In this document: positions 1-39,016 of the stretch, piece by piece
Layout: every line of letters begins with the position of its first letter
Position numbering within the stretch: position 1 is the stretch's first letter
DNA from: Klebsiella pneumoniae
GTDB lineage: Bacteria > Pseudomonadota > Gammaproteobacteria > Pseudomonadales > CAMAPQ01
Assembly: GCA_945860125.1 (NCBI GenBank)
Contig: CAMAPQ010000016.1
Coordinates: forward strand, 1-39,016
Direction: 5' to 3'
DNA: 39,016 nucleotides
Program-made: the position numbers and the translations under genes
The notes under the pieces: generated by a model
Told to the model about the DNA's origin: nothing
The model's database searches: none
Seen by the model: only the letters and a program-made list of their open reading frames with translations

Positions 1-66
1 ATGATCACGGAGATTCTCTATGACACTCTGTCATTTAAAGCGGAGCTGATAAATCCATCAAAATAA
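1..66 (+). CDS. C-terminal fragment of an unidentified ORF (cut by window edge)
   Basis: The first frame is open from the window edge to a TAA at 64-66 and gives about 21 residues ending in INPSK. The other two plus frames stop within the first 50 bases. It could be the 3' end of a gene entering from the left. I do not recognise the peptide. Its place beyond the 3' end of tRNA-Ser would suit the tail of an integrase, but nothing in the residues shows this. Confidence 0.2.
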   Translation: MITEILYDTLSFKAELINPSK

Positions 67-370
67 GTTCTGAATCATGAAAAATAGATCAAAAAAATAA
101 ACAAAATGATAATACTCACAAAAAATTTTGCCACTATGCGGAATGTCGGCTGGATATTAAATATTGATTGAATATTTATAGTGGCTATTAGGTGTTTTTA
201 CCTGATACAGTTTTGTTTTTACGTTATTGACGTTATTTTTTTGTGACTAAAAACATAAAATTAGTTCTAAAAAAGCATTAGAAAAAATACTGTTTATCAC
301 TTTTTTTTAGGTGGGTTTGTAGGTGGGTTTTTTTATTAAAATGATTTTAAACCTATAAATACAGCATATT
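67..370. other. Non-coding stretch downstream of tRNA-Ser, with a short direct repeat
   Basis: No convincing gene is seen on either strand. The only structure I find is the 11-base word TAGGTGGGTTT at 308-318, repeated at 320-330 and followed by a T-run, which gives a 12-bp period. The tRNA 3' end points into this stretch, where tRNA-targeted elements usually integrate. The repeats could be arm-type recombinase sites or simple sequence noise. Confidence 0.4.
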
Positions 371-460
371 TGGCGGAGGGGGTGGGATTCGAACCCACGG
401 AGGGCTCACACCCTCGCCGGTTTTCAAGACCGGTGCTTTCAACCGCTCAGCCACCTCTCC
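371..460 (-). tRNA. tRNA-Ser (anticodon UGA)
   Basis: Read on the minus strand, the gene starts GGAGAGGTGGCTGAG at 460 and ends with an encoded CCA at 371-373. The anticodon arm is CCGGT-CTTGAAA-ACCGG, giving anticodon TGA for serine UCA codons. A long variable arm is present, as expected for class II tRNAs, and the T arm is GTGGG-TTCGAAT-CCCAC. The acceptor pairs GGAGAGG with CCCCTCC, leaving an A-C mismatch at 5:68, while the other six pairs are Watson-Crick. A good promoter lies just upstream. Confidence 0.96.
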
Positions 461-471
461 GGTTGGCGACA

Positions 472-499
472 ATCATACCCAAAAAAAATATTGAGTCAA
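472..499 (-). promoter_or_regulatory. Sigma-70 type promoter of tRNA-Ser
   Basis: On the minus strand there is a -35 box TTGACT (494-499), a 16-bp spacer and a -10 box TATGAT (472-477). The mature tRNA 5' end at 460 lies 11 bases beyond the -10 box. Spacing and sequence are close to consensus. Confidence 0.7.
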
Positions 500-728
500 T
501 CATAATTTAGCTGTTTGTTTAAGAAAATCAATGATTTCAAAAAATGAGAGTCTAAACATCACACAAAGATATTATAATGCCTGCAAATAGAACAACTTGC
601 ACAACAAAAAATTCTTAAGTAGATTACAATCTTAGTTAGCCCTTTAATAAAGTTAATCATTCTTATTAGTACTAGCGACTCTAAAAAAGCATATTAATTT
701 AATCCGACCAACCCAAAAGGAATAAAAG

Positions 729-1409
729 ATGAAAGATCCCATCCTAATTAGCAATAGACTGAATCAGTCGGACTATAGTGGTGCTATATCTACAAATAAA
801 GTACTTAAAAATACTTATCTGCTGCTTGCAATGACAATCGCTGTTAGCGCAGCAACCTGCTGGGCAGGTATAGCCCTTAATGTTCCATCGTGGATTGGCT
901 TACCGCTCCTTCTTGTCAGCTTTGCTTTGCTTTTTGTTATAAATAAAAAAGCAAATACAGCAGCTGGACTTTACCTTACCTTTGCATTTACAGCTATTAT
1001 GGGCGCCTCTCTTTCCCCGCTTGTTGGCCATTACACCAAAATACCAGGTGGCGGTATCTTGGTTGCTGAAGCACTTGGCTTAACTTCTGTTATTTTTATC
1101 GGTCTATCGGCCATTGCAATGACATCAAAAAGAGATTTTTCATTCATGCAAAACTTTCTTTTTATGGGATTAATTATTCTCGTAATAGGTGGTTTGGCTA
1201 ATATGTTTATGCAAATTCCTGCGTTACATTTAGCGTTACTTTGCATGAGCGCTTTCATTATGAGCGGATTAATTCTTTTTGATACACAGAGAATTGTTCG
1301 TGGTGGTGAGACCAACTATATTCTTGCAACTGTCAGTTTATACTTAAGTTTTTATAATCTTTTCACGACCATTCTTCAGCTGCTTGGCATATGGAATAGT
1401 GATGACTAA
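729..1409 (+). CDS. BAX inhibitor-1 / YccA family membrane protein
   Basis: This 226-aa protein is almost entirely hydrophobic, with about seven membrane segments after a roughly 28-residue polar N-terminus. That is the topology and length of the BI-1 family (YccA/YbhL in enterics), whose members are inner-membrane proteins linked to ion leak and to modulation of the FtsH protease. The acidic C-terminus (NSDD) and the DTQRIVRGG stretch in the penultimate loop fit the family. The start at 729 has a well-spaced AAGGAA. An upstream TATAAT at 573-578 has no good -35 box. The gene is monocistronic, ending at a strong terminator. The family assignment is firm; the exact function is not. Confidence 0.88.
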   Translation: MKDPILISNRLNQSDYSGAISTNKVLKNTYLLLAMTIAVSAATCWAGIALNVPSWIGLPLLLVSFALLFVINKKANTAAGLYLTFAFTAIMGASLSPLVGHYTKIPGGGILVAEALGLTSVIFIGLSAIAMTSKRDFSFMQNFLFMGLIILVIGGLANMFMQIPALHLALLCMSAFIMSGLILFDTQRIVRGGETNYILATVSLYLSFYNLFTTILQLLGIWNSDD

Positions 1410-1437
1410 GATGAATTTATATTAAAACAATTACGCT

Positions 1438-1470
1438 AAAAGCCACTCTCACAGGTGGCTTTCTTTTTTT
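1438..1470 (+). terminator. Rho-independent terminator after the BI-1 gene
   Basis: An 8-bp perfect stem AAAGCCAC / GTGGCTTT (1439-1446 with 1455-1462) closes an 8-base loop and runs directly into a T-rich tract ending at 1470. It lies about 30 bases past the BI-1 stop and immediately before tusD, so it separates the two transcription units. Confidence 0.85.
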
Positions 1471-1485
1471 ACCACGCGATCAAAT

Positions 1486-1881
1486 ATGAAATACGCTTTA
1501 CTACTTCGTCACGACACCATCAATCACCCGTCTTCACGCACAGCTTACCACTTTGCAGAAACACTGCTTAAAATGGGTCATGAGATTAGCTGCGTCTTTC
1601 TTACTCATCATGCCGTTAGCTTAGCCAGTACGCTTCCCACTCTTCCACGAGATGAGATTATCTATTCGCAAAAGTGGTTAGATCTTGCGCAAAAATACCA
1701 CTTCGAATTAATTGCTTGCAGTTCTTCTGCAATAGCGCGAGGGGTACTGAATAAAGAACAGGCAATCATGCTTGAACCTAGTCCTGCTGAAAACTTAAAA
1801 CCTGGCTATCAACTAGGCGGCCTTGGTTACTTTGTTTCAGTATGCGCACAATCAGATCGTGTTATGACTTTTGGGGGTTAA
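1486..1881 (+). CDS. tusD: Sulfurtransferase TusD (DsrE family)
   Basis: This is the 131-aa DsrE-fold subunit of the TusBCD complex. The complex takes persulfide sulfur from TusA and hands it to TusE for 2-thiolation of tRNA wobble uridine (mnm5s2U). The active cysteine is seen at Cys78 in ELIACSSSAIARGV, matching the position of E. coli TusD Cys78. LGGLGYFV followed by a terminal SDRVMTF also matches the family C-terminus. It is the first gene of tusD-tusC-tusB-tusE. The Shine-Dalgarno is weak. The stop lies seven bases before the preferred tusC ATG. Confidence 0.93.
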   Translation: MKYALLLRHDTINHPSSRTAYHFAETLLKMGHEISCVFLTHHAVSLASTLPTLPRDEIIYSQKWLDLAQKYHFELIACSSSAIARGVLNKEQAIMLEPSPAENLKPGYQLGGLGYFVSVCAQSDRVMTFGG

Positions 1882-1888
1882 AAAATTA

Positions 1889-2251
1889 ATGGGAAATCTT
1901 AAGAAAAAAGTATTATTTATTTTTAGAAAGGCACCCTACGCTTCCTCACTCACGAAGGAAACTATTGATCTACTGCTGGTATGCGGCACTTTTGAACAGT
2001 CTGTTAGCGTGCTTTGGATAGAAGATGGGGTGTTTACTTTAAAAAAAGAACAACAAGATCAACAAATGAAAAATGTCAGCAAAACTTTTGCAGCTTTACC
2101 ACTTTATGATATTACAAACTGTTTAATACATGACCAAGCTTTAGCACAAAGAGGGATGACATTAACAGACTGTATTTTACCCGCCGAATTAATTTCATCG
2201 ATACAAATTCCCGAACTGATTAAAATTCAAGATTTTATTTTTACAGACTAA
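1889..2251 (+). CDS. tusC: Sulfurtransferase complex subunit TusC (DsrF-like)
   Basis: This is the second DsrE-fold subunit of the sulfur relay. KKVLFIFRKAPYASS at the N-terminus and the central IEDGVFTL are the TusC/DsrF hallmarks, followed by LYDITNCLIHDQALAQRGM, which aligns with E. coli TusC. I prefer the ATG at 1889 (120 aa), with a GGGGG at 1873-1877 as ribosome-binding site. A TTG at 1871 would extend the protein by six residues and overlap tusD by 11 bases. TusC has no catalytic cysteine and works as a structural partner of TusD and TusB. Confidence 0.92.
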   Translation: MGNLKKKVLFIFRKAPYASSLTKETIDLLLVCGTFEQSVSVLWIEDGVFTLKKEQQDQQMKNVSKTFAALPLYDITNCLIHDQALAQRGMTLTDCILPAELISSIQIPELIKIQDFIFTD

Positions 2252-2261
2252 TTAATTCACC

Positions 2262-2573
2262 ATGACAATACTTCATCCTCTACACCTTGTTTTTAAATCA
2301 CCTTTTACACACTCTGCCTTAGTCTGCGCCTTAGCAGTCGCCGAGAAAAATCACGGACTTTTACTGCTTGAAAATGGCGTATATAGCATTTTAAAAACAT
2401 GCGCAGCCTTAAATGAAAAGGATACTAGTCACCTACAAATATATGCCCTAGATGCTGACATACATGCTTGCGGCATCTCTGATTTACCGCGCCACGAACA
2501 TATTAAAATAATTTCATGGGAAGATTTTATAACGCTTACCACTCTTTCTAAGCCTATTATCAGCTGGTTTTAA
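2262..2573 (+). CDS. tusB: Sulfurtransferase complex subunit TusB (DsrH-like)
   Basis: This 103-aa protein is the size of TusB. HGLLLLENGVYSIL matches the GDELLLLQDGV signature of E. coli TusB, followed by IYALDADIHACGI (compare VYALNEDLIARGL) and a C-terminal SWEDFITLT helix. It is the third subunit of the TusBCD heterohexamer. It starts 10 bases after the tusC stop and ends three bases before tusE, so it is cotranscribed and probably translationally linked. Confidence 0.9.
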   Translation: MTILHPLHLVFKSPFTHSALVCALAVAEKNHGLLLLENGVYSILKTCAALNEKDTSHLQIYALDADIHACGISDLPRHEHIKIISWEDFITLTTLSKPIISWF

Positions 2574-2576
2574 TTA

Positions 2577-2912
2577 ATGAGTATACTTAAGGTTGATGAA
2601 AAAGAATATGCGATTGATAAAGAAGGCTATCTTAAAAATATATTTGAGTGGAACCACTCTATAGCTATAGCTATAGCTGAAAAAGAGAATATAACGCTCA
2701 GCGAGGCACACTGGGAAATTATTTTACTGATACGCAATTTTTATAGCAGCTATCAAATTATTCCAGTTATGCGTATCTTAATTAAAAAAATATATTTAGA
2801 ATTAGGCGAAACCAAAGGAAGTAGCCCTTATTTAATGGGGCTATTTTCAAGTCAACCGATTAAAATACTCGCTAAAATTGCAGGCTTACCTAAACCTTCT
2901 CACTGTTTTTGA
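2577..2912 (+). CDS. tusE: TusE/DsrC family sulfur carrier
   Basis: This 111-aa small carrier receives persulfide from TusD and delivers it to MnmA. The C-terminal arm LAKIAGLPKPSHCF carries the penultimate cysteine (Cys110) that bears the persulfide. The second cysteine of true DsrC, about ten residues earlier, is absent, so this is the tRNA-thiolation TusE type and not sulfite-reductase DsrC. SEAHWEIILLIRNFY is the family core helix. A short TAGCTA repeat near 2658 encodes an Ile-Ala run (SIAIAIAE). It is the last of the four tus genes. Confidence 0.92.
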   Translation: MSILKVDEKEYAIDKEGYLKNIFEWNHSIAIAIAEKENITLSEAHWEIILLIRNFYSSYQIIPVMRILIKKIYLELGETKGSSPYLMGLFSSQPIKILAKIAGLPKPSHCF

Positions 2913-2972
2913 ATCAAAATATAAAAATATCTTCAATACAAGCTAGCATGATCTGCGAGAAACAATGAGCGA

Positions 2973-3998
2973 ATGCATATGACTGAAAAAAATTGTTATA
3001 AAAATTTTGAACACCCCTTTGCACAATATGTACGTATTTTAGGCAAGGGGCAAAAAGGCTCTCGATCACTCACACTCGATGAAGCCTTTGATGCTTTCAC
3101 GCTTATTCTTAATGGCGAGGTATTAGATGTTCAGCTAGGTGCATTTTTAATGCTTTTAAGGGTAAAAGAAGAAAGCGCTGAAGAGTTAACAGGCTTTGTC
3201 AAAGCGACTAAGCACATGCTAGCCACGCGTATCGATACACTTACCCCGACTACTTGTGATTTTGACTGGTCAAGTTATGCTGGCAAAAAAAAACAATTGC
3301 CTTGGTTTCTTTTCAGTATTTTTTTACTCGTTGAAAATGGCTACAGCGTTTTATTACATGGTGAAAGTGGGCATACTTTTAATCGTTTATATACACAAGA
3401 CCTTTTCAAAGCACTCAATCTACCCATTGCCTATAGCTGGGAAGAAGTGCCAAAACATCTTGCTTCTACGCATTTTTGCTATTTCCCCCTAGAACATCTA
3501 TGCCCACCCCTTAGCCATATTATTCAATTAAGAAATATTTTAGGATTACGTTCTCCCGTTCATACACTCGCACGGCTGATTAATCCACTCAATGCGCAGT
3601 ACAGTATGCAAGGTATCTTTCACCCGAATTACCGCCCTGTTCATCAGGAAGCATGCAGACAATTAGGCTTTAAACGTATAGCCGTAATTAAAGGAGAAGG
3701 CGGCGAATGCGAAAGAAATCCTGCGGCAGATACGCTCGTTCAACAAGTCATTAATGGCGTATTTAAAGATGAAACATGGCCAAGAATGCTAGCTGAACGC
3801 GCTATGGCAGCAGAACAACTATCTATCAGTGATTTTACTGCTGTATGGCAAGGCAAACAAGAGAATCACTATGCTGAACTTGCCACGGTTGGAACACTCA
3901 GCATAGCTTTAAAACTTATTTATCCGACATGGCACCAAGAGCAAGCAACACAAACAGCTTCTAACTGGTGGGAAAAAAGAAATAAGTCATTTTTATAA
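2973..3998 (+). CDS. ybiB: YbiB/TrpD2-like protein (glycosyltransferase family 3 fold)
   Basis: This 341-aa protein resembles anthranilate phosphoribosyltransferase. There is a helical N-terminal domain ([18 protein letters not shown], then [22 protein letters not shown]) and a C-terminal catalytic-like domain ending in an [15 protein letters not shown]-type motif. The YbiB/TrpD2 group lacks normal TrpD activity and binds nucleic acid in E. coli. The glycine-rich phosphate loop of real TrpD appears as [10 protein letters not shown]. Two ATGs lie at 2973 and 2979, with a weak ribosome site. It follows the tus genes by 60 bases. Its 3' end overlaps rraA tail-to-tail by six bases. Confidence 0.75.
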
Positions 3999-4478
3999 CA
4001 AACAATCATCTGAAACTAATAGACCATTATTATCGGCATAAACATAAGCACCTGGCTTAAAGGTTATGCCCGCAAAAGTAATAGGCAAGTTAAGATTCCC
4101 ATGTCCTTGTCTCACGCTTTTTCTAGGATGAACAGCTAAAGCTTGTACACCTAACGGCATTTTAGCAATCTCATCAATATCACGAATACAACCAAAAATG
4201 ATAACGCCAGCCCAACCATTTTCAACCGCACTAAACGCTAACTGATCACCTAGTAACGCACAACGTAACGAACCGCCGCCATCGACAACTAATATTCTTT
4301 TTTCACCCGGCAAACCAACCTGCTCTTTTACGAGTGAATTATCTTCATGGCATTTAATGGTTACAATTTTTCCCGAAAAACAGACCACACCACCCATATT
4401 ACGAAAAATAGGCTCTGCTACAGATACTTTATCCATATGCGCATCATATAAATCACAGGTTACAAAATCAGCCGCCAT
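3993..4478 (-). CDS. rraA: RraA family protein (RNase E inhibitor / HMG aldolase fold)
   Basis: This 161-aa protein has the length of RraA. Recognisable elements are [10 protein letters not shown] at the N-terminus, [18 protein letters not shown] and GCIRDIDEI, which carry the Gly-Arg-Asp positions of the substrate pocket in the aldolase members. In E. coli RraA binds RNase E and dampens RNA turnover; other members are HMG/oxaloacetate aldolases, and sequence alone cannot separate them. A good AAGGAAAT site precedes the ATG. It starts 10 bases after the response-regulator stop, so it probably belongs to the glycine-zipper, regulator, rraA run. Confidence 0.9.
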
Positions 4479-4488
4479 ATTTATTTCC

Positions 4489-5166
4489 TTACTTTCGAGT
4501 TAAAGTGAAACGATAACCGCGATTTTTTAATGTTTCAATAGGCTGAACAGACTGATCAGGATCAATTTTCTTTCTTAATCTTCCGACAAAAACCTCAATA
4601 ACATTTGAATCCCGATCAAAATCTTGCTCATAAAGATGCTCAGTCAATTCAGTTTTTGAAATCACTTTACCAGGATGCTGCATAAGATAAACAAGCACCT
4701 TATATTCATAAGCAGTTAAATCAACCTCTACTTTATTAATAAACACAGCCTGTGTTGCTGTATTTATTACAATTTGACCAGCCTCGATAATAGGCGTTGC
4801 ACTGCCATGAGCCCTACGAATCAGCACATTTATTCTCGCAGTTAATTCTTTAATATGAAAAGGTTTAACAAGATAATCATCCGCGCCGGCCTCCAGCCCT
4901 TCCACTTTATCTTGCCAGTGACCTCTTGCCGTTAATAAAAGAATAGGCACAATACTGCCTCCTAGTCTTAAGCGTTTTATAACATCAATGCCTGTTATTT
5001 TTGGCAAGCCAATATCAAGCACGATTAAATCGTAATCATAATTTTGAGCTTGAAAAAGCGCTTGCTCTCCATCTATTACACAATCTATCGCAAAGTTTTC
5101 TTTTTCTAATGCCTTTTGAAGATTTTCTCTTAATAAAGCGTCATCCTCAACGACGAGAATTTTCAT
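4489..5166 (-). CDS. OmpR/PhoB-family response regulator, PhoP-like
   Basis: This 225-aa protein has a receiver domain (1-120) and a winged-helix DNA-binding domain (130-225). The acidic pair ED (7-8), the phospho-acceptor Asp51 in IVLDIGLP and Lys101 in VKPFH are present, so the receiver looks active. [21 protein letters not shown] is very like PhoP, and the C-terminal DNA-binding helix plus wing ([21 protein letters not shown]) is intact. No histidine kinase lies beside it, and its upstream neighbour is instead a secreted His-rich protein. The only kinase in the window is at 24740 and lacks its histidine. Symbol phoP is possible but not proven. Confidence 0.9.
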
Positions 5167-5217
5167 ATTTTTAAAGCTCTTCTTTATAAAAACTCACAGT
5201 CAAATTAAAGTACCTGA

Positions 5218-5934
5218 TCATAAATAAGGTGTTTCAGACACCCTGATTTTAATTCTGCGACCAGGATGATAATCAGTCTGTGTTGAATGCCGGACCCCCT
5301 TATAACGATATATCACACGATACCCTGTTACTTCCTCACGATCATCATAGCCATGAGAAACCTCACATTGTCTCTCATTTGTATAATAAACATGAGAAGC
5401 AGAACCATTATGGCGAGACAAATCATAACCAATCGATGAGCCTAAAATAGCGCCTGCTACAGCACCTACTTGTTTATTCGACGAATGATGACCAACACTA
5501 TTACCGACCGCCGCACCAACTAAACCACCCAAAACAGTTCCTGTATGGGAAGCAGGATATCCACCACTTTGGTGAGCAACTTGTTCTGTCCAACAATTCT
5601 GGCGAGGCCTTGAAGTACGCCTTACTGCTACGATAGGATCCACTCTTTCAACGTGAGCGTAGTCATAACGAATGTATTCAGGACGATACCTAGGAGGTTG
5701 ATACCCATAAGGCTCGTAGTAATGCGGTGCATGATGCTTATGATGACCATTACCATGATGACCATTACCATGATGACCATTACCATGATGAGCATTACCA
5801 TGATGAGCATTATCATGATGCCCATACCCATGACGCTCACCAGCAAAAGCAATGCTTGTCGCAAATAAGCTGCTCAGCAAAACACCCCTAATAACAGTAG
5901 TCAGCCCTGTATTTATGACGACCTTATTTTTCAT
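5218..5934 (-). CDS. Secreted His-rich glycine-zipper (17 kDa antigen type) protein
   Basis: There is an N-terminal signal peptide with a likely cleavage after AFA, at about residue 32. A histidine-rich stretch of HHGNG/HHGNA units (about 34-70) and a Tyr/Pro/Arg-rich linker follow. A glycine-zipper 2TM segment comes next (TVLGGLVGAAVGNSVG, then VGAVAGAILGSSIGYD), and a C-terminal region resembles the surface-antigen family (GYRVIYRYKGVRH). I chose the ATG at 5934, eight bases after GAGGTG; another ATG at 5940 is too close to it. It is probably an envelope protein. The His repeats suggest metal or proton binding, which is inference. It lies 51 bases upstream of the PhoP-like regulator gene. 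Confidence 0.8.
   Translation of the reverse strand: MKNKVVINTGLTTVIRGVLLSSLFATSIAFAGERHGYGHHDNAHHGNAHHGNGHHGNGHHGNGHHKHHAPHYYEPYGYQPPRYRPEYIRYDYAHVERVDPIVAVRRTSRPRQNCWTEQVAHQSGGYPASHTGTVLGGLVGAAVGNSVGHHSSNKQVGAVAGAILGSSIGYDLSRHNGSASHVYYTNERQCEVSHGYDDREEVTGYRVIYRYKGVRHSTQTDYHPGRRIKIRVSETPYL
5740..5829. repeat. 15-bp tandem repeat encoding the His-rich units
   Basis: About six units of 15 bp follow one another (plus-strand form ATGATGACCATTACC). The first three are identical, the next two differ at one or two bases, and the last is more diverged. The unit is five codons, so copy-number change keeps the frame and only lengthens or shortens the histidine-rich tract. Confidence 0.9.
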
Positions 5935-6059
5935 AACCATTACACCTCAAATTAAACGATGACAGAAAAGCTCAAGCCCAGCCTCATCAAGCAATCAGCA
6001 GGAGTAAGCTCTTAAGACAAAGTGTAAAAAATTAGGCTGAATAGAAACTGAATAATCGA

Positions 6060-6896
6060 CTAATTTTCAATAAGATCAGGTTCATTTGAGTCTTCCTCAC
6101 TCTCATGCTGCGCAGAAACAATAGAAGCCATCTGAGGGTGCAGCTCATTAAAAAGCGCAATAAACTCATGTGTTAACTTATGTTTTGGCGCACAGTGAAT
6201 AAGCGGCTTTCCTAAGTCATGCGATTCACGCATTTTTACTGAAAAAGACAACAAAGTATTCAGTATTGGCAAGCCCTCACTTCTCAACTCCTCCACCACT
6301 CGCTGAGGAAATGTTGCCCTTGGCTGAAACTGATTAACAATAATGCCTTCTATCGTTAGGCGAGGATTATGATCTGCCCTTGCCTCTTCAACATTTTCCA
6401 TTAAAGAGTATAAAGCTCGGCGAGAAAATTCATCACAGTCGAAAGGAATTAAACAGGCATTTGCAGCAATCAGTGCAGATAATGTATAAAAATTATACGC
6501 AGGTGGAGTATCAATATAAACAGCATCATAATCATCTAACGATTTCAGAAGATCTCTTAATTTTAGTATCTTATGTTTAGACTCTAACTGAGCTTGTAAC
6601 TTACCTAAGGCCACACTGCCGGCAATCATATCTAAATTTTCATACTGTGTGCTGCGAACAAAAGAACGGGGCTTTTGCGACAGCAGTTTAAAAGATAAAC
6701 TTTGCTCAAAAAAGTCTCCTATAGTGACCTGCGAACCTTTATCTTCTCTACCTAAAAGGTAATAGGTAGAGTTACACTGAGAATCTAAGTCAACCACTAG
6801 GGTCTTAAGCCCTTTTTCAGCACTAATCGCAGCTAAATTTGCTGTAATGCTTGATTTACCCACACCACCTTTCTGATTAAAAATAACTCTGCGCAT
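6060..6896 (-). CDS. ParA-family ATPase without ParB
   Basis: This 278-aa P-loop ATPase has the deviant Walker A motif KGGVGKSS (residues 9-16), with the signature lysine of the ParA/MinD group. Walker A' is VVDLDSQCNST and Walker B is VYIDTPP. It closely resembles the solitary chromosomal ParA of Pseudomonas and Xanthomonas (MRRVIFNQKGGVGKS at the N-terminus). No parB or parS-like partner is visible nearby, so it is more likely a positioning ATPase for a protein or organelle cargo than a plasmid partition gene. AGAGGC precedes the ATG. It lies 66 bases downstream of the UbiJ-like gene on the same strand. Confidence 0.88.
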   Translation of the reverse strand: MRRVIFNQKGGVGKSSITANLAAISAEKGLKTLVVDLDSQCNSTYYLLGREDKGSQVTIGDFFEQSLSFKLLSQKPRSFVRSTQYENLDMIAGSVALGKLQAQLESKHKILKLRDLLKSLDDYDAVYIDTPPAYNFYTLSALIAANACLIPFDCDEFSRRALYSLMENVEEARADHNPRLTIEGIIVNQFQPRATFPQRVVEELRSEGLPILNTLLSFSVKMRESHDLGKPLIHCAPKHKLTHEFIALFNELHPQMASIVSAQHESEEDSNEPDLIEN

Positions 6897-6962
6897 AAAA
6901 AAGCCTCTAAAAAACGATTCATTATTTAAGTTTTAAACCTCTGCTGCAGAAGATACATGCCG

Positions 6963-7721
6963 TTACAGCAGCAGCAACAACCATCCTAGAGAAAACAAAA
7001 AAACAGTTGCCTGAGAAATAAGTAACTTCCACTGACTAAGCTCAGCCACCATAAAAACTACTGAAAATATTAGCAAAAAAACACCCAAAAGCCTGATTTT
7101 TACCTTCTTTTTTTTCTGTTGATGTAATAACTGCTTTACCTCTTGCAGAGTATCAACAAACATCTCTTGGGTTTTACGGGATAACTGCATCTCTTTTGAG
7201 ACGACACCAAACCATTCTGGCAAAGCATGAATCGTTTCTAACAAAGATACATCATTGGCAATTAACGCTTTAATCATGTCATTCTTTTTATACTGCCGAG
7301 GAAAAAATTCTTGCAAAATACCAACAAGACTCTTTGATAATTGAAGACGATCAAGCAGAAAAAAAAACTTTTGAACAACCTCAAAATCACCAATTACTTG
7401 AATATGGCTTAATATCGTTTCTTTCGTTTCAGCCCCCAACAAAAAGCCTGCAAGCAATTTTGCAGATACTTCAGCACGAACATCAACACCCCCATCAAAT
7501 TGGTGGTAAAGCTGAATACCCGATTGAGCAAGTATCACAAAAATCACGCAGTGAGGATCTTCTGTTTTAATTCGAACAACTCTACCAATATACGGATGAA
7601 TAAGCTGTGCCGCTTGTAAATCAGACTCCAGCGCTTTATTAATAAGCAACTCAATGAGTCCTAGAACCCAAATCTGCCAAACAGCCGCGCTTTGATTTAC
7701 AGCAAGCATATCCTTAGCCAC
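6963..7721 (-). CDS. UbiJ/SCP2-like protein with C-terminal membrane hairpin
   Basis: This 252-aa protein has an N-terminal region that reads like UbiJ, the SCP2-fold ubiquinone-synthesis accessory factor: ELLINKALESDLQAAQLI, then IGRVVRIKT, then IQVIGDFEVVQKF, which matches GDIQVVQNF of E. coli UbiJ. A basic KKKKVK stretch near 205 precedes two hydrophobic segments (about 210-230 and 235-252) that would anchor it in the membrane. Normal UbiJ is about 200 aa and lacks such an anchor. No ubiE or ubiB is adjacent; its neighbour is ParA. Its role in quinone synthesis is therefore unproven. Confidence 0.6.
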   Translation of the reverse strand: MAKDMLAVNQSAAVWQIWVLGLIELLINKALESDLQAAQLIHPYIGRVVRIKTEDPHCVIFVILAQSGIQLYHQFDGGVDVRAEVSAKLLAGFLLGAETKETILSHIQVIGDFEVVQKFFFLLDRLQLSKSLVGILQEFFPRQYKKNDMIKALIANDVSLLETIHALPEWFGVVSKEMQLSRKTQEMFVDTLQEVKQLLHQQKKKKVKIRLLGVFLLIFSVVFMVAELSQWKLLISQATVFLFSLGWLLLLL

Positions 7722-7891
7722 CCAAAAAGAACCATTGTATCTATAAGATTACGACTCTGTGAAGTATTTGTTTTTTACCACATAGAAAAATAAAAAAAAC
7801 GATATAATGCTTACATAGTATCGTGATGAGGATCGTATCCAATAACCAGGAAATCATAACCTTTATTTTTGTTTTAGAAAAAAATTCATGG

Positions 7892-9163
7892 ATGAAATTG
7901 ACAATGATGGTACTTGAATGGATTAACTCTTTAACTTACTCGTTCATTCCCCCCATAATGAATGCCTTCTCAGGACAAAAACCGACCAATATGATTAGCA
8001 TACCTATCATTACAGCAATAATAGGATGGCTAATAAACTGGCTTACCATCAAAATAACTTTTTATCCTATTAAATTTATTGGGATTCGTCCTTTCTTCGG
8101 CTGGCAAGGCATTATTCCTGCAAAAGCCGAAAAAATATCAGGAATGATGGCTGATAACATCATATCAAAACTTGGATCGCTCAAAGCGTTTTTTCTGCCA
8201 ATAGAAATTGATCAAATATCCAATCAAGTTAATATTTTTTTTCAAGATAATATAGAACACTATATCAATAAAATCATGCTAGAAAATAATGCTATTTTCT
8301 GGGAAAACTTACCCAGAAGCGCTAAAGAAAAAATATATGGCCATATACAACATGTACTACCTGAGCTATCACGAAATATGATTATTGATATAGCTCAACG
8401 TATCGAAGATTTAATTGATTTAAAAGAGGTGATAACAAATCAAATACTCAAAGAAAAAAAAAATCTGAACAAAATATTCATGGAGGTAGGTCATAAAGAG
8501 CTACGATTTTTCGCCTTGTCAGGGCTATATTTTGGCTTTTCTTTAGGCTTAATCGAAATGATCATCTGGATTTACTTTCCAGAACATTGGATCTTGTTAG
8601 CTTGCGGTTTTATTATTGGCATTCTCACGCCTTTCCTTGCTATAAACTGTATTTTTAGACCACTACACCCCATTAAATTAGGCCGCTATCATTATCAAGG
8701 GCTACTCCTTAAAAGGCAGAAGGAAGCATCATTGGTTTTCTGCCGCCTGATCGCCCAAGATATCCTTTCGATTGACAAAATCATGCAAGCTATCCTAGCT
8801 GGATCACACTCCCATACTGCGAAAAGAATTATCACGCAACATCTTAAACCACTTATAGAAGGACCTATTATTAAAATAGCCTCTCAAGTTGCGCTCGGTG
8901 AAAATGGATATGCTGACTTGAAAAAAAGTATCGAGCTAGAGTTTATTCACCTCATATCCGAATCATTCAAAAGTAAAAAATTTAACATAGCCCATACCTG
9001 CGCACTAGAAGCAATGCTAAATAAACGAATCCAAAAACTCTCACCTGAAGAATTTCAAGATGTATTACGCCCTGTCTTCCAAGAAAACCAATGGGTTTTA
9101 GTTATCATCAGTGCTACTTTAGGTATGCTTGCAGGACTAATACAAAACTTGTTTATTTCATAA
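7892..9163 (+). CDS. DUF445 family membrane protein
   Basis: The DUF445 signature is clear: TAIIGWLINWLTIKITFYP followed by GWQGIIPAKAEKIS, corresponding to the GWxTNxLAI...GWQGxIP pattern of the family. There is one N-terminal membrane segment, a long helical middle, two central segments (with AINCIFRPLHP between halves) and a C-terminal segment. The frame is open from a GTG at 7823, but a TATAAT at 7803-7808 would put the transcript start almost on top of it. I prefer an internal ATG (7892 or 7904). The family function is unknown. The next gene may be a relative. Confidence 0.78.
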   Translation: MKLTMMVLEWINSLTYSFIPPIMNAFSGQKPTNMISIPIITAIIGWLINWLTIKITFYPIKFIGIRPFFGWQGIIPAKAEKISGMMADNIISKLGSLKAFFLPIEIDQISNQVNIFFQDNIEHYINKIMLENNAIFWENLPRSAKEKIYGHIQHVLPELSRNMIIDIAQRIEDLIDLKEVITNQILKEKKNLNKIFMEVGHKELRFFALSGLYFGFSLGLIEMIIWIYFPEHWILLACGFIIGILTPFLAINCIFRPLHPIKLGRYHYQGLLLKRQKEASLVFCRLIAQDILSIDKIMQAILAGSHSHTAKRIITQHLKPLIEGPIIKIASQVALGENGYADLKKSIELEFIHLISESFKSKKFNIAHTCALEAMLNKRIQKLSPEEFQDVLRPVFQENQWVLVIISATLGMLAGLIQNLFIS

Positions 9164-9232
9164 CAATATCCTATTTTTGCTGAGGAATGGAACCACGCAA
9201 TATATTGTATCTATGCTAGGGACGAAATATAA

Positions 9233-10348
9233 ATGGCACTTTTTCTTTGCCTACTACTTGCCCCCTTTCCTATTTGGCTAGGGTTTAAATTACTTCCTTA
9301 TTTTTCATCTCCTCTTTTTTACGTTGACAGACTTCAGCAAGTACACTTTTTAATTGGAAATGCGCAAAAAGTTTTTTTGGCCTATATTGGCCATATTTTA
9401 AACAGCTATCTTGAAGTGATTTTTTCAACTGCTGCTTTATGGGAAATGCTTCAACCGGAAAGAGTATTTTTTAAGCTAAAAAATAGCGCTTTATCTATTT
9501 TTGAAGAAGAGCTAGATGCAATTATGAACGAAGTAGATTATACAGGTTGGAGCAATGTGTCTTTAATCGTTAAAAATAGAACATATTACTTATTTAAAAA
9601 AGAAGCAGAAATTTTTCTAGAAAGTTTAATTGATGAAATCACTCGCTTTCCAGAACAACACATTAACTACCAAAGACTGACAGCAAAAACCCAATCACAA
9701 AATAATTATTTTGCTCAAAAAGTATTTTCTCAACTAATATCCAACCTTAGCATAACAAACAAACAACCCTCTCATATTTTGAGCTTAAGCTTTTTTCCTA
9801 TGATAACGTTATTCTTTAACCAGGGAACAATTGCTATTATTTTAAGCGTTGCATTGAGTATTGCGCTGTCTAGCATGTATTTTGGCGCCTATTATATAAA
9901 AGATAAAAGGCTAAAAAAAAATAATGGCTTTTCTTCTATTTTACTACGACAAAATATATCATTAGAAAGTATTATTAATGATGTTTTAAATCAAAACAGT
10001 CTTAAAATACAATACATTTTAGAAAAAAGCGGGCGTAAAATGCATCAAAGATTAAAAAATAATCTACTCAGTCATGCCTACTCAGAAAATTTACTACATA
10101 ACATACAGCAGTGTTTAAAACGTGTATTAATCAATGTTTGCCATGATGCAGACTTTAATCAAGAATGTATTCTTATGCTTGAGAAGAAAAAAAATAACGA
10201 GCAATGCAAAAAAGAAACTCTTTTTACAGCTCGATTATTAACCAACCTATACTTTAATCAATACATAAAATACCACCTAGTTCTGCTTATGAATGCCTCA
10301 CTTGTTTTTTCTGTTTATTTCTTAATCAACTATTTTAAAAGAACCTAA
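9233..10348 (+). CDS. Multi-pass membrane protein, possibly a divergent DUF445 relative
   Basis: This 371-aa protein has the same topology as its upstream neighbour: an N-terminal hydrophobic segment (about 1-22), a long amphipathic helical stretch, a central segment near 195-220 (IAIILSVALSIALSSMYFGA), another helical stretch and a C-terminal segment (VLLMNASLVFSVYFLINYF). I see no catalytic motif and no clear DUF445 signature, so the relationship rests on topology, size and adjacency. AGGGA precedes the ATG. It is unusually rich in Lys, Asn, Ile and Leu codons. It is four bases upstream of the receiver-GGDEF gene, so cotranscription is likely. Confidence 0.6.
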   Translation: MALFLCLLLAPFPIWLGFKLLPYFSSPLFYVDRLQQVHFLIGNAQKVFLAYIGHILNSYLEVIFSTAALWEMLQPERVFFKLKNSALSIFEEELDAIMNEVDYTGWSNVSLIVKNRTYYLFKKEAEIFLESLIDEITRFPEQHINYQRLTAKTQSQNNYFAQKVFSQLISNLSITNKQPSHILSLSFFPMITLFFNQGTIAIILSVALSIALSSMYFGAYYIKDKRLKKNNGFSSILLRQNISLESIINDVLNQNSLKIQYILEKSGRKMHQRLKNNLLSHAYSENLLHNIQQCLKRVLINVCHDADFNQECILMLEKKKNNEQCKKETLFTARLLTNLYFNQYIKYHLVLLMNASLVFSVYFLINYFKRT

Positions 10349-10352
10349 ACAC

Positions 10353-11348
10353 ATGAATCACACTTATTTTATTAAAATATTAATTTTAAGTCATAGCGAG
10401 CAACTTACAGCACTTATACGAAATACCTTTAAAAAAATCGACTCACTTAAATTTCATATTATTGAAGTTAATGATATTGAAACAGCGAAACAACAAACCT
10501 CTAGCACACTATTTGATCTTATCTTTCTTGATATGGATGAAAGCGCTAAGCATCTATTTTATGAATTAGATACCCTTATGCTAGAAGCGCCCTCTGTAAG
10601 TATTCTATGTTTGTTAGATAATGAAAACCAAGAATTGTCTAAGCAGTGCTTAGACAGAGGGGCAACTGACTTTCTTATTAAACAAGAATGGCCTGAAGAC
10701 TTAATTATGCGCGCACTACGCTACAATCTTTATTATAAAAAAAGCAAAGAAAAAATCATGCAGCTTTTACAGCATGACGAACTAACAGGCGTAGCCAACA
10801 GGCATCTTTTGCTAGATCGACTATCTCAAGCCATTCTTCGATCAGAAAGAAGCAACCTTAAAATTGCCGTTCTTTTTATTGACATTGATAACTTTAGAAA
10901 TATCAACGAATCAATTGGTTATCAAGCTGGCGATGTCATTTTAAAAGAAACAGCCAGCCGACTAATCGATTGCGTACGCCGCCAAGATACCGTATCCAGA
11001 TTTGGTAGCGATGAATTTATTTTAATATTAGAAGGCTTATCTGATGCACAATATATTCTTAATATTTTACAAGAATTAAAACTAAGCCTTGAAGACCCTA
11101 TTTTTTTTAATACGCAATCTTTATATATATCAACTTCTATAGGTATAGCTGTATTAGAAGATCACGCACTAATGATCGATTCTCTTGATCTAATTAAACA
11201 AGCAGATATTGCAAGATATAGAGCAAAAGAAAAAGGGAGAAATACTTACCATTTTTACTCAGAAAAATATAATAAGCTCGTAGAAAAAAGAGAGGACTTA
11301 CAAAATAAACTCCAAGAAACACTAAACCGTATATTTAAACCATCATAA
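10353..11348 (+). CDS. Response regulator with GGDEF output (diguanylate cyclase)
   Basis: This 331-aa protein has an N-terminal receiver-like domain (about 6-125), with an aspartate in IFLDMDESA and a lysine in DFLIKQE, and a GGDEF domain (about 140-310). The GGDEF domain begins DELTGVANRHLL and has the active loop SRFGSDEFIL, with Ser in the second position. The RRQD inhibitory site lies five residues before the loop, so product feedback is expected. GSDEF loops occur in catalytic and degenerate proteins, so activity is likely but not certain. It probably makes c-di-GMP in response to phosphorylation. Only four bases separate it from the membrane gene upstream. Confidence 0.87.
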   Translation: MNHTYFIKILILSHSEQLTALIRNTFKKIDSLKFHIIEVNDIETAKQQTSSTLFDLIFLDMDESAKHLFYELDTLMLEAPSVSILCLLDNENQELSKQCLDRGATDFLIKQEWPEDLIMRALRYNLYYKKSKEKIMQLLQHDELTGVANRHLLLDRLSQAILRSERSNLKIAVLFIDIDNFRNINESIGYQAGDVILKETASRLIDCVRRQDTVSRFGSDEFILILEGLSDAQYILNILQELKLSLEDPIFFNTQSLYISTSIGIAVLEDHALMIDSLDLIKQADIARYRAKEKGRNTYHFYSEKYNKLVEKREDLQNKLQETLNRIFKPS

Positions 11349-11487
11349 CAATTACGCTATCATGCAAAAAATAGCTTAAAAAATTACTTTTAATCACATA
11401 AAGAATAAAGAAACAACTAAAAAGCCATGCTCTACAATAAAAAGATAAACACCGGCAATAACCCAGGCTAGAAAAAGACGAGAACAA

Positions 11488-11571
11488 ATGACACAATACA
11501 CACAATTATTACACCAGCGCTTCCACCATCCACTTATGTATTTTCATTACAGAAAGAATATCGAGTTATAA
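11488..11571 (+). CDS. Possible 27-aa small ORF ahead of the 404-aa gene
   Basis: The ATG at 11488 opens a 27-codon frame that ends with TAA at 11569-11571, two bases before the ATG of the next gene. A GACGAG lies eight to twelve bases upstream of it. The peptide has five histidines and four tyrosines and no recognisable family. The stop-start spacing would allow translational coupling, useful because the next gene has a poor ribosome site. It may be chance in AT-rich DNA. Confidence 0.2.
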   Translation: MTQYTQLLHQRFHHPLMYFHYRKNIEL

Positions 11572-11573
11572 GT

Positions 11574-12788
11574 ATGACGAAAGCCACTCTGGATGCCAGC
11601 CAGATAGAGATTTTTTCTTTTATTCACCAGCACGCCCCCATATCTACTAAAGCAACAGTGCAATCTTTTCAAACTCAAGGCGCTATCTCTGAGAGTCAAA
11701 TTATCGTATCAACTAAAATAGAATCATTAGAGCATACTGCTCAGATGCTCGTTAGCCTTCCCACTTTATCTAATAAAGTTTTTATTACGATTACTGATAA
11801 AGCAACGCCTATCTTTGCTAAAGTTTTAGCCGGACTAAGCGCAAAAAGTGAGACAAGCGATGCTATTACTTATGGTTTTTTTGAGCAAATTTATGACGAG
11901 ACTTTTAGAAAAGCAAAATGGGAAGGCATATTGCTAACATCAATAAAAGTATTGATTGACGGATTTCCTTACACGTATACAACAAAGGAAGAGGAAGCAA
12001 TTGAATTCATTCTTGTTTTACCTATTAATGCGTACGAGATACTGATTGCTCAACGAAAAGGCAGCAAAGAACTCATCAACTACCTTAGTTCTCACCCAAG
12101 AAACTTATTTAAATTTGATCAGCAACCAGAAGAAACTTTACGCATAAAAAATAATACACCGGAAATAAAAGCTGTATCTGCGCCTACACCAACAGAATCA
12201 ACGCCGATAATTGAAAAATCAAAAGAAACAAAAGCTAAAAAACCAAAAAAAGCTGAAAAAACCCATTATGTGGAGGGAAAAGATCAAAGCTTAAGCTTTA
12301 ATGCTATTTTTTCTTCTGTTGAAATTAACCCCATCGAAAAAGCACCTAGTAGCATTACAGCCTATAACAGGCTTAAAAGTCATCCCGACTTATTAAAAGA
12401 TAAACTCCCTGAGAGCATAAAAAATAATGTGCCTACAAATCCAATAGAATCAATTAACTTAACGAAAAAAAATAACGTCTTTACTGATATTTTACCCCTT
12501 GAACCTAAAATAGCTCATACATATAACGCGGCAATACCAAAACATATCTCTCATCACAAATCAACATCATCCACACAAGACTCAAAACAAATAAGCCAAG
12601 GACGGGTAAGGTTTCAACTAATTGCAGAAACAGTGGTAGGCAGCATTTTGCTAACAGGTGGAATATTCGCATCATTTATTCTATTACAAACTAAGCTAGC
12701 AATAGCGAGCATTTTAGGCGGACTATTCGGTATTGCAGGCCTAATGCTTTTAGGTAATGCGCTCAAAAATGCAGTAAAAAACACTTAA
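11574..12788 (+). CDS. Unknown 404-aa protein: N-terminal globular domain, linker, C-terminal membrane hairpin
   Basis: I do not recognise this protein with confidence. Residues 1-170 look globular; the stretch AIEFILVLPINAYEILIAQR and a following KGSKELINYL resemble the end of bacterial suppressor-of-fused domains, a weak match. Residues about 180-340 are a low-complexity Lys/Pro/Ser/Thr linker. The last 60 residues hold two hydrophobic segments separated by a short turn (GSILLTGGIFASFILL, then IASILGGLFGIAGLMLLG), giving a membrane-anchored cytoplasmic protein. It opens the 11574-15003 run. The ribosome site is weak, so coupling to the small upstream ORF is possible. Confidence 0.65.
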   Translation: MTKATLDASQIEIFSFIHQHAPISTKATVQSFQTQGAISESQIIVSTKIESLEHTAQMLVSLPTLSNKVFITITDKATPIFAKVLAGLSAKSETSDAITYGFFEQIYDETFRKAKWEGILLTSIKVLIDGFPYTYTTKEEEAIEFILVLPINAYEILIAQRKGSKELINYLSSHPRNLFKFDQQPEETLRIKNNTPEIKAVSAPTPTESTPIIEKSKETKAKKPKKAEKTHYVEGKDQSLSFNAIFSSVEINPIEKAPSSITAYNRLKSHPDLLKDKLPESIKNNVPTNPIESINLTKKNNVFTDILPLEPKIAHTYNAAIPKHISHHKSTSSTQDSKQISQGRVRFQLIAETVVGSILLTGGIFASFILLQTKLAIASILGGLFGIAGLMLLGNALKNAVKNT

Positions 12789-12813
12789 AATATCCCCCAA
12801 AAATCTGCCAAGT

Positions 12814-12826
12814 GTTACGCTGTAAC
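12814..12826. promoter_or_regulatory. GTTAC-N3-GTAAC palindrome
   Basis: A perfect 5-bp inverted repeat, GTTAC GCT GTAAC, lies 44 bases before the ATG at 12870, in the gap between the 404-aa and 234-aa genes. It could be a dimeric regulator site. Its GTAAC half is the same word as in the repeats before the kinase gene at 24740, but there the words are direct repeats. Confidence 0.3.
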
Positions 12827-12869
12827 TATGCAGGAAAATATTTTTTTCTTACTTTGTATAAGGTGATTC

Positions 12870-13574
12870 ATGAGCATTTTCTCAAAAAAAACCAATAATG
12901 AACAAAAAAATCCTACTGAGTTTTTATTTGAACTAGCTGACACGTCAAAAGAAACATCTATGCTACCAGCAAATAAAACCACTCAACAACCTAGCGTCTC
13001 TACACAGGCTAAGGCGGATCAAAAAGAACCCAACTTATTGAAAACAAAAAAGGAAACAAGCGGTTCACCTTTCTCTTCATCTAAAATTAATGATCAATCC
13101 TCATTAAATCATACGATCACAGAAAAACCACTTATTGATCGACGACAAGGCAGCTTATTTACAATTGAAAAGGCACTAGAATTATTTAACTCACTCCCAC
13201 CAGTTGACGTCACAATAGCCACATCACTGATCAAGCAAACATTACAAACAGTAGGTGTCGATTTAGGCAAGGTTATAATCGAAGCACGCGAAAAACTATC
13301 CTCAGCAGAAAAGGAATCAACTCATCTTCAAAATGAAATTTACACTTTAGAACTTAAGCTAGCCAAGCTAAAAGAGAGACTAGATCACACCGATAACAAT
13401 AAAGAAAATATTAAACGTATCCTGTTTTTATTAACTCAAAGTGCGTCTATAGATAAAATACAACAAATAAGCACTCATTCTGCTCAAAATCTATTTACAG
13501 AGTCTTTCAGTCACCCCTCGGATACAACGTCTATACTTTTTGGGGAAGATGATAAAAAAACCAATACACCGTAA
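12870..13574 (+). CDS. Unknown 234-aa protein with conserved-looking helical/coiled-coil core
   Basis: The N-terminal 95 residues are low-complexity and Ser/Thr/Lys-rich. The core (about 98-200) looks conserved: FTIEKALELFNSLPPVDVTI, then a KQTLQTVGVDLGKVIIEA helix, then a heptad-type coiled coil (ESTHLQNEIYTLELKLAKL). The tail is acidic and polar. There is no signal peptide or membrane segment, so it should be cytoplasmic. AAGGTGATTC precedes the ATG. Six bases separate it from the membrane-anchored receiver gene, also rich in coiled coil, so the two may interact. No database family comes to mind. Confidence 0.68.
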   Translation: MSIFSKKTNNEQKNPTEFLFELADTSKETSMLPANKTTQQPSVSTQAKADQKEPNLLKTKKETSGSPFSSSKINDQSSLNHTITEKPLIDRRQGSLFTIEKALELFNSLPPVDVTIATSLIKQTLQTVGVDLGKVIIEAREKLSSAEKESTHLQNEIYTLELKLAKLKERLDHTDNNKENIKRILFLLTQSASIDKIQQISTHSAQNLFTESFSHPSDTTSILFGEDDKKTNTP

Positions 13575-13580
13575 AAAAAT

Positions 13581-14636
13581 ATGCTTAAGGCTCTTATTGT
13601 TGACGACTCTCGCTCTGCGCGATTCTCGTTAAAAAAAATGTTAGAAAAACTATCAGTAATGACAGAAGAAGCAGCTTCTGGCCAAGAAGCATTATTGCTT
13701 TTGGAACGGCTAGAATACCTGCCAGATATTATTTTTATGGATCACTATATGCCTGATATAGATGGGTTTGAAGTTACAAAAAGATTAAGATCTAAATCTG
13801 GATGGTCTCAAATACCTATCATTATGTGCACATCTAAGGATGGTGATGAATATAAACAAGAAGCGCTTCAAGTCGGTGCTAATGAGATTATTACTAAACC
13901 GGCAAAATATGAAGAAATCATGATGCTAATTAGTAAAACTCAAGAAGCAAGACCAATCAAACCGCAAAATATACTACCTATCGAAGCAAAAGCTGAGAGT
14001 AATCAAATAATTGAACCCAAAGATCAAAAAATATTTGAGAAAGCTATTCTAGAACTAGCCGAAAAAAACCGCCTGTACTTAGAGGATAAAATAGCCAGCA
14101 AATTTGAAGATTTTCAGAGTGAAATTCTCAAAATAGAAGAAGATATCGACAATATTAAAAATAAAATAGAGCTAAAGTATAGACAGTTAAGTAATGAAGC
14201 CATGACCTCAGTTAAACAACTCATTCATGAATCATTATTATTACAACACTCAAACTTTATGAATCATGAATTAGCAGCTCTGAAAGCAAGTTTAGAAAAA
14301 AATATTTTACTAGCTCGGCAAGACATTCAACCTCAAATTCTTGGCCTTAAAAACAGTTTTGAGCAGCTTAGCGAAAAAGCTCAAACCGAAAACGAGACGC
14401 ACAATGAAAAAGTCTTCTTACTTGCCAGTGAACTAATTCATAAAGAAATTGAAAAATTACAGGCTAATTATTCTTATACTAATGAAAAAATCCAATCTGT
14501 AGAAAATAAAATAAGACAAGAACTAAAGTTGGTTTTACAAAATACTCAACAGAAACAACAACAAAATCAATTAGTGGTCTATAGTTTAGTTGGAATCTCA
14601 ATTGTACTTGCGGTAATTGGAATAGTTGTTTTCTGA
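13581..14636 (+). CDS. Receiver domain fused to coiled coil and C-terminal membrane anchor
   Basis: This 351-aa protein has a CheY-type receiver (1-125) with acidic DD (8-9), phospho-acceptor Asp54 in IFMDHYMP, a Thr/Ser position in MCTSKDG and Lys in ITKPAKY, so all phosphorylation residues are present. Residues about 140-325 are almost wholly helical and charged, typical of coiled coil. The last 24 residues form one membrane segment (VVYSLVGISIVLAVIGIVVF). There is no DNA-binding or enzymatic output. A receiver on a long stalk tethered to the membrane suggests a phospho-switchable scaffold. It is tightly linked to the genes on both sides. Confidence 0.82.
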   Translation: MLKALIVDDSRSARFSLKKMLEKLSVMTEEAASGQEALLLLERLEYLPDIIFMDHYMPDIDGFEVTKRLRSKSGWSQIPIIMCTSKDGDEYKQEALQVGANEIITKPAKYEEIMMLISKTQEARPIKPQNILPIEAKAESNQIIEPKDQKIFEKAILELAEKNRLYLEDKIASKFEDFQSEILKIEEDIDNIKNKIELKYRQLSNEAMTSVKQLIHESLLLQHSNFMNHELAALKASLEKNILLARQDIQPQILGLKNSFEQLSEKAQTENETHNEKVFLLASELIHKEIEKLQANYSYTNEKIQSVENKIRQELKLVLQNTQQKQQQNQLVVYSLVGISIVLAVIGIVVF

Positions 14637-14703
14637 GATTACAGCAAGTACTTACTCAACTAAATAACTTAAAAAAACTACTGCTCACATGCGGAACATC
14701 AGA

Positions 14704-15003
14704 ATGTCAAATTTCAGTAAAAAATTTAGCGCTTTCATCACGTCAAATTTCAGTAAAAAATGTAACACTTGTATTAGTAAGTTTTTTGGAGCAAAAAATA
14801 GTGAAGCTACGACTCAAAAAGAAGATATAGATGATGATGGGCTTGCTAAAGCAAAAATAGAAGAAAAAATTAAGCACTATCAAGCTCACGGGAAACAAGC
14901 ATCTAAGGGACTAGATGATCCAAGCTTTAGTACAGCTGTGAATAAATTAGAGAAAGAGGACTACGCCTCACTATTTCAACAATCAAAAGAAGAAAAGAAG
15001 TGA
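14704..15003 (+). CDS. Unknown small charged protein with duplicated N-terminal 12-mer
   Basis: From the ATG at 14704 the product is 99 aa; an ATG at 14689 would add five residues but has no ribosome site, while CGGAAC precedes 14704. The first 24 residues are two copies of a 12-residue unit starting SNFSKK. The rest is acidic and basic by turns, and ends in a conserved-looking helix: KIEEKIKHYQAHGKQAS, then LDDPSFSTAVNKLEKEDY. There is no membrane segment. It is the last gene of the cluster and converges on the PhaC-like gene with a one-base gap. I cannot assign a family. Confidence 0.6.
   Translation: MSNFSKKFSAFITSNFSKKCNTCISKFFGAKNSEATTQKEDIDDDGLAKAKIEEKIKHYQAHGKQASKGLDDPSFSTAVNKLEKEDYASLFQQSKEEKK
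14706..14761. repeat. Direct repeat of 20 bases with 36-bp period
   Basis: The word GTCAAATTTCAGTAAAAAAT occurs at 14706-14725 and again at 14742-14761. The 36-bp period is 12 codons, so the coding frame is kept. The intervening parts have already diverged. Confidence 0.9.
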
Positions 15004-15004
15004 T

Positions 15005-17279
<2,275 letters not shown>

Positions 17280-17362
17280 TTATTACGTCCTCTCAAAAAA
17301 CTCAGGAACTAACTCTGGCATTAGCGCTAAAGACAAACTCTAACGCTAACGAGTAAAATTGT

Positions 17363-19510
17363 TTAGCTATAAAAGGCTTGACCATTCTTAGCCATCTCAC
17401 GCAATTTATCTGTTGGCCTATATAAAGAGCCAAGAGCGGCATACTTATCACATAGCTCAACAAACGCACTAACACCCATTTGATCAATATAACGGAAGAC
17501 GCCACCCCTGAACGGAGGAAAACCTAGACCATAGATAAGAGCCATGTCTGCATCAGCTACGCTATCGACAATATTCTCCTCTAGGCATCGCACTACCTCG
17601 AGACACATAGGAATCATCAAACGATTAATAATATCTTCATCAGAAAAAGTTTGAGCAGGCTGACAAACTTCTTTTAGCAAGTCATAAACAACTTCATCGA
17701 CTAATTTAACAGACTTACCTTTTTTATCTAAAGAATACTGATAAAAACCAGATCCATTCTTTTGGCCTAATCTTTTATGCTCAAAAAATAGAGTGAAAGC
17801 ATCTTTAAAATCATAAGACATTCTTTCTGGAAAACCCTTAGCCATGACTGCCGCTGCATGAACGCCCGTATCTATACCAACAACATCCATAAGATAAGCA
17901 GGACCCATCGGCCAACCAAACTTCTCCATTACTTTATCTACAGCCTGAAAATCAGCGCCATCTTTCAAAAGAATCGAAAAACCACCAAAGTAAGGAAAAA
18001 GAACGCGATTAACAAAAAAGCCTGGGCAATCATTAACCACAACAGGGGTTTTTCCCATGCTCTTAGCATAAGCAACAATCGTTGCGATGGTCTGATCTGT
18101 TGTTTTTTCGCCACGAATAATTTCGACCAAAGGCATTCTATTCACAGGGTTAAAAAAATGCATGCCTGCAAATCTCTCTGGAAACTTCAAAGCCTTCGCT
18201 AACTCATTAATAGATATTGTCGAAGTATTTGAAGCCAAAATAGCATCATTTCTCACATTTGCTTCAGTTTCAGCTAAAACTATTTTTTTAACTTTTTCAT
18301 TCTCAACAACCGCTTCAATAACAATATCAACAGAAGAAAAATCGCCAAAATTAAGAGTTGGACGAATCTTTGAGAGAATCCCACCCATCTTAACGGCATC
18401 CATTTTCTTACGCTCAACCTGCTTTGAAAGTAGCTTGGTCGCTTCAGCCATACCAACATCTAGCTGCTTATCTGAAATATCTTTCATGATAATCGGCGCG
18501 CCCTTATAGGCCGATTGATAGGCAATGCCGCCACCCATGATGCCGGCACCCAAAACGGCTGCCTGATTTATAGGCTTCGCTTGAGACTCATACTTCCTCA
18601 CTTTCCTTTTCAACTCTTGGTCATTCAAGAACAGACCAATCAAAGAGTGCGCCACAGATGTTTTTGCTACTTTAGCGAACGCTTTTGCTTCAACTTCAAT
18701 GGCCTGATCTCGCTTCATATTCGAGTGACGCTGCATAGTCTGAACAGAGGCAAGAGGAGAAGGATAATGTTTCCCTGCCTGCTGAGCGACAACAGCAGAA
18801 CACGTTTGAAACGCCATCATGCTTTCCATAGGAGGAAGCTTTAAAGGCTCTAGTTTTTCTTGGCGTTTTGCCTTGTAGTCAATTTTCTTTTCAATACATT
18901 GATTAATGAGATGACGAGCCGCAGCAACAAGATGCGCAGAGTCAACAACAGCATCCACCACACCATCTTTCAAAGCTTTTTCAGCATTATGTTGTCCACC
19001 AGCAGCAATCCACTCTACTGCATTATCAACACCAATAATCCGGGGCATACGAACCGTTCCACCAAATCCTGGGAATATACCTAACTTCACTTCAGGCAAA
19101 CCAATTTCTGCACTGGTAGCCATGACGCGAAAATCAGTCGCTAAACATATTTCAAGGCCACCACCCAACGCTAAACCATTAATCACAGTAACGGTAGGGA
19201 AAGGAAAATCTTCCACAGCAGAAAAAATGGCATTAATTTCTAACAGCCACTTAATAATCTCGTCTTCAGAAGCAGAAAATAAATTCGTAAACTCAGTAAT
19301 ATCAGCACCAACAATAAAAGAGTCTTTGCTGCTTGTAATCAGCATACCCTTAACCGATTGATCTAATGCAATCGCACGAACAGCCTCACCAAGCTCAACC
19401 AATGTCTGCTTATTAAACTTATTGACTGACTCATTCTTCAAATCAAATTTTAGCTCAACAACGCCATCTTCCCCCTTTACCGCAGAAAGGGCCTGACCGC
19501 TATAAATCAT
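17363..19510 (-). CDS. fadB: Fatty-acid oxidation complex alpha subunit FadB
   Basis: This 715-aa multifunctional enzyme combines an enoyl-CoA hydratase/isomerase domain (about 1-190), with the oxyanion-hole and glutamate regions [13 protein letters not shown] and [15 protein letters not shown], and a 3-hydroxyacyl-CoA dehydrogenase (about 310-715), with the NAD loop [13 protein letters not shown] and catalytic His in [12 protein letters not shown]. It forms the FadBA complex with the next gene. A strong AGGAGA lies seven bases before the ATG, the best ribosome site in the region. Several antisense open frames inside it are shadows. Confidence 0.97.
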
Positions 19511-19720
19511 TATAATCTCCTCATATGAAAATGAGCTTAAAAAACAGGTAAATATAATCGCTTAAACACGGTGGGTAGTATGTAAGAAGACGAGACAAGG
19601 GAAAACAATCTTTTGTGACTGATTAGTTTCCAAAAACCGATATAAAACAACAAGAAAGAACTACTGGCAAATCAAAAAACATAGCCAGAATTCAATAAAA
19701 TTGGCTGCTTTTTCTCATAA

Positions 19721-20146
19721 TTACTCCTCCACCTTGTCAGCAACATATTGCTCAATAAGTGATAAATAAGGCGAAACATCTGTCATAAACTTAAACCCTA
19801 TCTGATACCCTCCTCCAGCCTGACTCAATACAGAATAAACAACTTCCCCCACAGCCTTTAGCGTCATTTTTTTGCCCTTATAAGCCACTGAGATCTCAAA
19901 ATATAATCGTTCAGCATTTTTAAAATTAACAGGCAGCTCTATCGATACACCGCCCACAGAAATATTGCACGCCCGCCCTGCTAGCTGTTCTTTTTTTTGT
20001 GTCACAACCCTTACTTTCCAACTACAGGCAGCACGTTTATTGATACGCTTTTGCTTTTGCTGGGCTTTAAGCTCTGCTTCTTTTGCTGTATCAACTTTTT
20101 TTGCATCTTGACCGTCCAAGATTGAAAAAAAGCCATCCTCACTCAT
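19721..20146 (-). CDS. PilZ-domain protein
   Basis: A PilZ domain occupies roughly residues 35-135. The c-di-GMP binding motif RxxxR is present as RINKR, and the second motif appears as NISVGGV (D/NxSxxG). The short N-terminal extension is Lys/Gln-rich. I chose the ATG at 20146 (141 aa), preceded by GGATG; a TTG at 20170 would add eight residues. It should be a c-di-GMP effector with both binding motifs intact. It follows another PilZ gene by about 36 bases, in the neighbourhood of a receiver-GGDEF gene. The target is unknown. Confidence 0.85.
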   Translation of the reverse strand: MSEDGFFSILDGQDAKKVDTAKEAELKAQQKQKRINKRAACSWKVRVVTQKKEQLAGRACNISVGGVSIELPVNFKNAERLYFEISVAYKGKKMTLKAVGEVVYSVLSQAGGGYQIGFKFMTDVSPYLSLIEQYVADKVEE

Positions 20147-20182
20147 ATAAACATCCGCAATAAAAAACAATCAAGGCAAATA

Positions 20183-20575
20183 TCATCCCAATTTATGGGC
20201 ACAATATTTTTGCCAGTGCTTAACAAGTAAGCGTTGAGGCAAAGATAAATGACGCCATTTCCCTCCCGTTTCATACATCCCTGTTCTTGAGCAAAACTTT
20301 GACCATACCGGCAAAACAGCTAATGTAACTTTTTCTTGACCATACTTTACATCTGGAAAATGAATTGTTAATTTCACCTCACTTTCCTGAACATTTTTAG
20401 GCTGATGACTTTCAATAGATTTTTCGCTGATCATTTTTAAGCCATCTTCATTCAAATCAATAACAATTCCTTCCATCGCACCATCAAAATGATCAGCCTC
20501 TCGAATAAACCGAATAGAAGCATTCACTCTATACCTTGGCGCCACTCTTTTTTCATCTGAACTTCTCTTAAGCAT
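20183..20575 (-). CDS. PilZ-domain protein, second copy
   Basis: This 130-aa protein has RVAPR near the N-terminus (the RxxxR motif) and DLNEDGLKM in place of DxSxxG, so the serine is replaced by asparagine. The beta-rich middle (VKLTIHFPDV, KVTLAVLPVWSKF) fits a PilZ barrel. A tail (MYETGGKWRHLSLPQRLLVK) carries an extra helix. AGGATG precedes the ATG. Binding of c-di-GMP is plausible but weaker evidence than for its neighbour. The two are probably cotranscribed, this one first. Confidence 0.78.
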   Translation of the reverse strand: MLKRSSDEKRVAPRYRVNASIRFIREADHFDGAMEGIVIDLNEDGLKMISEKSIESHQPKNVQESEVKLTIHFPDVKYGQEKVTLAVLPVWSKFCSRTGMYETGGKWRHLSLPQRLLVKHWQKYCAHKLG

Positions 20576-20802
20576 AAATCATCCTGTATACAAAACATAA
20601 GACATGAAAACAACCAAGAAAACAAACCACTACAAAAATATACCAAAAACAAGGAATAGCGTTTTTAAATAAAAAAATCACGACAAGCTGGTTTCAATAT
20701 CCTGAAAAATTATCCGTTTTATTCCGTAAAGTACAAAACATCCTAAGAGCAAATAAAAACTGCTCAAAATAAACAGTACGCAAAAAATCAAAAAGAAAAC
20801 CT

Positions 20803-22242
20803 TTGAAAAAAAAATTAGATACATCATTTGTCAGTTTAGTTTGTATTTTTAGTTTTTTCCCAATATTATTCGCAATTTTCTTGCCAGTAATTTCGATTAA
20901 AAAACAATCTAAAACCTCCCATTCTGAAGTAACGATTCAAGAAAAAAATAATACCCCAGTAAACTATAGGCCAACTGAACTAATTCCTAACGATGAATTT
21001 TTTCCTCACCTTTGGGCTCTGGGCTTACCGGATAAAAACAGCGAAAACACAACCAATACAACAAAACTAAATGCTAATAATACAGATATTGATGCACCAG
21101 AAGCTTGGCTCTCAAATATCAATCAAAGTGAAAACATGCCACAGAATGATACGCTCAATGAAGTTGTTGTAGCAGTGCTAGATACAGGAATTGATTATCA
21201 TCATCCAGATTTATTAGGCAGGATTTGGACTAACCCACGGGAAATAGTAAATGATGGAATAGATAATGATAATAATGGATATATAGATGATATACACGGC
21301 ATAGATACACTTAACCATAACACCAATCCTTTGGATATTAATGGGCATGGCACTCATATTGCCGGGATTATTGCAGCAAGCCAAAATAATGGAATAGGCG
21401 TTTGCGGCGTCGCTAGGCGCACAAAAATTATTGCTTGTAAATTTATGGAAAAAGAAGGGAATACAAGCGGTCTCGTAGAATGCCTTAATTATATTGTGCA
21501 ACTTAAAAAAAGTGGCATTAATATTGTTGCCACTAATAATGCATGGGGCGCTACTGGTTACGCACAGCAAGTTGCTGATGCAATTCTTGAACATGATAAA
21601 GCGGGCATTTTATTTGTCGGCGCAAGTGGGAATAAAGGCCTTAATTTAGACATGGAAGAATACTATCCTTACAGCTATCAAGCATGGCTACCAAACATTA
21701 TCACTGTCTCTTCTCACAACGAACAAGGAGATAGATCAAAATTCTCGAACTATGGAAGCAACATTAATATAAGCGCTCCAGGAGAAAATATTTTAAGCAC
21801 CATAAACGAGGGCAAGTACGGTACTAAAAATGGAACCTCACAAGCTTCTGCTTTTGTCTCAGGTGCAATTGCCTTTATCGCTGAAAACTACCCCACTATG
21901 CCTCACAACAATATCAAGCAATACTTACTTGACTCAAGCAAAGTCATCTATACAAATAATAATTCATTAAAAGCACTTTCCTTACCAAAAGGATATCCTA
22001 GCAATATCTATTATAGTGAGAAGCTAGATACTATTTCTAGCCATCCTGAGGAAGCTCACCTACAAATTACAAGCAGTAATAACAAGGAGGAAGCAGAATT
22101 AATTACACCACAAAAAAATGGTGGCTCACTTTCATGGATTTTCTATATAGCTATCGCTATTTTGAGAGTAACGCGCTTCGTCGTACGATTTATACCGCCT
22201 TCATCGCGACGCCTTGCTTGGGACAATTTGCGTAAGCCCTAA
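20803..22242 (+). CDS. Membrane-associated subtilisin-like serine protease (S8 family)
   Basis: This 479-aa protein has a complete catalytic triad: Asp127 (LDTGID), His182 (NGHGTHIAG) and Ser346 (NGTSQASAF), with the oxyanion Asn277 (GASGN). An Asp/Asn-rich loop (about 150-163, NDGIDNDNNGYID) is a likely calcium site. An N-terminal hydrophobic segment (about 9-32) is an uncleaved anchor or signal. A C-terminal hydrophobic stretch (about 445-466) is followed by an Arg-rich end, RFIPPSSRRLAWDNLRKP. The start is TTG at 20803, as no in-frame ATG lies near. The catalytic domain should face the periplasm or outside. The gene stands alone between divergent and codirectional neighbours. Confidence 0.88.
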   Translation: MKKKLDTSFVSLVCIFSFFPILFAIFLPVISIKKQSKTSHSEVTIQEKNNTPVNYRPTELIPNDEFFPHLWALGLPDKNSENTTNTTKLNANNTDIDAPEAWLSNINQSENMPQNDTLNEVVVAVLDTGIDYHHPDLLGRIWTNPREIVNDGIDNDNNGYIDDIHGIDTLNHNTNPLDINGHGTHIAGIIAASQNNGIGVCGVARRTKIIACKFMEKEGNTSGLVECLNYIVQLKKSGINIVATNNAWGATGYAQQVADAILEHDKAGILFVGASGNKGLNLDMEEYYPYSYQAWLPNIITVSSHNEQGDRSKFSNYGSNINISAPGENILSTINEGKYGTKNGTSQASAFVSGAIAFIAENYPTMPHNNIKQYLLDSSKVIYTNNNSLKALSLPKGYPSNIYYSEKLDTISSHPEEAHLQITSSNNKEEAELITPQKNGGSLSWIFYIAIAILRVTRFVVRFIPPSSRRLAWDNLRKP

Positions 22243-22388
22243 CTAAAAAAGAGAGAGAATCGCAAATAAGCACATCTAATTTTATAAGAAGAAAAAAAAG
22301 CAATAATCCTCTCGGCAAACGACATATTTAAAGCTATCTTTAAGCAGGGACAAATTCAGAAAAAAACCACTCTTTTAGGTTAAGCTGC

Positions 22389-23348
22389 ATGAGATATTTA
22401 TCGCCCTTACTGGGATATGCTTTGAAAGGACTCTACCAACCATTAGAGGTCATTGCTCGCTTCAAACACTTTACGGCGCCATTAGCAGGCGATGTTTCAA
22501 TCGTAAGAAATGTTTCTTACGCGGATCATCCTCTACAAACGTGCGATATCCTATTTCCAACTTCACCCTCACAATCACCAAGACCTGTTGTTTTAATTGC
22601 GCATGGAGGAAGTTGGATAGGAGGCGATAAAGTATTACTCTCCTGGGTTAGCCACCATATTGCGCTACAGGGATTTATTGTTATAAATATGAATTATCGG
22701 CTTGCTCCTCAGTATTTATATACAATGCAAGTCCAAGATATTGGACACTGTCTTAAATGGGCAGCCAAGCATATCTCAGAGTTTGGTGGAAACCATAAAC
22801 ATACCTTTCTTATGGGTGAAACATCAGGCGCGAACCTCGTTACATCATATGCAACGGCAATATCCTATCCTTATTTAAGAAATACTTTTCAGTTACCCTA
22901 CTGTATTCCCAGCGAATATCTTAAAGGTATCGTTTCTTACTTTGGTATTTTTGATCTTGAGCGTGGTATTTTTGCTAACCTGCCAATGATTTCTCACTTT
23001 TACGAGGCTTTTCTGGGCGGTAATCAGGAAAAAATAAGTGAGATGATTGAACTAGCAAGCCCCCTAAGATTTGCCCATTCTAGCCTACCCCCTGTGTTTA
23101 TTTCAGCGGGCGAAGCAGATCCTCTTTTTAGTCAATCCATTTTATTTGCCCGCAAACTAAGATCGCTTGACCATCACTACGTAACCTCTTTTCTTCAGAA
23201 AGAAGACCATCCAGACTGCCAGCACTTATTGCTTTATATGCAAAATAAGACGATGACAAAAGCCCTCAACGAAGGAATCCGCTTTATGAAACATTACTCT
23301 CAAAACAGTAAAAGCATACCCTCCTCCACCTCAACTGCGGTTGCCTAG
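22389..23348 (+). CDS. Alpha/beta hydrolase (carboxylesterase-like) with altered nucleophile motif
   Basis: This 319-aa protein has an alpha/beta-hydrolase fold. HGGSWIGGD (72-80) is the oxyanion loop of the HSL/esterase group. The nucleophile elbow reads GETSGANL (143-150), where GxSxG is expected: Thr145 sits at the serine position and Ser146 follows. The acid is probably Asp in AGEADPLF, and His candidates lie in EDHPDCQHL. Either the nucleophile has shifted or the enzyme is altered or inactive. The substrate is unknown. A membrane-protein gene follows after 58 bases on the same strand. Confidence 0.8.
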   Translation: MRYLSPLLGYALKGLYQPLEVIARFKHFTAPLAGDVSIVRNVSYADHPLQTCDILFPTSPSQSPRPVVLIAHGGSWIGGDKVLLSWVSHHIALQGFIVINMNYRLAPQYLYTMQVQDIGHCLKWAAKHISEFGGNHKHTFLMGETSGANLVTSYATAISYPYLRNTFQLPYCIPSEYLKGIVSYFGIFDLERGIFANLPMISHFYEAFLGGNQEKISEMIELASPLRFAHSSLPPVFISAGEADPLFSQSILFARKLRSLDHHYVTSFLQKEDHPDCQHLLLYMQNKTMTKALNEGIRFMKHYSQNSKSIPSSTSTAVA

Positions 23349-23406
23349 AAGGCTACCAGGATAAGCCTTATGATTTCTTATACTAAAATACCAACAGAGA
23401 AAACTT

Positions 23407-23730
23407 ATGCGGGCTGACGCTAAATCGATATTACGCGCTTCAGGAATTTATATTGCCTTTTCAATCATTTTTGTTGCCACCATTAAAACAGGAATGCTTG
23501 CTAAAGTTGGCCTAGCCGGAAACTATGGCATGGGTGCATTGTTAGCGCTTTTTTTGACATCGCTACTGCATGATCGCCACTATCTTCTTATAGGTGCTGC
23601 GTGGATATTATGTTTGCTCTCTAACAGCCCTGCTCTTGCAGAAAGAATGCACTACAGCATGGATGTGATGACTGCATCACTGATAGGTATCGTTACACTT
23701 CCTTTTGTGATCAAAATGATGGATAACTAG
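23407..23730 (+). CDS. Small multi-pass membrane protein of unknown function
   Basis: This 107-aa protein has about three to four hydrophobic segments (residues about 14-30, 40-56, 58-74 and 86-102) and a short Arg/Asp/Lys N-terminus. It has no motif I recognise. AGAGAAAAC precedes the ATG. It may be cotranscribed with the esterase-like gene upstream. Its end overlaps the next, convergent gene by four bases. Confidence 0.62.
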   Translation: MRADAKSILRASGIYIAFSIIFVATIKTGMLAKVGLAGNYGMGALLALFLTSLLHDRHYLLIGAAWILCLLSNSPALAERMHYSMDVMTASLIGIVTLPFVIKMMDN

Positions 23731-24491
23731 CTAACCTTTCCCATTAATTGATATGGATCTGGGATAGCATTAAAAACATTATGAATAAAGCTTCTTTCAT
23801 TCTCTAAAATCGTTTTCATAAAATGACTAGAAGAACCTAATGATTTTAGGGCACAAAAGCCTTTATCCATAAAAGCATATAGATGCGTAAGACCCGCGGC
23901 CCTAGCTGGCCCCTTTGCCAATTTAAAAGCACCAAAAATAACTTTGCTATTAATATAACGATCAATATTCTCTAGCAACATTTCAGTTAAAGCCAACTGG
24001 CGCATACGTAAATCTATTGTCCCTAGCGTGCGAAAAGCTTGAAGGTAACTCTCAGCATCAATAACACCAACATTCATTTTCTCAAAAAGGATATAAGCTA
24101 ATCCCTCATCTAACTCAGCGGTCAGTGTATTTAACTCAAGTGCAACTGCTGCTGTTCTCATTACATTTTCAGAAAAAACTCTCAAAGCAAGGGGGTAAGC
24201 GCGCTGAATATCACTTACAACAGTGGATAAATCGACACCACCGTAAACTTCAGAAAAAAGGAAATCAATAGCACAAGACTTCTGTGGATCACCAATCAAT
24301 ACTTCGTGACTTTTGCGAAAACGTTCGCGCTGCCAATGCTGAACAGCTGCCAACTGATCCTTTGTTACAGAACAAGAATGATGCTTTAAAAGTCCATAAC
24401 GATTAAGACAGTGCTGTATAACACTCGCAACATTAGCCGTCATTTTGGCTTCGCCAGAAGTTGCTCTGCCGTGCATGGACTGATTCAACAT
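23727..24491 (-). CDS. FFLEELY-type protein
   Basis: This 254-aa protein matches the gammaproteobacterial FFLEELY family in layout. DFLFSEVYGGVDLS replaces the name-giving FFLEELYGPxDFS, followed by IQRAYPLALRVF and VALELNTLTAELDEGLA. Later come a conserved helix KLAKGPARAAGLTHLYAFMDKGF, with the family GPAR motif, and a C-terminal FMKTILENERSFIHNVF. It is all-helical and soluble. The function is unknown. The first Met is kept, although an internal Met lies at residue 17. The recognition is from memory of the pattern. Confidence 0.7.
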   Translation of the reverse strand: MLNQSMHGRATSGEAKMTANVASVIQHCLNRYGLLKHHSCSVTKDQLAAVQHWQRERFRKSHEVLIGDPQKSCAIDFLFSEVYGGVDLSTVVSDIQRAYPLALRVFSENVMRTAAVALELNTLTAELDEGLAYILFEKMNVGVIDAESYLQAFRTLGTIDLRMRQLALTEMLLENIDRYINSKVIFGAFKLAKGPARAAGLTHLYAFMDKGFCALKSLGSSSHFMKTILENERSFIHNVFNAIPDPYQLMGKVS

Positions 24492-24710
24492 TTATAAAAC
24501 CTTTAACGCTTAAAAAGCTTAAAATAAAATTAAGGGTAGATAGTAAATAAAAACAAAGGTTTCAGCGAGCCTCTTTTTGTTGTTTTTTCTTTATTTATCA
24601 TAACAAAAATATAGTCATTATATGATGCGTGTTATTTTGATAGGCTTTGCAACTTACACTAAATAATACACTGCATTTTTTTTATTTATTTTTTAGGCTA
24701 CAATTCAATA

Positions 24711-24736
24711 TGTAACATTTTGTAACAGCGTGTAGC
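24711..24736. promoter_or_regulatory. Three TGTAAC-type direct repeats, 10-bp period, before the kinase gene
   Basis: TGTAAC at 24711, TGTAAC at 24721 and TGTAGC at 24731 lie in perfect 10-bp register, ending three bases before the ATG at 24740. Direct repeats spaced by one helix turn are the usual binding pattern of OmpR-family regulators, and GTAAC-N5-GTAAC is close to the CpxR box GTAAA-N5-GTAAA. The last copy occupies the place of the ribosome-binding site. I see no Shine-Dalgarno there. Confidence 0.55.
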
Positions 24737-24739
24737 ACC

Positions 24740-26158
24740 ATGATATTATTTGAACGTTTATTTAATAGAACCTTTTTGAGTATATTTAGTTACTCTCTTG
24801 CTTTGTGCTTTACGGCAATTATTGCAACAGCCAAATATGAAGAGTCTGCGGTATTAGAAAAAAAAATAACGCAGCAGAAAGCAAGTATTCAACTACATAT
24901 TGCCACAGCAGAAAATATCCTGATACAAGGTGGCATGGGCGCGCTTAATCATTGGTTATTAGCAGTAGAAAAAGAATTCCCAAGTAGATTTTATATCTTG
25001 AACGAACAATATAAAGACTTACTCAATCGAACACCGCCAATACAGATCGAGCCATTACAAGACCTATTTGAGAATCAACATGAATTTATAGAACCCTATC
25101 AAAAAAATGGCGTTATTATCGGTCATCAAATAAAAAATACTGATACTCAAAAAGTATCAATACTAGCGCTTATTATTCCTCAGCCTCAGCCACATTTTTT
25201 TGCAAGACGCACAAATGAGTTTTGGAATGTTTTAATATGGTCATTTATTATCTCATTACTATCTAGCGGATTAATTGCTTACTATTTAATCCTACCTATT
25301 CGTAAATTAAAAGATATTACACAACATCTTATTGAAGGCAATATTACGGTCAGACCGCCAAAATCCTTACAAAAAAGAACCGATGATATTGGGCAATTAG
25401 CGCGTGATTTTGATCGTCTTGCACATCAACTACAGGCATCTTGTGAAGCACAACAAAAACTACTCAAAGAAATTTCAAGAGAACTAAGATCACCGCTTGC
25501 ACGAATACAAGCTGCAGTAGAGCTTGCGCAACAACAAGCAGATCATACCTTGGCACGCGCCCTAACCCGTATTGGATATGAAGGAAAACGATTAGGTGCC
25601 CTCGTTGATCAATTATTAAAAATCCCAGAAATAAGTGGTGTTAATCGCCAACCTTTGAGAGAAAAATTAGAACTCTTAAATATTATTGATCAAGTTTCTG
25701 AGGAAGCAGGCTTTGCAGCACATCAAAGAAATATCAAAATAGAGATCGTCACGACGATCAAAAAAGCAACTGTCTGTACACGCGATAATCTTATTAAAAA
25801 TGCGCTAACACATGTCTTGCATAATGCAGTGGAACACACACCTAACGCCTCCTCGATCACCATTTTTTTAACCGAAGAAAAAACTTCGAGCGAAAATATA
25901 TTCTATGTTATTAAGGTAAAAGATGAAGGAAACGGCGTACAAGAACGCTATCTCTCTCAGATATTTACCTCATTCTTTCGAGTGGAAGAAAGTAAAAATC
26001 AAGGTAACCATACAGGACTGGGGCTTGCCATTGCTAAATCAGCGATTGAACAGCATGGCGGGTCTATTTTTGCTGAAAATACAAAACCCGGTTTTATGAT
26101 TACAATGAGAATTCCTGCTAAAAGCAAAATTGAATCAATCTCACTCATGACACGATAA
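24740..26158 (+). CDS. CpxA-like sensor histidine kinase lacking the phospho-acceptor histidine
   Basis: This 472-aa protein has membrane segments at about 11-30 and 162-184, a roughly 130-residue periplasmic domain, a HAMP domain (185-236), a dimerisation helix pair and an ATP-binding domain. The H-box reads EISRELRSPLARIQ, where the family has xSHELRxPLxR: Arg247 (codon AGA, 25478-25480) replaces the histidine. The ATP site keeps its N-box (HVLHNAVEHTP), G1 (DEGNG) and G2 (HTGLGLAIAKS), so nucleotide binding should survive. No regulator gene is adjacent. It is probably a pseudokinase or phosphatase-only sensor. It overlaps the nitroreductase gene tail-to-tail by 14 bases. Confidence 0.88.
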   Translation: MILFERLFNRTFLSIFSYSLALCFTAIIATAKYEESAVLEKKITQQKASIQLHIATAENILIQGGMGALNHWLLAVEKEFPSRFYILNEQYKDLLNRTPPIQIEPLQDLFENQHEFIEPYQKNGVIIGHQIKNTDTQKVSILALIIPQPQPHFFARRTNEFWNVLIWSFIISLLSSGLIAYYLILPIRKLKDITQHLIEGNITVRPPKSLQKRTDDIGQLARDFDRLAHQLQASCEAQQKLLKEISRELRSPLARIQAAVELAQQQADHTLARALTRIGYEGKRLGALVDQLLKIPEISGVNRQPLREKLELLNIIDQVSEEAGFAAHQRNIKIEIVTTIKKATVCTRDNLIKNALTHVLHNAVEHTPNASSITIFLTEEKTSSENIFYVIKVKDEGNGVQERYLSQIFTSFFRVEESKNQGNHTGLGLAIAKSAIEQHGGSIFAENTKPGFMITMRIPAKSKIESISLMTR

Positions 26159-26705
26159 AAGACGATATATCCAAACTATCTTTTCTTACTAATCTCTCTT
26201 TAGCTGTACCTATATATAAAAAAGCGATAATCTCGTCTTGCTCAGTTAAGCCTAATTCTTTTTTTACCAAAGTATCGTAGGCCATCTCTCCTGTTCGCCA
26301 CATACAACCAAATCCAAAAGCATGCAAAGCAAGCTGTATATTTTGAACACATGCGCCAACAGCAATTAGCTGTTCATTTCTAGGCACTTTACTGTGTTCA
26401 GTACAATGCGCAAAAACCATTAAAACTAATGGCGCACGCATTGGCATCTTAAGCATCCTATCTTGCTGATCTAAAGAAAGTGCTGTGTTTTTAGCCAAGG
26501 CCGCCTTTAAAAAAGTCTCCCCTAAAACAAGCCTGCCTTCTCCTTTAAAAATCTTAAATCGCCAAGGTCTAAGCTTGCCATGATCTGGCGCGGTAATGCC
26601 TGCCCCTAAGGCTTTTTTAAGCGTTAACTCACAAGGCGCTGGGTCAATTAATAATGGCGTAGATACTCTTGATAAAATACTTGAATAAAAATCAATTTCT
26701 TGCAT
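26145..26705 (-). CDS. Nitroreductase family protein (YdjA-like)
   Basis: This 186-aa protein has the length of the short FMN-dependent nitroreductases. ITAPDHGKLRPWRF matches MRAPDHKSMQPWHF of E. coli YdjA, and MRAPLVLMVFAHC, then VPRNEQLIAVGACVQNIQLA, then FGCMWRTG continue the alignment. The flavin-binding Arg and the WR(S/T)G motif are present. It probably reduces nitro or quinone compounds with NAD(P)H; the physiological substrate is unknown. It is a single minus-strand gene between the kinase and ppnN. Confidence 0.88.
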   Translation of the reverse strand: MQEIDFYSSILSRVSTPLLIDPAPCELTLKKALGAGITAPDHGKLRPWRFKIFKGEGRLVLGETFLKAALAKNTALSLDQQDRMLKMPMRAPLVLMVFAHCTEHSKVPRNEQLIAVGACVQNIQLALHAFGFGCMWRTGEMAYDTLVKKELGLTEQDEIIAFLYIGTAKERLVRKDSLDISSFIVS

Positions 26706-26840
26706 ATGATCGCGCCTTTTTCAACTAGGGGGATAACTTTAACCTGTTCTTCTGCATTAAACAGGATGTATATTAAATAGCCTACAATATAAAGTATCTT
26801 AAGTTAAATTATAAATTTTTAGTGTAAAGAGTAACGATAC

Positions 26841-28262
26841 ATGTCTCAATCTAATGATAAACACACTTGCATTGAACCTATCAAAGCAGAAGTACATCGC
26901 AAAGTATCCTATATCAGCATTGCGCCTGAAAAAGTAATGTCTGTTCTATCACCGCACGAAGTAGATCAGCTGGCAGGTCTTCATGAAACAAGCCTTTATC
27001 AAATGTTCAGGCAATGCGCATTAGCTGTATTAAATACGGGCAGCCAGCTAGATGATGCAAAAAAAAACCTGGAAGCGTATCGTGACTTTGATATTCAAAT
27101 TATTTCACAATCACGCGGTATTAAACTTGCGCTGACACAAGCACCTGAAACTGCTTTTGTCGATGGGCAGCTTATTCGTGGTATTAAAGAACACTTATTT
27201 TCAGTACTGCGTGATGCTGTGTATATCCATAAAGTCATTCAACACCATCCAGATCTTAATCTTATCGAAGGACCAGGCGTTACTAATGCTATTTTCCATA
27301 TCCTACGAAATGCGCAAGTACTACGCACAGGAACAGAAGATCAACTTGTTATCTGCTGGGGGGGACACTCTATTTCAAGAGTAGAGTATGAATACACTAA
27401 AAAAGTAGGCTACGAACTAGGTTTGAGAGGCTTAAATATTGGGACAGGTTGCGGACCGGGTGCTATGAAAGGGCCTATGAAAGGAGCCACAATAGGTCAT
27501 GCTAAACAACATACGGCAGGCCGCTATATTGGGCTAACAGAGCCTGACATTATTGCAGCAGAATCACCCAATCCAATGGTTAATGAACTTGTTATTCTCC
27601 CAGACATTGAAAAAAGACTAGAAGCTTTTGTAAGGCTTGCACACGGTATTATTGTCTTCCCAGGCGGGGCTGGCACATCAGAAGAAATACTCTATCTACT
27701 AGGGATTCTACTTCACCCTGATAACCAACATATTCCTTTCCCTTTAATTTTTTCAGCACCTGAATGCTCAAGACAGTACTTTGAGGAAATTGATGATTTT
27801 CTTGTGTCTTGCCTAGGTCCTACAGTAAGAGAACGCTATAGCATAGTGATCGGTGATGCAAAAGAAACAGCTCGACTAATGAAAAAAGGTATTCAAGAAG
27901 TTTTTGAATTTCGCAAACAACAAAAGGATGCTTACTATTTTAATTGGTTAATGCAAATACCTGCGGCCTTTCAAACACCTTTTGACCCTACTCATGAAAA
28001 TATGAAAGCACTCAAAATAGATAAAAATGGAACTATCTTTGATACAGCGGTGACTTTAAGAAAACTCTTTTCAGGTATTGTTGCTGGCAATGTAAAGGAG
28101 CCGGGCATTCGACGCATTGAGCAGTATGGACCCTATCAGCTGACAGGCGACCCTTCGATTATTAGCCATCTTGATAGACTATTACGGGCCTTTGCAGAAC
28201 AAGGGCGAATGAAGCTGAGCAAACAAACATACCAACCCTGCTACACCCTAAATCAGGGTTAG
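26841..28262 (+). CDS. ppnN: Nucleotide 5'-monophosphate nucleosidase PpnN (YgdH)
   Basis: This 473-aa protein is a LOG-family nucleosidase that splits purine and pyrimidine monophosphates into base and ribose 5-phosphate, controlled by (p)ppGpp in E. coli. The LOG signature PGGAGTSEE is present, and GTGCGPGAMKGPMKGA matches the phosphoribohydrolase loop. The N- and C-terminal domains typical of the long bacterial form are both retained; E. coli PpnN is about 454 aa. The ribosome site is modest (AGAGTAACG). A hairpin overlaps its stop codon. Confidence 0.93.
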   Translation: MSQSNDKHTCIEPIKAEVHRKVSYISIAPEKVMSVLSPHEVDQLAGLHETSLYQMFRQCALAVLNTGSQLDDAKKNLEAYRDFDIQIISQSRGIKLALTQAPETAFVDGQLIRGIKEHLFSVLRDAVYIHKVIQHHPDLNLIEGPGVTNAIFHILRNAQVLRTGTEDQLVICWGGHSISRVEYEYTKKVGYELGLRGLNIGTGCGPGAMKGPMKGATIGHAKQHTAGRYIGLTEPDIIAAESPNPMVNELVILPDIEKRLEAFVRLAHGIIVFPGGAGTSEEILYLLGILLHPDNQHIPFPLIFSAPECSRQYFEEIDDFLVSCLGPTVRERYSIVIGDAKETARLMKKGIQEVFEFRKQQKDAYYFNWLMQIPAAFQTPFDPTHENMKALKIDKNGTIFDTAVTLRKLFSGIVAGNVKEPGIRRIEQYGPYQLTGDPSIISHLDRLLRAFAEQGRMKLSKQTYQPCYTLNQG

Positions 28263-28271
28263 GAGGGTTGG
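28232..28271. terminator. Nested hairpin between ppnN and htpX (possible bidirectional terminator)
   Basis: The outer arms CCAACCCT / AGGGTTGG (28232-28239 with 28264-28271) enclose an inner stem ACCCT / AGGGT (28245-28249 with 28255-28259). It covers the ppnN stop (TAG, 28260-28262) and lies 20 bases before the htpX end. A T-rich stretch begins about 16 bases on, so the termination signal is not ideal. Confidence 0.45.
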
Positions 28272-28272
28272 C

Positions 28273-28281
28273 TTATCCACA
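28273..28281 (+). promoter_or_regulatory. Perfect DnaA box downstream of htpX
   Basis: TTATCCACA, the consensus 9-mer, lies in the 28-base gap between the ends of ppnN and htpX. With the pair near 29365 it makes three DnaA-box-like sites flanking htpX. Confidence 0.5.
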
Positions 28282-28290
28282 GAACATTTT

Positions 28291-29187
28291 TTATTTTAAT
28301 TCTTGCAGTGCTTTAATTCGCTCATCAAGTGGCGGATGACTTGAAAAAAGACGCATCCAACCTGATCGATTGCCTGCTCTTAAACCAAAAGCTTGCAAAG
28401 TTTGAGGCAAAGAAGAGTTAACCTCATGCTCTTGTTTCAAACGAGACAAAGCTTGAATCATGCTATTTTTACCAGCAAGTCCTGCTCCCCCAGCATCTGC
28501 GCGAAACTCACGATAACGTGAAAACCACATAACAATCATGCTAGCTAAAACACCCAACAATAACTCAGCAATCATTACAACGGCATAATAACCAAACCCG
28601 ACACCTGAAGAGCCTTCGTTTTCGCCGCGCCGAAATAAAAAAGTATCGACTGCATACCCAATAATTCTTGCAAAAAACATCACAAAAGTATTCACAACAC
28701 CTTGCACCAAAGATAGCGTCACCATATCACCATTTGCGACATGTGCAATTTCATGCGCCAGCACCGCTCGAACTTCATCCTCTCTAAAACGGCTTAATAA
28801 ACCTTCACTCACCGCAACAAGCGCCGCATTTTTATTCCAACCTGTGGCAAAAGCGTTAGAGTCATGAGCAGGGAAAATTCCAACCTCCGGCATTTTAATA
28901 CCTGCCTCTTTTGCCAACATTTCAACTGTTTGCACCAACCACATTTCTTTATTATTGCGCGGCTGACTAATTAACTGAACCCCAGTAGACCATTTCGCCA
29001 TAGGCTTAGAAATAAGCAGTGAAATCAGCGAACCTGTAAAACCAAAAACAGCGCAATAAATCAATAAACTCTGTAAATTCAGCCCTGCCGATGAAATGTA
29101 TCTATCTACGCCAAGCAAATTGAGTGTAACGCTTGCCACAGCTAATACCGCTAAATTTGTTGCAAGAAATAAAGCAATCCGAAACAT
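28291..29187 (-). CDS. htpX: Membrane zinc metalloprotease HtpX
   Basis: This 298-aa protein (E. coli HtpX is 293) has two N-terminal membrane segments (about 4-24, 36-58), the zinc motif HEIAH (145-149) and the glutamate ligand in YREFRADAGG. Two further hydrophobic stretches are at about 155-178 and 196-222. It degrades misfolded inner-membrane proteins with FtsH; in enterics it is under CpxR control. AGAGGTG precedes the ATG by about five bases. The upstream gap has TTGACT (29291-29296) and TGTATA (29267-29272), a possible promoter with an 18-base spacer. Confidence 0.96.
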   Translation of the reverse strand: MFRIALFLATNLAVLAVASVTLNLLGVDRYISSAGLNLQSLLIYCAVFGFTGSLISLLISKPMAKWSTGVQLISQPRNNKEMWLVQTVEMLAKEAGIKMPEVGIFPAHDSNAFATGWNKNAALVAVSEGLLSRFREDEVRAVLAHEIAHVANGDMVTLSLVQGVVNTFVMFFARIIGYAVDTFLFRRGENEGSSGVGFGYYAVVMIAELLLGVLASMIVMWFSRYREFRADAGGAGLAGKNSMIQALSRLKQEHEVNSSLPQTLQAFGLRAGNRSGWMRLFSSHPPLDERIKALQELK

Positions 29188-29356
29188 AAAACACCTCTAT
29201 TGTTTTGAACTGTAACTAACTGATGAGATACCTTGGTAAATAATCTCTCTCCTACACTATATACACTATACACTCCCAGAAAAAATATTAAGTCAAAAAA
29301 AAATAGACAAGCATTACAGATAAAAACTCCGCCGTTATAATAACAAACAACAAAAT

Positions 29357-29379
29357 TCATCCACAAAAACTGTGGATAA
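29357..29379. promoter_or_regulatory. Inverted DnaA-box pair upstream of htpX and mtaD
   Basis: TGTGGATAA at 29371-29379 is a perfect DnaA box on the minus strand, and TCATCCACA at 29357-29365 is a one-mismatch box on the plus strand, five bases apart. Both are in the divergent gap between htpX and mtaD. DnaA could regulate either gene. Confidence 0.5.
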
Positions 29380-29475
29380 CTCTGTGTGTTACTACTTTAT
29401 AACCCCTCTCATCCATTGAAAACAAAGTACATGCAGGAATAAGGCTAAATTTTAACCAACCAAGAGAGCAATACC

Positions 29476-30843
29476 ATGAAGACAAAGAGCCAAACTACTT
29501 TTCAAAACCCTGAAGTAGATTTTTTAATCCATGCAAAATGGATTTTACCTGTACTTGAAACAGACTGCCCCCAATATACAACGATCTATGAACAGCACTC
29601 GCTGGCTATAAAAGATAATAAGATACATGCCATTGTACCGACCGAAGAAGCTAAAAAATATTTCACAGCGAAAGAGACGTTAAATTTGAGCACTCATTTG
29701 TTAATGCCTGGATTCATTAATACACATACTCATAGCGCCATGGTTTTATTCCGTGGTATTGCAGACGATCTTTCATTAATGGATTGGCTACAACATCACA
29801 TTTGGCCCAAAGAACAGCAATGGGTTAATGCTCAGTTTGTTGAAGAAGGCACTGAAATCGCGATAGCAGAAATGCTGCTTTCAGGTACAACCTGTTTTGC
29901 AGACATGTATTTTTTCCCGAATGAAGCAGCAAGAATAAGCAAAAAAAGCCACATACGCAGTCACTTTTATTGTCCTATTATGGAATTTCCAACCAACTGG
30001 GCACAAACACCCGATGATTATTTAGCAAAAGCAATCGACTTAACCAAAATGTATATAAATGATCCCTTGATTGAAATCGGATTAGGGCCTCATGCACCCT
30101 ATACTGTGAGCGATGAAACATTTAAAAAAATCTTGCAGGCTAGAGAAAAACACAACTTAAAAGTACAAATTCATTTACATGAAACAAAAACAGAAGTTGA
30201 AGATTCTCTTAAAAACTTTGGCGTAAGACCGATTGAAAGACTCAATCAATTAGGCTTTATTTTTCCAGGACTACAAGCCGTACATATGACGCAACTGAAC
30301 GATGAAGAAATAAACCTGATAAACGAGCGTCATGTTTCGATTATTCATTGCCCACAATCTAATCTAAAATTAGCCAGTGGTTTTTGTCGAACGCATGATT
30401 TAGCAATGAACAACGTGACGATTGCATTGGGCACAGATAGCGCAAGCAGTAATAATGATCTTGATTTACTTTCAGAAATGCAAACAGCAGCACTCATTGC
30501 AAAAGCAGTATCACTTAATCCACAAGCCATGCCCGCTATCGAAGCAATTAAAATAGCCACGCTAAACGGCGCAAAAGCATTACAGCTCAATGATAAAATT
30601 GGTAGCCTTGAAGTGGGTAAAGAAGCAGATCTTATTGCAATTGATTTTAACGATATTTCCCTTATGCCTTGCTATAATCCCCCCTCAAAGCTGGTATATA
30701 GTGCGATACGTCATCACGTTACCCACGTCTGGGTGCAAGGTAAAAAGTTAGTACATGAACGTATGCTCACTAAACTTACAGGGCTTGATGATATGAATGA
30801 ACTAAAGAATAAAGCAGAAAAATGGCAAGCAAAACTAAGGTAA
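29476..30843 (+). CDS. mtaD: TRZ/ATZ family amidohydrolase, probable MTA/SAH deaminase
   Basis: This 455-aa protein is a metal-dependent deaminase of the 5-methylthioadenosine/S-adenosylhomocysteine type. Metal ligands are visible as NTHTHS (His84, His86), a third histidine in IHLHET and Asp in ALGTDSASSNND. FRGIADDLSLMDWL is the family substrate lid. The order mtaD-ubiG-phosphatase-yciK is the same as in Pseudomonas, which favours the mtaD name. AGAGAG precedes the ATG. It is divergent from htpX. The ubiG start is seven bases after its stop. Confidence 0.88.
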   Translation: MKTKSQTTFQNPEVDFLIHAKWILPVLETDCPQYTTIYEQHSLAIKDNKIHAIVPTEEAKKYFTAKETLNLSTHLLMPGFINTHTHSAMVLFRGIADDLSLMDWLQHHIWPKEQQWVNAQFVEEGTEIAIAEMLLSGTTCFADMYFFPNEAARISKKSHIRSHFYCPIMEFPTNWAQTPDDYLAKAIDLTKMYINDPLIEIGLGPHAPYTVSDETFKKILQAREKHNLKVQIHLHETKTEVEDSLKNFGVRPIERLNQLGFIFPGLQAVHMTQLNDEEINLINERHVSIIHCPQSNLKLASGFCRTHDLAMNNVTIALGTDSASSNNDLDLLSEMQTAALIAKAVSLNPQAMPAIEAIKIATLNGAKALQLNDKIGSLEVGKEADLIAIDFNDISLMPCYNPPSKLVYSAIRHHVTHVWVQGKKLVHERMLTKLTGLDDMNELKNKAEKWQAKLR

Positions 30844-30850
30844 ACATAAC

Positions 30851-31633
30851 GTGACTAACGTAAATCCAAAAGAGATTGAAAAATTTAACCTTATTGCATC
30901 ACAGTGGTGGGATAAAACAGGCCCTTTTAAACCACTACATGATATTAACCCACTGCGCCTAAGCTATATAGAAAGCAAAATTATTCTTTCTGGTAAAAAA
31001 GTGTTGGATGTGGGCTGTGGTGGTGGCATTTTAAGTGAAGCTATGGCGCACCGAGGCGCACAAGTACTAGGTATTGATCTTGCCGATCATGCAATTGACG
31101 CGGCAAGAAAACATCAGAACGCGTTTGAAGAAAGTATTTTATCCAAGATGACTGAAAACAATACACATAAAAAAGACTTGAATACAATAAAGGACTACCC
31201 AGCAAAAAAGTTATCGCTTGAATATAAAATCTCAACCATTGAAGCGCTTAGCGAAGCACAGCCAGCCTCTTTTGATATTGTCACCTGCCTTGAAATGCTT
31301 GAACACGTACCCGATCCACTGGAAATTATTAAAGCTTGTTACAGACTCGTCAAACCTAATGGGCATGTATTTTTTTCAACAATTAATCGCAACCCAAAAT
31401 CTTTTTTATTTGCAATTATTGGCGCTGAGTATCTTCTAAAACTTATCCCTAAAGGCACGCATCAATTTCAAGAATTTATTAAACCCAGCGAGCTAGCTAA
31501 AATGTGCCGCGAAGCAAAGCTTCAGCTGCACGATATTATTGGGCTTACTTATAATCCGTTGACAAAGTTTTATAAACTCTCAAAAAATACAGACGTGAAT
31601 TATATGATTCATACCCAAAAACAAACACTTTAA
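30851..31633 (+). CDS. ubiG: Ubiquinone biosynthesis O-methyltransferase UbiG
   Basis: This SAM-dependent O-methyltransferase carries out both O-methylations of ubiquinone synthesis. SAM motif I is VLDVGCGGGILSEAM, and CLEMLEHVPDP and VFFSTINRNPKS match UbiG exactly. The GTG start has AAGG ten bases upstream, overlapping the mtaD end. The protein is 260 aa, about 20 longer than E. coli UbiG, because of an insert of roughly 28 polar residues after motif II (about 95-120). The stop is 11 bases before the phosphatase gene. Confidence 0.95.
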   Translation: MTNVNPKEIEKFNLIASQWWDKTGPFKPLHDINPLRLSYIESKIILSGKKVLDVGCGGGILSEAMAHRGAQVLGIDLADHAIDAARKHQNAFEESILSKMTENNTHKKDLNTIKDYPAKKLSLEYKISTIEALSEAQPASFDIVTCLEMLEHVPDPLEIIKACYRLVKPNGHVFFSTINRNPKSFLFAIIGAEYLLKLIPKGTHQFQEFIKPSELAKMCREAKLQLHDIIGLTYNPLTKFYKLSKNTDVNYMIHTQKQTL

Positions 31634-31644
31634 CTAAAAAAATT

Positions 31645-32307
31645 ATGCAAAAAAAAGCCAAATATAAAGCCATTTTATTTGATTTAGACGGCACACTAAT
31701 AGACACTGCGCCAGATTTTATTATTGCAGCTAACTTGCTGCGAAATGAGCTTAATCTTGCACCATTAGAAAAAAAAATCATACAACAACAAGTCTCTAAT
31801 GGTGCCGCAGCTATTACACACGTTATAACTGATCTTCCGTTAAATCATCCCTTATTTGAAGAGCACAGACAAAGACTTCTCACGCTTTATGCTCAGTGTT
31901 TGCCTAATACTGCTTCTGCATTATTCCCAGGAATGGCTGCGTTACTACACGAAATAAGACAGCAAACTCTATTTTGGGGAATAGTTACAAATAAACCCGT
32001 CTTTTTTTCAAATCTTCTTCTTGCTGCTCTTAATTTAAAACCAGACTGCCTAATCTGCCCAGATCATGTTCAACATAAAAAACCCCATGCAGAGCCATTA
32101 TTGAAAGCCTGTGAGGTGCTTGGTATTCTGCCGTGCGACGCCCTTTATATCGGTGATCATACAAGGGATATTGAATCTGGAATTAATGCAAAAATGGATA
32201 CCGTAGGCGTTACATACGGCTATCTTGAAGCAGGTGATCACCCTACAAGATGGGGCGCAAAATTTGTTGTTGAACAAGCCCAAGAACTGATCTCGCTCAT
32301 TTTTTAA
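31645..32307 (+). CDS. mupP: HAD-family phosphatase, probable MupP (N-acetylmuramate 6-phosphate phosphatase)
   Basis: This 220-aa HAD hydrolase has motif I FDLDGTLID (Asp13, Asp15), a motif III region around HKKPHAEPL and motif IV GDHTRDIESG. By sequence alone it would be called phosphoglycolate phosphatase. Its position between ubiG and yciK, with mtaD ahead, is the Pseudomonas position of MupP, which dephosphorylates MurNAc-6-phosphate in the cell-wall recycling route with AmgK and MurU. I give the name on context, not on a unique residue. The start has a weak ribosome site, 11 bases after ubiG. Confidence 0.75.
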   Translation: MQKKAKYKAILFDLDGTLIDTAPDFIIAANLLRNELNLAPLEKKIIQQQVSNGAAAITHVITDLPLNHPLFEEHRQRLLTLYAQCLPNTASALFPGMAALLHEIRQQTLFWGIVTNKPVFFSNLLLAALNLKPDCLICPDHVQHKKPHAEPLLKACEVLGILPCDALYIGDHTRDIESGINAKMDTVGVTYGYLEAGDHPTRWGAKFVVEQAQELISLIF

Positions 32308-32354
32308 TTTCTTTTCCAGATTATTCACTTTTTTTCAGTTCAGCAAGGAATGAT

Positions 32355-33128
32355 ATGCCAGGAAACTATATTGATTTCACCCCAGAAAAAGATGCATTAA
32401 AAGAAAAAGTCATTCTTGTCACAGGTGCAGGCGAAGGTATTGGCAGAGCACTTTCAATTCGCTACGCACAGCTAGGCGCAACCGTATTACTGCTTGGCAG
32501 AACAGAAGCGAAGCTTGCTAGTGTGTATGATGAAATCATCGCAGATAAAGGGCTTGAGCCTGCGATTATTCCACTGAATCTTGAATATGCTAAACAAGAA
32601 GATTACTTAGCGCTTGCACAACAAATTGACACCCACTTTGGGAAAATTGACGGCCTTGTACACTCAGCAGGCATGCTAGGAGAGCTCACATTACTAGAAC
32701 AATATCCTTATGATCTATGGCAACAAGTACTGCAAACAAACTTAACAGCACCCTTCATTTTAACGCAATCTCTTTTTTCCTTACTTAATAAAGCACAAAA
32801 CGCTTCAGTTATTTTTATGACATCTAGCGTTGGCCGAGTAGGACGTGCTCACTGGGGCGCTTATTGCGTGTCTAAATTCGGCATAGAAGGGCTCGCTCAA
32901 ACTTGGGCAGAAGAGCTCACACAAACATCCAATATTAGAATGAACGCTGTAAACCCGGGCGCTACTCGCACGCTGATGCGGGCGCGAGCCTTCCCTTTTG
33001 AAAACCCCACCACACTAAAAACACCCGAACAAATTTCGGGTGTTTTTACTTATCTTATGTGCAATGAGAGCGTTGACGTTACCGGCCAAAGCTTTGATGC
33101 GCAACTACCAAAAACCAACTTAAGTTAA
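32355..33128 (+). CDS. yciK: YciK-type short-chain dehydrogenase
   Basis: This 257-aa Rossmann-fold oxidoreductase has TGAGEGIGRAL, the NAD(P) loop TGxxxGIG. The catalytic Ser is in MTSSVGRVGRAHWG, and YCVSK is the YxxxK motif. It matches YciK of gammaproteobacteria, whose substrate is not established. AAGGAATGAT precedes the ATG. It closes the mtaD-ubiG-mupP-yciK run. An almost perfect hairpin with a T-run sits inside its last third (33017-33047), in codons for a conserved-looking LKTPEQI segment. Confidence 0.9.
   Translation: MPGNYIDFTPEKDALKEKVILVTGAGEGIGRALSIRYAQLGATVLLLGRTEAKLASVYDEIIADKGLEPAIIPLNLEYAKQEDYLALAQQIDTHFGKIDGLVHSAGMLGELTLLEQYPYDLWQQVLQTNLTAPFILTQSLFSLLNKAQNASVIFMTSSVGRVGRAHWGAYCVSKFGIEGLAQTWAEELTQTSNIRMNAVNPGATRTLMRARAFPFENPTTLKTPEQISGVFTYLMCNESVDVTGQSFDAQLPKTNLS
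33017..33047. terminator. Terminator-like hairpin inside the yciK coding region
   Basis: AACACCCGAA (33020-33029) pairs perfectly with TTCGGGTGTT (33035-33044) over a 5-base loop, extended by A-T pairs to 33017 and 33047. A T-run follows on the plus strand and an equivalent run on the minus strand, so it has the shape of a bidirectional intrinsic terminator. It lies about 80 bases before the yciK stop. Confidence 0.6.
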
Positions 33129-33216
33129 TTAGTTATTCCAGATGTGGCTCATATTTTGCTCTGAAGTTAGCATGCCCGAAAAGACGTGAGTGTGCTAAAG
33201 GAAGACCAAACCATGG

Positions 33217-34233
33217 ATGGTTGACTCAAAAAAAGAGATCAATAACAACCAACCACAATTGGAGTCAACCCAAATGTTTGCTCAAAAGAAAACGAGGCCA
33301 AAAACAAGGGATAACAAAATGGTTTTCGATCAGCATATGTTACAACAACCCATTATTGCGCATCTAATGCCTTCGATTGAAGCCCATCCAGTAGAAACAA
33401 GATTATTAATACTGTTACAGCAAAGCCTTGATATTCAAACGATTCTTCAGTTTTTCTTCTACACTATTTCATCAGAGTTTGGGCTACAAAGCGGAAAATA
33501 TGAAAATAATGGCTTAAATATCAATTGGAGCACCGGCATCCCCGCTACTCACAGCGCACAGTACAGGCTAAGCCATGAACACACCTACTTAGGTGAAATT
33601 ATACTCACACGCAAAAATAAACTCACTCATGCTGAAATAGCACGCATCGAGCTACTTATTTCACTACTTGTTTGTCCTATTAAAAATAGTCTGCTTTATC
33701 ATGGCGCATTAAAAAAATCACTAACAGACCCTCTAACACAAGCAGGCAATAGAATTGCGCTAGAACACAGCCTACGGCATACCATAGATGTTTCTAAGCG
33801 ATATAACAGCCCACTTTCCGTTTTATTAATTGATATTGATCGATTCAAACAAGTGAATGATACCTACGGACACCAAGCAGGTGACTTTATTATTCAAGAA
33901 ACAGCTAACGCATTAGGCGGAACAAGCAGAACAGCCGACAGACTGTTTCGTTATGGCGGAGAGGAATTTGTCATTATTCTGCATAAAACAGACTTAAAAG
34001 GCGCTTTTGTGATCGCAGAAAGACTGAGAGCTAAAATTGCAGGAGAAGCTTTTGTCTATAAAAAACAAGATATCCCCATCACAGTCAGCATTGGCTGTAG
34101 CAGCTTCTCTACCAATGACTCTCAAGAAAGCATTCTGCAAAGAGCCGATGCTGCACTGTATGAAGCTAAAAATGAAGGCAGAAACCGCGTTAAAATAAAA
34201 GCGGATCCTGCTACCACACCCCATTTTTCCTAA
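33217..34233 (+). CDS. GGDEF-domain diguanylate cyclase
   Basis: The C-terminal half is a complete GGDEF domain (about 165-330): LTDPLTQAGNR, the metal-binding LIDIDRFK, the active loop RYGGEEF and an RTAD inhibitory I-site five residues before it. It should therefore make c-di-GMP with product feedback. The N-terminal half (about 35-160) resembles no domain I know; it has no membrane segment, so it is cytoplasmic. The ATG at 33217 overlaps an out-of-frame four-codon ORF at 33213. An internal ATG at 33274 has a better ribosome site (GGAG, nine bases upstream). It converges with rluB, overlapping by four bases. Confidence 0.9.
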   Translation: MVDSKKEINNNQPQLESTQMFAQKKTRPKTRDNKMVFDQHMLQQPIIAHLMPSIEAHPVETRLLILLQQSLDIQTILQFFFYTISSEFGLQSGKYENNGLNINWSTGIPATHSAQYRLSHEHTYLGEIILTRKNKLTHAEIARIELLISLLVCPIKNSLLYHGALKKSLTDPLTQAGNRIALEHSLRHTIDVSKRYNSPLSVLLIDIDRFKQVNDTYGHQAGDFIIQETANALGGTSRTADRLFRYGGEEFVIILHKTDLKGAFVIAERLRAKIAGEAFVYKKQDIPITVSIGCSSFSTNDSQESILQRADAALYEAKNEGRNRVKIKADPATTPHFS

Positions 34234-35876
34234 TATCTTCTTCGCCTTAAAAAGCCGCCTCGACGAGCACTAAGACGATCATCTGCAGTAATAGCAGCAG
34301 GGCTAGCAACAGCAGGAACAACGCGGCCCCGCCCAAAAAGCCCTGCACCACGGCGAACTTTAGCGCTCACAGCATCAGAAAGTTTATTAATATCATTCTC
34401 TTCAAGTTCAACCCACTGGCCTGCTCTTAGATCTCTCGGTAAAACTAAATGGCCGTACCTCACGCGAATCAAACGACTTACCGTTAGGCCTTGGCTTTCC
34501 CACATCCTACGCACTTCACGATTTCTCCCCTCTGAAAGCGTAATATGAAACCAATGATTGCGACCCTCGCCACCAGCATCAACAATACGGCTAAACTTTG
34601 CCGGTCCATCCTCTAATTCAATACCCGTACTCAAATTTTGCAAAATAGTATCACTAATCTCCCCAAAAACACGCACAGCATATTCGCGCTCAACCATAGA
34701 CGAGGGATGCATTAAACGATTTGCAAAATTACCATTTGTGGTAAAAAGAAGCAGACCAGAAGTATTCATATCAAGACGACCGACAACAACCCAACGCTCA
34801 CCTTTTAAGGGCGGCAAGCGATCATAAACCGTTGGGCGTCCTTCTGGATCAGTACGAGTGCACACTTCACCTTCTGGCTTATGATATAAAATAAATCGTT
34901 TACTTGTTGTCTCATCATCTAATTCAAATATAACTTTTTTACCATCAACCTCAAGTCGATCATGTGCTGAAGCACGATCGCCAATGCCAGCAACCACACC
35001 ATTAATCATGACACGACCCGCTGCTATCCACTCTTCAGCCTCTCTTCTAGATGTCAAGCCAACCTTCGCCATAATCTTATGTAGCTTCTCAGAAGTATTT
35101 CCTTCTGCACTTATGTCGTCAGAATCTTGTTCTTTATTATCAATTACTACACTATCCTGCTTATTACTGCGCTGACGAGCAACAAAGGGTTTCTTACTCC
35201 TTGGCGCCCCTTTTCCAGGCGCACTCTCTTCCCCCCGCGCATCACCAGCAGCTTTAGCAGGCTGCCGAGGCTTTGACGATACCAAATCATCATCAAAATC
35301 ATCCTCATCATCTTTCGGAAGACCTTCATATTGATTATTAGAGGGATGATAACGATCTCTTACTACATGATCAGAAGGGAAGTAAGGCATTTTTTGCGGT
35401 GGATTCTGCCCATGCCTGCCTCGCTGTTGAGGCCGAGTCAAACCATCACTTGGATATTGAGAACGATTACTATTCCTTGCCGTGCCGCCCGTTCGGTTAG
35501 TCGATTGACCAGCTGAAGAATGAGGCCCGCTTGGTGGGCGCGATGATGAATAGCCGGTAGCACGACCAGGAGCATTACCTCTTGGGGTAAAGGGCTTCCT
35601 ATCTTGATTAGGTGAAGAAGAACGAGGCGGGAAAGATGAGCTCCTTTGCGTTCTTGCGCCTGCTCCTTCTGCATTTCCCTCTCTTCTTTTTCTATAGGGC
35701 GCCTCTCTTGGAGGACGCTTATCCATAGCATTTCCTTCTGCCGTATTTCTATTAGGCCTCTCAGATGAAGGGGGCTTTTGTGGAGTAGGTTCTTGCGATG
35801 GCTGATCCTGCTCCTCTTTATTTAAAGAATTTGGCGATCTGCGCTTTTCAGGTATACGAGGCTCTTCTTTTTTCAT
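34230..35876 (-). CDS. rluB: 23S rRNA pseudouridine synthase RluB with long disordered N-terminus
   Basis: The S4 RNA-binding domain (about 264-310, EKLHKIMAKVGLTSRREAE) and the pseudouridine synthase domain (320-510) are normal. The catalytic Asp369 is in GRLDMNTSG, and NREVRRMWESQGL and RLIRVRYG follow. RluB modifies U2605 in the E. coli 23S numbering. E. coli RluB has about 290 residues and starts near the S4 domain; this one has about 260 extra N-terminal residues rich in Arg, Ser, Pro, Gly and Gln, clearly disordered. A Met at residue 51 is another possible start; the ribosome site is weak. The C-terminal end is Arg-rich. Confidence 0.9.
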   Translation of the reverse strand: MKKEEPRIPEKRRSPNSLNKEEQDQPSQEPTPQKPPSSERPNRNTAEGNAMDKRPPREAPYRKRREGNAEGAGARTQRSSSFPPRSSSPNQDRKPFTPRGNAPGRATGYSSSRPPSGPHSSAGQSTNRTGGTARNSNRSQYPSDGLTRPQQRGRHGQNPPQKMPYFPSDHVVRDRYHPSNNQYEGLPKDDEDDFDDDLVSSKPRQPAKAAGDARGEESAPGKGAPRSKKPFVARQRSNKQDSVVIDNKEQDSDDISAEGNTSEKLHKIMAKVGLTSRREAEEWIAAGRVMINGVVAGIGDRASAHDRLEVDGKKVIFELDDETTSKRFILYHKPEGEVCTRTDPEGRPTVYDRLPPLKGERWVVVGRLDMNTSGLLLFTTNGNFANRLMHPSSMVEREYAVRVFGEISDTILQNLSTGIELEDGPAKFSRIVDAGGEGRNHWFHITLSEGRNREVRRMWESQGLTVSRLIRVRYGHLVLPRDLRAGQWVELEENDINKLSDAVSAKVRRGAGLFGRGRVVPAVASPAAITADDRLSARRGGFLRRRRY

Positions 35877-36031
35877 ATCACAACTCTGTTTTTCTCACTC
35901 TAAAAAATAGACCCGGCATTAGTTTAAGTGACTTAAACCTTAAACCAAGCGCGGCATAAAATAGTACTTTGTTACTAAAACATCAACACTAGGAAAAACC
36001 CTTTCAATCGTCTCTTCTTATTTTGCACCCT

Positions 36032-36667
36032 TTAAGACGATAAAAAAGGCAGATCTGATGACTCAGCTTTTTCCTGCAACTGAAAAGAACTGCCTTGAGG
36101 CCATTTATCTTCAATACTTCGCCACTCTCGAATTTCTTGCAAAGTAGGTAGCTCACCTAACGAGCGCAAGTTAAAGTAATCAAGAAAGATTTTTGTCGTT
36201 GCAAATAAAGCAGGACGACCTGGCAACTCGCGATAACCAATAACACGAATCCAGTTCCGATCAGTCAATGTTTTGATGATATGGGAACTAACGGAAACGC
36301 CTCTGATTGCCTCAATTTCTCCTCGTGTAATCGGTTGTCTATAAGCAATCAAAGACAAAGTTTCAAGCAGCGCACGCGAGTATCGCGCCGGCTTTTCATC
36401 CCATAAACGACTCACCCAAGGAGAAAAAGCCGATCTCACTTGAAATCTAAAACCACTTGAAACTTCGACGAGCTCTAAGCCACGAGAAGCATAGTCATTC
36501 TTAATCTCTAACAAAATTTCTCTTAGCGCCTTTTCTTCAGGCGCTTGACCTGAAGGAAAAACAGCCTGCATTGCCTCAAGCGTCATGGCTTCCTTGCTTG
36601 CAAACAATACGGCCTCAATAATATTTCTTAAAAATTCCATAAACCTAAATTTTATTAAAAAACTCAA
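36032..36667 (-). CDS. scpB: Segregation and condensation protein ScpB
   Basis: This 211-aa protein consists of two winged-helix domains. FLRNIIEAVLFASKEAMTL at the start and RALLETLSLIAYRQPITRGEIEAIRGV in the middle are ScpB hallmarks, and NWIRVIGYRELPGRPALFAT matches the second domain. It binds the ScpA kleisin and the SMC ATPase to compact chromosomes. It starts about 30 bases after scpA. The ATG near the start (MSFLIKFRFMEFL) has an alternative nine codons in. Confidence 0.94.
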   Translation of the reverse strand: MSFLIKFRFMEFLRNIIEAVLFASKEAMTLEAMQAVFPSGQAPEEKALREILLEIKNDYASRGLELVEVSSGFRFQVRSAFSPWVSRLWDEKPARYSRALLETLSLIAYRQPITRGEIEAIRGVSVSSHIIKTLTDRNWIRVIGYRELPGRPALFATTKIFLDYFNLRSLGELPTLQEIREWRSIEDKWPQGSSFQLQEKAESSDLPFLSS

Positions 36668-36696
36668 TGTAATCGTAAGTAAATACGTCTGTCATT

Positions 36697-37602
36697 TTAT
36701 TCAAGCACATCTTCAAAATGATTATCAAAATATAGTCTCTCTTCTTGCTTAGTCGAGGAAGGATCTAGCACTTTCAATGAGTTCTGAAAAGCGCCTTCAG
36801 TATAAGTTTCCTGAGAAAGCGCTGCCTGTTCAGCACAAACATAAATTGGCTGAAAAGGGCCTGCTTGGACACAAGAAACCAAGCTATTTTTAACAAGCTC
36901 AAGCAGAGCAAGAAAAGTAACAACAATGCCTACACGGCCTTCTTCAAGAATAAAAATCTCATTAAAAAAAATAAGATTGCCTTGCCCTAAACAGTCGAGA
37001 ATATAAGACATTTTATCGTGAACAGATAGCTTCTCTTTCTCAACTTGATGTATTTCGTGTAAATCAGAGCGCAATAAAATATCTCTGAGCGCCCAAACAA
37101 GATCACGAAGATCAATCTCAGGGTGCACAACCCTAAGGGGAATATGCTCAGTATTTACTTCAACCAAATAAGAATCTCGCCCTAAACGAGGCAACTTATC
37201 TAAATCTTCAGCGGCCAGTTTAAACTGCTCATATTCTTGCAATCGCTTTAATAACTGCACTTTTGGGTCACTTTCATCTTCATCAGCATGCGGTGAACGA
37301 GGTAACAATGAGCGTGACTTAATCTCTCCAAGTAACGCGGCCATCACCAAATATTCTGCTGCCAGCTCTAATTTAACGTAGCGCATGACCTCAACATATT
37401 CCATATACTGACTGGTTACTGCCGAAACAGATACATCCAATACATCAACATTTTTTTTGCGAATTAAATAAAGCAATAGATCAAGCGGACCTTCAAAAGC
37501 CTGCAATATTACCTCTAAAGCATCCGGCGGAATATATAAGTCATCCGGCAATTTAGTAAAAGCTTCCCCATAAACATAAGCAAAGGTTTCTTGCTCAACC
37601 AT
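36697..37602 (-). CDS. scpA: Segregation and condensation protein ScpA (kleisin)
   Basis: This 301-aa kleisin shows FEGPLDLLLYLIRKKNVDVLDV, the N-terminal SMC-neck binding helix, and AAEYLVMAALLGEIKSRSLLP, both ScpA signatures. The C-terminal winged helix (ILEEGRVGIVVTFLALLELVK) binds the SMC head. The ATG overlaps the trpS stop by one base (TAATG), so the two are translationally coupled. Confidence 0.95.
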   Translation of the reverse strand: MVEQETFAYVYGEAFTKLPDDLYIPPDALEVILQAFEGPLDLLLYLIRKKNVDVLDVSVSAVTSQYMEYVEVMRYVKLELAAEYLVMAALLGEIKSRSLLPRSPHADEDESDPKVQLLKRLQEYEQFKLAAEDLDKLPRLGRDSYLVEVNTEHIPLRVVHPEIDLRDLVWALRDILLRSDLHEIHQVEKEKLSVHDKMSYILDCLGQGNLIFFNEIFILEEGRVGIVVTFLALLELVKNSLVSCVQAGPFQPIYVCAEQAALSQETYTEGAFQNSLKVLDPSSTKQEERLYFDNHFEDVLE

Positions 37603-38807
37603 TACTGCAAAGCCAAACCAATTGACTGCCTCACTTTTTGCATCGTTATTTCAGCTACTTCTTTAGCCCTTTGGCAACCTTCATCAATGATCGCTCTGAC
37701 TTTTTCAGGCTGACTATCAAACTCTACGGCTCTTTGACGAATGGGACGAATCTCCTCTTCTACTGCGTCTATAATTTTTTTCTTACAATCAACACAGCCT
37801 ATCGATGCGGTTTTACAGCCAGAGCGTACCCAATCGCGCGTCGCTTCATCAGAATAAATTTGATGGAACTGCCAGACGGGGCAGCGATCAGGATCACCAG
37901 GATCAGAGCGACGAACACGCTGTGGATCCGTAGGCATCAATCTAATCTTTTTATCTATCTCATCAGGCAAATCTCTCAAGGTAATGGTATTACCATAAGA
38001 CTTAGACATCTTTTGCCCATCGATACCGGGCATTTTAGAAATCGGGGTTAGCAAAGCACGCGGCTCAGCCAAAATCATTTTTCCTACCCCCTCAAGATAG
38101 CCCAATAAACGCTCTTTATCACTCAAAGTGACAGATGACTGATGCTCAATTAATGCACGGGCTATACTCAGTGCTTCCTGATCACCTTTTTCTTGATAAC
38201 GACTACGTAATTCTTCATAAATCTGAGATGATTTCTTACCCATTTTTTTCAGCGCATTCTGAACAGCGTCTTCAAATCCTTTTTCCTTACCGTAAAGAAA
38301 GTTAAAACGGCGTGCTACTTCGCGCGTAAGCTCAACATGTGCAACCTGATCAGCACCAACAGGCACTAAACCTGCGGAATAAGCAAGAATATCGGCGCTC
38401 TGTAAGAGAGGATAGCCTAAAAAGCCATAAGTACCTAAATCCTTCTCTTTTAATTTTTCCTGCTGATCCTTATAAGTAGGTACACGCTCAAGCCAAGAAA
38501 GCGGCGTGATCATTGAAAGGAGAAGATGTAACTCAGCATGCTGCAGCACTCTCGATTGAATAAACAGCGTCGCAGAACCAACATTAATACCTGAAGCAAG
38601 CCAATCAACTACCATATCCCATGTTGCTTTTTCAATTGATTCTGTTTTGTCATAGTGCGTTGTCAGCGCATGCCAGTCTGCAACAAAAAAAAAGCACTCA
38701 TACTCATGCTGCAACTGTATCCAGTTTTTTAATACGCCATGATAGTGGCCCAAGTGAAGCAGGCCTGTAGGCCTCATTCCAGATAAAACACGACTTTTTG
38801 AGAGCAT
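37602..38807 (-). CDS. trpS: Tryptophanyl-tRNA synthetase
   Basis: This class I synthetase charges tRNA-Trp. The HIGH motif appears as HLGH (GLLHLGHYHG), and KMSKS as GQKMSKSYG. It is about 400 residues, the longer form found in several gammaproteobacteria; E. coli TrpS has 334. The extra part is an insert before KMSKS (about 180-260) with Lys/Gln-rich helices. I chose the ATG at 38807; a GTG at 38819 would add four residues and has AGGT upstream. It heads the trpS-scpA-scpB-rluB block. Confidence 0.95.
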   Translation of the reverse strand: MLSKSRVLSGMRPTGLLHLGHYHGVLKNWIQLQHEYECFFFVADWHALTTHYDKTESIEKATWDMVVDWLASGINVGSATLFIQSRVLQHAELHLLLSMITPLSWLERVPTYKDQQEKLKEKDLGTYGFLGYPLLQSADILAYSAGLVPVGADQVAHVELTREVARRFNFLYGKEKGFEDAVQNALKKMGKKSSQIYEELRSRYQEKGDQEALSIARALIEHQSSVTLSDKERLLGYLEGVGKMILAEPRALLTPISKMPGIDGQKMSKSYGNTITLRDLPDEIDKKIRLMPTDPQRVRRSDPGDPDRCPVWQFHQIYSDEATRDWVRSGCKTASIGCVDCKKKIIDAVEEEIRPIRQRAVEFDSQPEKVRAIIDEGCQRAKEVAEITMQKVRQSIGLALQ

Positions 38808-38885
38808 GCTACTCACCACTTACCTCACAACAAAAAAGATCCACTTGATTCATGTACTCAATATTTTATCTATACCTATCGGAAA

Positions 38886-39016
38886 TCAAAAAGCGTATGA
38901 TGGCATTTCAAAATTATCATTAATTCTTTGCCTTAAACTCGGCAACATTTTTGGTAGTTTAATCTCAAAAAATTCCACTATTGCTTCACGAAATTCTTTG
39001 GCGCTGCTAAAAACTA
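38886..39016 (-). mobile_element. C-terminal end of an IS630-type transposase (cut by window edge)
   Basis: The minus frame ending at 38886 gives about 43 residues. SSAKEFREAIVEFFEIKLPK followed by SLRQRINDNF is the typical C-terminus of IS630/Tc1-like DDE transposases (compare FRxAIxxFF...LRxRINDNF). It runs off the right edge, so the DDE residues and length cannot be judged. The stop lies about 80 bases from the trpS start. I cannot pick out the inverted repeat with confidence. Confidence 0.75.

Follow-up and report, generated by a model that had tools for sequence, protein, structure and literature searches.

CheY and DivK are stand-alone response regulator types, PleD and WspR are receiver-GGDEF types, and receivers without output domains are common. 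How a membrane-fixed receiver without an output domain relays its signal is a question for which the gene block described here offers candidate partners in a conserved order. The SUFU domain is best known from animal Hedgehog signalling, and the accessible part of PMC3482391 describes bacterial SUFU domains as immunity proteins of polymorphic toxins. Literature searches on membrane-anchored, tail-anchored or stand-alone receivers returned no paper matching all terms, and the titles and opening lines of abstracts from our other searches held nothing on point except PMC3482391.

Gene layout and conservation of the block

The stretch of DNA analysed (the window, 39,016 nucleotides), which comes from a little-studied bacterium, carries four ORFs on the forward strand: P1 (11574..12788, 404 aa), P2 (12870..13574, 234 aa), P3 (13581..14636, 351 aa) and P4 (14689..15003, 104 aa). 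A receiver-GGDEF gene (10353..11348, +) ends 225 bp before P1, and the following gaps are 81 bp (P1 to P2), 6 bp (P2 to P3) and 52 bp (P3 to P4). These coordinates bear out the original prediction of four genes on one strand, the middle pair six bases apart, with a receiver-GGDEF gene just upstream. Codon usage supports the four frames, at 0.19–0.30 bits per codon compared with negative values in the five other frames of each. Scans for promoters (24 versus 27.7 in shuffled sequence) and terminators (6 versus 4.2) were near chance. The accessible parts of PMC8789113 and PMC9927289 contain no description of such a P1–P2–P3 arrangement.

P1–P2–P3, the receiver-GGDEF gene and two upstream DUF445-type genes recur, completely or partially, in four further genomes, which represent three more families of the order, with identities of about 21–51% over the aligned parts (27–34% for P1, 24–32% for P2 and 32–51% for P3). 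Pairwise BLAST supports the correspondence of P1, P2, P3, receiver-GGDEF and the first DUF445-type gene. The order P1–P2–P3 is kept in two genomes of another family (G021 and G061), but in G032 (a third family, 93% complete) P1–P2 have no P3 beside them and the best receiver match sits in an 816-aa frame, and in G018 (a fourth family) P1 and the P2–P3 pair are 9.7 kb apart. Because the genes recur in order, as P1–P2, or as P1 with a P2–P3 pair, P1–P2–P3 look like one unit. The families of G021 and G018 yielded no further members, since they hold two genomes and one genome, respectively.

The proposed four-gene module is supported for P1–P2–P3, which recur in relatives, but not for P4. This small charged ORF turned up in its own genome alone among the 90 searched; it was rejected as a module part and lies outside the conserved block. 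The 36-nt tandem duplication near its start is local. The limits first drawn for the unit were also too narrow upstream, where the block extends over the receiver-GGDEF and DUF445-type genes.

P1, a membrane-tethered SUFU protein

The N-terminus of P1 (residues about 6–179) is a SUFU domain, so that P1 is no unknown protein; the assignment draws on the fold, on a comparison of profiles and on a Pfam match of one orthologue. The PF05076 score of the window P1 is below the cut-off (16.9 versus 25 bits); among the orthologues, G061 passes at 26.1, G021 and G032 reach 21.1 and 15.3, and G018 gives no score. The predicted fold matches 3k5j (bacterial SUFU homologue) in Foldseek with an E value of 3.3e-4 and a probability of 1.00, and superposes on it with a VIA Z score of 13.4 and an rmsd of 3.2 over 162 residues; for human and Drosophila SUFU, Z is 10.5–12.2. 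The top twelve rows of the fold search are all SUFU entries, and the rows that follow fit the C-terminal helices only. Confidence in the model is moderate: the ten-residue blocks that make up residues 1–180 number 18, of which 14 score 60–81 and four 38–47. A PDB sequence search with the P1 profile gave zero matches at E values up to 1. In the class, P1 found matches in three of 274 genomes, namely the window's own and two with SUFU-type proteins, one of which scores just under the Pfam cut-off; in the order, matches occur in six of 390 genomes, and that of G159 is a plain SUFU protein.

A low-confidence linker connects this domain to the predicted C-terminal two-helix membrane hairpin (353–393), in which hydropathy marks two segments (353–371 and 375–393). 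The hairpin is found in four of the five P1 proteins, the G018 protein having no segment over the TM threshold.

The description of bacterial SUFU domains as polymorphic-toxin immunity proteins (in PMC3482391, as far as accessible) suggests that P1 could be such a protein, placed beside signalling genes by chance. We consider this very improbable. No toxin family exceeds its Pfam cut-off in 19 window proteins, including the immediate neighbours of P1 (in relatives, the P1-neighbour proteins were scanned in part), and PHROGs and PADLOC gave zero matches for three and six proteins, respectively. Furthermore, P1 stays in a block with receiver-GGDEF or P2 across four families, and most P1 proteins carry the hairpin.

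P2, an unnamed helical family

The window P2 has no Pfam or NCBIfam match over any cut-off; for two relatives no NCBIfam match exceeds its cut-off, the matches to TraP, ASRP and FcmC being far below. AlphaFold predicts a low-confidence N-terminus, two short helices (99–108 and 114–128) and a single long helix (132–212) of mostly high confidence, and hydropathy finds zero TM segments in P2, as in P4. P2 was originally described as a coiled-coil protein; its mean heptad-like periodicity is equalled by 15 of 1000 shuffles, and its maximum is not unusual, because 131 of 1000 shuffles reach it. Foldseek gave zero matches at an E value of 0.001 or better. In a PDB sequence search the P2 profile gave 21 matches at E values up to 0.1, which fall in the helical part and are coiled-coil-like. 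A DivIVA-type polar scaffold was considered for P2 and rejected (Pfam DivIVA, E value 0.7, 10.3 versus 28 bits).

The block points to a P2 family in Pseudomonadales and Myxococcales records; in the members tested, no Pfam or NCBIfam match exceeds its cut-off. A phylum-level search with P2 found matches in four of 299 genomes, the window's own included; the three others start only at position 27 and lie in frames of 490–773 aa. P2 directly adjoins P3 in the window, G021, G061 and G018. Away from P3, it adjoins a HATPase_c_2-like protein with a TM segment in three of eight Myxococcales-type loci, the other five having no HATPase-like neighbour. We rejected the description of this partner as a receiver joined to a HATPase: its N-terminus aligned to a receiver at an hhalign probability of 0.2 (E value 0.25) and its HATPase_c_2 score is below the cut-off (24.1 versus 27.4), so it is named here just a HATPase_c_2-like protein with TM. 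At two loci (G057 and the Moraxellaceae MAG L059), a few kb at most separate a P2 homologue from a double-FHA protein whose C-terminus carries a TM segment, the FHA domains being Pfam-tested in G057.

P3, a tail-anchored receiver

P3 consists of a receiver (residues about 1–120), a stalk of about 210 residues and a single C-terminal TM segment (332–350, mean hydropathy 2.79). The receiver matches Response_reg (PF00072) with an E value of 2.3e-27 and 95.8 bits against a cut-off of 30.2, and the phosphorylation residues Asp8, Asp9, Asp54, Thr84 and Lys106 are present. No other Pfam domain exceeds its cut-off, and the best 25 of 88 NCBIfam matches are all below theirs. The intact receiver, the missing output domain and the membrane segments of P1 and P3 are as the original prediction had them. 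Of 1000 shuffles, 22 reach the maximum heptad-like periodicity of the stalk and 24 its mean; for the P1 linker, which served as control, the counts are 459 and 661.

Among the 19 best non-self loci there are 20 receiver ORFs, 15 of them tail-anchored. With P3, this gives 21 receivers (16 tail-anchored and five with an internal TM segment or none); the DD/D/K pocket is intact in all 21, and the Thr position is Thr in 20 and Ser in one. An adenylate/guanylate cyclase gene follows P3 in G021, and its homologue is at the same place in G061. A receiver tree gave no answer on whether the P2-linked receivers form a single clade.

These receivers bear on whether the proteins share a complex at all, or whether P3 is an independent tail-anchored receiver and P1–P2 serve another purpose, the block being kept by co-expression. 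Twelve of the 15 have no P1 or P2 in the stretches examined and only those of G021, G061 and G018 adjoin P2, which would fit mere neighbours, as would the split block of G018 and the missing P3 beside P2 in G032. However, P2 and P3 are still adjacent in G018, and the order is kept at the low identities given above, which makes this explanation quite doubtful.

The upstream receiver-GGDEF and DUF445-type genes

The protein encoded at 10353..11348 matches GGDEF in Pfam (E value 4.7e-41), and its Response_reg score is below the cut-off (26.4 versus 30.2 bits). It is 42, 40 and 37% identical to its orthologues in G021, G032 and G018. In the alignment of the four orthologues the acidic pair is incomplete in each (S/H, S/E, D/G and H/R), the phospho-accepting Asp is retained in all, and the Lys position holds Lys only in the window and G032. 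The window protein has an RxxD pattern; its signature is GSDEF, not GGDEF, so the cyclase is putative and its activity is not assured.

The first gene of the block (7823..9163, +) encodes a DUF445-type membrane protein. Its own DUF445 match is below cut-off (E value 0.15); BLAST gives 45% identity (E value 3.5e-129) to L021:960-2213, which is a Pfam DUF445 protein (55.4 bits versus a cut-off of 33.8), and 42% to L035:1828-3048. The second gene (9233..10348, +) encodes a very divergent DUF445-like membrane protein with no Pfam match and weak BLAST matches to L021:960-2213 (E value 3.8e-8) and L021:2510-3733 (5.1e-5). BLAST gives no match to the same-place genes in G018 and G032; it is equated with these by its position and by a profile of which 9233..10348 is itself a member.

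In G065 and G028, too, tail-anchored receivers have DUF445-type genes nearby, and a search of these 14-kb stretches gave no orthologue of P1, P2 or receiver-GGDEF; in L026 two genes separate a tail-anchored receiver from a ZipA homologue. Both observations would suit a membrane scaffold for the envelope, polarity or cell shape in which DUF445-type proteins form the base, the receiver acts as phospho-switch and the cyclase is a passenger or parallel output instead of the effector. Against this, receiver-GGDEF directly precedes P1 in the window, G018 and G032 and is one gene before it in G021 (the G061 contig starts at P1), and we regard such a scaffold as a doubtful though credible alternative.

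Proposed mechanism

Our best reading, held tentatively and at somewhat less than an even chance, is a phosphorylation-controlled inner-membrane scaffold that feeds a diguanylate cyclase. The block would then encode an inner-membrane signalling unit in which the C-terminal helix of P3 acts as anchor and its phosphorylatable receiver is held on the long stalk in the cytoplasm. P1 would bring a protein-binding fold, its SUFU domain, to this membrane, and the soluble helical P2 may bind the P3 stalk and bridge P3 to P1. Phosphorylation of P3 by an unlinked kinase could alter the assembly and expose or recruit a partner, most likely the upstream diguanylate cyclase with its degenerate receiver, so that c-di-GMP would be made or withheld at the P1–P2–P3 membrane site. 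The DUF445-type proteins presumably also have a role.

Points for this reading are the four-family block, the SUFU domain of P1, the intact P3 pocket, the degenerate cyclase receiver, the position of P2 beside P3 and near HATPase_c_2-like and double-FHA TM proteins, and the adenylate/guanylate cyclase gene after P3 in G021, with its homologue in G061. Points against it are G032 without P3 beside P2, the split in G018 and the G018 P1 without TM, as well as the 12 of 15 tail-anchored receivers without P1 and P2, the five of eight Myxococcales-type loci without a HATPase-like neighbour, the GSDEF signature and the low-probability receiver alignment of the Myxococcales partner.

A broader proposal, which we think unlikely, sees in P2 an adaptor that serves, across distant phyla, signalling proteins (receiver, FHA or HATPase type) fixed to the membrane by a TM segment close to the C-terminus. 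Here it would couple P3 to the membrane-tethered SUFU protein P1, which would hold and release a client under phosphorylation control. If true, this would be a bacterial signalling module of a new kind, with a parallel in the Hedgehog pathway, where SUFU holds GLI.

Comparison with known systems

First, P1 shares the fold of the SUFU family (PF05076; Suppressor of fused; bacterial Imm-SuFu) over residues about 6–179, and its C-terminal stretch resembles that of bacterial members. Unlike them, it has a membrane hairpin and a long linker, sits in a receiver/GGDEF block, scores under the Pfam cut-off in the window and, compared with Imm-SuFu, has no toxin family beside it among the 19 window proteins. 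A fold that the accessible part of PMC3482391 presents as polymorphic-toxin immunity appears here in a phosphorylation and c-di-GMP context. Second, the upstream protein resembles PleD and WspR in combining a receiver with a GGDEF domain that has the RxxD pattern, and differs from them in the incomplete acidic pair of all four orthologues and the GSDEF signature of the window. Third, the tail-anchored double-FHA proteins of G057 and L059 are like P3 in joining a signalling domain to a C-terminal TM segment near P2 homologues; in these, FHA replaces the receiver, and no P1 was found in the stretches examined. Lastly, P3 differs from classical response regulators in having no output domain on the same protein, and resembles CheY and DivK in its intact receiver without a recognised output domain, but unlike these it is anchored in the membrane at its C-terminus and has a heptad-like stalk some 210 residues long. 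The combination of this membrane receiver with a membrane-bound SUFU relative in one block hints at an uncharacterised membrane signal relay.

The four ORFs and their products

P1 (11574-12788), P2 (12870-13574), P3 (13581-14636) and P4 (14689-15003) lie where the original prediction placed them, all on the + strand, and each reading frame is backed by codon usage. The genes are separated by 81 bp (P1/P2), 6 bp (P2/P3, the six-base spacing previously described) and 52 bp (P3/P4), and the receiver-GGDEF gene (10353-11348) noted just upstream ends 225 bp before P1. Hydropathy agrees with the proposed C-terminal hairpin of P1 (two hydrophobic segments) and C-terminal anchor of P3 (one segment), and detects no membrane segment in P2 or P4. 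P3 is a clear receiver that keeps its phosphorylation residues, and the absence of an output domain is borne out, since no domain beyond the receiver exceeds the cut-off in Pfam or among the best 25 of 88 NCBIfam matches. The predicted coiled-coil stalk of P3 shows heptad-like periodicity reached by just 22 or 24 of 1000 shuffles. P2, the proposed coiled-coil protein, stands out by its mean periodicity (reached by 15 of 1000 shuffles) and not by its maximum (131 of 1000); the P1 linker shows no such periodicity beyond shuffles. P4 contains a 36-nt tandem duplication (14699-14770; copies 83% identical) repeating the peptide SNFSKK.

P1 is a SUFU protein. The window protein matches Pfam SUFU weakly (E 0.006); among four orthologues tested, that of G061 (genome NORP220) exceeds the cut-off (26.1 versus 25 bits), those of G021 (Pseudomonadales MAG DC_out160; 21.1 bits) and G032 (15.3 bits) fall under it, and that of G018 has no match, the last two being further genomes of the order. 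P1 profile searches also retrieve SUFU-type proteins elsewhere, of which two of three tested exceed the Pfam cut-off and the third scores 24.1 bits; profile comparison of P1 with these three gives a probability of 95.9 (E 5.4e-9). The AlphaFold model of P1, built from three sequences, has a mean pLDDT of 50.2, a moderate confidence; of its first 18 ten-residue blocks, 14 lie at 60-81. With a Foldseek threshold of E 0.001 it matches only 3k5j, a bacterial SUFU homologue. In VIA, SUFU entries fill the best twelve rows (Z 10.5-13.4), and later rows (Z 9.4 and lower) match the C-terminal helices alone.

Conservation of the block

The expected gene order was recovered in part: P1-P2-P3 are contiguous in G021 and G061, split in G018, and without P3 beside P2 in G032. 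In G021, two DUF445-type genes, OsmC, an EF-P-like gene (opposite strand), receiver-GGDEF and a second GGDEF gene precede P1, P2, P3 and an adenylate/guanylate cyclase gene; a homologous cyclase accompanies P1-P2-P3 in G061, whose contig starts at P1. In G032, a single DUF445-like gene, receiver-GGDEF, P1 and P2 are followed by other genes, and G018 groups two DUF445-like genes, receiver-GGDEF and P1, with the P2-P3 pair 9.7 kb off on the same contig. The block thus spans four families (G021 with G061, G032, G018 and the window). Pairwise BLAST identities to the window are 27-34% for P1, 24-32% for P2 and 32-51% for P3 over aligned parts, and 37-42% for receiver-GGDEF. The first DUF445-type gene (7823-9163) is 42-45% identical to the G021 and G018 copies; the second, DUF445-like gene (9233-10348) is weakly supported as a member, since BLAST does not match the window copy to the corresponding genes of G018 and G032.

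Four flanking window proteins were tested against six stretches. Relatives of the ParA and SCP2-like proteins adjoin the block in G032; the PhaC-like and thiolase proteins have none in these stretches, which hardly cover the G021 upstream flank. The ParA-type ATPase and adjoining SCP2-like protein with a C-terminal TM (window 6060-7721, -; locus L034:3769-5425, -) are kept as a pair between the window and G032, just upstream of the block. The class III PhaC-like hydrolase gene (15005-16117, -) is convergent with the block and adjoins the thiolase gene; its product scores 171.4 bits against TIGR01836, under the 365.3 cut-off. A PilZ-domain protein is encoded ~5 kb downstream of the block (19721-20170, -), and likewise ~3 kb downstream of P3 in G021.

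Occurrence of the parts

Among 390 genomes from the order, six match the P1 profile: five carry P1, and the G159 match is a plain SUFU protein. The C-terminal segment of G018 P1 is under the TM threshold. P2 is present in eight of 95 genomes from the order, including all five with P1; the other three belong to family f17, and none is among the six P1 profile matches. In the f17 genome G057, two P2 copies lie close to a double-FHA protein carrying a C-terminal TM; the stretches from G016 and G090 showed neither P1 nor P3 beside P2. Diverged P2 copies flank such a double-FHA protein, one each side, at L045:3521-10130 and L059:3742-10444; in L045 they also enclose a Pfam-tested receiver-GGDEF gene, and L059 looks alike. 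Among 235 genomes from the phylum to which a Myxococcales locus belongs, 12 match P2 (7 strongly, query genome counted). In three of eight Myxococcales-type loci, the next gene after P2 encodes a HATPase_c_2-like protein with a TM segment; in the other five it does not.

P3-type receivers occur more widely. The 19 best non-self loci hold 20 receiver ORFs (15 with a C-terminal TM, 4 with an internal TM, 1 with none), and 12 of the 15 tail-anchored receivers have neither P1 nor P2 in the stretches examined, a sample biased because loci were chosen by P3 similarity and ORFs by receiver motif. The internal-TM receivers (L012:601-1908, L014:745-1869, L017:1498-2652, L018:1495-2670) are close to P3 and have alike C-terminal ends, with a pattern like WNxxAxxNxRV and no Pfam match in that part at E 0.01. 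One tail-anchored receiver lies near a ZipA homologue (L026:6380-11587), and another (L083:5687-8821) adjoins an aldehyde-dehydrogenase-family gene, presumably proA.

Proposed assembly

From the observed gene order and domains we infer, tentatively, contacts, a kinase and an output: the block may build an inner-membrane assembly in which P3 would be the phospho-input, P2 an adaptor, P1 a SUFU arm binding a client, and the upstream cyclase the likely output. We put this somewhat below an even chance because of the G018 split, G032 without P3 and the many lone P3-type receivers, which count against a fixed complex; rival readings are an envelope or polarity scaffold organised around the DUF445-type proteins, or co-inherited genes with no common complex. 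Regarding the output of the proposed assembly, the receiver of the receiver-GGDEF protein retains its phospho-Asp and has an incomplete acidic pair in all four orthologues aligned; therefore, it probably lacks the usual response to phosphorylation. That the cyclase works through a partner with that response, P3 for example, is an appealing idea and no more.

The gene combination, the P2 family and a membrane-tethered SUFU protein within a signalling block did not turn up in the Pfam, NCBIfam, PHROGs and PADLOC scans or in the papers searched; the latter is weak evidence, few subscription journals being covered. Receiver, SUFU and GGDEF domains are each of a known kind.
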